Shown: positions 1-64,000 of the stretch, piece by piece
Numbering within the stretch: the stretch's first letter is position 1
Layout: the number at the start of each line of letters is the position of its first letter
Assembly (NCBI RefSeq): GCF_900162685.1
Contig: NZ_LT727828.1
Span: 331,703-395,702, forward strand
DNA: 64,000 nt
Direction of reading: 5' to 3'
Source of the DNA: Terribacillus halophilus
Lineage (GTDB): Bacteria; Bacillota; Bacilli; Bacillales; Amphibacillaceae
Notes under the pieces: generated by a model
Told to the model about the DNA's origin: nothing
The model's input: only the letters and a program-made list of their open reading frames with translations
Databases searched by the model: none
Translations under genes and position numbers: made by a program

Positions 1-178
1 TATGATTCAGGAAGGAAAAGTAACGGCGGTTGATGGGACGGACGTTTCCATTCAGGCGGATACGATATGTGTCCATGGAGATGAACCGGAGGCATTGCGT
101 TTTGTCCAGCAGCTCCGTGAGAGGTTGCAGACAGAAAACATTACCATTCAAAATTTCGGGGCAAATCATCATGAGTAG
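1..178 (+). CDS. pxpA: 5-oxoprolinase subunit A, C-terminal end (partial)
   Basis: Only the last 58 codons lie in the window; the frame is open from base 2 and stops with TAG at 176-178. The tail carries an ICVHGD segment followed by a charged helix, the way LamB/YcsF-family proteins end. In that family the protein is subunit A of 5-oxoprolinase, which with PxpB and PxpC hydrolyses 5-oxo-L-proline to glutamate using ATP in the cytoplasm. Its stop overlaps the next start (ATGAGTAG), so the two are probably translationally coupled. The call rests on a short tail plus the PxpC neighbour. Confidence 0.75.
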   Translation, partial: MIQEGKVTAVDGTDVSIQADTICVHGDEPEALRFVQQLRERLQTENITIQNFGANHHE

Positions 179-1118
179 ACCGCTATTTCAAGTAATCAAG
201 CCTGGGTTGCTGACAACTTTCCAGGATCTTGGCCGAACGGGCTATCAGGAATATGGAGTTGTCGTGGCAGGTGCTATGGATGATTATTCACTGCAAATCG
301 CCAACCTGCTTGTTGGCAACCAACGAAATGAAGCGGCGCTAGAAGTAACAATGATGGGACCGACATTGAAAGTCTTAAAGGATACGGTTATCAGTATTTG
401 TGGTGGGAATCTCTCTCCGCGAGTAAATGGGATACCTGTACCGATGTGGAAAAGTATTGCTGTGAAAGAAGGGCAGCTGATTGAATTTGGTCAGCCATTA
501 GAAGGCATTCGTTCTTATATAAGTGTGGCAGGCGGCTTTGATTTACCGGTTGTCATGGGAAGCAAATCCACCTTTCTTAAAGCAAAATTGGGCGGTCTGA
601 ATGGGCGCGCGCTCGAGAAGGAAGACATGCTGTACGGATCGGAGCAGGTGCACACAGTGGCGGGCCGGTCACTTCATTATGATGCCATTCCAGTATATAA
701 GAAGGAAATCACGGCTCGTGTCATTCTTGGTCCGCATCAAGACGCGTTTACCAAAGAAGCGCTCGATACGTTCCTATCATCTGCTTATGAAATCACACCT
801 CAGTCAGATCGCATGGGCTACCGCCTGAAGGGTTCAGAGCTAAAACATAAAACCTCGGCAGACATTATCTCAGAAGCCATTCCGCTCGGAGGTATTCAAG
901 TACCAGCCAATGGCCAGCCGATCATCTTGATGGCTGACCGACAGACAACTGGTGGTTATACGCGAATTGCGACAGTGATTGCTGCGGACATGCCGAAGTT
1001 AGCGCAGGCCTCGCCAGGAGCTGTTATTCGGTTTGAGGAGATTAGTGTGGATGAGGCGCAAGCACTTTATCTGAGGAAAGAGAAAATCGTTAGCGTACTA
1101 GAGAAAATAGTGATGTAA
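171..1118 (+). CDS. pxpC: 5-oxoprolinase subunit C (biotin-dependent carboxyltransferase-like)
   Basis: A 315-residue protein of the KipA/PxpC family, related to the carboxyltransferase part of urea amidolyase. Family signatures are the TTFQDLGRTGYQ segment (about residues 15-26), AGAMDDYS just after it, and the DRQTTGGY segment near the C-terminus. It acts in the cytoplasm with PxpA/PxpB to open 5-oxoproline to glutamate. I chose ATG 171 because it overlaps the pxpA stop by 8 bases and starts with the conserved MSRPLFQVIKPG; the same frame is open further upstream, but that part has no family resemblance. A terminator follows at once, so this is the last gene of its operon. Confidence 0.9.
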   Translation: MSRPLFQVIKPGLLTTFQDLGRTGYQEYGVVVAGAMDDYSLQIANLLVGNQRNEAALEVTMMGPTLKVLKDTVISICGGNLSPRVNGIPVPMWKSIAVKEGQLIEFGQPLEGIRSYISVAGGFDLPVVMGSKSTFLKAKLGGLNGRALEKEDMLYGSEQVHTVAGRSLHYDAIPVYKKEITARVILGPHQDAFTKEALDTFLSSAYEITPQSDRMGYRLKGSELKHKTSADIISEAIPLGGIQVPANGQPIILMADRQTTGGYTRIATVIAADMPKLAQASPGAVIRFEEISVDEAQALYLRKEKIVSVLEKIVM

Positions 1119-1124
1119 CAATTG

Positions 1125-1153
1125 GAAGATGTTTCTGGACATCTTCTTTTTTT
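1125..1153 (+). terminator. Rho-independent terminator after pxpC
   Basis: Eight-base arms GAAGATGT/ACATCTTC separated by TTCTGG and followed by seven T. It closes the pxp operon. Confidence 0.85.
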
Positions 1154-1190
1154 ATGTGAAATTAAGGATATTCAAGGTGGAGTCTAGAAT

Positions 1191-1361
1191 ATGCTGGGGA
1201 ATCTAAGTGCTATCGTTGCTTTGTTATCATTTATCGGTATGCGGAATTATCAGCCGAGTAATAAGACGCTGTTATCGCTTCAATTGTTAATGTGCGCTGG
1301 CGTTGCTGTGGTTTTTATACAGTTCATGAAAGGCTTTGTTAGAAGGATGCTAGGGATGTAA
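1191..1361 (+). CDS. Small hydrophobic protein, unknown function
   Basis: A 56-codon frame starting ATG 1191, with a purine-rich AAGGTGGAG stretch about 9 bases upstream. The product has two hydrophobic stretches (about residues 3-16 and 28-44) around a polar NYQPSNK turn, and a basic C-terminus (KGFVRRM), which suggests a small two-pass membrane protein. I do not recognise a family. It sits alone between the pxpC terminator and the convergent ahpF terminator, so it would need its own promoter. It may be a genuine small gene or a chance frame. Confidence 0.4.
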   Translation: MLGNLSAIVALLSFIGMRNYQPSNKTLLSLQLLMCAGVAVVFIQFMKGFVRRMLGM

Positions 1362-1378
1362 GTGGATAATTAATAAAT

Positions 1379-1416
1379 AAAAAGCGTGCGGCTACACAAG
1401 CAGCTGCACGCTTTTG
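1379..1416 (-). terminator. Terminator after ahpF (works both ways)
   Basis: Arms AAAGCGTGC (1381-1389) and GCACGCTTT (1406-1414) flanked by A and T runs. It lies at the 3' end of ahpF and could also stop transcription of the small upstream frame. Confidence 0.8.
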
Positions 1417-1418
1417 CT

Positions 1419-2948
1419 TTAATTACGGATCAAATAATCAAATGCACCAAGTGATGCAGTCGCACCAGATCCCATAGAAACGATGATCTGTTTGTACGCT
1501 GAATCGGTACAGTCACCAGCTGCGAATAGGCCAGGGATGTTTGATTGGCCGTGTTTGTCAACGATGATTTCACCCATCGGTGTACGTTCTACAACGTCCG
1601 CTAGGAACTCTGTATTTGGTACAAGTCCGATTTGGACGAACACGCCTTGCAAGGCAACATGTTTCTCTTCGCCTGTGTCGCGCTCGAGGTATGAGATACC
1701 GTTAACGTTATCGTCACCAGTGATTTCTGTAGTTTGCGCATTTGTGATAATTGTTACGTTTGGCAGGCTGTAGGCGCGCTTTTGCAGTACCTCATCTGCT
1801 TTTAGTGTTGCATTGAACTCAAGAACAGTAACGTGATTTACGATACCTGCTAAGTCAATCGCTGCTTCGATTCCGGAGTTACCGCCGCCGATAACAGCAA
1901 CGTCTTTTCCTTCGAATAGTGGACCGTCACAGTGTGCGCAATACGCGACACCTTTGTTTTTGAACTCTTGCTCACCAGGTACGTTGACATTACGCCAGCG
2001 TGCACCGGTGGAAACAATCACACTCTTACTTTTCAGTGTAGCGCCGTTTTCCAGTTCAAGCTCGAATAGATCATTTTTCGCGATCTTTGTTGCTTTCTGT
2101 AGGTTCATCACATCAATATCGTATTCTTTCACGTGCTCTTCCAGGCTTGCAACAAGCTTCGGTCCTTCTGTCTCCTTAACGGTGATGAAGTTCTCGATGC
2201 TCATTGTATCCAATACTTGACCGCCGAAGCGCTCAGCTACGATACCAGTACGGATTCCTTTACGGGCAGCATAGATTGCTGCGCTGGAACCAGCTGGACC
2301 GCCGCCGACAACAAGAACATCGTACGGATCTTTGTTGTCGAACTCAGACGCATCTGCGCCAGCGCCCATTTTGGCAAGCATCTCATCCATTGTCATCCGG
2401 CCGCTGCCGAAGTTTTCACCGTTCAGGTAAACAGTTGGAACTGCCATTATGTTTTTGCTTTCTACTTCGTCTTTGAAAGCCGCGCCGTCAATCATTGTAT
2501 GCGTGATGTTCGGGTTAAGCACGCTCATCACGTTCAATGCTTGTACAACATCTGGACAGTTGTGACAAGTTAGGCTGATGTAAGATTCAAAGTGGAATTC
2601 CCCTTTGATGTTCTTAATCTGTTTGATCAAGTTTTCATCAACTTTTGGAGCACGACCACTTACTTGCAAGAGAGCCAGAACAAGTGAAGTAAACTCATGA
2701 CCAAGCGGAATACCAGCGAAAGCAACACCTGTCTCTTCGCCAACACGGTTTACAGTGAAGCTTGGTGTGCGAGTCAGTTCTGCTTTTTCAATTGTGATTT
2801 TAGGTGACATGGAAGCAAGTTCTTCTACTAGAGCGAGCATCTCTTTGGAAACATCGTCTGCAGCCGTGCTTACTTTAAGAACGATTGGGTTCTCCATCAT
2901 CGCCATATATTGGTTTAATTGTGCTTTGATAGTTGCATCAAGTACCAT
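1419..2948 (-). CDS. ahpF: Alkyl hydroperoxide reductase subunit F (NADH:AhpC disulfide reductase)
   Basis: A 509-residue flavoprotein, the usual AhpF length. Residues 1-200 form the double thioredoxin fold with a CHNC redox pair at 128-131. A linker is followed by the thioredoxin-reductase-like part with the FAD-binding GGGPAG at 215-220, the second redox pair CAHC at 337-340 and an NAD-binding GGGNSG near 355. Electrons go from NADH to FAD, to CAHC, to CHNC, and on to AhpC. The start follows an AAGGAGTG ribosome site. It is 16 bases downstream of ahpC, so both are read from the PerR-like promoter upstream of ahpC. Confidence 0.97.
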
Positions 2949-2964
2949 AAGTCAAATGCACTCC

Positions 2965-3528
2965 TTAGATTTTACCTACAAGGTCCAAGCTAGGTGTTAA
3001 TGTTTCGCCGCCTTCTTCCCATTTCGCTGGGCAAACTTCACCTGGATTTTGGCGTACGTACTGTGCTGCTTTGATTTTGTTTACAAGCGTGCTTGCGTCA
3101 CGACCGATACCGTCTGCATTGATCTCTACAGTTTGGATAACACCATCTGGATCGATGATGAATGTACCGCGGTCAGCAAGACCAGATTCTTCATTTAAAA
3201 CATCGAACTGACGAGAGATTGCTTGAGATGGATCACCGATCATTGCGTACGTGATTTTACCGATCTTCTCAGAGCTGTCATGCCAGCCTTTATGTACGAA
3301 GTGTGTATCAGTAGATACAGAGAATACTTCTACACCTAGATCTTGAAGTGCGTTGTACTGACCTTGAAGGTCTTCTAGTTCAGTTGGGCAAACAAAGCTG
3401 AAATCTGCAGGATAGAAGCAAACGACGCTCCAGTTACCTTTGAAATTCTGTTCTGTTACCTCAACGAAATCACCGTTTTTGTATGCTTGTGCTGTGAATG
3501 GTTGTACTTCTTTGCCGATAAGTGACAT
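2965..3528 (-). CDS. ahpC: Alkyl hydroperoxide reductase subunit C (2-Cys peroxiredoxin)
   Basis: A 187-residue typical 2-Cys peroxiredoxin. The peroxidatic cysteine is Cys47 in FVCPTE and the resolving cysteine is Cys166 in GEVCPAKW, the standard AhpC spacing. It reduces hydrogen peroxide, organic peroxides and peroxynitrite in the cytoplasm and is recycled by AhpF, encoded next on the same strand. The ATG is preceded by a perfect AGGAGG-type site. The upstream region holds two PerR-like palindromes, so peroxide induction is likely. Nothing is missing or unusual. Confidence 0.98.
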
Positions 3529-3582
3529 AAATTTAATAGCCTCCTAAAATAAATTAATAACTAGAAACTCAGAATTACTTAA

Positions 3583-3632
3583 ACATAATCATTCTAAGTT
3601 TATATTTATTAGTAAGGTTAGAATAATCATGA
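3583..3632 (-). promoter_or_regulatory. Two PerR-like boxes upstream of ahpC
   Basis: Read on the minus strand, TTAGAATGATTATGT (3583-3597) and TCATGATTATTCTAA (3618-3632) each match 11 of 14 fixed positions of the PerR box TTATAATNATTATAA. Their centres are 35 bases apart. A TTGACA on the minus strand at 3638-3643 may be the -35, which would place the upstream box in the core promoter and the other near the transcript start. Repression by PerR, relieved by peroxide, is inferred from the sites and the genes they serve. Confidence 0.65.
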
Positions 3633-3892
3633 AGCAATGTCAAGCAATTATGTGAAGCTTGTCACATGAAAAATACGATGATTTCGCTGTTAGTTGCTAG
3701 TTTTAAGAGAAAGTTAAATTTATGTGAAAGGTAGAGTTAGCTTGAAGTTGCTGTTTTCACTACCCGACAAATCTATTATCAATTGGAACTGATTCTTTGA
3801 GAAGAGAATTATAAAATCTTGGAAAACTGACTGTAATGGAATAATTTCTCTATATAATTTTTACTAATTCTTCTCCACAAGTTGTCTTTGCT

Positions 3893-3900
3893 GCCGATAA
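3893..3900 (+). promoter_or_regulatory. SigmaD-like -10 element upstream of the chemoreceptor gene
   Basis: GCCGATAA at 3893-3900 equals the -10 consensus of the flagellar/chemotaxis sigma factor SigD and lies 46 bases before the start of a chemoreceptor gene. The matching -35 is poor (ACAAGTTG at 3877-3884 with short spacing), so this is a candidate only. The rest of 3633-3892 is AT-rich and shows nothing else. Confidence 0.5.
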
Positions 3901-3946
3901 GAATGTTAACAAGTGGCTAGCAGCATAGATTTCAAGGGGGAGTATC

Positions 3947-5932
3947 ATGAAACAAATGTTTGAAAGAGGAAACTTTCGTCTTACAATTCGAAATAAGTTG
4001 ATTCTGTCTTTTATCATTATTTTACTAGTTCCGAGTATATTGATTGGGTTCCTGGCTTACCAGAGTGCAAAACAGGAATTATCTAATCAGCTGATTAGCA
4101 GCGCATCTGGCAATGTAGAAGTTCTTAACAACATGATTAACGAAACAATTCAGCCGAAGATCCATGCCGTAGAAGCTTTTGCCGATCAAATTGGCACACA
4201 ACTATATGACGGAACAGAAAGCCCCGAAATTCGGCAGAAATTCGACCAATATATAGAGATGCATCCAGAACTCGAACTTGCATATGTTGGTACGGAAGCA
4301 GGATTGATGATTCAATCGCCTGATCTAGAACTCACAGCGGATTATGATCCGCGGGAACGACCTTGGTATCAGCAGGCTAAAGAACAACCAGGAAAAGTTG
4401 TTATAACGGCACCTTATATCTCTGCTTCTACTAACAGCCTCGTTGTAACAATCGCCCGAACTACTGCAGATAACAGTGGTGTTATTGGGATGGATATTAC
4501 AATTAGTAATTTAGAAGAGACATCGAAGAATATCCAGATTGGTAAAGAAGGATATACATCTATTCTTGATCAAGCAAAGCATGTTGTTGTGCATCCAACA
4601 GAAGAGAAAGGGTCGGAGGCTTCCGCGGGTTATCTTACGAGGCAGTATGAACAGGAAAACGGTCAATACCAGTTCAAACAAGCTGACCAAACGAAGGAAC
4701 TTATCTATACAACAAATGAATTAACAGGTTGGAAAGTTGCAGGTGTGATGTCTGAAACCGAGATAGACGAAGCGGCAGCACCGATTTTATATACAACTCT
4801 AATTGTACTTGCTGTGGCACTTCTTGCAGGAGGATTCCTTATCTTTAGTGTAGTACGTTCAATCAGTAAGCCGCTGGACAAGCTGAAACAAACAGCAGTA
4901 CAAGTAAGCGGTGGTGATCTGCGGGAGCGTATTGAAATCAATTCGAAAGATGAATTAGCAGAAGTAGGAGAAGCGTTCAATATAATGACGGATAATTTAA
5001 GCCAATTAATCCGGCAAATTGGTACAGACTCTGGTCAGCTGGCTGCATCATCTGAAGAGCTGCTGGCAAGTGCCGAACAAACAACTTCCGCAACGGAGCA
5101 TGTCACTGCAACATTGCAAGAAGTTGCGGAAGGCGCCGAATCACAACGAGCTTATGTGGAACAAAACGCCAACGCAGTGGGTGAGATTTCAATCGGTATG
5201 GACCGTGTAGCGAGTAGCTTGACTACTGTTTCAGATGCAACGAAACAAGCGGCTGATTTAGCTGAAGACGGGGAGTATTCGGTCAATCGAACAGTCGAAC
5301 AAATGAAGCAAATATACGCTTCGGTGGAAGAATCAAACGTCAAAATGCAGAAACTAGAGACAAGCTCCAAAGAAATTGGCAGTATTACAGGTGTCATTGC
5401 TAGTATCGCCGATCAGACGAATCTGCTGGCATTAAATGCGGCTATTGAAGCAGCGCGAGCCGGTGAACAAGGTAAAGGATTTGCAGTAGTGGCAGATGAA
5501 GTCCGTAAGCTTGCAGAGGGGTCCCAGCAATCCGCTATGCAAATTACAGGTCTTATCCAGCAGATGCAATTGGACACATCGCAATCTGTTGATGTGATGG
5601 CAAATACAGCTGAATTTGTGCAAGAAGGGCTGCAAGCATCTGAAGAAACAACAACTAAGTTTAGCCAGATTAAGGATAGTATCGTCACCATATCACCGCA
5701 AATGGAGGATATCTCCTCCATTACCGAGCAAATAGCAGCAAGTGTTCAGCACATGTCTGCTAGTGCGGAAGAGCTGGCCGCAATTGCAAAGGAAAACGCC
5801 TCGGCATCCGAGACGATGGCAAGTACAACAGAAGAACAGCTTGCCTCCATGGAAGAAATCACAGCTTCTGCTCATGCTTTGTCTAACTTGGCGGAGGAAC
5901 TGCAAGGTGTATTGACGAAGTTCAAATTATAA
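3947..5932 (+). CDS. Methyl-accepting chemotaxis protein, dCache type
   Basis: A 661-residue transmembrane chemoreceptor. TM1 spans about residues 17-38, an extracytoplasmic dCache-like sensor about 40-275 (it contains the ERPWYQQAK and PYISAST segments typical of Cache domains), TM2 about 280-303, and HAMP about 304-357. The cytoplasmic signalling hairpin has its conserved tip, with [16 protein letters not shown], at about 490-510. It would pass ligand binding to CheA/CheW at the cell pole. AAGGGGGAG precedes the ATG, and a SigD-like -10 lies upstream. The ligand cannot be read from sequence, though dCache receptors often bind amino acids or carboxylates. Confidence 0.95.
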
Positions 5933-5936
5933 ATCG

Positions 5937-5967
5937 AAAAGCGACCCGAGAAAGGGTCGCTTTTTTT
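5937..5967 (+). terminator. Terminator after the chemoreceptor gene
   Basis: Arms GCGACCC/GGGTCGC with a GAGAAA loop and seven T. Confidence 0.9.
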
Positions 5968-6236
5968 GTAGAAGTTGAATCTCACGTAGGAGCGATTTCT
6001 ATTTTTTTCAAGAAACATTAACTATATATGGTAACTTATAGATATCTATATTTATATAGTCTTGATAATAAAGTGATTAGGTAATTTGAACTAACATGTA
6101 TAAAACCCAATTAAACTAAGCGGCTAATAGAATATTAGTGAAATTGTGTGACTCCAAAACATTGCATAATACCTATTACAATAGTATTCTTCACGATTCG
6201 ACAAGCTTTTCCTTACCAACAACCTCTTTCTACTAA

Positions 6237-6288
6237 TTAACGATAGCTTTATGATTTCTTAACACCCTATTAATATTTCGCCTTTACA
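6237..6288 (+). promoter_or_regulatory. Pho-box array (PhoP binding) upstream of alkaline phosphatase
   Basis: TTAACG (6237), TTTATG (6248), TTAACA (6259) and TTAATA (6270) start exactly 11 bases apart, and TTTACA follows at 6283. Tandem TTAACA-like hexamers with 11-base periodicity are the PhoP binding pattern in Bacillus Pho-regulon promoters. The array ends about 85 bases before the phosphatase start. The rest of the 5968-6374 gap is AT-rich; I see only a TATAGATATCTATA palindrome at 6037-6050. Confidence 0.7.
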
Positions 6289-6374
6289 ATTACCCTCGTA
6301 CACGACCTAATTCTACTAACTTTCTAGTTGTAGTAATCTTTCTTTTTCATAAATAATCGGGTGGAGGTAAGAGA

Positions 6375-8006
6375 ATGAAACTGAGCAAAAAATTACTTGG
6401 TGTCACACTAGCGGGAACGTTGGCAGTAGGATCTTTCGGTTTGGCTAATCTGGATCGGGAAGAAGCAGAGGCGAAGAAAGGTGCTAAGGTAAAAAATGTT
6501 ATCGTCCTTGTGAAGGACGGCGTCAGCTCTTCCACGACAACTTTATCAAGATGGTATAAAGGAAGCGACTTGGCAATGGATGAAATGGCTGCGGGAGGCG
6601 TGCGTACATATTCAGCTGATTCGGCAATAACGGATTCAGCACCAGCAGGAACAGCAATGGCCACCGGTAACAAATCAAATGATAAGTTTGTCGGTGTCTT
6701 GCCAGAAAAGATAACGTCACCTGGAGTAGATGAGGATCTTGCCGATGATCCCTATCGTCCAGTAACCAATGTACTGGAAGGTGCAAAGACGAAAGGAAAA
6801 GCAACAGGTCTTATTTCTACATCAGAAATCCAGCATGCAACTCCTGCAGCATTTTCTTCTCATGCGGAGCATCGCCAGCAATACGACAATATTGCGGAAC
6901 AGCAAGTGTATCAGAATATTGATGTTGTCCTTGGCGGCGGGAAAGAAACACTCGAGAGCGGCAATCGTGAGGATGGCGAGAATTTATTAGAAGTGATTGA
7001 TAACAAAGGGTATGACTTTGTGGAAACACGGGATGACTTACTCAATTCCGGATCAAAGAAGATTTGGGGCTCTTTCGCACCAGCTGCTCTAGCTTATGAA
7101 ATGGACAGGGAAGCAACACAGCCGGATGAACCTACACTGGCTGAGATGACGAAAAAAGGTATCCAGACATTGTCTAAAGATAAGGATGGATTCTTCCTCT
7201 TTGTAGAAGGCAGCAAGCCGGACTGGGCAGCACATGCGAATGACCCTGTTGGTATGGTTAGTGACACGCTGGCTTTCGATGATGCAGTAAAAGAGGCGCT
7301 TGATTTTGCTAAGAAAGATAAACATACCATGGTTATAGCTGTTTCTGATCATGGCAATAGCGGAATTTCTATCGGAAATAAAAATACAGATGGCACCTAT
7401 TCCTCTACGCCAGTATCTGCTTATGTGGATCCGCTGAAAGAAGCGAAGATGACATTAGAAGGAGCTTTATCCCAGCTGAATGAGGATGGCTCAAATAAAT
7501 TAGAAGTAGCGGCGCTTTACGGGATTACCAACCCAACGAAAAAAGAAAAGAGAGCCATCAACAAGGCGGAAGATCTTGGCGGCACATTAGTAGAGCTGCT
7601 TGCGCAGCGGGCGAACCTTGGCTTTACAACTGGCGGACATACGGGTGAAGATGTATTCCTTTATTCCTATGGACCTGGAAAGCCATCTGGTATGATTCAG
7701 AACACAGATATCGCGCATAGTGCAGCGGACGCAATGGGCTTTAAGCTTGGTAAGCTGAGCCGTAATATGTTCATGGAAGCAGAAGATGCATTTGGCAAGT
7801 GGGGAGAAGTAAGCATTGATACTTCTAATGAAGCCAATCCAGTGCTTGTTGTAGATAGAGGGCGCAAGAAAGCTTTATTCCCGGTAAATAAAAATATCGC
7901 TATTGTGAATGACCGTGAATACGAACTCGATAGTGTAACAGTTCAAAGCGGCGGCAAGTTTTATGTATCGAAGGAAGCTGTGAAGATAGTCAAGAAAGCA
8001 AAATAA
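6375..8006 (+). CDS. Secreted alkaline phosphatase with C-terminal add-on domain
   Basis: A 543-residue PhoA-superfamily enzyme that hydrolyses phosphate monoesters outside the cell. Residues 1-33 are a Sec signal peptide (MKLSKK, hydrophobic core, cleavage near AEA). Metal and catalytic residues are visible: Asp48 in KDGVSS, nucleophile Ser88 in TDSAPAG, SDHG at 324-327 and His422 in GGHTGED. After the catalytic fold, about residues 484-543 (VVDRGRKKALFP...FYVSKEAVKIV) resemble the copper-amine-oxidase-N-like domains attached to many Bacillus wall and exported proteins. The Pho-box array upstream implies induction by phosphate starvation. GGAGG precedes the ATG. Confidence 0.94.
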   Translation: MKLSKKLLGVTLAGTLAVGSFGLANLDREEAEAKKGAKVKNVIVLVKDGVSSSTTTLSRWYKGSDLAMDEMAAGGVRTYSADSAITDSAPAGTAMATGNKSNDKFVGVLPEKITSPGVDEDLADDPYRPVTNVLEGAKTKGKATGLISTSEIQHATPAAFSSHAEHRQQYDNIAEQQVYQNIDVVLGGGKETLESGNREDGENLLEVIDNKGYDFVETRDDLLNSGSKKIWGSFAPAALAYEMDREATQPDEPTLAEMTKKGIQTLSKDKDGFFLFVEGSKPDWAAHANDPVGMVSDTLAFDDAVKEALDFAKKDKHTMVIAVSDHGNSGISIGNKNTDGTYSSTPVSAYVDPLKEAKMTLEGALSQLNEDGSNKLEVAALYGITNPTKKEKRAINKAEDLGGTLVELLAQRANLGFTTGGHTGEDVFLYSYGPGKPSGMIQNTDIAHSAADAMGFKLGKLSRNMFMEAEDAFGKWGEVSIDTSNEANPVLVVDRGRKKALFPVNKNIAIVNDREYELDSVTVQSGGKFYVSKEAVKIVKKAK

Positions 8007-8011
8007 ACAGA

Positions 8012-8047
8012 CAAACACCCTGGCACAGACGTCAGGGTGTTTTATTG
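8012..8047 (+). terminator. Terminator after alkaline phosphatase
   Basis: Arms ACACCCTG (8015-8022) and CAGGGTGT (8033-8040) followed by TTTTATT. Confidence 0.85.
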
Positions 8048-8083
8048 TATAATAATGGTGATTTGAATTCGGAGGTGTGGGAA

Positions 8084-8443
8084 ATGTGGAAGCTGCTGCA
8101 ATGCCAAGCTATTTACACAGAAAATATCGACCAATCAATTGCTTTCTATGAATCGATGGGATTGTCCAAAGCGTGGGATACGTTTCAAGATGAAGAACAC
8201 CGCTGGCGGCTGGCAGGAATGAAGTTTCCGAACGGAGAAACCGAATTGGTCTTAAAGGATAATCCAAATCTAGCTTTTGCTGAAACAGAAATTGTCGTAG
8301 ATGATGTACATGCAGTTTTTACTCATTTAGCACAGAACACCGATATAAAGTGGATTAGAAAGCCGTTCCCGAATGCGCTTGGCGGTCATGTTGCTGTTAT
8401 GCAGGCACCAGATAACAATGTTTTTGTGTTGGTTGGGAACTAA
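8084..8443 (+). CDS. VOC (glyoxalase/bleomycin-resistance) family protein
   Basis: A 119-residue single-domain member of the vicinal-oxygen-chelate superfamily. The beta-alpha-beta-beta-beta start is visible (QAIYTENIDQSIAFYESMGL), then a second module ending in APDNNVFVLV. Members bind metal and act as lyases, dioxygenases or drug-binding proteins; sequence alone does not give the substrate. I chose ATG 8084 because a GGAGGTG site sits 6 bases upstream at 8071-8077 and the conserved fold begins there. An in-frame ATG at 8045 lies inside the preceding terminator. It appears monocistronic. Confidence 0.8.
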   Translation: MWKLLQCQAIYTENIDQSIAFYESMGLSKAWDTFQDEEHRWRLAGMKFPNGETELVLKDNPNLAFAETEIVVDDVHAVFTHLAQNTDIKWIRKPFPNALGGHVAVMQAPDNNVFVLVGN

Positions 8444-8527
8444 CAATATTAGAGTTTAAAGTCCTATCCTAATGGTAATGTGTTACAATACACTAGGTTT
8501 ATTTACATAGGAATAGAGGTTGGATGA

Positions 8528-9586
8528 ATGAAAAAGTTTCTTTTACCGATTATATTATTGGCTGTTCTAGTAATTGTAGGCTGCAGCAGTCAATCTAGCA
8601 ATACGAAGACAGAGATAGAAAGCTCTGTACAAAAGGAAGAAGAAAAAGTCACGCCAATTACATATAAGCTGTTTTTTCCAAGTGAACAGCATTATCAAGA
8701 TTTTAAGCGGGCTGTAAAAGATGAGGATTTGGAGTTTGCTTTTCTTCAGGCAGAACCTCAGCTTGATTATGCGTATTTCGGGAAGAAAACAATCTATCCA
8801 GAAGAGAAATTTGAAGTGAAGAGTCTTACAAAGTATAAGTCTGATGTGTACGATACAGATTATCCAATTGCAGTGGACGGTCATCATGATTTTTATTTTG
8901 ATGGAAAGAGCACGGGCGAACAATTCTATGAGGTTACGAAGGAAGAATTGGAGTTTGCGGAGAAACTCGTCAAAATTCAGTCTCATGAACCTGTAGGTGC
9001 GCGTAATCCGGATGTTATTGATGCTGATTTTGCATCAACAGAAGAGAACTTTGAAGGCTATGAAGGAGTATATGATATATACGGTAGTGTACTTTCAATG
9101 TATCATGGCGTATATGAAGGTTATTCAGGGGCGTACATGGATTTAGAAAATCGTATTGTACCAAGTGCTGGGATCCACGACACGTTGAATATTGAACTTG
9201 CAGATAGTATTTATGATAAGCGTGAAAATATTGAAGGATTAGTCGTTATTAATAATACTGATGAGGAAGCGTTCGATAAGCTAGAGGTCATGGAAGCTAT
9301 TGTAGGTCTCCAGGATCGGAAACAAGCATTAGAAGATGCAAGGAATAATGCTATTTATGAGCGAGATTCTTTTGAAAAGATTTATGATTTTTATAAAGCT
9401 CTTGCTGAGTACAAGGGAGAATCTAATGAATTTCAATATGAGAAACCTTTGGATACAGCTTACTTGAAAGAATATAAAGATGGTTACAATACTTACTTGG
9501 AGAAAGTAGAAAAAGAACAGAAGCGCCTAGAATCCCTTATAGATGAAGTGAAAAAGAGTAAATTCAGCTTTTTGTTAGAACAATAA
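8528..9586 (+). CDS. Lipoprotein of unknown function
   Basis: A 352-residue predicted lipoprotein: a hydrophobic leader followed by lipobox VIVGC with the lipidated cysteine at residue 19, so it is anchored on the outer face of the membrane. The mature part is acidic and mostly helical, with many Glu, Lys and Tyr and a YEGVYDIYGSVLSMYHGVYEGYSGAY stretch (listed here only in parts: GVYDIYG, SVLSMYHG, VYEGYSG) suggesting helical repeats near residues 180-205. The C-terminal 80 residues look like a coiled coil. The layout resembles DUF3829-type lipoproteins, but I am not sure of the family. It has its own terminator and no functional neighbour. Confidence 0.7.
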   Translation: MKKFLLPIILLAVLVIVGCSSQSSNTKTEIESSVQKEEEKVTPITYKLFFPSEQHYQDFKRAVKDEDLEFAFLQAEPQLDYAYFGKKTIYPEEKFEVKSLTKYKSDVYDTDYPIAVDGHHDFYFDGKSTGEQFYEVTKEELEFAEKLVKIQSHEPVGARNPDVIDADFASTEENFEGYEGVYDIYGSVLSMYHGVYEGYSGAYMDLENRIVPSAGIHDTLNIELADSIYDKRENIEGLVVINNTDEEAFDKLEVMEAIVGLQDRKQALEDARNNAIYERDSFEKIYDFYKALAEYKGESNEFQYEKPLDTAYLKEYKDGYNTYLEKVEKEQKRLESLIDEVKKSKFSFLLEQ

Positions 9587-9604
9587 AAGATAAAGATATG
9601 TCTT

Positions 9605-9640
9605 GAAATGCACCTCGAATTGCGAGGTGCATTTCGTTTA
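9605..9640. terminator. Bidirectional terminator between lipoprotein gene and permease remnant
   Basis: Perfect 13-base arms GAAATGCACCTCG/CGAGGTGCATTTC (9605-9617, 9623-9635) with loop AATTG, placed between convergent genes. Confidence 0.8.
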
Positions 9641-9643
9641 GGA

Positions 9644-9931
9644 TTAAATCAATTGCTTGCGGAAGCGCTGACATAAGATACCGACGAGAAGTAGGCAAAC
9701 GACGAACCCTGTTATGCTGGAAAGCCAGTAAACGGTATCAAAATCACTTGCCCTCATATAAGCTTTGGTGACCCAAAAAGCGGGGAGAAAACTGCTGATA
9801 TACTGCAGCTGAGAAGGGACAAAATAAGCAATAACAGGTGCGATAACGGTAATGGTTGCCATTTTAGATAAAGCTAGGCCTTCTACTTTGTTCGCCGCAA
9901 ATACACCTAATTGTAAATGTACTTTTAACAA
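9644..9931 (-). pseudogene. ABC-2 type permease, C-terminal remnant
   Basis: A 95-codon frame that looks like the last third of an ABC exporter permease: NKVEGLALSKM, then two membrane segments (TVIAPVIAYFVP and LSSITGFVVCLLLVGILC) and a basic tail RFRKQLI. Full proteins of this type have about 240-370 residues, and no N-terminal part or ATP-binding partner is nearby. The readable frame begins at a TTG immediately beside the 3' end of the GH18 pseudogene, with no ribosome site. A deletion that removed most of the permease is the simplest reading. Confidence 0.6.
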
Positions 9932-9936
9932 ACGGG

Positions 9937-11016
9937 TTAGACAAAAACAGCAGGCAAAGTTAGCGCTTTGCCTGCTGTTTTACTTAGTCCGGCTACAATT
10001 GCTTTCCAATAGGAGTCTGATTCATGTCCTAAAGCATACACAGATAAGTCAGCAATATTGTATTGATTGGTTAAGTCGCTTTTTCGTTTTAAGGACGCTT
10101 TATTTTCAAACCAAATGACGTGTTCTTGCTTTTTGTCATTCTGTATAGGTGACATGTGCGGAGGCTGATTCTCTAACGAATACAGATCAGCTTTTTCAGC
10201 TTCCATGATAGAATGGATAGCATCCCATTCGATTAATTTATTTTGTTCTGGATTGGTAAGATTCTAGTCATAACCGTATGCTGGTATTCCCATAATCACT
10301 TTATCGGGTGCCATTTCTGCGGTTGAAAAAGTTAGTGTATCTTTCACCCAGTTCTCACTTGCCGAAGAGCCGGGCTCACTCCAAGTTCCATGCTCATCAT
10401 ATGTCATGACTTGTACATAGTCTGCATATTTACCAATCTTTTTGTAGTCGTACGGCCATGTCCAATCATTGGCTGCATCATCGACAGTTTTAGCTGGAAC
10501 AGATACCATTGTTTTTCTATTACCTTTGTGAAGTGTTTGTGCAGTTTCTTTTATCAGGATGGTGTAAAGGTCTCGATCTTCTGGATAAATGGATTCAAAA
10601 TCAATGTTGATACCAGTCAGATTATGTTCTTCAGCCAAGGATGCTAGTTGCGCAATGAAATGTTCCTTTGCATGTTTATCAGACATGACGGCACGAGCTA
10701 AGTCTGGGTCAAAGTCTGTTTTGCCGAAATTGGAGATGACAGCATACGTATCTATATCATGCTTTTTCGCATAGTCCACCTGTTCCTGTGGTGTTTCTCC
10801 AGTCAGTTTTCCCTGCATGTTAAATGCATATGTATCCAGAGCTATTGCGTTGAGGTAGTTGTGATAGTTCCTGATAGACTGAAAGGATGTACTATCGGGC
10901 GTGGTGTAACCAAGAATGACTTTTTCCTCGGCCTGTACTTTGTATTTTCCTTGTGAGAAAACAATGCTGCCTGCTGCTATTAATATAATGATTGCGATGA
11001 CTGCTATCTTTTTCAT
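9937..11016 (-). pseudogene. GH18 glycosylase (YaaH/YdhD type), interrupted by one amber codon
   Basis: One reading frame runs from ATG 11016 (AGGAGG site upstream) to 9937 with a single internal stop, TAG at 10264-10266 (codon 251). The N-terminal 250 residues hold a membrane anchor or signal (about 7-22) and the GH18 active-site strand GINIDFE with catalytic Glu141. After the stop the same frame continues with the family's C-terminal part (DLSVYALGHESDSYW). Homologues have Trp after AYGYD, so TGG to TAG explains the lesion. Such enzymes cut peptidoglycan or chitin glycan chains. Unless the stop is read through, the barrel is truncated. Confidence 0.8.
9948..9977 (-). terminator. Terminator at the end of the GH18 pseudogene
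   Basis: Arms CAGCAGGCAAAG/CTTTGCCTGCTG with T5 on the minus strand. It lies inside the GH18 reading frame, whose stop is just beyond it. Confidence 0.8.
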
Positions 11017-11106
11017 CTTTTTCCTCCTGCGTTTGTAGGAGGTAATTTTACCACGCTTTCAGCTAAAAAAGCCTATTGATGCAACTATTCAATAAAGGAG
11101 AACGAT

Positions 11107-11736
11107 ATGTCTACAAAGAACTTATACAAATTGCTGCTCTTATTTATTGGCAGTTATATTCTCTATACGTTCGCAGATAATTACATTTTGGATCATCGCG
11201 CTGCCTTTTTCCTTGAACAGAAACTAGATTTACGCGATTCTTTCCATCTGCCTCTTTGGCTCGATATGATGTATATCCATGTGTTTGTCGCCTGTCTGGC
11301 AACAGTGAGCGGAGCAGTCAACTTCTCCAGAGGATTGGCGTGGCATCAGCGAAAGTTTCACCGTATCAACGGTTATGTGTACGCTATTTCTGTCATGCTT
11401 GTATCGTTAACGTCAGGTTACTTGGCTCCTTATGCTACGGGCGGCAAGCTGGTTAGCATTCCCTTCAATATGGTGAATCTCTTTTGGCCGCTTATGATTA
11501 TTGCTGCAATTGTCCATGCCAGGAAAGGCAGGCTGGAGAAACATCAAAGCTGGATGATCCGGAGTTATTTGTTTTGTTTTACGAATCTCTTTATTCATTT
11601 GATTTCTGACGTGCTGTATAAATCAGGAATGGATTATACACTAAGTTATACAATCGGGGTTTACGGCTCTATTGTACTGAATCTAACGATAGCAGAGGGC
11701 ATTATCTATTTACGGACGAGGAAGAAAGAAGCTTAA
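11107..11736 (+). CDS. DUF2306-type membrane protein
   Basis: A 209-residue polytopic membrane protein with about six hydrophobic segments: residues 8-24, 55-75, 90-108, 118-135, 150-168 and 178-196. Between segments 2 and 3 it has a histidine-rich stretch, HQRKFHRINGYVY, and later EKHQSWMIRSY; this His pattern is the hallmark of the DUF2306 family, whose role is unknown. AAAGGAG precedes the ATG. It is transcribed away from the GH18 pseudogene and toward the EamA gene, 63 bases before the latter's start, so the two may be co-transcribed. Confidence 0.75.
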   Translation: MSTKNLYKLLLLFIGSYILYTFADNYILDHRAAFFLEQKLDLRDSFHLPLWLDMMYIHVFVACLATVSGAVNFSRGLAWHQRKFHRINGYVYAISVMLVSLTSGYLAPYATGGKLVSIPFNMVNLFWPLMIIAAIVHARKGRLEKHQSWMIRSYLFCFTNLFIHLISDVLYKSGMDYTLSYTIGVYGSIVLNLTIAEGIIYLRTRKKEA

Positions 11737-11799
11737 TGTGTTTAGAATAATAGTTTGATATAAATAAAGATGGAGAAAAGAAAAGGAAGGGGGATGCAT

Positions 11800-12669
11800 A
11801 TGTTAACTAGACTGGCTCCGTTACTTGTTTTGCTTGCTGCGATGTTGTGGGGAACTACCGGAACGGCTCAGACTTTTGCGCCAGCTGCTGCCCACCCAAT
11901 TGCAGTTGGTGCCTCGAGACTGGCGATAGGTGGTATTTGTCTGCTGGTGGTTTTGCTGCTATTCGGACAATTTAATCGTAAAGGTTGGCCAGTCAAGCTG
12001 ACGCTGCTGGCTGCTTTTTGCATGGCATGTTATCAGCCGCTGTTCTTTTCGGCGGTGCAGCAGACAGGTGTGGCGGTTGGTACGGTGATTGGTATTGGCA
12101 GCGCGCCAATTTTGTCAGGACTCTTAGAAGCAATATTCTTAAAGAAGCGGCCTGCGACAGTATGGTGGGCGGCTACATTATTATCCATCTTTGGTTGTTT
12201 GCTGCTGTTTTTGACCGGTGATTCTGTAACTATACAGCCAGTTGGTATCATGCTGGCGCTGGGAGCGGGATTAGCATTTGCTGGCTATACACTGCTGAGC
12301 AGCAAGATTGTTCAAAACAGAAGCTCGCTTGAAGCAACCGCTGTTATCTTTATCCTTGGAGGAGTTTTTCTCGTTCCGTTTCTATTCCTCTTTGATATGA
12401 ATTGGATCCTGCAACCTAGTGGAATAGCGGTGAGTTTGCATTTAGGACTCATTACGACTGCGATTGCTTATTTTTTGTTTTCGAGCGGACTCAAGAAGGT
12501 GCCTGCATCTTCTGCTGTTACCCTTTCGTTAGCAGAACCGCTTACCGCTGCTGTGTTAGGCGTGGTGCTAGTTGGCGAGGAATTAACTATTCTTTCTTGG
12601 GTAGGAATCGCACTTCTCTTAGCTGGGATTATCTTAATCGCCTTTTCATCCCGAAAAAGCGAGGTTTAA
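11800..12669 (+). CDS. EamA/DMT family transporter
   Basis: A 289-residue drug/metabolite-superfamily permease with ten predicted membrane segments in two EamA repeats (about 1-140 and 150-289). The first repeat opens with LLAAMLWGTTGTAQTFAP, the second with LALGAGLAFAGYTLLSSKI. Members export amino acids, purines or other small metabolites; the substrate cannot be inferred. I prefer ATG 11800 over the in-frame ATGs at 11770 and 11794 because the AAGGAAGGGGG site (11782-11793) is correctly spaced only for 11800. The sequence right after its stop is a sortase remnant in the same frame. Confidence 0.85.
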   Translation: MLTRLAPLLVLLAAMLWGTTGTAQTFAPAAAHPIAVGASRLAIGGICLLVVLLLFGQFNRKGWPVKLTLLAAFCMACYQPLFFSAVQQTGVAVGTVIGIGSAPILSGLLEAIFLKKRPATVWWAATLLSIFGCLLLFLTGDSVTIQPVGIMLALGAGLAFAGYTLLSSKIVQNRSSLEATAVIFILGGVFLVPFLFLFDMNWILQPSGIAVSLHLGLITTAIAYFLFSSGLKKVPASSAVTLSLAEPLTAAVLGVVLVGEELTILSWVGIALLLAGIILIAFSSRKSEV

Positions 12670-12915
12670 AACAATAAAGTAGAGTTTTTCTCGGTTTACG
12701 TCACAACGACGGACTTCAATTACATAGAAACAGATTTTGAGAGTGATGAAGATTATTAGCGTTTTGTGGAAGAGATAAAAGAGAAATCCAGTATACCGAC
12801 GGATGTGCAAGTAGCGAAAGAAGATAACATTATTACATTATCTACATGTAATGAGTTGCTTGACGTGGAAGATGGCAGATTCGTGGTGCGTGGGAAGCTG
12901 ACGAAGGTTGAATAA
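12670..12915 (+). pseudogene. Class B sortase, C-terminal remnant
   Basis: Reading on in the frame of the EamA gene gives about 80 codons matching the end of a class B sortase: FFSVYVTTTDFNYIETDF, then after an internal TAG (12757-12759) IKEKSSIPTDVQV, then LSTC with the catalytic Cys codon at 12847-12849, and FVVRGKL with the catalytic Arg. The N-terminal half with the catalytic His is missing and there is no start or ribosome site. So it is a decayed gene with a truncation and a nonsense codon. Class B sortases anchor haem or pilus proteins; no substrate gene is in the window. Confidence 0.7.
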
Positions 12916-12942
12916 GCGCATAATGTCGTTAGCTGCAAATCC

Positions 12943-13812
12943 TTACTTTTGCAGCATGTTCTTTCGATAGTCACTCGGTGCCATGCCGTACGCCTGTTTA
13001 AAGCAGGTAGAGAAATATCCTTGTCTCGAGAATTCAACTTCCTCAGCAATCTTCTGTAGCGGCCAATCAGTTTTCAGCAATAACAAGCGTGCTTGATGCA
13101 ACCGGTAAGCTGCTAAGTAGGTGAGCGGGGTGCAATGATATGCTTGCTTCATGCATCTTGCTAAATAGTTTTCGTGGACATGGAAGTGTGAAGCAAGCGT
13201 CGTATTGGTGATGTGCTCCATGTAGTGTTGTTTTATATACATTTCTACCCGTTCCGCCAGCTGCAGGGAAGCGTGCTGTGGTGTTGGCGAGTAAGATAGG
13301 TGCTGTAACACTTGCAGAAATAGCTGCTGTGTTTCCCAAAAGGCAAAGGAACGTGCTTGAATTGTTGATTGTAACAAGTGCTGGATGGTCTGATACAGTT
13401 CTTCTGGATGTGAAATACGCTGGTGTTTTGGTAAATGAACGGTCGTGTTGCTCGTGTGGTAATGAAGGAATGAGATGTTCTGGTCTGTTTGGATTGGTTC
13501 GCAAGCTTCCTGTTCCCTCCATATTGCGGGAGTTTGCATGTGCAGCCAATAAAATGCGGTATCTTCTTCACAGGCGGCAGTGGGGTAATGGAACTTGGCT
13601 GGCTCCAAAATGAGTGCTTCTCCGGCACCTACCTGCCAGCGCTCTGTCTCTTCTCCAATAAATAGTCTGCCTTCTTTAACGACTAGCACATCAAAGAAAC
13701 CGAGCTGTTTCCGGGCAGGATGCCGCTGTCCTTTGCGGAAGGTAGTTAGGTTTCCTTCTAAGAAATAAGGAAGGGGAGGCGTAAGCATGGATAAGAAGGA
13801 AGAATTCAACAT
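12943..13812 (-). CDS. AraC-family regulator with cupin sensor domain
   Basis: A 289-residue regulator. About residues 15-130 form an AraC-type cupin sugar-binding domain (EGRLFIGEETERWQVGAGEALILEP). About 190-285 form the double helix-turn-helix (NYLARCMKQAYHCTPLTYLAAYRLHQAR and the second-helix signature GYFSTCFKQAYGMAPSDYRK). It is transcribed divergently from the GH127 arabinofuranosidase gene with about 140 bases between, so it most likely activates that gene in response to an arabinose-containing sugar. AAAGGTGG precedes the ATG. Ligand and direction of control are inferred. Confidence 0.88.
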   Translation of the reverse strand: MLNSSFLSMLTPPLPYFLEGNLTTFRKGQRHPARKQLGFFDVLVVKEGRLFIGEETERWQVGAGEALILEPAKFHYPTAACEEDTAFYWLHMQTPAIWREQEACEPIQTDQNISFLHYHTSNTTVHLPKHQRISHPEELYQTIQHLLQSTIQARSFAFWETQQLFLQVLQHLSYSPTPQHASLQLAERVEMYIKQHYMEHITNTTLASHFHVHENYLARCMKQAYHCTPLTYLAAYRLHQARLLLLKTDWPLQKIAEEVEFSRQGYFSTCFKQAYGMAPSDYRKNMLQK

Positions 13813-13841
13813 AATAGCGCCACCTTTTGGTTGAAATAATG

Positions 13842-13881
13842 AAAATAAAAGTTCAAATCTGTAGTATATAGCTTTTATTTT
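13842..13881. promoter_or_regulatory. Inverted repeat in the AraC/GH127 divergent promoter
   Basis: AAAATAAAAG (13842-13851) and its exact complement CTTTTATTTT (13872-13881) have centres 30 bases apart, about three helical turns. This suits binding by an AraC-family dimer, but the region is AT-rich and chance cannot be excluded. Confidence 0.4.
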
Positions 13882-13899
13882 AGATGATAAGCTAACTTT

Positions 13900-13913
13900 T
13901 GAAAACGCTTAAA
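13900..13913. promoter_or_regulatory. cre site (CcpA) upstream of GH127
   Basis: TGAAAACGCTTAAA matches 13 of 14 positions of the cre consensus TGWAANCGNTNWCA. It lies about 40 bases before the gene start, so glucose repression is likely. Confidence 0.65.
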
Positions 13914-13952
13914 CGATAACAGTGAGTGATTTTTTGAAAGGGGATGCCAATC

Positions 13953-15908
13953 TTGAATGAACCTATACATGCAGGTGTTGAGAAGTCGAACAACGTAACG
14001 GTGACGGATGCTTTTTGGCGAAACTATAAGCGAATCGTGGCCGAGCAGGTTATCCCGTATCAATGGAAAGCATTGAATGATGAATTGCCGGATACTGTTC
14101 CGAGTCATGCAATCGAGAATTTCCGGATTGCTGCCGGAGAAGCAGAGGGAGAATTTTTTGGAACGGTATTTCAGGACAGTGATGTGGCGAAATGGCTGGA
14201 GACAGTTGCGTACAGCTTGCGAAGTTTTCCGGATGCAGAGTTGGAGAAGACAGCTGACGATGTAATTGCTTTACTGGGAAGAGCGCAGGCAGAAGATGGC
14301 TATTTGAATACGTATTATATGCTTGTCGAACCAGATTACCGGTGGTCTAACTTGCGTGATAACCACGAGTTGTATTGTGCGGGTCATTTGATTGAGGCAG
14401 CAGTTGCTTATTACCAAACAACTGGCAAGCGTGCCTTTTTAGATGTGATGGAAAAATATGTACAGCTCATTCAGCAAGTATTCGGAAATGAAGACGGCAA
14501 GCTGCAAGGCTATCCAGGGCATCCGGAAATTGAGCTGGCGCTGCTGCGTCTCTATGATGTTACGGGTAAGCAAGAGCATCTTGATTTAGCTGTTTACTTT
14601 ATTGAGCAGAGAGGGCAGCAGCCGCACTATTTTGATATCGAAAAGGAACAGCGCCAGGCGATGGATCGGCCGAAAACATGGAACGATGAACATACGAATT
14701 TTGGACTTGGATATGCCTATATGCAGGCGCATAAGCCAGTCCGAGAACAGGAAAAAGCAGTCGGTCATGTTGTGCGGGCAATGTATTTATATACAGCGAT
14801 GGCTGATTTGGCCCATCGGAAAGATGATAAACAGTTGCGGGAAATTTGTGACAAGCTGTGGGAGGATGTTACAAAGCGGAAGTTGTACATTACAGCTGGA
14901 CTTGGATCGACTGTGAACGGAGAAGCGTTTACAGATGCATACGATCTGCCAAATGACAGTATGTACTGTGAAACGTGTGCATCAATTGGTCTTGTTTTCT
15001 GGGCAAAGAAAATGCTGGAGCTTTCGCCAGACCGCAAGTATGCAGATGTAATGGAGCGAGCGATCTATAATGGAACAATCAGCGGTATGGACTTGGACGG
15101 GAAGCGCTTTTTCTATGTGAATCCTTTAGAAATAAATGCGTACCAGACAGGGCGTAAAGATCAGGAACATGTAAAGCAAGAGCGGCAGAAATGGTATGCA
15201 TGTGCCTGCTGCCCGCCGAATTTAGCACGAATGATTGCATCAATTGAAGATTATGCTTATACAACGACTAGGGACACCCTTTATACCCATCTGTATATGG
15301 CGGGAAATGTGGAAGCAATCATTGGGAAGGCGTCGGTAAAGCTGACGCAGACGCATCAGTATCCCTGGGATGGGAAGATAACCATTACGGTAGAAACAGA
15401 AGGAGACTTTAAGCTAGCGTTTCGTATTCCTGGCTGGAGCAGTGGCGTATCTGCTTCTGTGAATCGTGAAGCAATTTCTGTCGATGACTTGCAAGATGGA
15501 TACCTGGTGCTAGATCGAACATGGAAAATAGGGGACCAGATTGAATTGCTGCTTCCGATGCCTGTAGAGCGAGTCTATAGCAATCCGAAAGCTGGGATGA
15601 ATCAAGGCCAGGTAGCACTGCAGCGCGGTCCGATTGTGTATTGTTTAGAGGAGACAGACAATGGTGCAAATCTGGCAGGGCTTCGCCTCCCGCGCCAAGT
15701 TGCTTTCAAGACAACACACGAGGCAAACTTCCTTAGCGGCGTTGTTACACTAGGAGCAGAGGCGCTTCATATTGTGGAAACGGAGAATCTTTATCAGATG
15801 GATGTTCCTAAAACAACGCGAAGATCTATCCAAGCTATTCCGTACTTTGCATGGGGAAACCGAGGACTTGGCGAGATGCGTATATGGGTGCATGAGGGTG
15901 TAGAATAA
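13953..15908 (+). CDS. GH127 beta-L-arabinofuranosidase
   Basis: A 651-residue protein of the DUF1680/GH127 family, which releases L-arabinose from beta-linked arabino-oligosaccharides. The helical barrel region (about 1-430) carries the family's zinc-cysteine site: Glu340 and Cys342 in CETCAS, and Cys419/Cys420 in the CACCPPN motif, where a cysteine is the nucleophile. A beta-rich C-terminal part follows. No signal peptide, so it acts on imported oligosaccharides. TTG 13953 is chosen because GAAAGGGG (13936-13943) is 9 bases upstream; an ATG at 13944 directly abuts that site. A cre lies upstream and the AraC regulator is divergent. Confidence 0.88.
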   Translation: MNEPIHAGVEKSNNVTVTDAFWRNYKRIVAEQVIPYQWKALNDELPDTVPSHAIENFRIAAGEAEGEFFGTVFQDSDVAKWLETVAYSLRSFPDAELEKTADDVIALLGRAQAEDGYLNTYYMLVEPDYRWSNLRDNHELYCAGHLIEAAVAYYQTTGKRAFLDVMEKYVQLIQQVFGNEDGKLQGYPGHPEIELALLRLYDVTGKQEHLDLAVYFIEQRGQQPHYFDIEKEQRQAMDRPKTWNDEHTNFGLGYAYMQAHKPVREQEKAVGHVVRAMYLYTAMADLAHRKDDKQLREICDKLWEDVTKRKLYITAGLGSTVNGEAFTDAYDLPNDSMYCETCASIGLVFWAKKMLELSPDRKYADVMERAIYNGTISGMDLDGKRFFYVNPLEINAYQTGRKDQEHVKQERQKWYACACCPPNLARMIASIEDYAYTTTRDTLYTHLYMAGNVEAIIGKASVKLTQTHQYPWDGKITITVETEGDFKLAFRIPGWSSGVSASVNREAISVDDLQDGYLVLDRTWKIGDQIELLLPMPVERVYSNPKAGMNQGQVALQRGPIVYCLEETDNGANLAGLRLPRQVAFKTTHEANFLSGVVTLGAEALHIVETENLYQMDVPKTTRRSIQAIPYFAWGNRGLGEMRIWVHEGVE

Positions 15909-15911
15909 TGA

Positions 15912-15940
15912 AAAATGCTGTCCTTGATGGACAGCATTTT
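15912..15940. terminator. Bidirectional terminator between GH127 and the bicupin gene
   Basis: Arms AAAATGCTGTCC/GGACAGCATTTT with loop TTGAT between convergent genes. Confidence 0.85.
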
Positions 15941-15941
15941 G

Positions 15942-16958
15942 TTATTTCTGGGGAAATTTAAGATCTAGTTCATCGATGTTTTCCAACACACGCTGAAAAG
16001 AGAATGCACTGGGCTGCTTCGGCAGTTCACTATATGCGTATGGTTCTCCAAGGAGACGGAAGAACTGCTCAAACAGACCAGACGCAAGAAACCCAATGAA
16101 CTTTGTGTAAGGACTGTCCAGCTTGAAAGAATGCTCTGTGTTAGCTGGGACGTGAAGGAAGTCGCCCTTTTCCAATTGAAATTTTTCTTCGCCTGCCCAC
16201 ATTGTCATTCGCCCTTCGAGACAGAGAAAGCATTCGGTGTGCTTTTCGTGGTAATGCGGAGGAATGGCTTCGCCGGCGTAACCTTCTGTTGTCAGAGCAA
16301 GAAATTGTTTGTCAGTAGTTGCTTGTGTTGCAAGAAATGTGAACAGCTGGTCGGCGGCTAGCATGCCTTCCCCAGCGCCGGCTTCTATGACATATGGAGT
16401 ACTGGTATCTGGCAATTCGCCACCCTCTTGCAGCACGATAGCTTGCGGTCCTTGCAGCGCTTCGTTGACAATGCGGATATCAAAATCATCTAGCCTGTCC
16501 AATTCCTTCGTTGTAATAGAAGAGGTAGCAGTTCCAACTAGAGGTTCCATATAAGTATGTGTTTCTCCAAGTTCTCGATATAGGTCCGCATGTAGACCTC
16601 CAGTGGTGAAGGAGTAGAACTTTGTTCGATTTCGTAATAGAACATACTGGTGCACTGTGCCGGCAGGGAGGTGGGCGTAATCACCTGAAGCAAGCATGTG
16701 CTTTTTATTATTAATTGTTAATTGAAGTAATCCATCGGTGACATAGATTGCTTCATGCTGTGTGTTATGCAGGTGAAGAGGTGATTCTTCGCCTTTACTG
16801 CCAGTAATCTGCACAAGCCCAAAAAGATTTCCGGTGCTCTTTGCGTCAGCGAGTATTTTAATGACTTGCTTGTTTATTAAGTGACGTTCACCATTGCTAT
16901 CGCGTAGTAAATAGGCTTGTTTCTGATTTGGAACAGCTTGTTCTTGTATTGTAATCAT
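15942..16958 (-). CDS. qdoI: Quercetin 2,3-dioxygenase-type bicupin
   Basis: A 338-residue bicupin, the length of B. subtilis QdoI (YxaG). N-terminal cupin metal ligands fall at His62, His64, Glu69 and His103, the same numbering as I recall for QdoI. The C-terminal cupin repeats the pattern in PPHYHEKHTE and its downstream His. Such enzymes open the flavonol ring of quercetin, releasing carbon monoxide. I use ATG 16958 because GGAGG sits 7 bases upstream; the in-frame ATG 30 bases further up has no site. No QdoR-type regulator is next to it, unlike B. subtilis. Substrate is inferred from family similarity. Confidence 0.82.
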   Translation of the reverse strand: MITIQEQAVPNQKQAYLLRDSNGERHLINKQVIKILADAKSTGNLFGLVQITGSKGEESPLHLHNTQHEAIYVTDGLLQLTINNKKHMLASGDYAHLPAGTVHQYVLLRNRTKFYSFTTGGLHADLYRELGETHTYMEPLVGTATSSITTKELDRLDDFDIRIVNEALQGPQAIVLQEGGELPDTSTPYVIEAGAGEGMLAADQLFTFLATQATTDKQFLALTTEGYAGEAIPPHYHEKHTECFLCLEGRMTMWAGEEKFQLEKGDFLHVPANTEHSFKLDSPYTKFIGFLASGLFEQFFRLLGEPYAYSELPKQPSAFSFQRVLENIDELDLKFPQK

Positions 16959-17175
16959 TATATTTCCTCCAGTCGCTAGCAATTTCAACTTAGGGGATTA
17001 GTATAAGAAACACCCTTTTTTCTAACAAGAGGATAAAGTTGTGCTTCAATACGGTCACATTCCCTTCAAGAAAGGATGTAAGATGAAAAAAGACCTGGTA
17101 AGAACGTGAGCAATTATGTTTGTGTAGTTTTGGCTCTGTGCTAAAATCATTTTATTGTGAAAAAGGGGTGTCCTA

Positions 17176-17886
17176 ATGAAAATAGAAGTATGGTCAGATT
17201 ATGTCTGTCCTTTTTGTTATATAGGGAAACAAAAGCTGGAGCTTGCGCTAGAGCAGTTCGAGCATAGAGGTCAAGTGGAAGTAGTATTCAAAGCATTTGA
17301 GCTGGACCCGAATGCGGGTGTCTACAATGGAAAGAGCATTCACGAGGCGCTTGCAGAGAAATACGGCATGACAATTGAACAGGCCAAAATGAATAATGAA
17401 CAAATTGGGCAGCATGCTGCCGAAGTTGGTCTTACATTTAATTTTGAGGAAATGAAGCCGACAAATACACTTCAAGCCCACCGCTTGGCAAAGTTTGCCG
17501 AAACACAAGGGAAAGAAAAAGAGCTTACGGATAACTTGCTTTATGCGTATTTTACGGAATCGAAGAATCTTAGTGAGAAAGAAACACTTCTTGCTATCGC
17601 CGAAGCTTCTGGATTAGACCGAGATGCTGCTGCAAAGGTGCTTGACAATGAGTCGCTTCACTTAGACGAAGTACGAGCTGATGAAAGACTTGCGCAGCAA
17701 TATGGGATATCTGGTGTACCTTTCTTCATCTTTAATGACAAATACACCATCTCTGGTGCACAGCCGATGGAAACATTTATCGGTGCGATTAATCAAGTAT
17801 GGAAAGAAGAGAATGAACAGCCGAAATTCCAAAACTTTGGATCCGCAGATACTGGTGTATGCAAAGATGATAACTGTTCTATATAA
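17176..17886 (+). CDS. DsbA-family oxidoreductase (FrnE-like)
   Basis: A 236-residue thioredoxin-fold protein with a helical insertion. The active-site pair is Cys11/Cys14 in YVCPFCYIG, and the cis-Pro loop is GVPFFIFN near residue 180. There is no signal peptide, so it is a cytoplasmic FrnE/2-hydroxychromene-isomerase-like protein rather than a secreted DsbA. Relatives take part in disulfide chemistry and oxidative stress defence. AAAGGGG precedes the ATG, and a strong terminator follows, so it is monocistronic. A C-terminal tail with two further cysteines (GVCKDDNCSI) is visible. Confidence 0.88.
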   Translation: MKIEVWSDYVCPFCYIGKQKLELALEQFEHRGQVEVVFKAFELDPNAGVYNGKSIHEALAEKYGMTIEQAKMNNEQIGQHAAEVGLTFNFEEMKPTNTLQAHRLAKFAETQGKEKELTDNLLYAYFTESKNLSEKETLLAIAEASGLDRDAAAKVLDNESLHLDEVRADERLAQQYGISGVPFFIFNDKYTISGAQPMETFIGAINQVWKEENEQPKFQNFGSADTGVCKDDNCSI

Positions 17887-17888
17887 GT

Positions 17889-17923
17889 AAAGGCCCTGCA
17901 GCAACTGCTGCAGGGCCTTTTTC
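17889..17923 (+). terminator. Terminator after the DsbA-family gene
   Basis: Arms AAAGGCCCTGCAG/CTGCAGGGCCTTT followed by TT. Confidence 0.9.
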
Positions 17924-18194
17924 AATCCTAAAAAAGGTGAATATGCCTCTTATAAGGATGATACGGCAATATAACGGCGGATATCTAAGAATGGCATGGA
18001 TTACATAACAACCTGGTGGAATTAGGCAACTCAATCCTGTTTATAGCAGTATTATGGCATTTTCCGATAAAAGGAAAGTCCTGTAACATAATAAGAGTAA
18101 GTTTGAGAAATGACTGAGCGGGAATAAGAATAAAGTTGTGTTTAGAAAATAAGCTCGTTCAGTCAAATAAAAACAATTTCAAGGGAGTGGTTTG
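17924..18194. other. Intergenic stretch without recognisable content
   Basis: About 270 bases between the terminator and nhaC. I see no credible small frame, RNA fold or clear promoter, only the AAGGGAG ribosome site of nhaC at its end. Confidence 0.5.
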
Positions 18195-19619
18195 TTGGAA
18201 ACCGATATTAGAAAACCGTCGTTTCTGTACGCAATGATGATGATTTTATCTGTTGTGGCAGTAGTATCCGTAGGAATTTTGGCTTTTGATGCACCGATTC
18301 AAATACTGATGTTCATCAGCATGCTGGTCATCATCCCATATATGCTAAAACTTGGATTTACGTATAAGCAAATTGAAAAATCCATGGCAAAGGCAATGGG
18401 AAGAGCATTGATGCCCGGTGTTATTCTTTTGACCGTCGGCATTTTAATCGGTGCATGGATCGCCTCCGGAACTGTGCCAACATTAATCTATTATGGTGTG
18501 CAGGCAATAACACCGCAGTTCTTCTTAGTAACAACACTATTGTTCTGTTCGCTTGTCTCTGTCTCAACAGGTACTAGCTGGGGAACAGTAGGTACAGCGG
18601 GTGTTGCGATGATGGGTGTCGGTACGGCGCTTGGTATTCCGGTAGGATTGACAGGCGGAGCAATTGTCAGCGGAGCTTTCTTCGGTGATAAAATGTCTCC
18701 ATTATCAGATACAACAAACTTAGCACCTGCTGTGACAGGCGGGGATTTATTTAAGCATATTAAGCATTTGCTATGGACGACTGTACCATCTTATCTCATT
18801 ACAGCTGGTATCTTCTTGTTTATCGGCTTGCGTTATAACGGAGCAGGAGCGGACTCAGCGAGTGTTAACCAGCTGACAGCTTATTTAGCTGATAACTTCC
18901 ACTTAGGTATCGTGCCATTGCTTCCAATTGTCGTGCTGATTACCTTGCTTGTTATGAAAAAGCCAGCTATTCCATCTATCTTTGCTGGTGCAGCAGTTGG
19001 CGGTTTGATCGCAATCTTCTATCAAGGGTTTGGTTTTGCAGAGACACTTACAACGTTTTATAGCGGATATGCAGTAGAATCAGGCATTTCAGTTGTTGAT
19101 ACGCTTCTGATGCGCGGCGGATTGACTAGTATGCTGGAATTGATTGCACTCTTCCTATTCGCGCTTGGATTAGGTGGTCTATTAGCAGATGCTGGTGTAC
19201 TGGAAGCACTTATTGCATCATTTGCTTCTAAAATTAAACATACTGGCGTGCTGACAGTTGTGACGCTAGCAGTAAGTTATTTGACGCTCGTTTTGGGTGG
19301 TACCGTGTACTTCTCCACTGTGATGGGCGGAACGCTAATGCGACCAATATTCGAACGACTGAATTTGGAACCAGAGAACTTGTCTCGAATTCTGGAAGAT
19401 ACCGGAACACTTAGTTCACCATTAGTACCTTGGACCGGTGGAGGAATTTACGCTGCGGGTGCACTTGGTATTGCAACTGTCACTTACCTGCCATTCTGTT
19501 TCCTCGCCTTCATAACGCCAATGTTCACCCTGCTGTATGGTATAACAGGCTGGACAATGAAAGAGAAGAAAGCTGCAGTAAAACAGAAGAAACCGAAAGT
19601 GAAAATTGCAGAAGCGTAA
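18195..19619 (+). CDS. nhaC: Na+/H+ antiporter, NhaC family
   Basis: A 474-residue membrane protein with about eleven hydrophobic segments, matching the NhaC family. Diagnostic stretches are TGTSWGTVGTAGVAMMG, GAFFGDKMSPLSDTTNLAPA (about residues 160-180) and the late DTGTLSSPLVPWTGGG, where conserved Asp/Ser/Thr residues line the ion path. It exchanges external protons (or malate plus protons with Na+/lactate in some members) for internal Na+. The ribosome site AAGGGAG (18181-18187) suits TTG 18195 better than the TTG directly before it at 18192. A terminator follows; no partner genes. Confidence 0.9.
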   Translation: METDIRKPSFLYAMMMILSVVAVVSVGILAFDAPIQILMFISMLVIIPYMLKLGFTYKQIEKSMAKAMGRALMPGVILLTVGILIGAWIASGTVPTLIYYGVQAITPQFFLVTTLLFCSLVSVSTGTSWGTVGTAGVAMMGVGTALGIPVGLTGGAIVSGAFFGDKMSPLSDTTNLAPAVTGGDLFKHIKHLLWTTVPSYLITAGIFLFIGLRYNGAGADSASVNQLTAYLADNFHLGIVPLLPIVVLITLLVMKKPAIPSIFAGAAVGGLIAIFYQGFGFAETLTTFYSGYAVESGISVVDTLLMRGGLTSMLELIALFLFALGLGGLLADAGVLEALIASFASKIKHTGVLTVVTLAVSYLTLVLGGTVYFSTVMGGTLMRPIFERLNLEPENLSRILEDTGTLSSPLVPWTGGGIYAAGALGIATVTYLPFCFLAFITPMFTLLYGITGWTMKEKKAAVKQKKPKVKIAEA

Positions 19620-19630
19620 TAACGATGGGA

Positions 19631-19663
19631 GAGCACTGCCTTCATAGGGGAGTGCTCTTTTTT
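19631..19663 (+). terminator. Terminator after nhaC
   Basis: Arms GAGCACT/AGTGCTC with a 13-base loop and six T. Confidence 0.85.
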
Positions 19664-19684
19664 AAAAAAGTTATAATCAATATA

Positions 19685-19854
19685 GGCTGAGACAAATAAA
19701 AAACACCTTCAAGGTTGAAAACGGACGATTGTTATCCTAAATAATCCTTGGAGGTGTTTTTTCTATGGGAACTAGAGTCAGTTATCCAGTGGAGATAAAA
19801 ATGAAGGCAGTTGAAATGAAATTGGCAGGCGTACCTGTAAAAGAAATTGCATGA
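19685..19854 (+). mobile_element. IS3-family transposase remnant (5' end)
   Basis: From ATG 19765 a 29-codon frame reads MGTRVSYPVEIKMKAVEMKLAGVPVKEIA and stops. This is the start of an IS3-family OrfA with its first helix-turn-helix (SYPVEIKMKAVEMKLAG, VPVKEIA). Upstream, AAAAAACACCTTCAAGG (19698-19714) and its near-perfect complement (19746-19762, one mismatch) form a hairpin in front of the start, as seen at the left end of such elements, and the outermost bases read GGCTGAGACAAA. OrfB and the right end are missing, so this is an inactive fragment. Confidence 0.65.
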
Positions 19855-20128
19855 TACATATAATCTATTGTTGTTGTTGGATAAAAAGTATACTGACTTC
19901 GAGAAAGAAGATTTTGTCGATGCTTGCAATAAAGTACAGGGTTTATTGTCAGCAATCAAGAATATCAATGTAAAAAAGCCATTGGATATGTATATTAATA
20001 CTTTAACTTTCATTAGAAAGAAGTATAATGTTCCATACAGAAGAACGGATATTTTTAATAGTTTTAAGACTGATTATGGAAAAGTGGAAGGTGACGAGAT
20101 ACATCACACTTATGAGCCTAATGCATGA
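19847..20128 (+). CDS. Unrecognised AT-rich frame next to the IS remnant
   Basis: A 93-codon frame beginning with a TTG inside the end of the IS remnant, without a ribosome site. The product is lysine- and asparagine-rich and helical (ACNKVQGLLSAIKNINVKKP, then NTLTFIRKKYNVPYRR). It is markedly more AT-rich than the neighbouring genes, which suggests acquired DNA. It is more likely the 3' part of a gene cut by the IS or by a deletion than a complete gene. I do not recognise a family. Confidence 0.3.
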   Translation: MHDTYNLLLLLDKKYTDFEKEDFVDACNKVQGLLSAIKNINVKKPLDMYINTLTFIRKKYNVPYRRTDIFNSFKTDYGKVEGDEIHHTYEPNA

Positions 20129-20169
20129 CTATAAAATAGTTGCTTAATTATAGAAAATCTCTGCTAGAA

Positions 20170-20604
20170 GAGACTGGGACAAACGAGATTAAATCAGTAT
20201 AAAAGCGAACGTTTAATACATCATACTTTTACTTAATTTCTCTGACGGCTGCTGCCTCTCCAACTCTTGCTGTTACCGTTGGACAAGAATAGCTTTTAAA
20301 GTAAGACACCGACAAGAAAATTGCTTCTTATTTTCGAGGAGTCTTCCTATTCCGCCTACACTTAGGGAATACACAAATCAGCGTAGGAAATACACGGAGA
20401 CTCCCGCGGGAGGAAGGCTAGGGGAGACCCCGCAGTGCGTTTTTTTGCACGAGGAGGCTCACCAGCCGCCCGCAGGAAAGCGGAGTGTATTTCCGAAGCG
20501 GTGCTCTCATCTTAGTTTCTAATCAAAAAAATCCAAACAATTCTGCTGTTAATTGCAGTATTGTTTGGATTTTTATATAGCTTAAACTGTTATGTCCCAG
20601 TCTC
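20170..20604 (+). repeat. Structured dispersed repeat, copy A (435 bp)
   Basis: A non-coding element bounded by a perfect 12-base inverted repeat, GAGACTGGGACA (20170-20181) and TGTCCCAGTCTC (20593-20604). A second copy lies in opposite orientation at 49678-50107. Internal structure: GGAAATACAC (20386-20395) pairs with GTGTATTTCC (20485-20494), enclosing GC-rich hairpins such as CCGC-AGGAAA-GCGG. Near the right end, ATCCAAACAAT (20531-20541) pairs with ATTGTTTGGAT (20560-20570), followed by T5 as in a terminator. No credible coding frame is shared by both copies. It behaves like a MITE-type or structured-RNA repeat. Confidence 0.85.
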
Positions 20605-20718
20605 TTACTTTTTCATGCCACCAAAATAGACACTTATAGTTGCTAAAGCTGTTCCTCTTATACCTGTTAATCTAATTAGTCTGTAAAAGGAGAAGGAAAT
20701 CACTTATCTTGTGTGTAA

Positions 20719-21411
20719 TTAATGCTTTAATGGCGGAGATTGTTTGTTTGTCTCTTTCAGACTAACATGGACTTTTAAGTCAGAAGAGATGGAAGCATAA
20801 AAGACTTGATTCAACCCGATGATTCCTCTGTCTGCCAGCTGTGCACGAAGCCATGTCTCATCCAATTGAAGATAAGCAAGAACTTCTTGTTCAATCTTAC
20901 CCTCTACAATGGCGGAATACGTCATGGTGGGGTTACGCTGCTTCTCATTGGAGACTTTTAGGACACTGATTGTACCATTTGGCTCGACAATGGCGAGCTG
21001 CACTTCGCTGATATCAAAAACATCTTTTTGACGGAGCATGAATAAAACGTTATCGATAGAGTATTGGATTTTCTCCATATTTTCATATATGAAAACTCCA
21101 TCTTCCATTACAACCGTAGGGTTGAAGGTGAGAAGTCGTCCGACTGTACGATTGGAGATTTTCCATTTGCCGATAGCTTTTTGAAATAAGCCAATGGCCA
21201 CAATAGCTACTGCTGTAGGCAGATGATGTATCGCAGGATCCGCAATATCTGCACCGACAACGGCACCTAATATGACAACAATCAAAAAGTCAAATACAGG
21301 CATTTCTCCAATTGCGCGTTTTCCCATATACAAGGTTACGAAAAGCATGAGCGGGATAATGGTGACTATCCGGGCGAGGACAATGATATTATCGTGTATA
21401 AAATTTGGCAT
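20719..21411 (-). CDS. DUF421 (YetF-family) membrane protein
   Basis: A 230-residue protein of the YetF/YdfR/YrbG type. Three membrane segments lie in the first 85 residues (about 10-28, 36-58 and 62-80), and the cytoplasmic part holds the conserved FNPTVVMEDGVFIYENM and MLRQKDVFDISEVQLAIVEPNG (given here in parts). Several paralogues occur in Bacillus; some are spore-membrane proteins, but the biochemical role is unclear. AAAGGAGC precedes the ATG. It is divergent from the DUF3267 gene and the last 15 residues are polar. No operon partner is visible. Confidence 0.85.
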   Translation of the reverse strand: MPNFIHDNIIVLARIVTIIPLMLFVTLYMGKRAIGEMPVFDFLIVVILGAVVGADIADPAIHHLPTAVAIVAIGLFQKAIGKWKISNRTVGRLLTFNPTVVMEDGVFIYENMEKIQYSIDNVLFMLRQKDVFDISEVQLAIVEPNGTISVLKVSNEKQRNPTMTYSAIVEGKIEQEVLAYLQLDETWLRAQLADRGIIGLNQVFYASISSDLKVHVSLKETNKQSPPLKH

Positions 21412-21526
21412 TGTGCAGCTCCTTTCAACTTACAGCATCTCCAGTCAGAGCGGCTTCCAAAACTAGTGCTATGAAATAGATAGAACAAAGTAAGGAACTG
21501 AAAAGAGAGAAGGAGAGATGATCAGC

Positions 21527-22081
21527 ATGCACAAGCAAGAAATTTTATTCGACATGAATAAGCTCCAGAAACAAGCAGCATACCTGACGTTTGGATTGAT
21601 GTTAGCAGCTAGTTTTGTTTATTTTATGATTCATGGAATGGAGATTTACATAACCTTAACGGGATGTGCAGTATTCTTTTTGCTAACTGGCCTGGGAATT
21701 GTCCTGCATGAGTTTTTGCATGGCATCGGATTTATCTGTTTTGGTAAAGTCCGGCTGAAAGAGGTGAAATACGGCATTCTTTGGAAGCAGGGGGTTGCTT
21801 ATGCACACTGCCAAGTTCCAATTAAATTGCGCGCCTATCGCATTGCACTGCTGCTGCCTGTAATTCTGACAGGACTAATTCCGCTCCTGATAGCCTATAT
21901 AATTGGAAATGGCATGCTGCTCACTGTTTCGGTCATTTTAACAGCTGGCGGTATTGGAGATTGGCTCGTATTCCGCAGCTTAATGAAATATGACGCTAGT
22001 CAGCGGGTACTGGATCATCCGACCAAGGTAGGGTACTTTATTTATACAAATACATCGGAAGATAAAGAGAAAACAACATAA
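21527..22081 (+). CDS. DUF3267 putative membrane zinc peptidase
   Basis: A 184-residue membrane protein with about four hydrophobic segments and the zinc-protease-like motif HEFLH (HExxH, near residue 66, in LHEFLHGIGF) inside a membrane helix, as in the DUF3267 family. The histidines and glutamate could bind zinc for intramembrane or juxtamembrane proteolysis, but no activity is known to me. ATG 21527 is chosen because AAGGAGAG (about 21510-21517) is properly spaced for it and abuts the in-frame ATG at 21518. The neighbour downstream is a separate unit with its own promoter. Confidence 0.75.
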   Translation: MHKQEILFDMNKLQKQAAYLTFGLMLAASFVYFMIHGMEIYITLTGCAVFFLLTGLGIVLHEFLHGIGFICFGKVRLKEVKYGILWKQGVAYAHCQVPIKLRAYRIALLLPVILTGLIPLLIAYIIGNGMLLTVSVILTAGGIGDWLVFRSLMKYDASQRVLDHPTKVGYFIYTNTSEDKEKTT

Positions 22082-22123
22082 ACTTTCTCCTGAACAAATG
22101 GTAAAAATTGAAACTCCTATTAG

Positions 22124-22149
22124 GCATAAATTCTTTTGATTTGGGGAAT
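22124..22149 (+). promoter_or_regulatory. Possible SigB promoter of the yxaB-like gene
   Basis: GCATAA (22124-22129), 14 bases, GGGAAT (22144-22149): 4 of 6 and 5 of 6 matches to the general-stress SigB consensus GTTTAA / GGGTAT. B. subtilis yxaB is, to my knowledge, a general-stress gene, which fits. Confidence 0.45.
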
Positions 22150-22188
22150 GGAATAGTAACAAAGAAAGCTGCTAGGAGGTTATAAGTT

Positions 22189-23226
22189 ATGACGATACAA
22201 CCAATTGATACTACTAATCTGGCAAAAGGCATCGGACCGAATGTCTCTCCAGAGGCATTCACAAATGATAAACGCAAGATATTCTTGTTCGGTTCACCAA
22301 GCTATACAAATATAGGTGACCAAGCAATTGCATACAGCATTGAACAGTTTATCACGAGCCGTTTCCCTTATTATGAATACATTGAAATTATGGACTATGC
22401 GACAGATGAGGGAATTGAATTTGTTAAGAAGATTATTCATGAAGATGATATTGTGATGTTCACTGGCGGCGGAAATCTTGGAAGTCTGTACTTAGATATA
22501 GAAGAAGATCGCCGCAAAGTCTTCACTGCTTTCAAGGATTACAAATCTATTTCCATGCCGCAGTCTGTATTCTTTGAGGATAACGAGCGTGGGGAGCAGG
22601 AGAAGAAGAAAACACAAGATGCTTATCATCAGAATAAAAATCTGACAATCGCTGCCAGAGAGAATCAAACGCTCGATATTGTTAGACAGACATTTGATTC
22701 CGAAGTGATCTATACACCGGATATGGTCATGTCACTCGATTATGTGCCTCGCCAGAAAGAACGTGAAGGTGTTATGTTCTTCCTTCGCGCGGATAAAGAA
22801 AAGGTGATGGAGGAAGACTTTGTTGCCGAATTAATGGAGTGGACGAAAAAATATGGCTCTGTGGATCGTGCAGATACCGTTCTAGATGAGAATATCGTGC
22901 CAACGATTGATTACGCAGACCGTGAGAAGCATTTCCTTGAGATGCTGGATCTTATTAGTTCTAAGAAGTTAATTGTTACAGATCGCCTGCATGCCATGAT
23001 CTTCTCTATTCTCACAAAGACCCCTTGCTTGGTCTTCGGTAACAGCTACGGAAAAGCGAAGCACTCTTATCAAGACTGGCTCGATCCTATTCGATTTGTT
23101 GAATATACAGATTCCAAAGATGTAGAGTTGTTAGAACAATTAGCAGAGAAATTAATGCAGGAAGAACAAAATGAAGTAGATCTGCGTAAAGACTATCAGC
23201 CTTTAATTGATTTCTTCCGCAGTTGA
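22189..23226 (+). CDS. yxaB: Polysaccharide pyruvyl transferase family protein (YxaB-like)
   Basis: A 345-residue member of the pyruvyl-transferase family (CsaB/EpsI/YxaB). The N-terminal nucleotide-sugar fold shows GSPSYTNIGDQAIAYSIEQF (about residues 37-56) and the MFTGGGNLGSLY motif (about 93-104). The C-terminal half has VTDRLHAMIF (about 264-273), the conserved substrate loop. Members transfer a pyruvyl ketal to surface polysaccharides. It stands alone, not in an exopolysaccharide cluster, which matches the general-stress protein YxaB. A CTAGGAGG site precedes the ATG. Confidence 0.85.
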   Translation: MTIQPIDTTNLAKGIGPNVSPEAFTNDKRKIFLFGSPSYTNIGDQAIAYSIEQFITSRFPYYEYIEIMDYATDEGIEFVKKIIHEDDIVMFTGGGNLGSLYLDIEEDRRKVFTAFKDYKSISMPQSVFFEDNERGEQEKKKTQDAYHQNKNLTIAARENQTLDIVRQTFDSEVIYTPDMVMSLDYVPRQKEREGVMFFLRADKEKVMEEDFVAELMEWTKKYGSVDRADTVLDENIVPTIDYADREKHFLEMLDLISSKKLIVTDRLHAMIFSILTKTPCLVFGNSYGKAKHSYQDWLDPIRFVEYTDSKDVELLEQLAEKLMQEEQNEVDLRKDYQPLIDFFRS

Positions 23227-23230
23227 ACGG

Positions 23231-23263
23231 AAAGCTAGAATCTTAAGATTCTAGCTTTTTTTG
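23231..23263 (+). terminator. Terminator after the yxaB-like gene
   Basis: Arms AAAGCTAGAATC/GATTCTAGCTTT with loop TTAA and a T tract. Confidence 0.9.
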
Positions 23264-23326
23264 TATGTGTTCGCATAATTAATCCAAAAATATTATGAAT
23301 ATACGGTTGTATTATTATGATTATAG

Positions 23327-23352
23327 TTGTATATTTATTACACAATATACAA
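23327..23352. promoter_or_regulatory. Inverted repeat upstream of the yfcC-like gene
   Basis: TTGTATAT (23327-23334) and ATATACAA (23345-23352) form an 8-base inverted repeat. A further GTTGTAT occurs at 23306-23312, 20 bases before the one at 23326-23332. This could be an operator or part of a promoter; the factor is unknown. Confidence 0.3.
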
Positions 23353-23385
23353 TCACGATTCGTTCTAACAAGGGAGTACAACTAG

Positions 23386-24801
23386 ATGAACAGTTCACAA
23401 GAATTGCAGCAGCAGTCTGCGCATAAAAAGAAACCAAAACACTTTAATGTTTACGTGATGATCTTTGCATTCATTCTTATAGCTGCATTATTAACTTATA
23501 TTGTTCCAGGCGGAGCATACGACCGTGTGGAACAGGATGGCCGCAGTGTTATCTTGCCTGAAACATTCCATTATATTGATGGAGAGCATATTGGCTTGCT
23601 TGGTATATTCAGTAGTATTCATACCGGTATGGTAAACGGAGCTAATATCATTTTCTTCGTCTTGATTGTGGGTGGAGCATTCGGTATCTTTACAGCAACA
23701 GGAGCATTGGATGCTTTCATTCACATGCTTTCCCGAAAGATGGCGAATAAAGAGAAGTTATTGATTCCCGTGCTCATGCTATTCTTCGCAGCAGCTGGAG
23801 CCTTAATGGGAATGTCAGATGAGACGATTGTGTACGTAGCAATAGTGGCACCGATGGCGATTGCGCTTGGGTTTGATGCGCTTACAGGATTTGCAATTGT
23901 TGTTCTTGGAGCTGGTGTCGGATTTACGGCAGCAGTAATGAATCCATTTACAGTTGGGATTGCCCAAGGAATTTCGGAGCTGCCGACATTCTCAGGTATG
24001 GGATTCCGTATTGTTGTCTTCATTGTTTTATACTTGGCTGCCGTCTTTTATGTAATGCGGTATGCGAGTAAAGTGAAGAAAAACCCAGAACTCGGAGAAT
24101 ATGGGGGATTTAGCCGAAAGGTAGATACTACTGCTTGGAAACAGACTGAAAAAATGACGACACGTCACAAACTAGTTTTAACTGCTTTCTTGGTTAATTA
24201 TGTTGTATTGATTATCGGCGTATTAAAATACGGCTGGTATATCACAGAAATCGCAGGACTGTTTCTGTTGTTTGGCTTATTAATGGGTATTTTGGGAGGT
24301 ATCTCCTTCTCAGGTATTGCCGATAACTTTATCCTTGGAGCGAAGCACTTGCTTGGCGGTGCATTAATTATTGGATTTGCACAAGCAATTCTCGTTATTT
24401 TTAATACATCGGGTATGATGGACACGCTTCTTTATCATGCAGCAGGTGCACTTGGAGATATTCCGGCTTCTTTATCGGCTGTCGGCATGCTGTTCTTGCA
24501 AACAGCGATTAATTTCTTCGTACCATCTGGAAGCGGACAAGCAGCACTGACAATGCCGCTAATGGCGCCTCTAGCCGATATGATAGGGGTAACAAGACAG
24601 ACGGCGGTGCTGGCTTATCAATTTGGCGACGGACTTTCCAATACCATCTTGCCAACAGGCAATATCATTGCACAGCTGGCGATTGCTGGCATCGGCTATG
24701 GGAAATGGGTAAAGTGGTTTCTGCCGTTCTTTTTAATTGAAATTGGCATTGCCATTATCGCTCTCATTGTAGCCCAAGTAATCCAATATGGACCGTTTTA
24801 A
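23386..24801 (+). CDS. YfcC-family transporter (DcuC-like superfamily)
   Basis: A 471-residue membrane protein with about twelve hydrophobic segments. It shows the YfcC-family signatures TYIVPGGAYDRVEQDG (about residues 43-58), AAGALMGMSDETIVY and NFFVPSGSGQAALTMPLMAP. The family belongs to the ion-transporter superfamily with DcuC and AbgT and is thought to move basic amino acids, peptides or dicarboxylates. It is followed after 17 bases by an M20 amidohydrolase gene, so the likely job is uptake of an N-acylated or peptide-like compound that the amidohydrolase then cleaves. The substrate is not known. Confidence 0.85.
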   Translation: MNSSQELQQQSAHKKKPKHFNVYVMIFAFILIAALLTYIVPGGAYDRVEQDGRSVILPETFHYIDGEHIGLLGIFSSIHTGMVNGANIIFFVLIVGGAFGIFTATGALDAFIHMLSRKMANKEKLLIPVLMLFFAAAGALMGMSDETIVYVAIVAPMAIALGFDALTGFAIVVLGAGVGFTAAVMNPFTVGIAQGISELPTFSGMGFRIVVFIVLYLAAVFYVMRYASKVKKNPELGEYGGFSRKVDTTAWKQTEKMTTRHKLVLTAFLVNYVVLIIGVLKYGWYITEIAGLFLLFGLLMGILGGISFSGIADNFILGAKHLLGGALIIGFAQAILVIFNTSGMMDTLLYHAAGALGDIPASLSAVGMLFLQTAINFFVPSGSGQAALTMPLMAPLADMIGVTRQTAVLAYQFGDGLSNTILPTGNIIAQLAIAGIGYGKWVKWFLPFFLIEIGIAIIALIVAQVIQYGPF

Positions 24802-24818
24802 TAAAAGGAGTAATCAAT

Positions 24819-25958
24819 ATGATAGTAGATAAATTAGTTGACCAGGCGATTCAAGATCGCCGTCATTTTCACCAATATCCAGAGCTTTCTGGAAAAGAAT
24901 ACGAGACAGGAAAGTATGTCCAATCTAGACTTGAAAAGCTTGGCATTGAAATTCTAGATTTTCAGCCGCCAAGTGTGGTTGGTTATGTGAAAGGCACAAA
25001 GGGAGATAAAACAATTGCGCTTCGTGCGGATATGGATGCCCTCCCGATAGTAGAAGAAGGCGACAAACCTTATATTTCTAAACATCATGGTGTTTCTCAT
25101 ATGTGCGGTCATGATGGACATACAGCTATTCTGCTGGCGGTAGCAGAGTGGACTTCGCTGCATCGTGAGAAAATAGAACCGAATATCGTATTTCTGTTCC
25201 AATCATCGGAAGAGGCTTCGCCAAGCGGTGCCGATAAACTGATTAAAGAAGGTGTGCTGGAAGGTGTCGACAGCATCTATGGGATCCATGTTGATGCAGA
25301 TCTGGAGAAAGGGCAATTTGGGACACGTCCTGGTGCGATGATGGCATCTGTTGACGACTTTGAGATTAAAATTCAAGGTTCCGGCGGCCATGCGTCAACA
25401 CCGCATTTGACAGTAGACCCGATTTATATCGCAACACACGTTATCCAATCCTTGCAAAGCATTATCAGCCGTAAGCTCAATCCAATGGACGCTAGCGTCA
25501 TCTCCGTCGGAAAGATAGAAGCAGGAAACACGTACAATGTGATTCCAGATTCAGCTAAGATTATCGGGACAATGCGCTCCTTTTCTACAGAAGCGGTGCA
25601 AACAATCCAAGAACAGATTACCAAGCTGACGACAGGCATTTGTGAATCATTCGGCGCAACAGCAGAAGTCGAGTTTATTGTCGGCACACCACCGCTCGTC
25701 AACGATGAACAAGAAGCAGCATTTGCAGAAAAAGTATTGCAAGATACATTTGGTGCAGAACGATACGAAGAGCTTGAACCAGTAATGGGCTCGGAAGATT
25801 TTTCTTACTACTTACAGAAAATCCCGGGGGTATTCATTAAGGTCGGTATGCAAGGAGAGAAAAGTCAGTATCCGCACCACCATCCGAAGTTTGATATTGA
25901 TGAAGATGTGTTCGGGGATGCGATTGAAGTGTTCTTGAAACTGATACAACATAGCTAA
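24819..25958 (+). CDS. M20-family amidohydrolase (N-acyl amino acid hydrolase type)
   Basis: A 379-residue cytoplasmic dinuclear metallohydrolase. Visible motifs are LRADMDALPI (about residues 67-76), MCGHDGHTA (about 95-103) with metal-binding Cys/His, the catalytic QSSEEASPSGA (about 130) and GSEDFSYY near 325. The central lid domain begins at SGGHASTPH. These enzymes remove acyl groups from amino acids or related conjugates (hippurate, N-acetyl-diaminopimelate, p-aminobenzoyl-glutamate). The AAAGGAG site and 17-base gap tie it to the YfcC-like transporter upstream. A terminator with G-T pairs follows. Confidence 0.88.
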   Translation: MIVDKLVDQAIQDRRHFHQYPELSGKEYETGKYVQSRLEKLGIEILDFQPPSVVGYVKGTKGDKTIALRADMDALPIVEEGDKPYISKHHGVSHMCGHDGHTAILLAVAEWTSLHREKIEPNIVFLFQSSEEASPSGADKLIKEGVLEGVDSIYGIHVDADLEKGQFGTRPGAMMASVDDFEIKIQGSGGHASTPHLTVDPIYIATHVIQSLQSIISRKLNPMDASVISVGKIEAGNTYNVIPDSAKIIGTMRSFSTEAVQTIQEQITKLTTGICESFGATAEVEFIVGTPPLVNDEQEAAFAEKVLQDTFGAERYEELEPVMGSEDFSYYLQKIPGVFIKVGMQGEKSQYPHHHPKFDIDEDVFGDAIEVFLKLIQHS

Positions 25959-25967
25959 CAAGGTAAG

Positions 25968-25999
25968 CTAGAGAGGGAGTTTTCCTTTTCTAGTTTTTT
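25968..25999 (+). terminator. Terminator after the M20 gene
   Basis: CTAGAGAGGGA pairs with TCCTTTTCTAG using two G-T pairs, then six T. Confidence 0.7.
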
Positions 26000-26096
26000 G
26001 TTATTTGCTAGCTTAAATGTATCGTTATAATAGGAGGAAAGAACTCGTAGAAAGCGACAAGCTGGATAAACAACTTTCATTAGGAGGAGTCAGCGC

Positions 26097-26331
26097 ATGC
26101 TTATATATAATAAATTAGTACGTGATTATATTCCTTAGATCATTGAACAGGCCGGCAGGGTTCCCGAAGTGAAACTACTTGATCAGGCAAGTTACACAGA
26201 GGCACTGAAATTAAAACTTCTGGAGGAAGCAAATGAACTCCGATCTGCCGAAGAAAAAACTGAAATAGTAGAAGAAGCGGAAACGAGGCGGGTTTAAGGA
26301 AAGGCTGTTTTTATTGGAGGTACATGATTGA
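26097..26331 (+). pseudogene. MazG-like NTP pyrophosphohydrolase, decayed
   Basis: After an AGGAGGAG site, ATG 26097 opens MLIYNKLVRDYIP, the typical N-terminus of small MazG-like house-cleaning pyrophosphatases. A TAG at 26136-26138 interrupts it; the frame then continues IIEQAGRVPEV...LKLLEEANEL. Near 26280 the family's C-terminal KRGGFKERLF appears in another frame (26281-26331), with the helix that normally carries ADVLEVI deleted. So there are two independent lesions: a nonsense codon and an internal deletion with frameshift. The protein cannot be functional. Confidence 0.7.
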
Positions 26332-26644
26332 GTCTTAAGTTAAGAGTCGGAGAACTTCGGACAGTTTATATAACCGATGTGGATATCTGGCGCATCTTCA
26401 AACGTAACAGAAACCTCCATGTTATTAGGATCTATAAATAGCGATTTTGGCTATATATACCAATGGATATTCAAGGTTAATTTTACAATGTATGGGTATA
26501 AAAACTGTAACGGGAAAGGATTTAGTCAAAATTACCCTATTAAGACCCGTATTTATAAGAAAAAAGTCTTGCGATGATTTCTCGAAATCCTTAACATAGT
26601 AAAAGTGTGAAATTATTACATAACTATGTATTGGAGAGATCGCA
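26332..26644. other. Gap with a possible small gene remnant
   Basis: About 310 AT-rich bases before the small lipoprotein gene. On the minus strand, 26340-26450 reads about 36 codons containing MEVSVTFEDAPDIHIGY with no start; this may be the tail of a lost gene. Otherwise I see only a ribosome site (GGAGAG) for the next gene. Confidence 0.3.
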
Positions 26645-26977
26645 ATGAAAAAAGTACTTATTGGCATGCTTCTTTTAATGGTCATCGTTTTAGCAGCATG
26701 TGGAAAACCGAATATTGAAGGGACATGGAAAGGTGAAGATTCATATGGTGATTCTCTCATTTTTATGTTCTTTGATGATGGAACAGCAACTGTGGCAGAT
26801 GACATGGAAGGCGAAATGGATATGGAATACAGCATCAATGATGAAGGTGATGAACTTACACTAACATTTGAAGGGGAAGGCGCAACTCTTGGATTTGAGC
26901 AGAAAAGCAAGGATGTAATTAGATTAACAAATCCTGAGGATGCTGATGATGATCCAATTACACTAACGAAACAATAA
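26645..26977 (+). CDS. Small lipoprotein with a lipocalin-like single domain
   Basis: A 110-residue predicted lipoprotein: leader MKKVLIGMLLLMVIVLAAC with the lipid-attached cysteine at residue 19. The mature domain starts with IEGTWKGED and alternates short acidic strands (GTATVADDMEGEMDMEYSI, DELTLTFEGEG), a pattern of small beta-barrels such as lipocalin-like DUFs attached to the outer membrane face. Function unknown. A GGAGAG site precedes the ATG and a terminator follows, so it is a single-gene unit between a pseudogene and the S9 peptidase. Confidence 0.75.
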   Translation: MKKVLIGMLLLMVIVLAACGKPNIEGTWKGEDSYGDSLIFMFFDDGTATVADDMEGEMDMEYSINDEGDELTLTFEGEGATLGFEQKSKDVIRLTNPEDADDDPITLTKQ

Positions 26978-26979
26978 GA

Positions 26980-27008
26980 AAAAGCTGACCAGATCGGTCA
27001 GCTTTTCT
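26980..27008 (+). terminator. Terminator after the small lipoprotein gene
   Basis: Arms AAAAGCTGACC/GGTCAGCTTTT with loop AGATC. Confidence 0.88.
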
Positions 27009-27113
27009 TATGCGTTTAAGCACTTCTAAAGCTTCACTTGGGGGGCTAGAAGAAAGCTAGTTTTATATAAACTGAAGCTCGTTGTCACAGTAGCTTTAAC
27101 TGACGTAATCTAT

Positions 27114-27158
27114 AAAGGTAAGCCTTAGCTATCTTCCACGAGCTGAGGCCTTCCTTTT
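27114..27158 (-). terminator. Terminator after the S9 peptidase gene
   Basis: On the minus strand AAAGGAAGGCCTCAGCT pairs with AGCTAAGGCTTACCTTT (three mismatches or wobbles). The stem begins right at the stop codon. Confidence 0.6.
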
Positions 27159-29100
27159 ATACGTATTGGTTCATCCATGAAGTGACCTGTTCAAGCAGAT
27201 CAACTCGATAAGATGGTTTGCCGCTCTTCAGCAAGGTATGATTGGATGCTGGGTATCGGATCAATTTTGTTGTTTTGTCCCAGCGCTTCAATGCGGTATA
27301 GAGCTCATCTGCTTGGCTGACTGGGCAGCGTAAATCTGCTTCTCCGTGAATGAGGAGCAGCGGTGTTTCGATATCTTGTACGTGTGCGATAGGAGAGCGT
27401 TCCCATAGTCTATCGGAATTCTCCCAGATGTTTCCGCCAACAATTCCTTCTGTGTATGCAATGCCAATATCACTTGTGTTGTAAAAGGATACCCAGTTAG
27501 AGATACAACGCTGAGAGACAGCTGCTTTGAATTTGTTTGTTTGGCCGATGATCCAATTGGTCATTAATCCGCCGTAACTTCCGCCTGCAACGCCGATACG
27601 AGATTGATCCACAAATGGGTAGGTATTCTGTGCATATGTAAGTCCGCTCATAATATCGCGGTAATCTCCATTGCCAAAGTCACCGCGGCAAGCTTGGGTC
27701 AGCGCTTGATTATAGCCGACACTGCCTCTCGGATTAAGGAAAAGTACCGCGTATCCTTGTGCGGTCAGAGCCTGGAACTCATAACTGTACATATTGGTAT
27801 AAGCAGAATGTGGCCCGCCATGGATTTGCAGGATAAGCGGTACTTTTCCAAGTGTGATCTCCGCAGGCGGCATCATCCATCCTTGCAGCTTAGTGCCGTC
27901 AAAGGAGGTGAACCAAAATTCTTCTGGTATGCTTTGCCATGTAGCTTCATGAAATGCGGTATGGCAATTTGTAAGCTGTTCTTCTGTCATCGTTTCCAAG
28001 TCCAGCTGATAAATCTCACTAAGACTGGTCGGTGTGAGTGCTGCATAAATAAGATAGCGTCCATCTGCACTGATCGTCGCATCATAGATGTCTTTTTCTC
28101 CTGGTGTTACCTGGATGGGGGCATCCCCAGCAAAACGGTGAATATGTACTTGTCCATGCTTGGTAACAAGCGCATAAATTGCTTTGCTGACAGGATGAAC
28201 AATTGGTGCTGTGTAAGCATCCGAAAACTTCGCATCATTTAGAGAAGCGCTCCCGATATGCATATCCTCGGTATGAAACAGTTCTGGAGTGCCGCTTGTT
28301 CCAAGTCGGTAAAGCCGCTCAGAAGTACCGCTGCCGAATGCTTGGTTATTTGCAATCAGCATAAAGGTCTGCTCGTCTGCATTGTAGGTGAACTTTTGAA
28401 TCGACAAGCTGGAATCTGACTTTTTTGTAATAGCGCAATCCTGAATTGCAATTGTGTAAAGATCTTGTATCTGTTTATCTCGTCGATTATAGGCATCTTT
28501 GCCTGACAGAGATCCCGCTGTGAAGGCGATCTGTTTGCCGTCTGGAAGCCATTGTGCATTTTTAACGTGGAACGCGCCATCTGTTAGCTGGGCAATGCTG
28601 TTATCTGCCACACGGAACAAAAATAGATGGGTGTAAGTACCGGAGTAAAAACCTGTGCCTTCTTGTTTGAAATAGACTTGTTCATACACATGTCCAAAAT
28701 TGTTGGGGTTCACCTGCTTAGCCGGATCTGCATGAATAGCTGCAGTGAATAACAGATGTGAACCATCGGGTGACCATTGATAGGAAAGAATGGATGCGGG
28801 GTAATCAAGTAACTGTGCCATGTTTCCTTGCGCATCCTGCATCCAGATTGCTTTTTTCTCTTTTCCGCGAAGGAAAGTGAGTGTGCCGTCAGGTGACCAA
28901 GATGGAAATGAATCAAAGCCATCACCAGGTATGGTTTCGATGATTGAATTGCTGATTGTTTTGATAGTTGTGTAATAGCTGTTTGTTTCTTTATTGATAC
29001 TGCGATCCACATAGGCGATCGTGCTGTCAGAATGAACAGTTAAACCGGATAGCCAATGGTGATCCAGCAGATCTTCCGGGGTGAAATAACGCTTTGCCAT
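27157..29100 (-). CDS. S9-family prolyl oligopeptidase-like peptidase
   Basis: A 647-residue serine peptidase of the acylaminoacyl-peptidase/YuxL type. An N-terminal beta-propeller (about 1-390) contains repeated WSPDG elements, and the C-terminal alpha/beta hydrolase has the nucleophile Ser in AGGSYGG (about residue 505) and the catalytic His in PASNHTL near the end. It cleaves short or N-acylated peptides in the cytoplasm; no signal peptide is present. Start ATG 29100 follows AGGGAGG by 10 bases; an upstream in-frame ATG adds ten residues that include this site. It is monocistronic. Confidence 0.92.
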   Translation of the reverse strand: MAKRYFTPEDLLDHHWLSGLTVHSDSTIAYVDRSINKETNSYYTTIKTISNSIIETIPGDGFDSFPSWSPDGTLTFLRGKEKKAIWMQDAQGNMAQLLDYPASILSYQWSPDGSHLLFTAAIHADPAKQVNPNNFGHVYEQVYFKQEGTGFYSGTYTHLFLFRVADNSIAQLTDGAFHVKNAQWLPDGKQIAFTAGSLSGKDAYNRRDKQIQDLYTIAIQDCAITKKSDSSLSIQKFTYNADEQTFMLIANNQAFGSGTSERLYRLGTSGTPELFHTEDMHIGSASLNDAKFSDAYTAPIVHPVSKAIYALVTKHGQVHIHRFAGDAPIQVTPGEKDIYDATISADGRYLIYAALTPTSLSEIYQLDLETMTEEQLTNCHTAFHEATWQSIPEEFWFTSFDGTKLQGWMMPPAEITLGKVPLILQIHGGPHSAYTNMYSYEFQALTAQGYAVLFLNPRGSVGYNQALTQACRGDFGNGDYRDIMSGLTYAQNTYPFVDQSRIGVAGGSYGGLMTNWIIGQTNKFKAAVSQRCISNWVSFYNTSDIGIAYTEGIVGGNIWENSDRLWERSPIAHVQDIETPLLLIHGEADLRCPVSQADELYTALKRWDKTTKLIRYPASNHTLLKSGKPSYRVDLLEQVTSWMNQYV

Positions 29101-29201
29101 AGTTGAAATGCCTCCCTGTCTATTTGCCATTTATTGTATCGAAATATAGAGGAATGGGACAACATAAACTACTATGGCAAAGTGCAGAACAGGCTCGTGT
29201 A

Positions 29202-30104
29202 TTAGCTGAATGCTTCCATCGTTAAATCACTGTTTACTCCTATAGCGGCGAGGGATCCGTTTGCCGCAGCGAGGATGAGCTGGGAAGGGCCGGCAATAGT
29301 AGAGTCGCCTGCAGCATAAACACCAGAAATAGAAGTTCTGCCTAAATTATCGACTTTAATTCCGCCATTAGCGTCCGTATCATAACCAAGCGAAGAGGCG
29401 AAATTATGCGGCTGTGAGAGTTCTGTTATTACAAATCCTCCAGTGCGTTCCAATTCTTTTCCACTTTCCAAGACCACCTTTTTTAATATCCCAGCAGATC
29501 CCTCCAGCTTAGGTATCTTTTCTTCTACGACACGAATGTCATGTTTTTGAAGCATTGCTTTATCTTCATCGGGGATAATGGACAGCCCATTTGTGCAAAC
29601 AATTAAATCCTTACTCCATTGCGAAATTACCTTTGCCATATGTGCGCCATGTTTGTGTTCTGCAATTAACACTAATGGCTGATCACGTAACTCCCACCCA
29701 TCGCAATAAGGACAGCTGAACAGACTCTTTCCATACATATCATATATGCCTGGTATATTCGGTAAACTCTCACTTAGTCCGGTTGCGAGGATGACTTTTT
29801 TGGCGGAAAATGTTTCGCCACTCTGTGTTTGGAGTTGAAATGCAGATTCACCAGTTTTTTCAATCGTCACAACCTCCATATTATGAATAGTAATAGAAGG
29901 ATATTTACGCAAGTCATTGTGTGCGAAGCTGCGAAACTCGCTTGGAGAAACCCCATCTCTTGTAATAAAACCGTGGGACTCGTGCGTCACAGCATTTCTC
30001 GGCTTGGCATGATCAAATAACACAATATTTCTTCTGGCTCTTCCTAATACAAGTGCAGCATTTAATCCAGCTGGACCGCCGCCTATAATGGCACAATCTA
30101 ACAT
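29202..30104 (-). CDS. Thioredoxin-reductase-like FAD/NAD(P) oxidoreductase
   Basis: A 300-residue flavoprotein with the FAD-binding GGGPAG at residues 8-13, a redox-pair-like CPYC at 131-134 inside FSCPYCDGWEL, and a terminal AAGDST FAD motif. It lacks a separate thioredoxin partner gene. Members next to Rrf2 regulators are often annotated as NAD(P)/FAD-dependent oxidoreductases without a defined substrate. The AGGAGGA site directly abuts the in-frame ATG at 30110, so the ATG at 30104 is the better start. It is downstream of the Rrf2 gene on the same strand, 60 bases away, and probably under its control. Confidence 0.85.
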   Translation of the reverse strand: MLDCAIIGGGPAGLNAALVLGRARRNIVLFDHAKPRNAVTHESHGFITRDGVSPSEFRSFAHNDLRKYPSITIHNMEVVTIEKTGESAFQLQTQSGETFSAKKVILATGLSESLPNIPGIYDMYGKSLFSCPYCDGWELRDQPLVLIAEHKHGAHMAKVISQWSKDLIVCTNGLSIIPDEDKAMLQKHDIRVVEEKIPKLEGSAGILKKVVLESGKELERTGGFVITELSQPHNFASSLGYDTDANGGIKVDNLGRTSISGVYAAGDSTIAGPSQLILAAANGSLAAIGVNSDLTMEAFS

Positions 30105-30164
30105 GTTCATTCCTCCTGTGGATATTATGGATTGTTGTTATCTTTAAATAGAGTGAAGAAAAAA

Positions 30165-30605
30165 TCAACCCGCTTCGGATTGAAGGTATTCGGAAGCTCG
30201 ACGGTCGATTTTTTCTAGCACTTGTTCAATCGTTTGCGATTGCAAGTGTTCTTCCATTTTTCTTTCCGCATCGTTCATCACGCGCTGGATAAAACAATTA
30301 TCGTTTTCGTGTGCGTGTGATTCCAAGCCGCATTGGAATAAAGGATTCTGGCCTTCCACAGCTTGGATAACATCCCAGAAAGAAATGTCTCGGACATGCT
30401 TCATCAATTTATAACCGCCTTTTACGCCAGTTGCAGATGAGATTAATCCGGCTTTTACAAGCGTTGTCAGTACCTTTGATAGATAAGTGGGCGAGACTTT
30501 CTGCAATTCAGCTAAAGGCTTTACACCGACAGACTTTCCGGGCGGAAGCAAACCGAGAAAAGCAATGGAGTGGAGGGCATAGTTGGTAGCTTTGGAATAT
30601 TTCAT
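30165..30605 (-). CDS. Rrf2-family transcriptional regulator
   Basis: A 146-residue Rrf2 protein. The winged helix lies in the first 75 residues, with SPTYLSKVLTTLVKAGLI as recognition region and GVKGGYKL as wing. It has only two cysteines in the usual sensor loop (Cys92 and Cys104), not the three of IscR/NsrR, so iron-sulfur binding is doubtful and a thiol or metabolite signal is possible. It lies upstream of the flavin oxidoreductase gene in the same direction and probably regulates it and itself. The promoter region 30606-30685 is short and AT-rich. Confidence 0.88.
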   Translation of the reverse strand: MKYSKATNYALHSIAFLGLLPPGKSVGVKPLAELQKVSPTYLSKVLTTLVKAGLISSATGVKGGYKLMKHVRDISFWDVIQAVEGQNPLFQCGLESHAHENDNCFIQRVMNDAERKMEEHLQSQTIEQVLEKIDRRASEYLQSEAG

Positions 30606-30685
30606 GACGTCAACCTCTTTATTGTAGATTCCATATGTCTATAATATCTTCTGTATTTAACAAAGTCAATGTGAACACCTTGTAT

Positions 30686-31615
30686 TTACTTGGGACTATC
30701 CTCGATGCGCCATGCTGTAATATCATGCAGCTTTCCTTCTAATTCATGAAAATAACTCGTCAGGTAATGCTGGAACTGTTTTGCAATCGGGCTGAGAAAT
30801 CTTCTGGAAGACCACGCTACGCCAATCGTTCGTTCGCAAACAGGTTCTTTTATCCGAATGACAGGTAGCTGTTCTGCTTTGCTGCCGGTCAGGGAGACAG
30901 CGGGGATAAAAGCGATACCCAAGCCATTGCGAACAAGATCACCAATGACGCCTGGTTCATCGCCTTCAAAAGCAATGTGCGGGTGGAAACCTGCTAGCTG
31001 ACAATACTTATCCGTTAGACTGCGGATGCCATGGCCTTCATTCATGCTGACAAAGGCTTCCTCTCGAAGTTCTGCTAAAGTGACAGAGCGCTTTGTTTCA
31101 AGCCAGTGTCCAAGCGGGGCGATAAGCAGAATTTCTTCTGTAATCAGTGGCTTCCATTCTATATCATCTGCCTCAAGGGGAACTGAAGATATACAGAAAT
31201 CAAGCTCGCCACTGCGCAGTTTATCCGTCATTGTTGGGACAGAGTGAACGTATTGCTTGAAGTGAACAGCAGGCTGTTTCTGTAGAAAACCGCTAATTAA
31301 ATCAGGCAGTACTCTTGGAATAGTCACAGAAAGTTTTATGCTTTTATCTGCCTCTTGATTCGAGGCGTTCAGTTCTCTTCTAGCTTCCTGCAGCTCATGC
31401 AGGACGGCATCCACTCGTTTGAGAAACATCTTTCCATTATCATTTAACTTGATTTGGCGATTAAAACGCTCAAAGAGCTTCACACCTACATCCTCTTCCA
31501 GTCTGCTGATTGCTTTACTGAGAGAAGGCTGGGCGATATTGAGTGCTTCGGCAGCATGTGTCATATGTTCTAACTCAGCAACCTTTTTAAAATATTGCAG
31601 TTGTAGCAGTTCCAT
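30686..31615 (-). CDS. LysR-family transcriptional regulator
   Basis: A 309-residue LysR regulator. The N-terminal helix-turn-helix is at about residues 3-60 (FKKVAELEHMTHAAEALNIAQPSLSKAISRLE, given only as location plus the TPSLSKAISRLE-like end), followed by the linker helix and a periplasmic-binding-like effector domain (about 90-295). It is divergent from the YhgE/Pip gene with about 140 bases between, the classic LysR arrangement, so it probably controls that gene. The effector is unknown. Confidence 0.9.
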   Translation of the reverse strand: MELLQLQYFKKVAELEHMTHAAEALNIAQPSLSKAISRLEEDVGVKLFERFNRQIKLNDNGKMFLKRVDAVLHELQEARRELNASNQEADKSIKLSVTIPRVLPDLISGFLQKQPAVHFKQYVHSVPTMTDKLRSGELDFCISSVPLEADDIEWKPLITEEILLIAPLGHWLETKRSVTLAELREEAFVSMNEGHGIRSLTDKYCQLAGFHPHIAFEGDEPGVIGDLVRNGLGIAFIPAVSLTGSKAEQLPVIRIKEPVCERTIGVAWSSRRFLSPIAKQFQHYLTSYFHELEGKLHDITAWRIEDSPK

Positions 31616-31754
31616 ATTCGGCCTTCTTTCGGATAGCTTAAGAGCTATTATTTATAACAATATATATATTATACATCATATAAAAAAGCCGTTATGCTAT
31701 TTAGATGTTCGATATAGATGTTCAATATTTCACAAAGGTAAAGGTGAGGAGACT

Positions 31755-33761
31755 ATGAAAGGATTAAAACTAGGCTTTTTTGATATAAAGCGGATGTGGC
31801 AGCACAAGCATGGACGAATTGCACTTCTATTTCTACTGATTATTCCAGTTATCTATGCTTCGCTGTTTCTAGGTGGTTACTGGGATCCGTACGGCCATAT
31901 AGAAGATCTGCCTGTGGCTGTTGTTAACCAAGATGAAGGTGCCAGCATGGATGGAGAAGAAATGCATGCTGGGGACGATTTTATAAAAGAATTGAAGAAG
32001 AGCAAGTCACTTGACTTTGATTTTGTCTCCAATGAGAAGGCAGAAGAAGGATTGGATGACGGAAAATATTATATGAAAGTGACAATCCCGAAAGACTTCT
32101 CTGAAAGTGTTACAACCTTAATGGACGATAAACCGCAGCAAGCGGAGCTGACGTACGAAGTTAATCCAGGGAAGAACTTTGTGGCATCACAAATTAGTTC
32201 CTCTGCGATGGAAAAAATGAAAACAAAGCTGGCGAGCAGTATCACAAAATCATATGCTGACAGTGTGTTTACAAGTTTCCATGAAGTTGCATCCGGTTTG
32301 CAAGATGCAGGCGACGGCGCGGGAGATTTGCATAAAGGAATGACGGATGAGCAGAGCGGTCTGAAGGATTTGCAAACTGGTATTGGCGACGTGCATAGCG
32401 GCGCAGCTGATCTAGCGAACGGCACAGATAAGCTGGCTGGTGCCCAAGGTGAATTGTCTGATGGTATTGGCACCTTAAACACGGGTGCAAGTGATTTGGC
32501 AGACGGATTGGGACAGCTGGATGAAGGTGCCGACTCGCTAGCAACAAATAGCAACAAAATAGCGGATGGCTTGACTGATTGGAAGAAACAAAGCGAGAAG
32601 CTATCGGAGAATCAACAAGCATTCACATCTGGTTCAGAAGACTTGAATAAGCTGATTGCATCTTATATGAAAGAGCATCCAGAGCTTCAGGATGATAAAG
32701 CATTCCAGCAAATAGCTGCAGTATCCGGTAAGCTGGCAGATTCCTCTGCGAAATTAGCTGATGGCCAGCAGAAGCTTGGCGAAGGCGCCGATAAACTCGC
32801 AAACAGTGAACAAAAACTTGCGGATGGAGTGGATACATTCAGTGAGAAACTTGGCTCGGCTGTTAGCGGTGCGGATAAATTAGCTAGCGGTGCAGCAGAT
32901 TTGAATAGTGGATTTACTGACTACACGAAAGGTTTCGATTCCTTGCAAAGCGGTGCAGCGCAGCTTGCGTCCGGTACAGGTGACCTTTCGGATGGTGCTG
33001 CTGAGCTTAACGATGGTATCAATAAGCTTTCTGATGGGTCAGATGAGCTTGCGACTAGCTTGCAGGATGCTGCGGCTAAAACAAGTGATATTCAGTCAAG
33101 TGATGCATTGACAACAATGTTCGCAGACCCAGTTAAACTGACAGAGAAACAACTGTCAGATGTACCGAATTATGGTGTGGGTATTGCGCCGTACTTCTTG
33201 TCATTGGCATTGTTTGTGGGCGGTTTGATGGCAGCCAATATCCTGCCGCTTGGCAGAAGACAGGACATGCAAGTGTCAGGCACCGTGCAATTCTTCAGTA
33301 AGCTGACACTCATTTATGTCGTGGCAATTGTACAGGCAGTTATCCTTGATCTGATTTTCCTATTCGGATTCCAAGTGGATGTACAGAGTGTTCCACTGTT
33401 GTTCTTGTCCAGCATCATTGTATCCATGACAGTTATGACAATAATTCTCGCACTGGTGACGATATTCGGTAACTTAGGGAAATTGCTTGCCATTGTATTG
33501 CTGGTTATTCAGCTGGCATCCTGCGGCGGCACCTTCCCTAGCGAACTAACAGTATCTGGATTGGCCGCTGTAGGCAGGTACTTGCCAATGGCGCATTCCT
33601 TGCATAGTTTGCAAGAAGCAATTACGCTTGGTAACTGGTCCGTACTAAGTCATCAGCTAATTGATTTGGTTATTTATCTAGTAGTAATCGGTGTTATCGG
33701 CTGGGTGGTTTCCCATCTGCAGCACCGTCCTAAACAAGATACAGAGCAAGAAGCAGCATGA
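31755..33761 (+). CDS. YhgE/Pip-domain membrane protein
   Basis: A 668-residue protein of the phage-infection-protein (Pip)/YhgE family. TM1 lies near residues 22-45, then a large extracellular part with a long run of degenerate repeats rich in DG, GA and L (LADG, LASGA, LSDGA; about residues 200-440), predicted as coiled coil. The C-terminal ABC-2-like membrane block has five to six segments (about 478-650). Relatives serve as phage receptors or as type VII secretion (YueB/EsaA-like) components. ATG 31755 follows AAGGTGAGGAG; the in-frame region further up overlaps the divergent regulator and is not coding. LysR is divergent; a terminator follows. Confidence 0.88.
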   Translation: MKGLKLGFFDIKRMWQHKHGRIALLFLLIIPVIYASLFLGGYWDPYGHIEDLPVAVVNQDEGASMDGEEMHAGDDFIKELKKSKSLDFDFVSNEKAEEGLDDGKYYMKVTIPKDFSESVTTLMDDKPQQAELTYEVNPGKNFVASQISSSAMEKMKTKLASSITKSYADSVFTSFHEVASGLQDAGDGAGDLHKGMTDEQSGLKDLQTGIGDVHSGAADLANGTDKLAGAQGELSDGIGTLNTGASDLADGLGQLDEGADSLATNSNKIADGLTDWKKQSEKLSENQQAFTSGSEDLNKLIASYMKEHPELQDDKAFQQIAAVSGKLADSSAKLADGQQKLGEGADKLANSEQKLADGVDTFSEKLGSAVSGADKLASGAADLNSGFTDYTKGFDSLQSGAAQLASGTGDLSDGAAELNDGINKLSDGSDELATSLQDAAAKTSDIQSSDALTTMFADPVKLTEKQLSDVPNYGVGIAPYFLSLALFVGGLMAANILPLGRRQDMQVSGTVQFFSKLTLIYVVAIVQAVILDLIFLFGFQVDVQSVPLLFLSSIIVSMTVMTIILALVTIFGNLGKLLAIVLLVIQLASCGGTFPSELTVSGLAAVGRYLPMAHSLHSLQEAITLGNWSVLSHQLIDLVIYLVVIGVIGWVVSHLQHRPKQDTEQEAA

Positions 33762-33763
33762 AG

Positions 33764-33791
33764 AAAAGCTCGCCATTAGGCGGGCTTTTTC
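33764..33791 (+). terminator. Terminator after the YhgE/Pip gene
   Basis: AAAGCTCGCC pairs with GGCGGGCTTT (one G-T pair), loop ATTA, then T5. Confidence 0.85.
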
Positions 33792-33844
33792 TATTGACAT
33801 AATATGATAGACTTTAAGCATCACCTATATAAAGGATACGTGTT

Positions 33845-34477
33845 ATGCAAATCGATAAACCGAAACTACCAAATAACTTACCTGAAAAAAGAATGCATGA
33901 TATTTTCTTTGAAGAAGAACCTGAATTAGAGAATTGTCAGGTACTGCAAGCTGATTTTGAGAATGAATTGGTTGACCGGCTGCGTCTGTCAAAAGTGGTC
34001 ATCCGCAATAGCCGCTTCAATCATACTGATTTTACAGGAATGGATTTACTTGATGTGCGCTTTGAGAATTGTGATTTTTCGAATGTGAAAATGAGCAAAT
34101 CATCCATCCATCGCGTGGAGTTCCACGGCTGTAAGCTCTTGGGTGCAGATTTGACGGAATCTAGCTTAGGGAATGTCTCCTTTACAGATTCGCTTGTAAA
34201 CCTTGTTTCATTCGGCCAATCTAAATTGGAAAAAGTTATATTTTCCTCCTGCGGTTTGCAAGGAGCTGATTTCTACGCTTGCCGAATGAAGAAACTAGAA
34301 TTTGCTGCTTGTGATTTAAATGAAGCAAACTTTGAGCAAACATCGTTAAAAGGTATAGACCTCAGCACAAGCAGTTTTCAGCAGCTTACCTTTTCTATCG
34401 AAAACTTGAAAGGCTGTATCGTATCACCGAACCAAGCAATACAATTTGCATCTTTAATAGGACTTGTTATTAAGTGA
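33845..34477 (+). CDS. Pentapeptide-repeat protein
   Basis: A 210-residue protein made largely of pentapeptide repeats (about residues 28-190) of the A(D/N)LXX kind: FRNSRF-like, FTGMDLLDVRF, FENCDFSNVKM, LLGADLTESSL, LQGADFYAC, LNEANFEQTSL, LKGIDLSTSSF. Such sequences fold into a right-handed quadrilateral helix. Some members (Qnr, MfpA) mimic DNA and protect gyrase from quinolones, but most have no known role and no Qnr-specific loop is recognisable. No signal peptide. It forms a single-gene unit ending in a bidirectional terminator shared with lutP. Confidence 0.85.
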   Translation: MQIDKPKLPNNLPEKRMHDIFFEEEPELENCQVLQADFENELVDRLRLSKVVIRNSRFNHTDFTGMDLLDVRFENCDFSNVKMSKSSIHRVEFHGCKLLGADLTESSLGNVSFTDSLVNLVSFGQSKLEKVIFSSCGLQGADFYACRMKKLEFAACDLNEANFEQTSLKGIDLSTSSFQQLTFSIENLKGCIVSPNQAIQFASLIGLVIK

Positions 34478-34507
34478 AAAAGCTTCCCGTGTTGGGAAGC
34501 TTTTTTT
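34477..34507. terminator. Bidirectional terminator between the pentapeptide gene and lutP
   Basis: Arms AAAAAGCTTCCC/GGGAAGCTTTTTTT with loop GTGTT, between convergent genes. Confidence 0.88.
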
Positions 34508-36305
34508 AAGCGGCTGTTTTTAAGGCACTCTTCGCAGTGACGAGGCGCAGAATATACAGCATGACAATCAATGCATATAGAAGCAGCCATATATTTAAGA
34601 TGCCGTGGATAAGGGCCATACCGAGGAATCCGGCGGCAAGCACATAATAGGACATGGGAAGAATGGCTTTCCGGATGAGTGCGCCTTCCTTGCCGACTAA
34701 TCCAACCGTAGCGGAAGCGGCAACGATGTTATGGACACAAATCATATTTCCGGCAGCGCCACCTACAGCTTGCAATGCGACAACCGTTCCAGACTGATGT
34801 ACATCTAAGCCGATGTTGCCGGCAGCGCCAAATTGGAACAAGGAAAACATCATATTGCTGAAAGTGTTGCTTCCTGCGATAAAGGCACCCAGTGCACCGA
34901 CTGTCGGTGCGACAATCGGCCAGAAACTGCCGGTTAAGATGGCAACCGACTCAGCAAGAATTAGCGGCATATTTTGCCCGGCGAGTGCTTCTGTTGCGGC
35001 ATTGACTTTGTCGGCTGCCAAGGAAGTATTAAGGAAAATCTTAATCATAGGCACCGCGAACAACAATGCTATACCAGCGCTGACAGCTGTTTTAAAGGAA
35101 TGCTTCCAAGCATTTTTGTATGCTTGCAGCTTCATCCTGTGCAGGAAGAAAGTTAGGACAGAAACAATTACAAATAGAAAACCAGGCAGATAAAGTGGTG
35201 TGGAAGTAGTAGTTATCCCGGACCCGAATGTATCTGAGAATACAAGCTTCCAGGATTCAAGAAATTGTTTGAATGGATCAAAGGAACGGGACAGAACAAG
35301 TATCCCTGCAACCAATACATAAGGCAGCCAAGCCATCCAGGTAGAGATAGAGCGAGCAGCTTTTTCTTGTGCAGGAGCTTGATTAAGTTTACCAATCCAG
35401 TCAGCTTCCCATTGGCTTTTGTCTGGGAAATCAAATGTTTTATCTTTGGGCATAAACCAGCCTTGTCGTGCAGCAGGTACTACAATCAGAAGAGCAATGA
35501 GTGCACCTAACAAGGAAGGGAATTCAGGTCCAAGTAAAATGCCGATTAAGCAGTAGGGAATAGTAAAGGCAATCCCGGCAAATAAAGCAAACTTCCAAGC
35601 TCGAAGACCTTCCAAGTAAGATTTATTCGGTCCAAAGAAGCGGGTAAGCATAGCCGATACAAACAGCGGAATGATAGATCCTACGATCCCATGAACAAGG
35701 ACCACATCAGAAGTGATACGAAGCAAATACTCAAAATAGCCCATGTCCGTTTGCTGCAGACCGGTCATCACAGCTTGCTGATCAGTCAGCCCTGTATTGA
35801 CACCAATTAAAATAGGTGTTCCAACGGCACCGAATGAAACCGGTGTACTTTGGATGATCAAGGAGACGAGTACGGCAGCCATGGCTGGGAACCCAACAGC
35901 AACAAGCAGCGGTGCAGCAATCGCAGCAGCTGTACCATAGCCTGCTGCACCTTCAATGAAGGAGCCGAAAAGCCAAGCAATTAGGATAGCTTGAATACGA
36001 CGGTCTGGTGAGATAGTCATAAAGCCGCGGCGAATTGTGTGGATGGCACCAGATTCTTTTACTGTGTTCAGCAGCAGGACAGCGCCGAATACAATAAAGA
36101 TAACTTCCAGCGCAGTTACAAGACCATTAAAGGCAGCGGCAGCTACAACATTTGTTTTCGTTCCCCAAACGAAAACGGCAATTAGTGCAGTAACAACAAG
36201 CGCAACAGGCATTGCTTTGCTGGCTGGCCAGTTTAAAATGACTAAGAATAACAATATCGTTACGATTGGTACAATAGCGATTAAAGATAATGCAAGTAAA
36301 CTCAT
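34506..36305 (-). CDS. lutP: L-lactate permease
   Basis: A 599-residue LctP/LutP-family permease with about thirteen membrane segments. Family stretches are [29 protein letters not shown] and the late [20 protein letters not shown]. It imports L-lactate (and glycolate in some members) with protons. ATG 36305 is preceded by GGAGAGG; an in-frame ATG 12 bases upstream lacks spacing. The gene is divergent from lutR, and between them lie a TATAAT promoter, the lutR operator palindrome and a cre site, so expression should need lactate and be repressed by glucose. Confidence 0.95.
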
Positions 36306-36323
36306 CGTCCTCTCCACCCCTCT

Positions 36324-36337
36324 AGTAAGCGTTTACA
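36324..36337. promoter_or_regulatory. cre site downstream of the lutP promoter
   Basis: AGTAAGCGTTTACA matches 13 of 14 cre positions and lies between the lutP transcript start and its start codon, a roadblock position. Confidence 0.65.
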
Positions 36338-36355
36338 TTTAAACGTTAATAATAA

Positions 36356-36407
36356 GGTCATCTGATGACCCGCTTACATTATAGAATGGTCTTTTTTGAA
36401 AAAGCAA
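36356..36407 (-). promoter_or_regulatory. lutP promoter with LutR operator
   Basis: On the minus strand TTGCTT (36402-36407), 18 bases, TATAAT (36378-36383). Immediately downstream, covering the start of the transcript, is the palindrome GGTCATCTGATGACC (36356-36370). The same 15 bases recur exactly before lutA (37262-37276). TCATC-GATGA is the kind of site bound by FadR-subfamily GntR regulators such as LutR/LldR. Confidence 0.75.
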
Positions 36408-36456
36408 TGAAATTTTGGAAAATTTCCGTTTATAATGAGAGAGAGGTGAGAACCCA

Positions 36457-37167
36457 ATGAAATACAAACAAATCAAACCAAAAAAGATATATGAACAAGT
36501 AGCAGATGAGCTGCTTGCGTTGATAAAAGACGGTAATCTGCAGCCAGGAGAAAAGCTGGATAGTGTGACGCAGCTAGCCGAGAATTTCCAGGTTGGGCGT
36601 TCAGCTATTCGTGAAGCACTGGCTACACTTCGGGCGAAGGGCTTGGTGGAAATGAAGCAAGGGGAAGGAACATATGTGAAGGCGTTTGAGCCGGAAGAAA
36701 TTGTTTACCCACTGCAGCATGCCTTGCTCATGAGTATGGAAGATCGAGCAGAGCTTATGGAGGTTCGTAACATACTGGAGACGGGAATTGCAGCATCAGC
36801 AGCCCGAAATAGATCAGATGAGGATTTAGCACAGATGGAACAAGCTCTCATAGAGATGAAGCAATATGAAGGAGATCCGGAGAATGGCGAGAAAGCTGAC
36901 CTTGCCTTTCACATGACGATTGCGCACGCAGCCAAAAACAAATTGCTGCTTCGCTTGATGCATCATGTGTCTGATCTGACAGCAGAATCGATGAAAGAAA
37001 CGAGACAGATTTGTTTATTTGGGACAAAAACTGCTCCAGAGGAATTAAGCAAACAGCACGAAGCAATCCTCCAGGCTATCCGCTCCCAGCAGCCAGAACA
37101 GGCGCGAATGGCAATGGTTGCACACCTGGAATACGTAGAAGATGTGTTACGAAGCTATATGGAATAG
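36457..37167 (+). CDS. lutR: GntR/FadR-family lactate regulator
   Basis: A 236-residue FadR-subfamily repressor. The N-terminal winged helix-turn-helix is at about residues 10-75 (GRSAIREALATLRAKGLVEMKQGEGTYV, named here by its GRSAIREAL and GEGTYV ends), and the all-helical FCD effector domain at about 85-230 has metal-binding His residues (FHMTIAHA, HEAI, HLEYVE). It lies between lutP and lutABC, each with an identical operator palindrome, so it is the lactate-responsive repressor of both. A TATAAT (36431-36436) and a GAGAGGTGAG site precede the ATG. A terminator separates it from lutA. Confidence 0.93.
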   Translation: MKYKQIKPKKIYEQVADELLALIKDGNLQPGEKLDSVTQLAENFQVGRSAIREALATLRAKGLVEMKQGEGTYVKAFEPEEIVYPLQHALLMSMEDRAELMEVRNILETGIAASAARNRSDEDLAQMEQALIEMKQYEGDPENGEKADLAFHMTIAHAAKNKLLLRLMHHVSDLTAESMKETRQICLFGTKTAPEELSKQHEAILQAIRSQQPEQARMAMVAHLEYVEDVLRSYME

Positions 37168-37171
37168 AAAG

Positions 37172-37199
37172 AAGCTGCCCGATTAGGGTTAGCTTTTTT
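37172..37199 (+). terminator. Terminator after lutR
   Basis: AAGCT and CCC pair with GGG and AGCTT around loop GATTA with a small bulge, then six T. Confidence 0.7.
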
Positions 37200-37213
37200 C
37201 GTATCGGCAGGAC

Positions 37214-37276
37214 TTGGAAAATGTAAGCGTTTGTAGTATGCTGAAAGCAGAAAATAGAACAGGTCATCTGATGACC
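37214..37276 (+). promoter_or_regulatory. lutABC promoter with cre and LutR operator
   Basis: TTGGAA (37214-37219), 17 bases, TATGCT (37237-37242). A cre-like TGTAAGCGTTTGTA (37222-37235, 12 of 14) fills the spacer. The LutR palindrome GGTCATCTGATGACC (37262-37276) sits about 13 bases after the predicted transcript start. This combines glucose repression and lactate induction in 63 bases. Confidence 0.75.
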
Positions 37277-37295
37277 TCATCTGTGGGGTGGGAGT

Positions 37296-38012
37296 ATGAA
37301 GGTTACTTTATTTGCGACTTGTATTGTTGATATGTTTCAATCCGATGTTGGAATAGCGACAGTTGAGGTACTGGAGAGGCTAGGCTGCGAGATTGTGTTT
37401 CCGACAGGTCAGGTTTGCTGCGGGCAGCCAGCCTACAATTCTGGTTATGTAGAAGATGCGAAAAAGGCAATGAAGAAAATGATTGCCACGTTTGAGGATG
37501 CGGAAGTCATAGTGACACCGTCCGGGTCTTGTGCCACGATGTTCAAAGAATACCAGCATGTATTCAAAGATGATCCGGTTTGGCGTCCGCGGGCAGAACG
37601 CTTGGCAGAGAAGACATATGAGCTGACGGAGTTTATTGTAGATGTGTTAAAAGTGGAGGATGTTGGTGCGAAGTTAGATGGCATTGCAACGTATCATCCT
37701 TCTTGCCATATGACAAGGCTGCTTGGTGTGAAAGATGCGCCGATGAAGCTGTTGTCTCATGTAGAGGGCTTAGAAATGCAACCGCTTCCGAATGCACAGA
37801 ACTGCTGTGGTTTCGGCGGGACATTTGCTGTGAAGATGGGGAATATCTCTGAACAAATGGTTGATGAGAAAGTGGATTCGGTATCCGAAACAAAAGCGAG
37901 CTATTTGATTGGGGCAGATGGCGGCTGTTTGATGAATATCGGGGGAAGAATGCAGCGGCGTGATAAACCAGTCAAAGTGATGCACATCGCAGAAGTATTG
38001 AACAGCAGATAA
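37296..38012 (+). CDS. lutA: Lactate utilisation protein A (Fe-S protein)
   Basis: A 238-residue protein with two CCG-type cysteine-rich domains: [10 protein letters not shown] near residue 41 and CCGFGGTF near residue 170, plus paired cysteines around each. Such domains bind an iron-sulfur cluster, as in heterodisulfide-reductase and GlpC-type subunits. With LutB and LutC it oxidises L-lactate to pyruvate in a membrane-associated complex. It is first in the lutABC operon, 16 bases before lutB. The start follows GGGTGGGAG. Expression is probably lactate-induced through the upstream operator. Confidence 0.96.
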
Positions 38013-38028
38013 AGGGGGCGAAACAGAC

Positions 38029-39459
38029 ATGGCGATGAAAATAGGGAATGAGAAGTTCAAAGATAATGTTAATAAACAGATGGAAGACACGTTTATGCGT
38101 GGAGCAGTTGCCGGAGCGCAAGAGCGGCTTCGCACGAGAAGGTTGGATGCAGCCGAGGAGCTCGGCAACTGGGAAGAATGGCGGTCACATGGCGAAGAGA
38201 TACGTCAGCATACGTTAGACAATCTCGATTATTACTTACAAGAACTTTCGGAGAATCTGCAAAAGCGCGGGGGACATGTATTCTTTGCAGCTACAGCTGA
38301 AGAAGCCAATGATTATGTTAAGGGCATCGTAAAAGAAAAGCGTGCTAAAAAAATCTTGAAGGCAAAGTCGATGGTTACCGAAGAAATCGGTTTAAATGAT
38401 GTGCTGCAGCAGGAAGGCTGTGATGTCATTGAAACAGACCTTGGCGAATACATTCTGCAGCTGGATGAGCACGATCCGCCATCCCATATTGTTACACCTG
38501 CACTTCATAAAAATAAAGAGCAAATTAAGGATGTATTTACCGAGAAGCTGGAATACAAATTAACTTCCAAACCAGAAGAGCTTGCGCTGCATGCAAGAGA
38601 AAAACTTCGTGAAGAATTTTTGCAAGCGGATATTGGCATCACAGGCTGCAACTTTGCAATTGCTGAGTCCGGCTCTGTTGGCTTAGTGACGAATGAAGGA
38701 AATGCCGGTATGGTGTCTGATTTACCAGATACGCAAATTTGTGTAATGGGGATGGAACGGATTGTTCCGACATTTGAGGAATTTGAGGTGCTTGTTGGAC
38801 TGTTAACACGGAGTGCTGTCGGTCAAAAACTAACGAGCTACATTACTGCTTTAACAGGTCCGCGGACAGCGGAAGAAGTAGATGGTCCATCTGAATTTCA
38901 CCTTGTTATCGTGGACAATGGCCGCTCCGGTATTTTGGGCACCGAGTTTCAATCGGTATTGCAATGTATCCGGTGTGCAGCGTGTATTAATGTTTGTCCG
39001 GTTTACCGACATATTGGCGGGCATTCTTATAACTCTATTTATCCAGGTCCCATTGGGGCAGTGCTTACACCGCTGTTAGGCGGTTATGATGATTTCAAAG
39101 AGTTGCCGTACGCGTCAACGCTTTGCGGTGCTTGTACCGATGCTTGCCCGGTTAAAATCCCGCTGCATACGCTGCTGCACCAACATCGCCAAGTAATTGT
39201 CGAGCGGGAAGGACGTGCGCCTATATCAGAAAAGCTGGCGATGAAAGCATTCGGACTTGGTGCTTCTTCCAATCAGCTTTACGCAGCAGGATCTAAAATG
39301 GCCAATTCTGTTATGAAGCCTTTTACAAAGGATGAAACAATTTCAAAAGGACCTGGTCCGCTGAAAGCATGGACAGAGATTCGTGACTTCCCTGCACCAA
39401 ACAAAGAACGTTTCCGCGATTGGTTCAAGCAGCATGACAAGGAGCGTGATGATGCATGA
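38029..39459 (+). CDS. lutB: Lactate utilisation protein B (Fe-S, LUD domain)
   Basis: A 476-residue protein. A LUD/DUF162 domain occupies about residues 70-300, including [22 protein letters not shown] (shown only by its ends [10 protein letters not shown] and VTNEGN). It is followed by a ferredoxin-type region with two clusters of cysteines, [12 protein letters not shown] and CGACTDACP, each suited to a 4Fe-4S cluster. The C-terminal 60 residues are the DUF3390 tail ending in [15 protein letters not shown]. It passes electrons in the LutABC lactate oxidation complex. Its end overlaps lutC by four bases (ATGA), so both are translated together. Confidence 0.96.
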
Positions 39460-40163
39460 TACAAAATCGTGAGAAGTTTCTAACGAACGTCGCCAGCCGT
39501 CTTAGCCGGACAACGGTACAAACAGAAAAACCAGTTCGAAATTGGAAGTTCCGGCCGCAAGATAAGACGCTGATAAATAAGACGCCGGATGAACTAGTCA
39601 GTATTCTCCGAGATCAATGCCGGCTCATCCATACTGATCTGATAGAAACCACAGCACAAGACTTGCAAAATGTGCTGGAGGAGACAGTCGCTTCTTATGG
39701 CGACGGTCCGCTGGCAATTTGGAAGGATCCGCGCTACGGAGAATTTGGTTTACAAGAACAAATTGAGAAGTGGCCGACGCAAGGAATTGCTGTGCACGAA
39801 TGGGATCCTAGTCTTGGTTATGATAACGTTGCAATTACCGAGAAAGCCAATATCGGCATTACCTTCAGTGATATCACACTCGCTGAATCAGGTACTGTTG
39901 TCCTCTTTTCTGGTGAAGGAAAGGGTCGGTCGGTCAGCCTGCTTCCGCATAAATATATTGCACTCATACCAAAAAGCACCATCGTTCCGCGCATGACCCA
40001 GGCGGCACAGCAAATCTCAAAACAAGTGCAAGAAGGAAAAGCAATTGCCTCTTGTATTAATTTCATTACGGGACCAAGCAACTCTGCCGATATTGAGATG
40101 AACCTTGTTGTAGGCGTTCATGGGCCAGTGAAGGCGGCTTATATTGTTATTGAAGATAGATAA
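39456..40163 (+). CDS. lutC: Lactate utilisation protein C (LUD domain)
   Basis: A 235-residue LUD-domain protein, third subunit of the LutABC L-lactate oxidation system. Family features are [24 protein letters not shown] (about residues 129-152; shown by its ends AITEKANIG and LAESGTVV), [14 protein letters not shown] and [24 protein letters not shown] near the end. The ATG lies in the lutB stop overlap, so it is translationally coupled. No separate ribosome site of note. A terminator-like hairpin follows at 40178-40215. The whole operon is intact with normal subunit lengths. Confidence 0.96.
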
Positions 40164-40177
40164 GACGAAGTACTCTG

Positions 40178-40215
40178 CAGAAGGCAATTCATAGAATAGC
40201 CTTCTTATTTTTTTC
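40178..40215 (+). terminator. Terminator after lutC
   Basis: AGAAGGC/GCCTTCT with a 13-base loop, followed by TATTTTTTT. Confidence 0.8.
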
Positions 40216-40220
40216 TTGAA

Positions 40221-40234
40221 TGATAGCGCTTTCT
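40221..40234. promoter_or_regulatory. cre-like site upstream of GH36
   Basis: TGATAGCGCTTTCT matches 12 of 14 cre positions, about 100 bases before the alpha-galactosidase start. Confidence 0.4.
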
Positions 40235-40337
40235 TTGCTAGGCTTAGCTTGTTAGAACAAGATGCTTGTATAACGAATAAGAACAGTTATAAATGCCAGA
40301 CTCATTTATAGTATAAAGCCTGAGGGGGTATTGGTTG

Positions 40338-42524
40338 ATGGGAATTCAATTCGATGAGAAACAGCGTATTTTTCACCTGCAAGGAAAGGCGACTAGTTAT
40401 GTCATACAGCTGGAGCGGGATGGCTATGTAACGCACCAGTATTGGGGGAGAAAAATCCGGAAGTTTCGAAATAGCAATCGACAGCAATACATAGATCGTT
40501 CCTTTTCACCAAATCCTTATTATCGTGATCGAACGTTTTCTTTAGATAACTTGCCTCAGGAGTATCCGCAGTATGGTAACTCGGATTTTCGGAAGCCGGC
40601 TTATCATATTCAACTGGAAAATGGATCAACTGTAACTGATTTACGGTACAAGTCACATCGTATTTATAGCGGAAAACCAAAGCTAACAGCACTGCCAGCG
40701 ACCTATGCGGGTCAAGCAGATGCAGAAACGCTGGAACTTGTGATGCAGGATGAATACTTAGGCTTGGAAGTGCAGTTATTATATACCGTCTTCAGCAACT
40801 ATGATGTGGTAACAAGGTCAGTACAGTTCCACAACAAAGGCAAACAAAAGCTAAAGCTGTTGCAGGCCTCCAGTGTTAGTGTTGATTTTCGCCGGTCTGA
40901 TTTTGATATGCTAACGTTTCCTGGTGCATGGGGGAAAGAGCGGCATATGGAAAAGCGCTCCTTGCAAGCGGGTATACAATCTGCCGAAAGTACGCGTGGA
41001 GCGAGCAGCCACCAGCAGCATCCATTTATCGGTTTAATGGAAAAGCACACAACAGAGGATTACGGGGAAGTGTTCGGCTTTCACTTGGTTTACAGTGGAA
41101 ACTTTCTTGCGCAGGCGGAAGTTGATCAATTTGCAACAACGCGTGTGACACTCGGGATTAATCCATTCGATTTCTCATGGCTGTTAGAACCTGGAGCAAC
41201 ATTCCAGACACCTGAAGCTGTCCTCGTGTATTCCTCGAAGGGTCTTGGCGCTATGTCTGATACGCTGCATCGTTTTTACCAGCAGCATCTTGTAAGAGGG
41301 GAACACAAAGATAAGGAACGGCCTATTCTTATCAATAACTGGGAAGCAACGTACTTTGATTTTGATGCCGATAAAATTGAGCAAATCGCGAAAGCGGGCA
41401 GTGAGTTAGGAATTGAATTGTTCGTTCTGGATGACGGCTGGTTCCGGAACCGAAACTCTGATTCTACTTCTCTGGGAGACTGGTTTGTTGATAAAAAGAA
41501 GCTGCCGAATGGGCTGGAAGACGTGGCGAAGCGGGTGAACGATTTCGGAATGCAGTTTGGTCTTTGGCTTGAACCAGAGATGGTATCAGTAGATAGTGAG
41601 CTGTACCGAGAGCATCCGGATTGGTGTTTGCATGTTCCGGATCGCTACCGAACAGAAAGTCGTGATCAGCTTGTCCTTGATTTTTCCCGGGCGGATGTTC
41701 GAAAGGAAATTATCAAGCGCGTATCTGATATCCTTAGCAGCGCACCAATTGGTTATGTAAAGTGGGATATGAATCGTCATCTATCAGAAGTAGGATCAGC
41801 ATCTCTTCCTGCAGAAAGGCAGCGAGAGACAGCACATCGACACATGCTTGGTGTTTATGAAGTGATGGAGATGCTCACCTCTCGCTTTCCACATATCTTG
41901 TTTGAAAGCTGTTCCGGGGGTGGCGGACGTTATGATCCGGGCATTTTGTATTACATGCCGCAAACGTGGACGAGTGATAATACAGATGCGGTGTCCCGGC
42001 TTAAAATTCAATATGCTACCAGTCTGCTTTATCCAGTTGCATCGATGGGATCACACGTATCTGATGTTCCAAATCACCAGGTACACCGCTCTACTTCTTT
42101 GACGATGCGCGGGGATGTAGCAATGGCTGGTAATCTTGGCTACGAACTGGATCTCACAAGACTCAGTAAAGAGGAGAAACAAGTTGTCAGCCAGCAAATA
42201 GAGTTTTATAAGGAAATTCGGAGTCTCGTTCAATTTGGACAATTCTATCGCTTGAAAAGTCCTTTTGAGGGAAATGAGACAGCTTGGATGTTTGTCAATG
42301 AAGATAAATCGGAGGCCTATGTCTGTTATTACCGTGTACTTGCAGAGCCAGCCGCTCCGCTTGCTGTGCTGCGGGTGAAAGGGCTGGATCTATCAAAGGA
42401 TTATTCTGTATGGGGAACAGACGAAGTGTATAGTGGTGAAGAGCTGGAATATAGCGGAATCAGAATACCAACAGCCCTTAAAGGAGACTTTGTAAGTCAT
42501 ACATGGTATTTAAGAACGGAATAA
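40338..42524 (+). CDS. GH36 alpha-galactosidase
   Basis: A 728-residue cytoplasmic enzyme of the usual length for tetrameric Bacillaceae GH36 (AgaN/MelA type). The N-terminal beta-supersandwich is about 1-320, then the barrel with VLDDGWFRNRN, nucleophile Asp477 in KWDMNR and acid/base Asp547 in SDNTDAVSR, and a C-terminal beta domain. It removes alpha-1,6-galactose from raffinose, melibiose and galactomannan fragments. ATG 40338 is 9 bases after AGGGGG; a TTG directly before it is possible. It stands alone, 16 kb from the galactose genes that would use its product. A cre-like site lies upstream. Confidence 0.94.
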   Translation: MGIQFDEKQRIFHLQGKATSYVIQLERDGYVTHQYWGRKIRKFRNSNRQQYIDRSFSPNPYYRDRTFSLDNLPQEYPQYGNSDFRKPAYHIQLENGSTVTDLRYKSHRIYSGKPKLTALPATYAGQADAETLELVMQDEYLGLEVQLLYTVFSNYDVVTRSVQFHNKGKQKLKLLQASSVSVDFRRSDFDMLTFPGAWGKERHMEKRSLQAGIQSAESTRGASSHQQHPFIGLMEKHTTEDYGEVFGFHLVYSGNFLAQAEVDQFATTRVTLGINPFDFSWLLEPGATFQTPEAVLVYSSKGLGAMSDTLHRFYQQHLVRGEHKDKERPILINNWEATYFDFDADKIEQIAKAGSELGIELFVLDDGWFRNRNSDSTSLGDWFVDKKKLPNGLEDVAKRVNDFGMQFGLWLEPEMVSVDSELYREHPDWCLHVPDRYRTESRDQLVLDFSRADVRKEIIKRVSDILSSAPIGYVKWDMNRHLSEVGSASLPAERQRETAHRHMLGVYEVMEMLTSRFPHILFESCSGGGGRYDPGILYYMPQTWTSDNTDAVSRLKIQYATSLLYPVASMGSHVSDVPNHQVHRSTSLTMRGDVAMAGNLGYELDLTRLSKEEKQVVSQQIEFYKEIRSLVQFGQFYRLKSPFEGNETAWMFVNEDKSEAYVCYYRVLAEPAAPLAVLRVKGLDLSKDYSVWGTDEVYSGEELEYSGIRIPTALKGDFVSHTWYLRTE

Positions 42525-42530
42525 GATGAA

Positions 42531-42557
42531 AAGTCGCCTTATAAAGGCGGCTTTTTT
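42531..42557 (+). terminator. Terminator after GH36
   Basis: AAGTCGCCTT/AAGGCGGCTT (one G-T pair) with loop ATA and six T. Confidence 0.85.
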
Positions 42558-42630
42558 GATGAAGTATATAAAATCTGCAGAGGTTATCGTATACTTTAAC
42601 TATTCTTTTTATCAAGGAGAGAAGTTATAT

Positions 42631-44960
42631 TTGGCAAGAAATAGAGATGGAAACTACTTTGTGCATACAACTTTAATTGCTGCATTTTTGGTCGCTTATG
42701 CTATCTTTCTGCTTTTATTTGCGTCATCAAGTGTTCTTGCAGCCGGATCAGCTGTCTTCCAAGTAATTGGAACTGCTTTTCCTGCTTATTGGACTTTTCA
42801 GGCATATAAATCTTCTAACACGGCATTAAGGCTATTTTGGCTTCACTTGTCTATTGCAATAATAGGCTACTTAATTGCAACCATTCTTTGGAATATCCAA
42901 TATTTTTACGTAGAAGTGAGTTCGTCTCTCACATTGGCAGCAGATGTAGTTTGGAATCTCATGACGATTTTTTATTTACTAGCCTTCTTACAATTAATTC
43001 GGAAGCGGCCAATAGAAGTTACCTTTTATCAAATGGTATATGACGCGGTTATTATCATTGTTGCTGCAGCCAGTCTAAGCTGGGAGTTCTTGCTGCATCC
43101 ATTATGGGACGAAACAAATGAATTAGGGTTGTTTTCGCAGATAATTGGATTGAGTTACCCAGTTGGAGATCTTATCATTTTGTTTTTTGTGGTAAGCGTG
43201 TTTAATGCACTGAGCTTTCAATATTTGTCGAAAGTATTGTATGTGCCGGTTTTATTGTTTTTCTAATCGCTGACACAAGTTACTTGTACCTCCTATCCGA
43301 GCAATCGTATTTTGACGGACATTTAATCGATTTATTATGGATTGTCGGTTTGGTACTGGTTGGCAGTGCAGCAATGTATACAAAAGAATTAGACGCGGTC
43401 GTTTTTCATAAAGAGCCGGCAGCTGATGTTAGTAAATCATTATTTTCCTTTCGTTTATGGTTTTCTACCATTAGTGTACTTTTATTGCTTGCAGTTATTG
43501 TAGTGAGAAAAGATGGCTTTGATTTAATTGCACTCGGATGTATCGTTTCTACCTTGCTGATCATGTCTCGCCAGATGTATACGATGTTTGAAAATCGAAG
43601 GCTAGTGCTGGAGCTAGAAGAGAAGGTGTTGCAGCGGACAGAGGAATTACTGCAAAAGAACAAAGAACTCGAAAACTCTACTGAACAAGCAAAGTTTTTG
43701 GCAGGACATGATCCTTTAACGGGACTGCCAAATCGTCGTGAGTTTGATAGAGTGGCGGCCGAATGGGCTGCAAACAGCAAGAATTTTGCTTTGCTGTTTA
43801 TAGATATGGATCGATTCAAGTGGGTAAATGACACAATGAATCATGGCGTTGGCGATTTGCTGCTAAGGCAGGTGGCAGAACGTTTACAAGCGAATATCAA
43901 GTTAGAAGGAAGAGTTTTTCGCCAGGGTGGAGATGAGTTCTTAATCTTACTGCCGTCTACGGATGTACGTAAGGTTGAAGCGGCAGTAGATGAGCTAGTA
44001 CAAGCGCTTGAACAAGTATTTCATTTGCATGGGAAAGAAGTGTTTGTATCAGCAAGTGTCGGAATCAGCTCTTACCCAAAGGATGCCAAAGATGTAGAGC
44101 TGCTCACAATAAAAGCAGACATCGCAATGTACGCAGCAAAAAAGAGTCCTGGGAAGCGCTGGCTATTTTACGATGAATCGCTCCATCCTGTGGAACAATC
44201 GAAACTCGAAATGGAAAAAGAAATGCGTTACGGGCTTGAAAGAGGGGAGTTCCTTCTTCACTTTCAGCCGCTGTATCGTCTGGACATAGATACAGTAGCA
44301 GGAGCAGAGGTGCTGATGCGCTGGAATCATCCGAAGCAAGGTCTGCTGCCGCCGAACCAATTTATCCCGTTAGCTGAGGAGTCCCGTTTCATTGTACGCC
44401 TCGGTAATTGGCTGATTCGGGAAGTGTGCAGACAGTGGCATGATTGGAGAGACCAAGGGTACGAACCTATCAGTCTGGCTGTAAATATTTCTGTTAATCA
44501 ATTTCTCCATCCTGAATTTGTAGCAGAGCTTGAGGCGGCGCTGCGTGAATTTGATATGGATCCGGCTTATTTAGAGCTTGAGATTACAGAAAATATTCCG
44601 TTTTGTGACGCTCATGCTATTGCTGTTCTCGCACATATTAGTCAGCTTGGTGTACGAATGAGCATTGATGATTTTGGGACAGGCTACAGCTCCCTTCAAT
44701 ATATTCAGCGTCTTCCTGTGCATACGCTGAAAATTGATCGAGCATTTGTTTACGATATGATGCAGAATCGAAATAACAGAGTACTCGTAGAGACTATTTT
44801 GGTTATGGCCAATCAACTAGAGTTGGATGTGATTGCCGAAGGTGTAGAAGAACAGGAACAACTCCATTTCCTGAAAGAGAAGGGCTGTACGTTTGTGCAG
44901 GGGTATCTTATTGGAAAGCCGGTTGCCGCGGAGGAATTTCGGTTGAGATGGCTTGGATAA
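42631..44960 (+). pseudogene. Membrane GGDEF-EAL c-di-GMP enzyme (DUF4084 type), frameshifted
   Basis: Two overlapping frames form one gene: TTG 42631 (AAGGAGA at 42614) to 43266, and a second frame running through about 43242 to 44960. The junction near 43235-43250 loses one reading phase inside a membrane helix; in frame 2 the helix continues AGFIVFLIADTSYLYLL. The N-terminal region has about nine membrane segments (DUF4084-like). Then comes GGDEF with intact RQGGDEF, and EAL with EVL, NISVN, ITEN, IDDFGTG, KIDRAF and AEGVEEQ all kept. Both catalytic domains look active. It is either a true frameshift mutant or a sequencing error; a shorter cytoplasmic protein could still be made. Confidence 0.7.
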
Positions 44961-45072
44961 ATTGTAATAGCAATTAGATATGTATTGAAACATGTGTTAT
45001 TTATGGAAACTAACTGGGCTCGTATGAATAAACCAAGTTTTACTTATATGGAAACGAAGAGGAGATGTCACA

Positions 45073-45654
45073 TTGTTACCTGAAGGGAAAAGGTTTGATG
45101 TTGTGTCTGAATCAGAGAGATTGATAGTGAGACCGCTACAACAAAATGATTATAAGAATTGGCTTCATGAATTCAATAGCAGATTTCCATCTAGACATAG
45201 ACACGATCCTGGAAGAATTGATATGAGTGAATGTACAGAAGAATGGTTCCTTGACCTAGTGGATCAACATCAAAAGAAGGCAGTGAGCGATATCGCTCAT
45301 GTGTTCGGTGTTTTTCACAAATCAGATGGCACACACTTAGGAATGGTGGATTTCTCTACTTTAGCAAGGATGCATTTTCAATGGGCTAGAATTGGTTACA
45401 CCATACATAATCAGCATTGGGGAAACGGCTATGGCAAGGAAGCGGTGCAAGAAGCGCTTAAAATTGCCTATGACGATTTAGATTTCCACCGTATTGAAGC
45501 CCACATAGCTGTTGATAACGACGTCTCATTCCATTTGGCAGAGAGTGTAGGAATGAAGTATGAGTGTACAAGAAAAGGATTTATTCTAGAAGATGATGGG
45601 TGGACTGACCACCTTGTATATTATATGAATTCGCATTCTCGTCCAACTATTTGA
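45073..45654 (+). CDS. GNAT acetyltransferase (RimJ/RimL type)
   Basis: A 193-residue GNAT protein of the RimJ/RimL branch. It has the LIVRPLQQNDY opening (about residues 17-27), a central YTIHNQHWGNGYGKEAVQEAL (the acetyl-CoA loop is HWGNGYGKEA, about 117-126) and RIEAHIAVDNDVSFHLAESVGM near the end (by its ends RIEAHIAVDN and LAESVGM). Such proteins acetylate ribosomal or other N-termini or small amines; the target is unknown. The start is TTG 45073 after an AAGAGGAGATG site. It is monocistronic with its own terminator. Confidence 0.85.
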   Translation: MLPEGKRFDVVSESERLIVRPLQQNDYKNWLHEFNSRFPSRHRHDPGRIDMSECTEEWFLDLVDQHQKKAVSDIAHVFGVFHKSDGTHLGMVDFSTLARMHFQWARIGYTIHNQHWGNGYGKEAVQEALKIAYDDLDFHRIEAHIAVDNDVSFHLAESVGMKYECTRKGFILEDDGWTDHLVYYMNSHSRPTI

Positions 45655-45665
45655 ATAGATAATGT

Positions 45666-45703
45666 AAAGCCTGTATCGATGATTTCTTGCTAATCTAAGA
45701 TAC
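45666..45703 (+). terminator. Terminator after the GNAT gene
   Basis: Arms AAAGCCTGTATC/GATACAGGCTTT with a long loop and T tract; it may also serve the convergent MocR pseudogene. Confidence 0.8.
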
Positions 45704-45743
45704 AGGCTTTTTCTATTACGGAACGAATCACTTTTACATTGAT

Positions 45744-47185
45744 TTAGAGGATCTTCTGCAAATCCCTAATAAATTCAGCCAGCTTCTTCAATCCATACTG
45801 CATTTGGTCCATCGAAGCGTAAGCATAGGAAATACGGAGATGCTGCGTATTGTTTCTTTCGTATATCTGGCCAGGGTTGAGCAGGATCCCTTGCTGAAAT
45901 GCCTTTTCAAACAGTGTATTAATGGGAATGGATTGGTGCATTTTTAACCAGATATAAAAGCCTCCCGCTGGTCGCTCCCAAGTGGCGATAGGCGTGAAGT
46001 AAGCATCCAAGTAACGCAATACTTTATCTCGCCGTTCTTTTAAAGCTGACCGGATTCTTTCGGTCACTTGTACATTGATTCCTGTAGACAGCCATTGTTC
46101 TGCCACGTACTGGGAGATGCTGCTCGCGCCATAATCGGTTTGCATTTTACTGTCAGCTAATCTATTAATAACGGGTTCAGGTCCTGCTACCCAGCCAATG
46201 CGCAGACCTGGACTCATTGATTTGGAGAAGGTGCCCATGTACAGGACAGTTCCTTGAGAATCCAATGCTTTAAGAGGCGGTGGAGGTGGTGTATCTAGCC
46301 ATAAATCATAATAAGCATCATCTTCAATAATCGGAAGAGAAAGCTGCTGACATGTTGCTAATAATTGCTGTCGTTCTGCCAAATCCCATATTCGTCCTGT
46401 TGGATTGTGAAATGTTGGGTTGGCATAAAATAAGGCAGCATCACTTGTCCGCAAATGTTTGTGTATTTGCTGTGTGATGGCGTCTTTCCCAGTTAACCCG
46501 ACAGTCACTGTTCCTGCTGATTCAAAGACAGGAACCGATTGAATATACGAAGGGGATTCATAGAGAATAGTTGATCCTTTTGCTAGTAACCCTCCCGCTA
46601 TTAATTGAAGTGCCTGGAGGCTTCCTGACGTAATAAGAATAGCTGAGGGAGAAACATGGATATCTCGATTTTTCAGAAAATGACTCAGCTGCTGCCGCAA
46701 AGCGTAGCTGCCCTTCTGTTCGGAATAACCTAGAGACAGGCTGTGTGCGTTCTGCAGAAGCTTAGTGATTTCTTGATTCGGCACAAGTCTGGCGATAGCT
46801 CTCCAGTGCCTAAACGAATAAAGGATGGGTCAGCTTCCGCATGATTGATCGCTTATATGAGTTTCACATTCGGCTCGTGCATGCCAGTGCGGACATAACC
46901 TTGCCAGTCAAGAGAAGCTGCTCCAAGCAAATTCCATGTTGTATTTCTAACTGTCGTTCCGCTACCTTTTTTTGATTCCAGTAAGCCTTCTGCAGCCAAT
47001 TCCTCGAAAGCACTGACAATGGTGCTGCGGTTCACGTTGAATAGAGCTGCCAATTTTCGCTGCGAAGGCAGTACAGTACCAAGAGGCCATTCGCCATTTT
47101 TAATTTTCTCTTTTATATAATGAATAATTTGTACGTGCAAAGGTATATGTAAGTCTCGATTTGGTGCCCAATCTATCTGCAGCAT
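45744..47185 (-). pseudogene. MocR-type regulator (GntR helix-turn-helix + aminotransferase), broken
   Basis: The N-terminal 110 codons (47185-46853) are a GntR winged helix (LPSQRKLAALFNVNRSTIV) ending at TAA in HEPNVKLI. Homologues continue, and here the frame after the stop reads AINHAEADPSFIRLGTGELSP. One base is then missing near 46790 before the aminotransferase-fold domain (46784-45744) with the PLP-binding FSKSMSPGLRIGW and LYMGTF segments. So a nonsense codon (CAA to TAA) plus a frameshift break one former gene of about 480 codons. AGGGAGGG precedes the start. It faces a LysE exporter, its probable former target. Confidence 0.82.
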
Positions 47186-47211
47186 ATTATCCCTCCCTTT
47201 TTAATATAGCG

Positions 47212-47238
47212 AATTGGTTGGTTTAAAACCAACCAATT
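47212..47238. promoter_or_regulatory. 27-bp perfect palindrome between mocR and the LysE-type gene
   Basis: Arms AATTGGTTGGTTT and AAACCAACCAATT surround a central A (47212-47238). It lies in the divergent promoter, where MocR regulators bind repeated half-sites. Its arms each contain GGTTGGTT, so it is both an inverted and a tandem repeat. Confidence 0.6.
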
Positions 47239-47297
47239 GGATGGCGACAATGTAATTGTACTCTTGTATTATCAGCTAAGAAAGGAAAGGAGATAAA

Positions 47298-47912
47298 ATG
47301 GAACCAATTTTGCACGGCATCCTTCTGGCATTCGGACTCATTTTGCCTTTAGGAGCTCAAAATGTATTTTTATTCAATCAAGGGATTATTCAAAAGCGAT
47401 GGATGTATACCTTACCTGCTGTAATTACTGCAGGAATGGCAGATACAATTATGATTTCCATAGCAGTTAGTGGAATTTCTGTACTCGTATGGAGTGTTCC
47501 ATGGATTCAAGTTGTATTATACGGAGTAGGAGCTTGTTTTCTTTTTTATATAGGATATAGCTTATGGAAGTCAGCTCCGAACAATACCCACGCAGGAGAA
47601 GAACGTTTTCCGCTTCGTAAGCAGATCGCTTTTGCCATATCTGTCTCCTTATTAAATCCGCATGCTATTTTAGATATTGTTGGTGTTATTGGGACAAGTT
47701 CATTGGCATATACCGGAACGGAAAAATGGGCATTCACCATTGCCTGCATCCTTGTTTCGTGGATCTGGTTCATTGGATTAGCAGCTGCAGGGAGGCTGGT
47801 AGGAAGTTTAGATAAACAAGGCAAGATAATAGTGGTACTCAATCGTGTATCAGCAGGACTGATATGGATAATGGCTATCCTGATGCTCGTGAGGTTTATA
47901 AATGCGTTATAA
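47298..47912 (+). CDS. LysE/ArgO-family amino-acid exporter
   Basis: A 204-residue membrane protein with six hydrophobic segments and the LysE-family opening GLILPLGAQNVFLFNQGI (residues 12-29), the conserved SVSLLNPHAILDI segment in the middle, and a short cytoplasmic loop with HAGEERFPLRK. The family exports basic amino acids such as lysine and arginine, or related compounds. The divergent regulator is decayed, so control of this gene may now be lost or constitutive. GGAAAGGAG precedes the ATG. A terminator follows at 47946-47996. Confidence 0.88.
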   Translation: MEPILHGILLAFGLILPLGAQNVFLFNQGIIQKRWMYTLPAVITAGMADTIMISIAVSGISVLVWSVPWIQVVLYGVGACFLFYIGYSLWKSAPNNTHAGEERFPLRKQIAFAISVSLLNPHAILDIVGVIGTSSLAYTGTEKWAFTIACILVSWIWFIGLAAAGRLVGSLDKQGKIIVVLNRVSAGLIWIMAILMLVRFINAL

Positions 47913-47945
47913 AAACAATATAAAATGATGATGATTTGCCTATGT

Positions 47946-47996
47946 GAAAAGCCGAGTAATTCTGAGGAAAAACCCAGAATTGTTCGGCTTTTTTAA
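47946..47996 (+). terminator. Terminator after the LysE-type gene
   Basis: AAAAGCCGAGTAATTCTG pairs with CAGAATTGTTCGGCTTTT apart from a short internal mismatch, followed by TT. The gap 47997-48228 shows nothing else. Confidence 0.85.
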
Positions 47997-48228
47997 TTTG
48001 ATAATTAGCTATTGATTTCATTGATTTGTGTAAAAAAATCATTCTGTGTTTTCAGTTGATGGGAGAAGCCACAGGGTACTATAGGTTAGAATAACGGGAA
48101 TTTGACCATACTGTTTTCATAAAAAAAGTAGTCAGATTAACAAAAGATATGATAATCAGCCAGTTCAACAACGGTATGCATAAATATAATATCAAGGATA
48201 CTTGCAGAAAATTCCTTAAAAAAACTCC

Positions 48229-48299
48229 TTGAATGTTACCCTGTTCAGTATTATACTAGCTTCTATTGTGTCAGAAATTCTGACAAAAGTCAGACTTTT
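48229..48299 (+). promoter_or_regulatory. brnQ promoter with two adjacent palindromes
   Basis: TTGAAT (48229-48234), 17 bases, TATACT (48252-48257) form a good SigA promoter. Just downstream lie two neighbouring 15-base palindromes with a central A: GTCAGAAATTCTGAC (48270-48284) and AAAAGTCAGACTTTT (48285-48299). They cover about +6 to +35 of the transcript and could be operator sites or overlapping hairpins. They do not match the CodY box. Confidence 0.6.
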
Positions 48300-48348
48300 A
48301 TTGTGTTATTTATCAGACTTTTCGAATAGTTAGTTGGAGGTTTTTTGC

Positions 48349-49665
48349 GTGTCACAGAAAGTACCAGGTAAATTTACGGTCATGCTTGGCTTGATGCTTT
48401 TTGCTTTATTCTTTGGAGCAGGAAATTTAATTTTTCCGCCGATGCTAGGGCAGCAAGCTGGTGAAAATATATGGGTAGCAAATGCAGGGTTTCTTGTAAC
48501 AGGTGTTGGACTGCCTTTAATTGGTATAATTGCTTTCGTTTTCTCGGGTGAGAAAGATCTTATGTCATTATCCAGCAGAGTCCACCCTGTTTTCGGAATT
48601 GTTTACACGGTTATTTTATATCTTGCTATCGGGCCGTTCTTTGCAATTCCGCGTGCGGGGAACGTATCTTATGAGATTGGCTTGAAGCAGCCGTTTTTGT
48701 CTGCAGATCCTGGGCCGTTTCCATTAATTGTTTTCTCTATTATTTTCTTTTTGATCACGTGTTTATTGTCTTTAAACCCGACGAAGATTATTGATATAAT
48801 CGGGAAATTCTTAACGCCAATCAAGTTAACGTTTATTGGCTTGCTTGTGCTAGTTGCAATCATATACCCAATCGGGAAATTTAAGGCACCGACAAGTGCG
48901 TATACGAGCAATGCTTTCTTTAATGGATTCCAAGAAGGTTATTTAACACTTGATGCGCTTGTAGCATGTGTTTTTGGGATTATCATTGTTAATGCAATCA
49001 GAGGTAAAGAAATAACGAAAAAAGCAACAGTTATGAAGGTTTGCTTACTAGCAACTGGCCTGGCAGCTGTTGTCTTAGGTGTAATTTATACAGCACTTGC
49101 TTTTATGGGAGCTTCCAGTGTCAGTGAACTTGGTTATTTGAATAATGGGGCCGAAATTTTGGCTGATGTTTCTAACCATTACTTCGGTTCTTGGGGGCAA
49201 ATTTTCCTCGGTCTAATGATTACAGTTGCCTGCCTGACAACGAGTGTTGGTTTAATTACATCCTGTTCAACTTTCTTCCATGAGCTAATGCCGCGTATCT
49301 CTTATAGGACTTTCGCAGTCATCTTGTCTATCTTTAGTGCGATTGTTTCAACTGTTGGGCTTACAGAATTGATATCTATCTCTGTTCCGATATTGATGGC
49401 GATCTACCCGATTACGATTAGTCTAGTGTTCCTAACATTTCTTCATTCACTATTTAAAGGGAGAAGAGGAGTATACATCGGCAGTCTTGTACTGACATTC
49501 TGTGTGAGTATTTTTGATGGTTTAAATGAGGCTGGCCTGCAAGTGGCAGCAGTAAATGATCTTTTCACGAAGATCTTGCCTTTTTATGATGTAGGTCTTG
49601 GATGGCTAGTGCCTTCCATCTTAGGAGGCTTGCTTGGACTGCTTGTGTCTCAGCTTAGAAAATAA
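48349..49665 (+). CDS. brnQ: Branched-chain amino-acid transporter BrnQ
   Basis: A 438-residue LIV-II carrier with about twelve membrane segments. Family signatures are MLGLMLFALFFGAGNLIFPPMLG (ends MLGLMLFAL and GAGNLIFPP), GPFFAIPRAGNVSYEIG (about residues 95-111) and LTTSVGLITSCSTFF. It imports leucine, isoleucine and valine with Na+ or H+. I chose GTG 48349 because TTGGAGG (48334-48340) is 8 bases upstream; the frame is open a little earlier but includes that site. Single gene, followed by repeat copy B. Leader palindromes suggest regulation, possibly by amino-acid supply. Confidence 0.93.
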   Translation: MSQKVPGKFTVMLGLMLFALFFGAGNLIFPPMLGQQAGENIWVANAGFLVTGVGLPLIGIIAFVFSGEKDLMSLSSRVHPVFGIVYTVILYLAIGPFFAIPRAGNVSYEIGLKQPFLSADPGPFPLIVFSIIFFLITCLLSLNPTKIIDIIGKFLTPIKLTFIGLLVLVAIIYPIGKFKAPTSAYTSNAFFNGFQEGYLTLDALVACVFGIIIVNAIRGKEITKKATVMKVCLLATGLAAVVLGVIYTALAFMGASSVSELGYLNNGAEILADVSNHYFGSWGQIFLGLMITVACLTTSVGLITSCSTFFHELMPRISYRTFAVILSIFSAIVSTVGLTELISISVPILMAIYPITISLVFLTFLHSLFKGRRGVYIGSLVLTFCVSIFDGLNEAGLQVAAVNDLFTKILPFYDVGLGWLVPSILGGLLGLLVSQLRK

Positions 49666-49677
49666 GAAGAAGAGAAC

Positions 49678-50107
49678 GAGGCTGGGACATAACTGTTTTA
49701 GCTATATAAAAATCCAAACAATACTGCATTGTTTGGATTTTTTGCATTGGAAACGGAGATGAGAGCATCGCTTCGGAAATACACTCCGCTTTCCTGCGGG
49801 CGGCTGGTGAGTCTCCTCGTGCTAAAGCACCGCGGGGTTTCACCGAGGCCTTTTTCCCGCGGGAGTCTCCGTGTATTTCCTACGCTGATTTGTGTGATGG
49901 GAAACCTTCATTCGTGTAGGTAGAATAAGTAGACTCCTCGAAAATAGATAGCGATTTTCTTGTCGGTGTCTACTTCAAAAGCCATTCTTGTCCGACGATA
50001 ACAGCTAATGTTGGAGAGGCAGCAGCCGTCAGAGAGCTGCATTAAAAAGTATGGATCTAGTTATCGTTCGCTTTTAGGATGAATTAATCTTGTTTTGTCC
50101 CGCTCTC
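49678..50107 (-). repeat. Structured dispersed repeat, copy B (430 bp)
   Basis: Reverse-oriented second copy of the element at 20170-20604. Ends are GAGGCTGGGACA (49678-49689) and TGTCCCGCTCTC (50096-50107), an imperfect terminal inverted repeat. Read on the minus strand it aligns with copy A nearly end to end: identical long blocks include GGAAATACACGGAGACTCCC and CACCAGCCGCCCGCAGGAAA. Hairpin loops differ while stems are kept (GTGC-TTTA-GCAC here; GTGC with eight loop bases in copy A). The terminator-like stem ATCCAAACAAT/ATTGTTTGGAT (49712-49738) is also kept. The two copies are intergenic, one ending 13 bases after brnQ. Confidence 0.85.
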
Positions 50108-50112
50108 TTTTC

Positions 50113-50532
50113 TTATGCTGGTTGGTTTCTGAGCTTCCCGCCGGCGATAAACAATAAGATAGGGACAATAATTGTTAGTAAAGATAGGATTGCTGCGCTA
50201 TATAAGGTAAAGCGAGCAGCATCCGGTTTATTGGCAATTAATAGGAAACCAACCAATATAATTAAACAGATAATTGCGATATAAACGGTAGGGATTACGA
50301 AGAAAATTTGCAGTATCGACATAGTTTCAGCTGCCATTTTGGTGAGGGAAATAGAAGGAGCTTCTCCTGCCTCCAACTGTCGCTGATATTTCGGGTCATC
50401 TTCCAAAAACGTCGTCACGGCTTGTTCCATAGACTTGTTCTGTGGCAGTGTGATTGTGAATATGAGACTTCCGATAAAAACAAGAAGCAATAATGTGAGT
50501 GCAATAATTGTTAAGGTTTTAGAAGTTTTCAA
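50113..50532 (-). CDS. DUF4064-type membrane protein
   Basis: A 139-residue membrane protein with four hydrophobic stretches (about residues 7-27, 75-93, 96-110, 115-131) and a polar extracytoplasmic loop (MEQAVTTFLEDDPKYQRQLE, about 35-54), the layout of DUF4064 proteins. Function unknown. TTG 50532 is the start, with an AGGAGGTGA site 7 bases upstream. Its stop lies 6 bases from the end of repeat copy B, so that repeat forms the 3' flank of this gene and might terminate its transcript. Confidence 0.7.
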   Translation of the reverse strand: MKTSKTLTIIALTLLLLVFIGSLIFTITLPQNKSMEQAVTTFLEDDPKYQRQLEAGEAPSISLTKMAAETMSILQIFFVIPTVYIAIICLIILVGFLLIANKPDAARFTLYSAAILSLLTIIVPILLFIAGGKLRNQPA

Positions 50533-50686
50533 GATTGTTCACCTCCTTTTTCCAGTATAAACGCAGCTAGCGACTGATGAAATAGAACCAAAGACGTATC
50601 TGTCAATTACTTGTCAAAATTGGATAAGTGGACGTGGCAGGAAATGTGGTATCATTAGCAGGATTAAATTGAATTGAGGCGATCAT

Positions 50687-51079
50687 ATGTCGTGGTTTTT
50701 TATTGTTGTACTGATTGTTGCTAGTCTGATTAAGATCTTGGCTGCTTCTGCCCCGAGTGCTGTCGTTGAAAGAATAGGCAAACGATTTCAGCTTCACCCA
50801 TCGTTATCATATGATGTTTCCGTTAAAAAAGATGGAGAGGTCTTATTGGATGAGGAGAAACAGCGTCTATTGGATGCTTTTAACGAGTCTAACTTTCTCG
50901 AAAAGTATTACTATCCGCCAGCTCCTGAAGGAATCCCATATGAGATTGAAGCGATTAATGAGCGTTATTATCTTTACCCTTATGCAGACAGGGTAGATGT
51001 TTTTAAATATAGAAAGAAAAAAGTTTATGCGTATAGTTTACGTTCTGAGTTCATGCAAAGACAGGTGCACACCGATTAG
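50687..51079 (+). CDS. YfmQ-like small membrane-anchored protein
   Basis: A 130-residue protein with one N-terminal membrane segment (residues 2-22) and a soluble domain that looks like the Bacillus YfmQ family: LIKILAASAPSAVVERIGKRF, then LDEEKQRLLDAFNESNFLEKYYYPP. The function of YfmQ is not known to me. The C-terminal part is rich in Tyr and Lys (YRKKKVYAYSLRSEF). A GGCGATC stretch precedes the ATG, a weak ribosome site. It lies just upstream of a GNAT gene (45 bases), possibly in one transcript. Confidence 0.65.
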   Translation: MSWFFIVVLIVASLIKILAASAPSAVVERIGKRFQLHPSLSYDVSVKKDGEVLLDEEKQRLLDAFNESNFLEKYYYPPAPEGIPYEIEAINERYYLYPYADRVDVFKYRKKKVYAYSLRSEFMQRQVHTD

Positions 51080-51124
51080 AGTTTCCTTTATAATGGATAG
51101 AAACAGGAAACGGATGTGAGCCTG

Positions 51125-51628
51125 ATGACACTAAAAAACTTAATCATAGATTCTCCGCTAATTGTTTCGGCGGCAGCTTTTTACCAAGAAGCATGGCAAG
51201 TGGAGGATACGACGATTGCCCCTCGCTTTGTACGCCACAGTACGTATCCTGGATATCGTGGACTTGTACAGCTAGACGAAAAAGGTAATATAGTAGGGTT
51301 GGTATATGGATATACCTCGAAACCGGGACAATATTATCATGATTTATTGCATCCGGCGCTGCAGGAGAATGGCAGATCCTCTTGGCTCGAAGATTGCTTT
51401 GAATTAGTAGAGTTAATAGTGTCACCAACATTGCGCGGACAAGGAATTGGAACATCGCTGCTAATGCAGCTACTTGCCGGTGTTTCTAATGCAACTGCTG
51501 TATTGACAACTAGAGAGAAAAATACCGGAGCAATTCGTCTATACGAACGGAATGGCTGGGGATTGCTGAAAGACTCCTTTTATCCGAGTGATAAAGCATT
51601 TCGAATATACGGGAAAAAGCTGCTATAA
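51125..51628 (+). CDS. GNAT-family acetyltransferase
   Basis: A 167-residue GNAT domain protein. The acetyl-CoA-binding loop is LRGQGIGTSLL (about residues 102-112) after the strand ELVELIVSPT, and the C-terminal IRLYERNGWGLL is the typical last helix and strand. The substrate cannot be told. The in-frame ATG 51125 is preceded by GGATGTGAG; a GTG at 51116 overlaps that site. A short hairpin (CACCACTTGGTG, then T6) at about 51634-51656 may be a weak terminator. Confidence 0.8.
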   Translation: MTLKNLIIDSPLIVSAAAFYQEAWQVEDTTIAPRFVRHSTYPGYRGLVQLDEKGNIVGLVYGYTSKPGQYYHDLLHPALQENGRSSWLEDCFELVELIVSPTLRGQGIGTSLLMQLLAGVSNATAVLTTREKNTGAIRLYERNGWGLLKDSFYPSDKAFRIYGKKLL

Positions 51629-51724
51629 TCCGATTCACCACTTGGTGGGTCTTTTTTCATTCTAACTCCTAAACATTACCGTTAACCAACCGATGATTCC
51701 TATGAATAGAAGGAGGGTGAGCCA

Positions 51725-52777
51725 ATGCACCAGACAGATTTGAAACAAACAGAAACGTTTACCGTGCTGCTTGATGATTTGTATGAAAATATCAAGTCAG
51801 AACAGATAAAAGCTGCTGAGCATGTCCGATTTAAGATAGCTGAAAAGGAAATGGTTATTCGTGACGAGAAACTGCTTGCAAGGAGTATGCTGTACGATGC
51901 CCGCTTGGAAACGCTAAAAGGTAATTTAGAAAAAGGCGAGCAACTTTTGGAAGGTGTTGCTGATGCATTTGCGCTCACCAGCGAAAATCTTTATTATTAT
52001 CATTTCTTTAAAGGGCTATTACTTTACCGACAAACCAATCTTCAAGAGGCAATTATCGAATATGAACGTGCAGAGTCATTTTTATCAGGGCAAATTGATC
52101 ATCGAGAAGTGTCTGATTTCTATTATAAATTGGCGAATACGTACTACCACATGAATATGACTGCCTTCTCGGTTTTAAATGCGGATAAAGCAATTGAAGC
52201 GGCTTTGCGCTACAAACAAGATTTACAGGTTGCTAAGTGCCGCTTGCTCCAGGGTTTGAATTACATGGAATCAGCCAACTTCCGCAAAGCAGAAGAACTG
52301 TTTCAAGCATCATTAGAGCACGATGCGTCGCAGTCTGAATTAAAGCTGCCGTTATATGTGCACCATAATCTTGGTGTGCTTTATTTCAAGCAGAATCAGT
52401 TGGAGAAGGCGATTTTTCATATGGAGCAATCGATGGACTACAAGCATCCAAACTATTATATAAAGAGTCTTTATTACGTAACCGAATGCAGTTTTCGCCT
52501 GGGTCTGAAAGAACGTGCTATCCAGTACTTTGCAGAAGGCTTTACGCTAAGCAAAGAACGTGACGATGATGCGTATAAATGGATGTTTGCCATGCTTCAT
52601 AAGCAATATGTGGACCAAGATAGCCTTGAAGGCGTTTGGCGGGAAGGGATTGAGTATTTTCAGTCCATTCAAGACAACCATAAAGTACGTCATTTTGCAG
52701 AGCAGTTTGCAAAGTATTATACAGACCATCGGGATTTCGAAAAAGCATCACGATACTACTTGTTGGCTTTAAAATAA
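51725..52777 (+). CDS. Rap-family TPR protein (orphan)
   Basis: A 350-residue protein built of tetratricopeptide repeats, with an N-terminal three-helix bundle (about 1-70) and TPR-like units such as LYYYHFFKGLLLYRQTNLQEAI, VHHNLGVLYFKQNQLEKAIFHME and SLYYVTECSFRLGLKERAIQYF (only their starts are diagnostic). This matches Rap response-regulator phosphatases or Rap-like regulators. In B. subtilis such proteins act on Spo0F or ComA and are inhibited by Phr peptides. No phr-like secreted peptide gene follows within the 70 bases before the next convergent gene. AGGAGGGTGAGCC precedes the ATG. Confidence 0.82.
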   Translation: MHQTDLKQTETFTVLLDDLYENIKSEQIKAAEHVRFKIAEKEMVIRDEKLLARSMLYDARLETLKGNLEKGEQLLEGVADAFALTSENLYYYHFFKGLLLYRQTNLQEAIIEYERAESFLSGQIDHREVSDFYYKLANTYYHMNMTAFSVLNADKAIEAALRYKQDLQVAKCRLLQGLNYMESANFRKAEELFQASLEHDASQSELKLPLYVHHNLGVLYFKQNQLEKAIFHMEQSMDYKHPNYYIKSLYYVTECSFRLGLKERAIQYFAEGFTLSKERDDDAYKWMFAMLHKQYVDQDSLEGVWREGIEYFQSIQDNHKVRHFAEQFAKYYTDHRDFEKASRYYLLALK

Positions 52778-52806
52778 ATAAATGTGCGTGTGTGAAAAGA
52801 CGTGTT

Positions 52807-52844
52807 GGAAAAAGGAGATGCCCGAGGGGCAATCTCCTTTTTCC
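52807..52844. terminator. Terminator between the Rap gene and the next minus-strand gene
   Basis: Arms GGAAAAAGGAGAT/ATCTCCTTTTTCC (52807-52819, 52832-52844) around a GC-rich loop, usable in both directions. Confidence 0.85.
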
Positions 52845-52847
52845 GTA

Positions 52848-53195
52848 TTAAGATAGTTTCCAAGCTGGAATTAAGCTGTGAAAATGGAAGAAATAGCTCA
52901 TTGGAATGTGTATCACGGTGTATAAAGCAAGTGTCGTCGCATAGGTGAGGAACCAATTTGGGATTGGGACTTGCAGGAATACGTACAATAGCAGCATTCC
53001 AACCGGAAAAGGAACTAATACAATGAGCCAGATAGGTGCCCCGAGAGCCTCCGTTAAAGCGCCCAGGCTGACGACAGAAAAGCCGATGATGAGTGTCTGC
53101 CAGATTGGCAATCCATGCCGAAAAAGTAAGCTGCCTATATAATAAGACAGTCCGGTAAGCATTATGGCTAGAATGAAATCAAATAGATACTTCAA
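52848..53195 (-). CDS. Small integral membrane protein, unknown
   Basis: A 115-residue protein with about four membrane segments: residues 5-20, 27-48, 54-70 and 78-96. It contains RHGLPIWQTLIIGF and ALGAPIWLIVLVPFPVG, and a His-rich tail IHIPMSYFFHFHSLIP. I do not recognise the family. I choose TTG 53195, since GGAGGGAGG lies 5 to 13 bases upstream. A longer in-frame extension would run through the terminator hairpin of the neighbouring amidase gene and is unlikely. Confidence 0.6.
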   Translation of the reverse strand: MKYLFDFILAIMLTGLSYYIGSLLFRHGLPIWQTLIIGFSVVSLGALTEALGAPIWLIVLVPFPVGMLLLYVFLQVPIPNWFLTYATTLALYTVIHIPMSYFFHFHSLIPAWKLS

Positions 53196-53263
53196 TTTAT
53201 TCCCTCCTCCCTCCTTTTTACTGATTATACATTTATACAGAACGAGAAGTGTGAATATTATGT

Positions 53264-53294
53264 AAAAAAGACTGCTCCATGAGCAGTCTTTTTT
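53264..53294 (-). terminator. Terminator after the cell-wall amidase gene
   Basis: Perfect arms AAAAAAGACTGCTC/GAGCAGTCTTTTTT with loop CAT. It overlaps the stop codon. Confidence 0.9.
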
Positions 53295-54159
53295 AACTTG
53301 CATAATTTTTAATACCGTCAGCGATAGAATTTGCAACTCTGTCTTGATAGCCTGTGTCTTTGAGGAGAATGGCATCAGCTGAATTTGAGATGAATCCAGT
53401 TTCTACAAGAACTGCTGGCATGGATGTGTGCCGTAATACGTAAAAGTCAGCACTGCGTGTGCCGCGGTCACCATTGTCTGTATTGGCTGCAAGAGCTGTT
53501 TGAATATTGGAAGCTAGCTGCTTCCCGCTGCTGCTGGCCCCGTAATAATATGATTCTAAACCATGTGCTGCAGAAGTGGTTGCGCTATTGGCATGCACAC
53601 TGACAAAAAGATCTGCTCCCCAGTTATTTGATATATTGGCGCGGTCTGCTAATGGAATAAAGATATCATCACTGCGTGTCATTTTTACATCAAAACCGTT
53701 ATGAAGCAATTGATGCTGCAGTTTCTGGGAAATAGATAATGCAATCGATTTCTCTACTGTATCGTTTCCAGTGGCTCCGGGATCTTTGCCGCCGTGTCCT
53801 GGATCAATGACAATCTTCCGGATAGGGTGGTGAGTTGGTTCAGTCGATTCAGTCGATTCTTCAGGAGCAGGTGCTGCCTGCTTTTCTACAGATGTTACAT
53901 AATCCAAGCTGACAAATCCCGTTTGACTATTAACTGTAATCTGCCCCCAGCCATCACCTCTATCAATATATTGAAACTGTGTACCTGCCGGGAATTTTCC
54001 GAGAATAGCAGCGTCTGTAGTTGGAGCTGCTCTAATGTTTAAGTTTGCTGTTGTCTGTCCCGTTTGGGAGGTACTGGCGTCTGCCTGTGTTGGCAAGATG
54101 AAGAGAATAGCAACGAGTATAAAAAGAATAGGTAGAGCAACTTTAATGGCGGTATGCAT
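53293..54159 (-). CDS. N-acetylmuramoyl-L-alanine amidase (Amidase_3) with SH3b domain
   Basis: A 288-residue secreted wall hydrolase. The signal peptide covers residues 1-28 (cleaved near QADA), an SH3b-type domain about 33-95 (NLNIRAAPTTDAAILGKFPAG), a Glu/Thr-rich linker about 100-120, and the Amidase_3 domain about 122-288. Zinc ligands are His122 (DPGHGG), Glu136 and His189 (VHAN); catalytic Glu253 is in VETGFIS. It cuts between N-acetylmuramate and L-alanine in peptidoglycan, as CwlC or CwlD do. The start is preceded by an AAAGGAGA site. Single-gene unit. Confidence 0.93.
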   Translation of the reverse strand: MHTAIKVALPILFILVAILFILPTQADASTSQTGQTTANLNIRAAPTTDAAILGKFPAGTQFQYIDRGDGWGQITVNSQTGFVSLDYVTSVEKQAAPAPEESTESTEPTHHPIRKIVIDPGHGGKDPGATGNDTVEKSIALSISQKLQHQLLHNGFDVKMTRSDDIFIPLADRANISNNWGADLFVSVHANSATTSAAHGLESYYYGASSSGKQLASNIQTALAANTDNGDRGTRSADFYVLRHTSMPAVLVETGFISNSADAILLKDTGYQDRVANSIADGIKNYAS

Positions 54160-54262
54160 CGTAATTCTCCTTTGCGATATAATAGAAACAGTATGGACAT
54201 CGTTTAAGAGTTTTATAACATCAGATATCTAATCTGTAAGAATAATAGAGAGGAGAGAGGGA

Positions 54263-54826
54263 ATGAAGACAGAACGAGAAAAGATGGTTGCTGGTGAGCT
54301 TTACCGGCCATCTGATCAGGAATTAACTGATAGGCGTATGGAAATTCGGGAGCTGGTTAGGCGTTACAATAATTCGGCGAGCTATGAGCAAGCGGAACGA
54401 GCAGATCTGCTCGGACAAATTTTTGGATCTTCGGTAGGCAGCAGTGCTTATATTGAACCTACTTTTCGCTGTGATTATGGATACAACATTCATCTCGGAG
54501 CGAACTTTTATGCGAACTTTGACTGTGTGATGTTGGATACTTGTGAGATTAAAATCGGGGATAATTGTATGCTTGCTCCAGGTGTGCACATTTACACAGC
54601 AACTCATCCGCTTCATCCTGTGGAGCGTAACTCCGGATACGAGCTGGGCAAGCCGGTAACCATTGGTGATAATGTCTGGATTGGCGGACGTGCCATCATC
54701 AATCCTGGCGTAACCATTGGACATAACGCTGTCATTGCATCAGGAGCAGTTGTGACGAAGGATGTACCTGCCAATACAGTAGTTGGAGGGAATCCGGCGA
54801 AAACGATAAAAGTAATTGAGGTCTGA
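54263..54826 (+). CDS. maa: Maltose O-acetyltransferase-type hexapeptide enzyme
   Basis: A 187-residue sugar O-acetyltransferase. Residues 1-55 are the Maa N-terminal helical domain ([18 protein letters not shown]). The rest is a left-handed beta-helix with catalytic His in ATHPLHP (about residue 114) and the [19 protein letters not shown] repeats. It acetylates maltose, glucose or galactosides with acetyl-CoA in the cytoplasm. It is upstream of the ROK regulator by 71 bases and near the galactose genes, so it may help detoxify non-metabolised sugars. GAGGAGAGAGGG precedes the ATG. Confidence 0.9.
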
Positions 54827-54897
54827 GATTTTTGTGAGAAGCTGGCGTCAGTGTAAACATGCTATACTCGGAGTATCAAAAAAGTGGAGCGGTTCAT

Positions 54898-56037
54898 ATG
54901 CAGCGTGGTACGTTTCAATTAATGAAAACAGTAAATAAATCATTAATATTGAATAAGATTCGTTTAGCAGCCCCGATATCAAGGGCTGAGATTGCCAAGG
55001 AGACAGGCCTGACGCCGCCAACTGTAAGTACAATCGTCAAGGAATTGATGGAACAAGGATTAGTGGTGGAAAGTACGCTTGGTTCTTCCAGTGGCGGAAG
55101 GAAACCGAAGATGCTCCGTATCCGAACGGAAGGATTATTTGTGATCGGAGTGGATGCCGGACCGGAAACAGTCGATTGTATACTGACAACCCTTACTGGT
55201 GAGGTGATTGGAACTGTTTCCCGTGTTCTTCAAGTACATACTAATCATGAATTTCTTGTGCAGCTGTCACAAGCTGTTGATTATTTACTTGAAAGTTATT
55301 CAGTGAAAAGAGAGCATATCTTGGGAATTGGCATAGCCATGCACGGAGTAGTCGACGCGGAGGCTGGTATAGGACAGGTGGCTCCGATTTTAAAGCTGCA
55401 TAATATACCGATTAAGCAAGAAGTGGAAAGTGTATTTGGTGTACCTGTTAAGGTGGAAAATGATGCGCGCGCCATGGCACTTGGTGAATCATGGTTTGGC
55501 AAGTATGATGCACGTGAAACAATCGTTGCAGTCAATATAGGAAGCGGTATTGGCGCTGGTATCATCATTCAAGGCAGGCTGCTTCACGGAGCAGCAGGAC
55601 TTGCTGGCGAATTCGGTCATATGTCGATAGATCTTAATGGCGAAATATGTGCATGTGGAAATCGCGGCTGTTTACAGACATTTGCCAGCGGTCCGGCTAT
55701 TGCCAAGCGAGCTGGAATGATAAGCGGAAAAGCTGTCTACCAGGCAGCTGTTAGCGGCGGTCCGGCAGCAAGAAACATTTTGCAAGAAACCGGCAGAATA
55801 CTAGGCATAGGACTGATTAATTTGATTCACCTTTTAAATCCGGACCGTATTATACTTGGCGGCGGTGTCATGCAAAGTGCGAGATATCTCCTTCCGACGC
55901 TAGAAGAAGAGATAAAAGCGAGAGCGCTTACGGGTGCAGCAGCGAACACAGAGATTCTTATTAGTGAACTGGGAGAGCGGGCGACAGCACTTGGTGCAGT
56001 GGCCTTAGTACTGGAAGAACTATTCGCTCCAGTATAA
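54898..56037 (+). CDS. ROK-family transcriptional repressor (XylR/NagC type)
   Basis: A 379-residue ROK regulator. The N-terminal MarR-like winged helix is at about residues 15-75 (ISRAEIAKETGLTPPTVSTIV), and the sugar-kinase-like ROK domain at about 85-379 has DAGPETVDCIL, GIGAGIIIQG and the zinc motif CACGNRGC. A free sugar probably releases it from DNA. The promoter has an extended -10 (TGC-TATACT, 54860-54868) overlapped by the palindrome ATACTCGGAGTAT, suggesting self-control. Its likely targets are galKTM and the GH42 gene, which share a palindromic operator. ATG 54898 follows GTGGAGCGG; an earlier ATG at 54859 lies in the promoter. Confidence 0.88.
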   Translation: MQRGTFQLMKTVNKSLILNKIRLAAPISRAEIAKETGLTPPTVSTIVKELMEQGLVVESTLGSSSGGRKPKMLRIRTEGLFVIGVDAGPETVDCILTTLTGEVIGTVSRVLQVHTNHEFLVQLSQAVDYLLESYSVKREHILGIGIAMHGVVDAEAGIGQVAPILKLHNIPIKQEVESVFGVPVKVENDARAMALGESWFGKYDARETIVAVNIGSGIGAGIIIQGRLLHGAAGLAGEFGHMSIDLNGEICACGNRGCLQTFASGPAIAKRAGMISGKAVYQAAVSGGPAARNILQETGRILGIGLINLIHLLNPDRIILGGGVMQSARYLLPTLEEEIKARALTGAAANTEILISELGERATALGAVALVLEELFAPV

Positions 56038-56067
56038 AGAGCACAGCAGCGAGCTGTGCTCTTATTT
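56038..56067 (+). terminator. Terminator after the ROK gene
   Basis: Arms AGAGCACAGC/GCTGTGCTCT with loop AGCGA and TATTT. Confidence 0.85.
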
Positions 56068-56129
56068 GGGTTTTGCGTAGATAAGATTGTTCTGCCGGGA
56101 ATTCAATCCCGGTAAATGGATTTGGGGCA

Positions 56130-57161
56130 CTATTTAATAGAAAAAGAGAAGACAGTTTCTTTTCGATAGGTTTCCTCTGGCTGTAAAATAATGTCTGGAA
56201 AACCGCTGTGATGCAAACTGGCAGGAAATGCTTGCGTTTCAAAGCAAATCCCTAAATATTTCGCTGACTGACGTTCTTTTAACTCTAAGGTCTTATCAAG
56301 ACCATTGCTAGTGTATAAAACGAGACCTGGTTGATTGGAATCAATCGTCATTAACCGGCCGCTTTCGGGATCATATAAGCCAGCTTTCGGCTTCTCGTTA
56401 GCAGAGAAAAGAAAATAATGATCAATTCCCCCTCCTGCAAGCTGGAGTTGTTCGTGGGGTGTGCTGAAAATATCGCCTAGTGTCCTGAACGATTGCAAAT
56501 CGAAGGGAGAACCTTCCGTATCCAGCAGCTTTCCTGTAGAGATGAGCTCTTCATCTAGCTCTGTGAATTGTTTGCTTGCAACCATTGCTTGCTGCTCTGC
56601 AATTGTTCTTTTTAAGCCGCCGCTCAAGTTGAAATAGGTATGGTTGGTTAGGGTGACAGGTGTAGCTTGATCTGTCGTCGCTTCATAAAGAATGGCGAAC
56701 TTATTATCCTCGGTTAACGTGTATGTGACGACCACTTTTAATTTGCCGGGGTAACCTCCTTCACCTTCCGCACTTGTATAGGAAAGTCGAAGGCCAGCTG
56801 TCTGGTCCTGCTCGAATGTCTCTACTTCCCAAAGAACTTGATGAAACCCTTGCGGACCTCCATGTAAATGATGACTGCCTTCGTTTGCCTGCAATTGATA
56901 GACTTTTCCATCTAACTCAAATTGGGCATCTTCTATACGCCCAGCTACTCGCCCGATAAGCGCACCGAAGTAGTTCGGATTTTCTTTGTAATCCTCTAGA
57001 TTGCGATAACTCAGCACGATATTCTCCAGGTTGCCGTCCTTATCTGGAACCTCTAATGAAGTAATAATACCTCCAAAGTTTAGTACTTCAAGTTTCATAC
57101 CGTTTGTATTGATAACCTTGTATAATACCCAATTATCTTGGAGCGGAGTTTTTTCGATCAA
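56130..57161 (-). CDS. galM: Aldose 1-epimerase (galactose mutarotase)
   Basis: A 343-residue mutarotase fold. Visible catalytic parts are NPNYFGALIGRVAGRIE (about residues 66-82), the acid His in LTNHTYFNLSG (about 173) and the base Glu in FETQAFPASLHHSGFP near the end. It interconverts alpha- and beta-anomers so that beta-galactose from GH42/GH36 becomes the alpha form used by GalK. It is the last gene of galK-galT-galM; its ATG overlaps the galT stop by four bases. After it, a hairpin CCGGGA...TCCCGG at 56095-56112 lacks a T tract. Confidence 0.94.
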   Translation of the reverse strand: MIEKTPLQDNWVLYKVINTNGMKLEVLNFGGIITSLEVPDKDGNLENIVLSYRNLEDYKENPNYFGALIGRVAGRIEDAQFELDGKVYQLQANEGSHHLHGGPQGFHQVLWEVETFEQDQTAGLRLSYTSAEGEGGYPGKLKVVVTYTLTEDNKFAILYEATTDQATPVTLTNHTYFNLSGGLKRTIAEQQAMVASKQFTELDEELISTGKLLDTEGSPFDLQSFRTLGDIFSTPHEQLQLAGGGIDHYFLFSANEKPKAGLYDPESGRLMTIDSNQPGLVLYTSNGLDKTLELKERQSAKYLGICFETQAFPASLHHSGFPDIILQPEETYRKETVFSFSIK

Positions 57162-58651
57162 TTCGACACCACTTTCTGATTTAATTTGGTGATAAAACGC
57201 TGAAAAGTTTCATCGTTCTTGAAAACACCTGCATCCTCAAGTACGCGGACGAACTTTTCTCCTAACTCTTTGCGCACCACTTCTTCAGCGTATTGCTGGT
57301 TGTGCAGAAAGCCATGCTTATGGCGTAGTTCCTGCGCCCATTCCTGGTGGGCGGGGTCTACTTCATTCACTTCGCCGGATAAGAATTTATAGATTGTTTC
57401 TATTTCTTCTTTAAGTCGGGGAGGAAGTACCGCTAGTCCCATCACTTCAATCAGACCAATATTTTCTTTTTTAATATGATGAACATCTGCATGAGGATGG
57501 AAAATGCCGAGCGGATGCGTAGCTGATGTTCGATTGTTGCGTAATACTAGATCTAGTTCATACAAATCATTACGCTTCCTTGCAATTGGTGTAATCGTGT
57601 TATGACGTGTTTTATCTGTGTAAGCCAGAATTTCTGCATCGGAATCATCATAGTTATACCAAAACGAGTAAATGTTATCAGCAACTTCTGTTAGTTTGTC
57701 TTTGTCACTCGCTTGCAGGCGGATGACAGACAGAGGCCAATTGAGCACGGCAGCTTTAACATCAGGATGGGCATGAATATGAAACGTATACTTTTCTTCG
57801 GCATTCGTCATAGCAAATGTGTATCTTCCAGCTTGGTAGTGATCATGCGATAAAATTGAGCCGCCTACAATGGGTAAATCGGCGTTGGAGCCAATAAAGT
57901 AGTGGGGGAACTGCTCTACAAATTCGAGCAACCGGGCAAATGCATCTGCATTTATTTTCATATCGCGATGTTCCTCTGACAGTACAATACTGTGTTCCTC
58001 ATAGTACACATATGGAGAGTACTGGAGATACCATGTTTCATCTTTCAAGGAGAGCTCAATGAGCCTGTGGTTAGAGCGCGCAGGATAACCAATCCTTCCG
58101 GCGTACCCCTCATTTTCCTTGCAAAGTACACAAGCAGGATAAGAAACATCTTGCTTTATCATCCGTTCACGTTTGATTTGTTCCGGGTCTTTTTCAGGTT
58201 TTGACAAATTGATGGTAATATCCATCTCTCCGTATTTTGTTTGGGTTTTATAAGAAATATTCTTCTTTATCCGGTTCATTTGAATATAATTGCTATCTTT
58301 ACTTAGATTGTAGAAATAGTCGGTTGCTTTTTCAGGTGATTCGTCATAATAGTAATCAAATAGTGTCTGAACAGTGGAAGGGCGAGGCATGAAGCAATCC
58401 ATTAAGGATGCAGCAAGCATCTCCTTTTCATCCAACACATTATCAATGATTTCATTATTAACGGCGTATTCAATAATACGGTCTACTAGATCTGGTATGG
58501 AGCCTTCACTTGTCAGGATCTTATGCATCGGATAATTGTCCATTCCAAGCAAGTGGATCACCTGGTTACGTACATACGTTTTATCTCGTTCCTTGATTAA
58601 ACCTTCCTGACATGTTTGTTCCAATAAAGCTTCAATATCTGAATAAATCAT
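57158..58651 (-). CDS. galT: Galactose-1-phosphate uridylyltransferase (Gram-positive type)
   Basis: A 497-residue GalT of the long Firmicutes family. The N-terminal part (about 1-210) covers the first GalT-like lobe with PACVLCKENEGYAGR. The active-site region is SNADLPIVGGSILSHDHYQAG (about residues 254-274; the catalytic HDH is near 269-271). It exchanges UDP-glucose and galactose-1-phosphate to UDP-galactose and glucose-1-phosphate. It lies 14 bases after galK and overlaps galM by four, so all three are one transcript. AAAGGGTGTGAG precedes the ATG. No galE is in the window. Confidence 0.96.
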   Translation of the reverse strand: MIYSDIEALLEQTCQEGLIKERDKTYVRNQVIHLLGMDNYPMHKILTSEGSIPDLVDRIIEYAVNNEIIDNVLDEKEMLAASLMDCFMPRPSTVQTLFDYYYDESPEKATDYFYNLSKDSNYIQMNRIKKNISYKTQTKYGEMDITINLSKPEKDPEQIKRERMIKQDVSYPACVLCKENEGYAGRIGYPARSNHRLIELSLKDETWYLQYSPYVYYEEHSIVLSEEHRDMKINADAFARLLEFVEQFPHYFIGSNADLPIVGGSILSHDHYQAGRYTFAMTNAEEKYTFHIHAHPDVKAAVLNWPLSVIRLQASDKDKLTEVADNIYSFWYNYDDSDAEILAYTDKTRHNTITPIARKRNDLYELDLVLRNNRTSATHPLGIFHPHADVHHIKKENIGLIEVMGLAVLPPRLKEEIETIYKFLSGEVNEVDPAHQEWAQELRHKHGFLHNQQYAEEVVRKELGEKFVRVLEDAGVFKNDETFQRFITKLNQKVVSN

Positions 58652-58665
58652 CTATCTCACACCCT

Positions 58666-59838
58666 TTATGCTAATTCTTTAGCGCCGTCACCGATTGTCG
58701 CTGTATAGAAAGTTGCTTTATATCCGATTTCTTCTTCATAGCGCTGCTGAATCCCTGCCTGAATAGCTTCTGCTTTGTCTTTCTCAACAAGCGCAATGGC
58801 ACAGCCGCCAAATCCGGCTCCTGTCATGCGGGCTCCAAGAACACCTTGTTGTGACCAGGCAGCCTCCACAAGTGCATCTAGTTCCTTACCAGTCACTTCA
58901 TAATCATCCCGCAATGAACGATGCGACTCATTCATCAATTCCCCGAAAGCAGTTAAATCATGCTTCTGCAGCTGCTTCAAAGCCTCGAGTGTTCGATTAT
59001 TTTCATATACAGCATGGCGCGCACGTTTTATGTGGATTGGATCGCTAATGAGGGAACGATGCTGTTCGAATGCTTCCGGTGTGAGTTCTCCGAGACTTTG
59101 AATAGACAATTCCTGCTGCAAGTTTTGCAGAGCAGCTTCGCATTGGGATCGGCGTTCATTATATTTCGAACTTGATAGCGTACGCTGTTTATTCGTGTTT
59201 GCAATCAAGATGATGTGTTCGGTTAAATCTACTGGGGCGTGCTTGTAATCTAACGATTGACAGTCAAGCAAGATAGCATGCCCTTGTTTCCCCATACCCA
59301 CTGCGAATTGATCCATTATCCCACTATTAACACCGATGTATTCGTTCTCTACACGCTGTCCAATCTGAACTAGGGGAATTCGATCCATCCCAATTTCATA
59401 CATCTGATCAGCCAGGACACCGGTCACAAGCTCAATAGAAGCAGAAGACGAGAGACCCGCACCATTTGGAATATCTCCATAAAAGAGAATATCCAGGCCA
59501 GCGTCCATTTTGTTAGCGTATTGCTGTAAGTAGAGCAGCATACCTTTTGGATAATTCGCCCAGCCATCTTCCTCCCGATAGTTCAGGTCTTCCAAGGAAG
59601 AGGTTATGATACCGCTTTCATTGAGGTTGATACTATAGAACCGCAGTAAGTTATCCTGGCGTTTGGCTGCTAAAGCATAAGTACCATAAGAGATAGCTGC
59701 AGGGAAGACATTGCCGCCATTGTAATCTGTATGCTCTCCAATTAGATTAATCCTGCCCGGTGCAAAGAAGCGGCGAGGTGTTTCTGCCGTTTGGAAGATT
59801 TTCTGGAACTCAGTTGTCAAATTAGGAAAATGATTCAT
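58666..59838 (-). CDS. galK: Galactokinase
   Basis: A 390-residue GHMP kinase. The galactokinase signature GRINLIGEHTDYNGG is at about residues 27-41, the ATP-binding loop GAGLSSSASIELV at about 123-135, and the third motif GARMTGAGFGGCAIAL at about 339-354. It phosphorylates alpha-D-galactose to galactose-1-phosphate in the cytoplasm. It is the first gene of galKTM, with GGAGG 10 bases upstream. Its 5' side is shared with the divergent GH42 gene and holds a 27-bp palindrome, the probable ROK operator. Confidence 0.97.
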   Translation of the reverse strand: MNHFPNLTTEFQKIFQTAETPRRFFAPGRINLIGEHTDYNGGNVFPAAISYGTYALAAKRQDNLLRFYSINLNESGIITSSLEDLNYREEDGWANYPKGMLLYLQQYANKMDAGLDILFYGDIPNGAGLSSSASIELVTGVLADQMYEIGMDRIPLVQIGQRVENEYIGVNSGIMDQFAVGMGKQGHAILLDCQSLDYKHAPVDLTEHIILIANTNKQRTLSSSKYNERRSQCEAALQNLQQELSIQSLGELTPEAFEQHRSLISDPIHIKRARHAVYENNRTLEALKQLQKHDLTAFGELMNESHRSLRDDYEVTGKELDALVEAAWSQQGVLGARMTGAGFGGCAIALVEKDKAEAIQAGIQQRYEEEIGYKATFYTATIGDGAKELA

Positions 59839-59859
59839 GGTTATAAAACCTCCTTGATA

Positions 59860-59886
59860 AACTTTGTTAATTTAATTAATTAAGTT
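59860..59886. promoter_or_regulatory. 27-bp palindrome in the galK/GH42 divergent promoter
   Basis: Centre at 59873. Outer arms AACTT (59860-59864) and AAGTT (59882-59886) and inner TTAATT/AATTAA match on both sides; 11 of 13 arm positions are symmetric. Long AT-rich palindromes of this size are typical for ROK-family regulators, and a ROK gene lies at the end of this cluster. Confidence 0.6.
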
Positions 59887-59971
59887 GATGTTAGTGTACT
59901 ATATGCGTAAGAGGGGAGCAAGGATTACTTCTTTTAAGAAGGAGAATACAGATGATTGGCGTATCATATAT

Positions 59972-59985
59972 TGTAAACGCTTACT
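59972..59985. promoter_or_regulatory. cre site upstream of the GH42 gene
   Basis: TGTAAACGCTTACT matches 13 of 14 cre positions and lies 20 bases before the GTG start of the beta-galactosidase, a roadblock or promoter-overlap position. Confidence 0.7.
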
Positions 59986-60004
59986 AAGTCGGGAGGAAAC
60001 TGAT

Positions 60005-62053
60005 GTGACAAATAAGAATAGTAAAATAAATGCCCCATTTCTGCTTCATGGCGGAGACTATAATCCAGATCAATGGCTGAAATACTCTGATGTTCTTAAA
60101 GAAGATATTCAACTGATGCAAGCAGCAAACACGAATACATTTTCTGTTGGTATATTTGCGTGGAGTGCTTTAGAACCGGAGGAAGGTATATACAAATTCG
60201 AATGGCTGGATAAGATTTTTGATGATATTCATGCTTTTGGGGGAAAGGTGATTCTGGCTACCCCAAGCGGGGCTCGCCCGGCTTGGATGTCACAAAAGTA
60301 TCCAGATGTTCTTCGGGTTAATGCAGCTCGAGTCAAACAATTGCATGGAGGCAGGCATAATCATTGCTTCACATCTCCTACCTATTTAGAGAAGTCACAA
60401 AACATAAATCGAAAGTTAGCAGAAAGATACGGGGGGCACCCAGCGCTGCTGTTATGGCATATTTCCAATGAATACAGCGGTGATTGTCATTGTGATCGCT
60501 GTCAGACAGCTTTTCGAGACTGGTTGAAAGATCGCTACGATGGTAGTTTGGATGCTTTAAATGATGCATGGTGGGGACCGTTTTGGAGCCACACATTCAC
60601 AGACTGGGAACAGGTAGAATCTCCTTCGCCAAATGGTGAGGATGGCGTTCATGGTCTGCGCTTGGATTGGCGGCGGTTCGTGACTGATCAGACTGTCCGA
60701 TTTATGGAAAATGAAATGGCTCCGATTCGTGAACTGACACCGGAAATTCCGGTAACGACGAATTTTATGGCAGACACACCCGACTTAATACCGTTCCGAG
60801 GTCTGGATTATAACCGATTTGCCGATAAGATAGATGTGATCAGCTGGGATGCTTATCCAACTTGGCATAATGATTGGGAAACAACAGCTGAACTAGCGAT
60901 GAAGGTAGGGTTTATCGATGACTTGTACCGTACAATGAAAGATCAGCCGTTTCTTTTGATGGAGAACACACCGAGTATGGTTAACTGGCATCCGGTGAAC
61001 AAAGCAAAGCGGCCTGGTATGCATATACTTTCCTCGATGCAGATGATTGCGCATGGATCGGATAGCATCTTATACTTCCAGTGGCGTAAATCACGTGGGT
61101 CAACAGAAAAGTTCCATGGAGCCGTGGTCGATCATGATCGCTCGCCTGATAGCCGCGTTTTCCGCGAAGTGGCAGAACTTGGTGCAAACATGGAAAAGCT
61201 GGCAGGATTATCAGGCGCGCATCGTACGGCAGAAGTGGCTTTGCTTTATGATTGGGAGAATGATTGGGCACTGGAGGATGCGCAAGGTTATGGGTTGGAT
61301 TCCAAACAGTATATCAATACGATGCATGCGCATTACCGGCCTTTTTGGAAACGTGATATTCCGGTAGATGTTATTGGGAAATCGCATGATTTTCAAAAGT
61401 ATAAGCTCTTGGTTGTGCCTATGCTCTACATGATGGAAAACAAAATCGCTGAAAAGCTAGAGAAGTTTGTGCAAGCAGGTGGTCGACTCGTGATGACCTA
61501 TATCAGCGGTGTAGCAGATGAGCATGATTTAGTGCATCACGGTGCTTGGCAGGAGAAACTTGCAGATATCTTTGGGTTGCGTCCTATTGAAACAGACACA
61601 CTATACCCGAAGGATCGCAACAGTGTGCGGTACAAAGGAAAACAGTATGAATTAAAAGACTATGCAACTGTATTGAAACTTCATGGAGCCAAGGCAATTG
61701 GCAGCTATGAAAAAGACTTTTATGCAGGAACACCTGCCATTACCGAACACGCTTATGGAGAGGGTAGTGCTTACTTCATTGGCGCTAGGCTTGAAGATGC
61801 CTTTCAAGAGGATTTTTACGAGGATTTGCTGATAAAAGAGAAGATTGTCGCGCCTGTCCGCATTAGGAAAGAGGAAGGTGTATCCATTCAAGTCCGTTTC
61901 CATCCAAACACCACTTTTGTGTTCATCATGAACTTTAGTGAAAGTGAAAAAGCAATTGAATTAGAACAGCCTTACCAGGATGTACTCCAAGGAGGCTCTT
62001 TGGAAGGGCGATCCTTGTTAAAACCATATGAAGTAAAAGTGTTACAGTTCTAA
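60005..62053 (+). CDS. GH42 beta-galactosidase
   Basis: A 682-residue GH42 enzyme of normal length. The barrel opens with GGDYNPDQW (about residues 14-22), acid/base Glu156 is in HISNEYSG, nucleophile Glu320 in LLMENTPS, and the CHCDRC segment (about 161-166) gives the zinc cysteines. A trimerisation domain (about 400-610) and a small beta domain follow. No signal peptide, so it hydrolyses imported beta-galactosides from galactan or lactose. GTG 60005 is preceded by GGGAGG; the frame is open further upstream, but that stretch contains the cre site and has no family match. Divergent from galKTM. Confidence 0.95.
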   Translation: MTNKNSKINAPFLLHGGDYNPDQWLKYSDVLKEDIQLMQAANTNTFSVGIFAWSALEPEEGIYKFEWLDKIFDDIHAFGGKVILATPSGARPAWMSQKYPDVLRVNAARVKQLHGGRHNHCFTSPTYLEKSQNINRKLAERYGGHPALLLWHISNEYSGDCHCDRCQTAFRDWLKDRYDGSLDALNDAWWGPFWSHTFTDWEQVESPSPNGEDGVHGLRLDWRRFVTDQTVRFMENEMAPIRELTPEIPVTTNFMADTPDLIPFRGLDYNRFADKIDVISWDAYPTWHNDWETTAELAMKVGFIDDLYRTMKDQPFLLMENTPSMVNWHPVNKAKRPGMHILSSMQMIAHGSDSILYFQWRKSRGSTEKFHGAVVDHDRSPDSRVFREVAELGANMEKLAGLSGAHRTAEVALLYDWENDWALEDAQGYGLDSKQYINTMHAHYRPFWKRDIPVDVIGKSHDFQKYKLLVVPMLYMMENKIAEKLEKFVQAGGRLVMTYISGVADEHDLVHHGAWQEKLADIFGLRPIETDTLYPKDRNSVRYKGKQYELKDYATVLKLHGAKAIGSYEKDFYAGTPAITEHAYGEGSAYFIGARLEDAFQEDFYEDLLIKEKIVAPVRIRKEEGVSIQVRFHPNTTFVFIMNFSESEKAIELEQPYQDVLQGGSLEGRSLLKPYEVKVLQF

Positions 62054-62061
62054 AGATTTTA

Positions 62062-62090
62062 TTGACATTTTTGACAGCTGCTGATATTGT
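62062..62090 (+). promoter_or_regulatory. SigA promoter of the mmuPM leader
   Basis: TTGACA (62062-62067), exactly 17 bases, TATTGT (62085-62090). The predicted transcript start is about 10 bases before the SAM aptamer. Confidence 0.75.
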
Positions 62091-62104
62091 AAATGCAATT
62101 CCAT

Positions 62105-62210
62105 AATCTTATCCAGAGAAGCAGAGGGACTGGCCCTATGAAGCTTCAGCAACAGGTCGCAATGATACTGTGCTAATTCCAGCGGGTGGATGCCACCTGA
62201 TAGATGAGAC
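62105..62210 (+). ncRNA. SAM-I riboswitch (S-box) aptamer
   Basis: Consensus blocks in order: ATCTTATCCAGAGAAGCAGA, GGGACTGGCCCTATGAAGC, TTCAGCAACAGGTC, TGTGCTAATTCCAGC, and the closing TAGATGAGA that pairs with the first block as helix P1. The kink-turn and pseudoknot elements are present. When SAM binds, P1 forms and the downstream terminator (62234-62262) folds, switching off mmuP-mmuM. The downstream genes make methionine, which fits. Confidence 0.95.
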
Positions 62211-62233
62211 GTTCGCAGATTATTTGTCAGTTC

Positions 62234-62262
62234 AGCACATCCTCGTGGGTGTGCTTTTTTTG
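62234..62262 (+). terminator. Terminator of the SAM riboswitch
   Basis: Arms AGCACATCC/GGGTGTGCT (one G-T pair) with loop TCGT and seven T, 24 bases after the aptamer and 40 before mmuP. It should be used only when SAM is bound. Confidence 0.88.
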
Positions 62263-62301
62263 TTGGCAAAATACTTAGACTGATAGAAATGAGGCTGTAA
62301 C

Positions 62302-63720
62302 ATGACATCGAAACCAAATTTTAAACGACACATGCAGGCGCGTCATCTTATTATGCTTTCACTTGGCGGTGTAATTGGGACAGGGTTGTTTCTAAGCTCT
62401 GGTTACACAATCCAGCAAGCTGGTCCGTTTGGAACGGTGCTTGCCTATTTAATTGGAGCGTTAGTTGTTTACCACGTCATGCTTTGTTTAGGCGAACTTG
62501 CTGTGCATATGCCAGAAACAGGAGCATTCCATAGCTACTCACATAAGTACATAGGACCAGCAACAGGATATGTTGTTGCATGGCTGTACTGGCTGACATG
62601 GACGGTAGCGTTAGGGTCAGAATTTACAGCTGCTGGATTGCTTATGCAGCGCTGGTTTCCGGAAATCAATGTATGGATCTGGAGTGCGCTGTTTGCGGGT
62701 TTAGTATTCTTTTTAAATAGTGTAGCCGTCCGCTTTTTTGCTGAATCTGAGTTTTGGTTCTCATTCGTGAAAGTAGCTGCTATTATTCTTTTTATATTAA
62801 TTGGAACAGCCGCCATATTCGGAATTATTCCGATGCAAGATACTGATACGGCCCCATTGTTTACGAACTTCACTGATGCTGGACTGCTGCCTAATGGTGC
62901 TTTGGCTATTCTTTTAACGATGCTTGCAGTTAATTTTGCTTTTTCCGGTACCGAGTTAATTGGTATAGCGTCAGGAGAGACAGAAGATCCGCAGAAAACC
63001 GTACCAAAAGCAATTCGTACCACAGTCATCAGGCTGGTTATCTTCTTTGTCGGGACCGTTATGGTGCTATCCGCCTTGCTTCCTTTTCAAGAAGCTGGGG
63101 TACTGGAAAGTCCCTTTGTAACGGTAATGTCACGGATTGGAATACCATATGCTGCGGATGTGATGAACTTTGTCATTTTGACAGCAATTCTTTCGGCTGC
63201 GAATTCAGGGTTGTATGCTTCGAGCAGAATGTTATGGTCACTCGGAGATAAACAGCTCATTCCGCAATATTTCGCCAAGCTTTCTAAACAAGGGATCCCA
63301 CTGCGGGCGACTATCTGGAGCATGGGAGGAGGAGCACTCGCTTTGTTGTCGAGCATTATTGCGCCGGAAACAATCTATCTCGTTTTAGTATCTGTTTCTG
63401 GCCTTGCGGTTGTAGCAGTATGGATGAGCATTGCTTTATCCCAATTCCTCTTCCGGCGTCGTTTTCGTGAAGCGGGGCACGCGGACAACGAACTTGGCTA
63501 CCGAACGCCATGGTATCCAGTTGTGCCGATTACAGCTTTCTTGTTATGTCTGGCGTCTGTGGTTGGGATCGCATTTGATCCTACCCAGGTAATTGCCTTG
63601 TATTGTACAATCCCATTCGTCCTGTTTTGTTATGCTGCATATTATATTACCGAATATACAAAAAAGAGGAGACAACGTCATGCCAAGCAATCCGATTCAA
63701 CATCTGCTAAGCAAGCATAA
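62302..63720 (+). CDS. mmuP: S-methylmethionine permease
   Basis: A 472-residue amino-acid/polyamine/organocation permease with twelve membrane segments. The APC opening is [22 protein letters not shown] (ends [10 protein letters not shown] and QQAGP; residues 20-41), then [17 protein letters not shown] and [20 protein letters not shown]. Its placement behind an S-box riboswitch and before mmuM, with which it overlaps by 41 bases, identifies the substrate as S-methylmethionine rather than a general amino acid. It imports this plant-derived compound as a methionine source. Expression should rise when SAM is low. Confidence 0.92.
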
Positions 63721-64000
63721 AATAATGATACTAGATGGTGCATTAGGAACAGAACTGGAAAGGCAGGGCTGCAGCCTGGATGACCCATTATGGTCAGCAC
63801 GCATTCTTCTGGAGCAGCCAGAATTAATTCGCCAAACACACCTGAATTATTTCCGAGCTGGTGCCGATTGTGCTATAACCTCAAGCTATCAAGCTTCTGT
63901 TGAGGGGTTCCAATCTCATGGTTTGGAGGAAAAAGAAGCGCAGGACTTGATTGGAAAAACAGTTAAGTTAGCAGCAGAAGCAAGAGAGATTTATAGGCAA
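63680..64000 (+). CDS. mmuM: Homocysteine S-methyltransferase (partial, runs off the window)
   Basis: The first 107 codons are visible from ATG 63680, which lies inside the end of mmuP in another frame after an AGAGGAG site. The N-terminal barrel signature [24 protein letters not shown] (ends [11 protein letters not shown] and DPLWSA) and [10 protein letters not shown] match MmuM. It transfers a methyl group from S-methylmethionine to homocysteine, giving two methionines; the zinc-binding cysteines are beyond the window. Coupled overlap with mmuP and the S-box upstream support the call. Confidence 0.93.

Follow-up and report, generated by a model that had tools for sequence, protein, structure and literature searches.

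A probable non-autonomous IS1182-type element of Terribacillus halophilus, with a terminator-like hairpin and a conserved structured core

Two copies of a foldable element and their setting

The window analysed here is a 64,000-nucleotide stretch of the Terribacillus halophilus genome, and it contains two copies of an intergenic element, referred to as copy A and copy B (Table 1). Copy A lies between the gene for a branched-chain amino acid carrier and a convergent small gene with no assigned function. Copy B is on the opposite strand and aligns with copy A at 81% across 458 columns. The only reading frames that overlap the element are of 62 and 64 amino acids. Elsewhere in the window there is a SAM riboswitch (RF00162; 62106-62210, plus strand, 90.6 bits), and the stretch beside copy B at 19686-19860 looks, by eye, like the remnant of an IS3-family element that is complete at locus L008 of our set; about 1 kb around this stretch is absent from the sister genomes G003 and G002.

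Table 1. Features of the two element copies and of the genes beside copy A. Positions are those of the window.
Feature	Position	Strand	Remarks
Element copy A	49678..50107	+	430 bp
Element copy B	20170..20604	-	second copy in the window
Left terminal inverted repeat, GAGGCTGGGACATAAC	49678..49693	+	identical 16 bases end an IS1182-family copy (L082) of sister species G005
Right terminal inverted repeat, GAGAGCGGGACAAAAC	50092..50107	-	ends IS1182-family copies of G003, e.g. L087 and L090
Terminator-like hairpin, bidirectional, copy A	49708..49742	.	arms 49708-49722 and 49728-49742
Terminator-like hairpin, copy B	20527..20574	.	18-base loop
118-base structured core, copy A	49769..49886	+	model R1 match G000:C13:381471-381588; covariation
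Core, copy B	20380..20500	-	model R1 match G000:C13:352082-352202
Outer core stem, 5' arm GGAAATACAC	49775..49784	+	partner GTGTATTTCC at 49871-49880
Core apical hairpin GTGC-TAAA-GCAC	49819..49830	+	fold; covariation
Second stem GTAGAC...GTCTAC	49929..49973	+	by eye; contains a CTCCTCG...CGGTGTCT motif
Upstream gene, branched-chain amino acid carrier	48334..49665	+	TIGR00796, 506.7 bits; stop codon 12 bases from copy A
Convergent small gene, no assigned function	50113..50532	-	stop codon 5 bases from the element

A preliminary description of this sequence had held that stems are kept between the two copies while their loops vary, and the alignment of the window copies bears this out. The stem formed by GGAAATACAC and GTGTATTTCC is exact in both copies, as is the ATCCAAACAAT/ATTGTTTGGAT stem, which has a loop of 5 bases in 49678-50107 and of 18 bases in 20170-20604. 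The GTGC/GCAC pairing (49819-49822/49827-49830) is also kept, around a loop that is 4 bases long in copy A (minus strand, TTTA) and, in copy B, 8 bases long and rich in T; from these loop letters, the "copy B" of the preliminary description is 49678-50107 and its "copy A" is 20170-20604. The same description placed a sequence resembling a Rho-independent terminator at the end of each copy. The hairpin is indeed present, but further in, at about 30-65 bases from the GAGGCTGGGACA end, and the very end on that side is the terminal inverted repeat. The motif within the second stem is like one in the core, perhaps through internal repetition of a structural motif.

A search of the genome returned 58 matching stretches, corresponding to at least about 40 places, a lower bound because 40 of the 68 first-look candidates were scored. 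We took 39 loci, leaving out L008, where the copy is split by an IS3-family insertion, and L041, a repeat fetch; 32 of the 39 entered an alignment of the genome's own copies. The aligned copies share their ends: the left one reads GAGGCTGGGACATAAC and the right one, in most copies, TTTTGTCCCrGyCTC. Many of the copies lack part of the centre. The likeness between copies is probably due in part to common descent by transposition. We saw no direct repeats flanking the element when the printed copy borders were inspected by eye. Searches of phage and plasmid collections, which may omit records of this genome, gave no match to the element at E 1e-5.

Crude reading-frame calls place 21 of the 39 own copies between convergent genes, 18 between codirectional genes and none between divergent genes; for 16 copies in G003 the numbers are 9, 7 and 0, and the two sets are not fully independent because some sites are common to both genomes. 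Where the neighbouring genes are codirectional, 14 of 18 own copies (p = 0.03) and 5 of 7 copies in G003 have their hairpin end turned towards the gene whose 3' end is at that site. In a large survey, IS1182 is one of the families over-represented between convergent genes (PMC9208149).

IS1182-family relatives and hairpins at empty sites

Among 10 genomes of the genus, three (G003, G005 and G008) have a match above the cut-off of NF033551, the IS1182 transposase model. Complete IS copies in G003 and G005 are 1837-1849 bases long and encode a transposase above that cut-off, and both 16-base ends of the element are identical to ends of these copies: the left end, GAGGCTGGGACATAAC, is one end of the G005 copy, and the right end is found in G003, where IS copies end in GAGAGCGGGACAWAAC or GAGACTGGGACAAAAC. 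These ends were absent from the three G008 copies that we inspected. In the 13 IS copies displayed, hairpins can be seen by eye just inside both ends. The element resembles the G003 and G005 copies in its terminal inverted repeats, in the hairpin inside its end and in the replacement of hairpins described below (tested for the IS in G003); unlike them, it does not encode an IS1182 transposase, and it has a core. We considered the core as a possible part of the complete IS and rejected this, with 0 core matches in 14 IS loci. The element is short, repeated and non-coding, with ends common to a full-length element, as is typical of MITEs, and we have not filed it as an IS because it has no transposase gene and its genome gave no match to the family. 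Since no IS1182-type transposase was found in the 13 contigs of its own genome using NF033551 and PF05598, we infer the helper transposase from the sister species.

At the site of copy A, the sister genomes G003 and G002 have a AAATCTCCTCC-loop-GGGAGGAGATTT hairpin between the two convergent genes, with flank homology that reaches up to the element, and three further, more distant congeners have other hairpins at this site. We chose 21 further own copies, located the orthologous flanks in relatives and compared them; this gave 41 comparisons, one of them without a downstream match. In the 40 comparisons with two flanks, the gap between the flanks is 20-44 bases in 29, 57-127 bases in 4 and 284-402 bases in 7, the last being filled sites, 6 of which look element-like by eye. 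Twenty-five of the 29 short gaps are strong inverted repeats, scoring above the 99th percentile of 2000 random 27-mers, and four fall below the cut-off; the mean inverted-repeat score is 8.9 for the short gaps versus 3.5 for the random sequences, whose length is fixed at 27 whereas gap lengths vary. Sixteen of the 21 copies have one or more relatives with a strong inverted-repeat gap. Of the four longer gaps (57-127 bases), the three that were scored contain repeats scoring 10-11. Flank homology resumes no more than 5 bases from both ends of the element in 21 of the 29 short-gap comparisons, and 6-26 bases from one end in the other 8. The target-site duplication that would mark a conventional MITE was not seen at borders or gaps, and we reject a target-duplicating MITE on this basis.

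The presumed parent IS behaves in the same way. Among 12 IS copies in G003 whose flanks were searched, 7 sites were comparable, one was uninformative and four had no usable pair. In all 14 comparisons at the 7 comparable sites, the relative has, where the IS sits, a stretch of 21-29 bases that folds into a hairpin; the energies, computed with some flank included, are -14.6 to -22.6 kcal/mol. No target duplication was found at the 7 sites displayed.

The replacement of terminators is already known for this IS family. In the reports on IS1272 and TnSha1, IS1182-family elements of staphylococci, insertion replaces or partly deletes hairpins without target duplication, and some of the target hairpins are terminators confirmed by RNA-seq mapping (PMC5678879; PMC4923244); some older IS1272 insertions are described as having targets that are not inverted repeats (PMC5678879). 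As in those published accounts, the element stands in place of hairpins with no target duplication seen; unlike IS1272 and TnSha1 as described there, it is 430 bases long, has no transposase gene and has a structured core. Comparison of the sequences shows IS1182-family ends, a hairpin at the gene-end site in the sister species and the loss of that hairpin with no target duplication seen. Given the short hairpins at sister-species sites and the lack of target duplication, we therefore suggest that the element replaced Rho-independent terminators.

The element also carries a hairpin of its own. The left hairpin folds in all 32 own copies examined (plus-strand segment energies of -15.5 to -31.9 kcal/mol, with similar minus-strand values), and in most of these a T run flanks it on both strands, as judged by eye. 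A consensus scan did not report this hairpin as a terminator in either window copy; the scan gave one terminator-like site per window copy versus 0.5 expected, which is about chance level, and no promoter-like site in either copy. We aligned 24 of 41 hairpin segments (alignment A3), leaving out repeats and short or shifted segments. Across these 24 distinct copies, 94.3% of cells pair versus 92.9% in shuffled alignments, and 4 of 16 pairs have double changes versus 1.3 in shuffles; the close relationship of the copies keeps this signal small. One inner pair is open in most copies (16 of 24). We noticed no hairpin like this one beside the right end, and termination from the right side is therefore unexplained.

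We propose that the element is very probably a MITE-like transposable element, non-autonomous and belonging to those that IS1182/IS1272-type transposases mobilise, that it replaced a hairpin at a gene end and would restore termination with its own terminator-like hairpin, and that its core is a conserved folded passenger. An IS1182/IS1272-type transposase would recognise a target hairpin by its shape, and the element would take the place of that hairpin by the inverted-repeat-replacing mode published for IS1272. The hairpin inside the left end may then restore termination for the gene that lost its terminator, and the insertion would therefore be tolerable. Hairpin-replacing insertion, described for staphylococcal IS1272, thereby comes to include a high-copy, non-autonomous element of Bacillales. 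A possible reason why such insertions are tolerated is that the element's own terminator-like hairpin substitutes for the one removed. Among the matches listed in our literature search, which had most subscription journals outside its scope and covered papers in which sequences are seldom printed, there was no description of the element or of its core, and the available parts of PMC4666352 and PMC4889114 contain nothing bearing on either. Within the literature searched, a non-autonomous form with its own hairpin and core appears to be new.

A structured core conserved across Bacillales

When the whole element was used as a query, matches were found in 24 of 41 genomes (its own included); beyond the closest congeners, the matches listed fall mostly within element positions 87-222. 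The core model, R1, has matches in 153 of 199 genomes of the order Bacillales and in 77 of 97 genera, where no more than 18 candidates were scored in any one genome. By pattern scan, at least 118 stretches were found in named genomes, and the 80 that were listed include Halobacillus, Oceanobacillus, Peribacillus, Neobacillus, Sporosarcina, Planococcus and Kurthia. Core loci were examined in 80 of these stretches, and 16 of the 21 loci L112-L132 were used with them. A core match of 68.1 bits was also seen at L191 (273-395), in Pisciglobus halotolerans, which by its name is perhaps outside the order; if so, horizontal transfer or contamination may be involved.

The preliminary description had read the element as a transcribed, folded RNA and had pointed to covariation in a larger alignment as a check. 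We made this check with shuffled and slid alignments, rather than R-scape, as controls. In a MAFFT alignment of 19 sequences (A1: 17 of the 19 loci L042-L060 and the two window copies), double changes occur in 21 of 38 pairs, with a covariation score of 0.269 versus 0.109, the structure having been derived from those same sequences. In an alignment of 111 matches, the proportion of cells that pair is 91.7%, double changes are seen in 34 of 39 pairs, and the score reaches 0.424, versus 0.119 shuffled and 0.043-0.067 slid; this alignment was fitted to the model and includes several copies from the same genome, and each of these features works in favour of the covariation result. Double changes in the 111-sequence alignment affect all 10 pairs of the outer core stem (helix 2) and all 4 pairs of the apical hairpin (helix 7), and the internal loops have near-invariant letters. 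The covariation shows selection on the pairing of the core. The earlier reading is thus partly supported: constraint on pairing stands, with covariation above both controls, as does the presence of a terminator-like hairpin, but the main identity was missed, a mobile element at sites where relatives have a terminator hairpin.

Kept pairing can reflect DNA hairpins as well as RNA, and we accordingly describe the core as a conserved folded passenger module whose pairing may be selected in either form. Outside two near-fixed U-G columns there are 105 A-C mismatches versus 49 G-U; counted by pair, the numbers are 19 versus 9 (p = 0.09). This bias weakly favours the minus strand as the one that forms the RNA. 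No Rfam model reaches its gathering score over the element or over the core in 8 other loci, and we therefore rejected a known Rfam family; at E values up to 5, the element matches just four low-scoring microRNA models. The core is a structured module of about three-quarters of the order's sampled genomes for which an RNA function and a DNA function can be directly tested against each other. Like bcr1 and other stem-loop repeat families, the element is intergenic, repeated and foldable (PMC2267715). Bhal-1 of Bacillus halodurans (74 bases, 36 copies), a family described in the same paper, could overlap the core.

Carriers of the core and alternative readings

Seven groups of core loci have multiple copies, at least two of them usable; G023 (no usable copy) and G202 (one usable copy) were left out. 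In five of the seven (G093, G103, G119, G139 and G042, with weaker agreement in G119), there are GAGGCTGGGACA-type ends on both sides, enclosing conserved blocks of 217-286 alignment columns; G108 has an IS1182-type end at the right only and G010 has none. For 96 of the 111 core matches, the 450 bases to the left and to the right contain no IS1182-type end. Some cores, at L201 3635, L180 6306 and L159 851, adjoin other inverted repeats (CAGACTGTAGACAAA, AAACTGCGAAGT), which suggests that there are several kinds of carrier. We regard it as a genuine possibility, short of a probable one, that several unrelated elements carry the core as a mobile or hitchhiking unit in its own right. The matches without IS1182-type ends, the other inverted repeats and the two groups lacking a full pair of ends are all consistent with this reading. 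Nonetheless, we did not find a precise empty core site inside an element, own copies without a core have varied deletion ends, and the other end types come from single loci and are short inverted repeats, some of which may be due to chance.

Core loci in general tend to avoid divergent gaps: once 12 of 93 loci had been excluded because they adjoin the edge of a contig or locus, 6 of 81 cores lie in divergent gaps, versus 57 of 285 gaps in the same loci (core gaps included). We tentatively entertain a broader reading, which we consider rather doubtful, in which the core belongs to an undescribed family of structured RNA, or of single-strand DNA, that extends across the order, has a selected function and was acquired by mobile elements of several kinds; an element of the terminator-replacing kind would then serve as a substitute gene end and also set a structured 3' region in place.

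Less likely still is a structured RNA that benefits the host, as a 3' untranslated region or small RNA, with RNA function as the main reason for conservation. The order-wide covariation, the near-invariant internal loops and the weak minus-strand hint from the mismatches would all fit such an RNA, as would the predicted folds, which are lower in energy than dinucleotide shuffles for the whole element (430 bases; -152.2 kcal/mol, z = -5.4) and for the core (-56.9 kcal/mol, z = -5.0). On the other hand, the replacement of hairpins by an element with IS-type ends points to a transposase, the element is absent from a sister species at most sites tested, copies with central deletions are common, and both window copies lack a promoter-like site. 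Lastly, an interspersed terminator repeat spread between intergenic regions by gene conversion, without transposition, would account for copies at gene ends with a terminator-like hairpin, but is highly improbable given how close to both ends flank homology resumes, the identity of the element's ends to IS ends and the same target replacement by the IS. We retain the non-autonomous IS1182-type element as our reading of the locus. At L166, L169, L177, L179, L192, L220 and other loci, two inverted cores lie within a few hundred bases of each other, forming larger palindromic arrangements.
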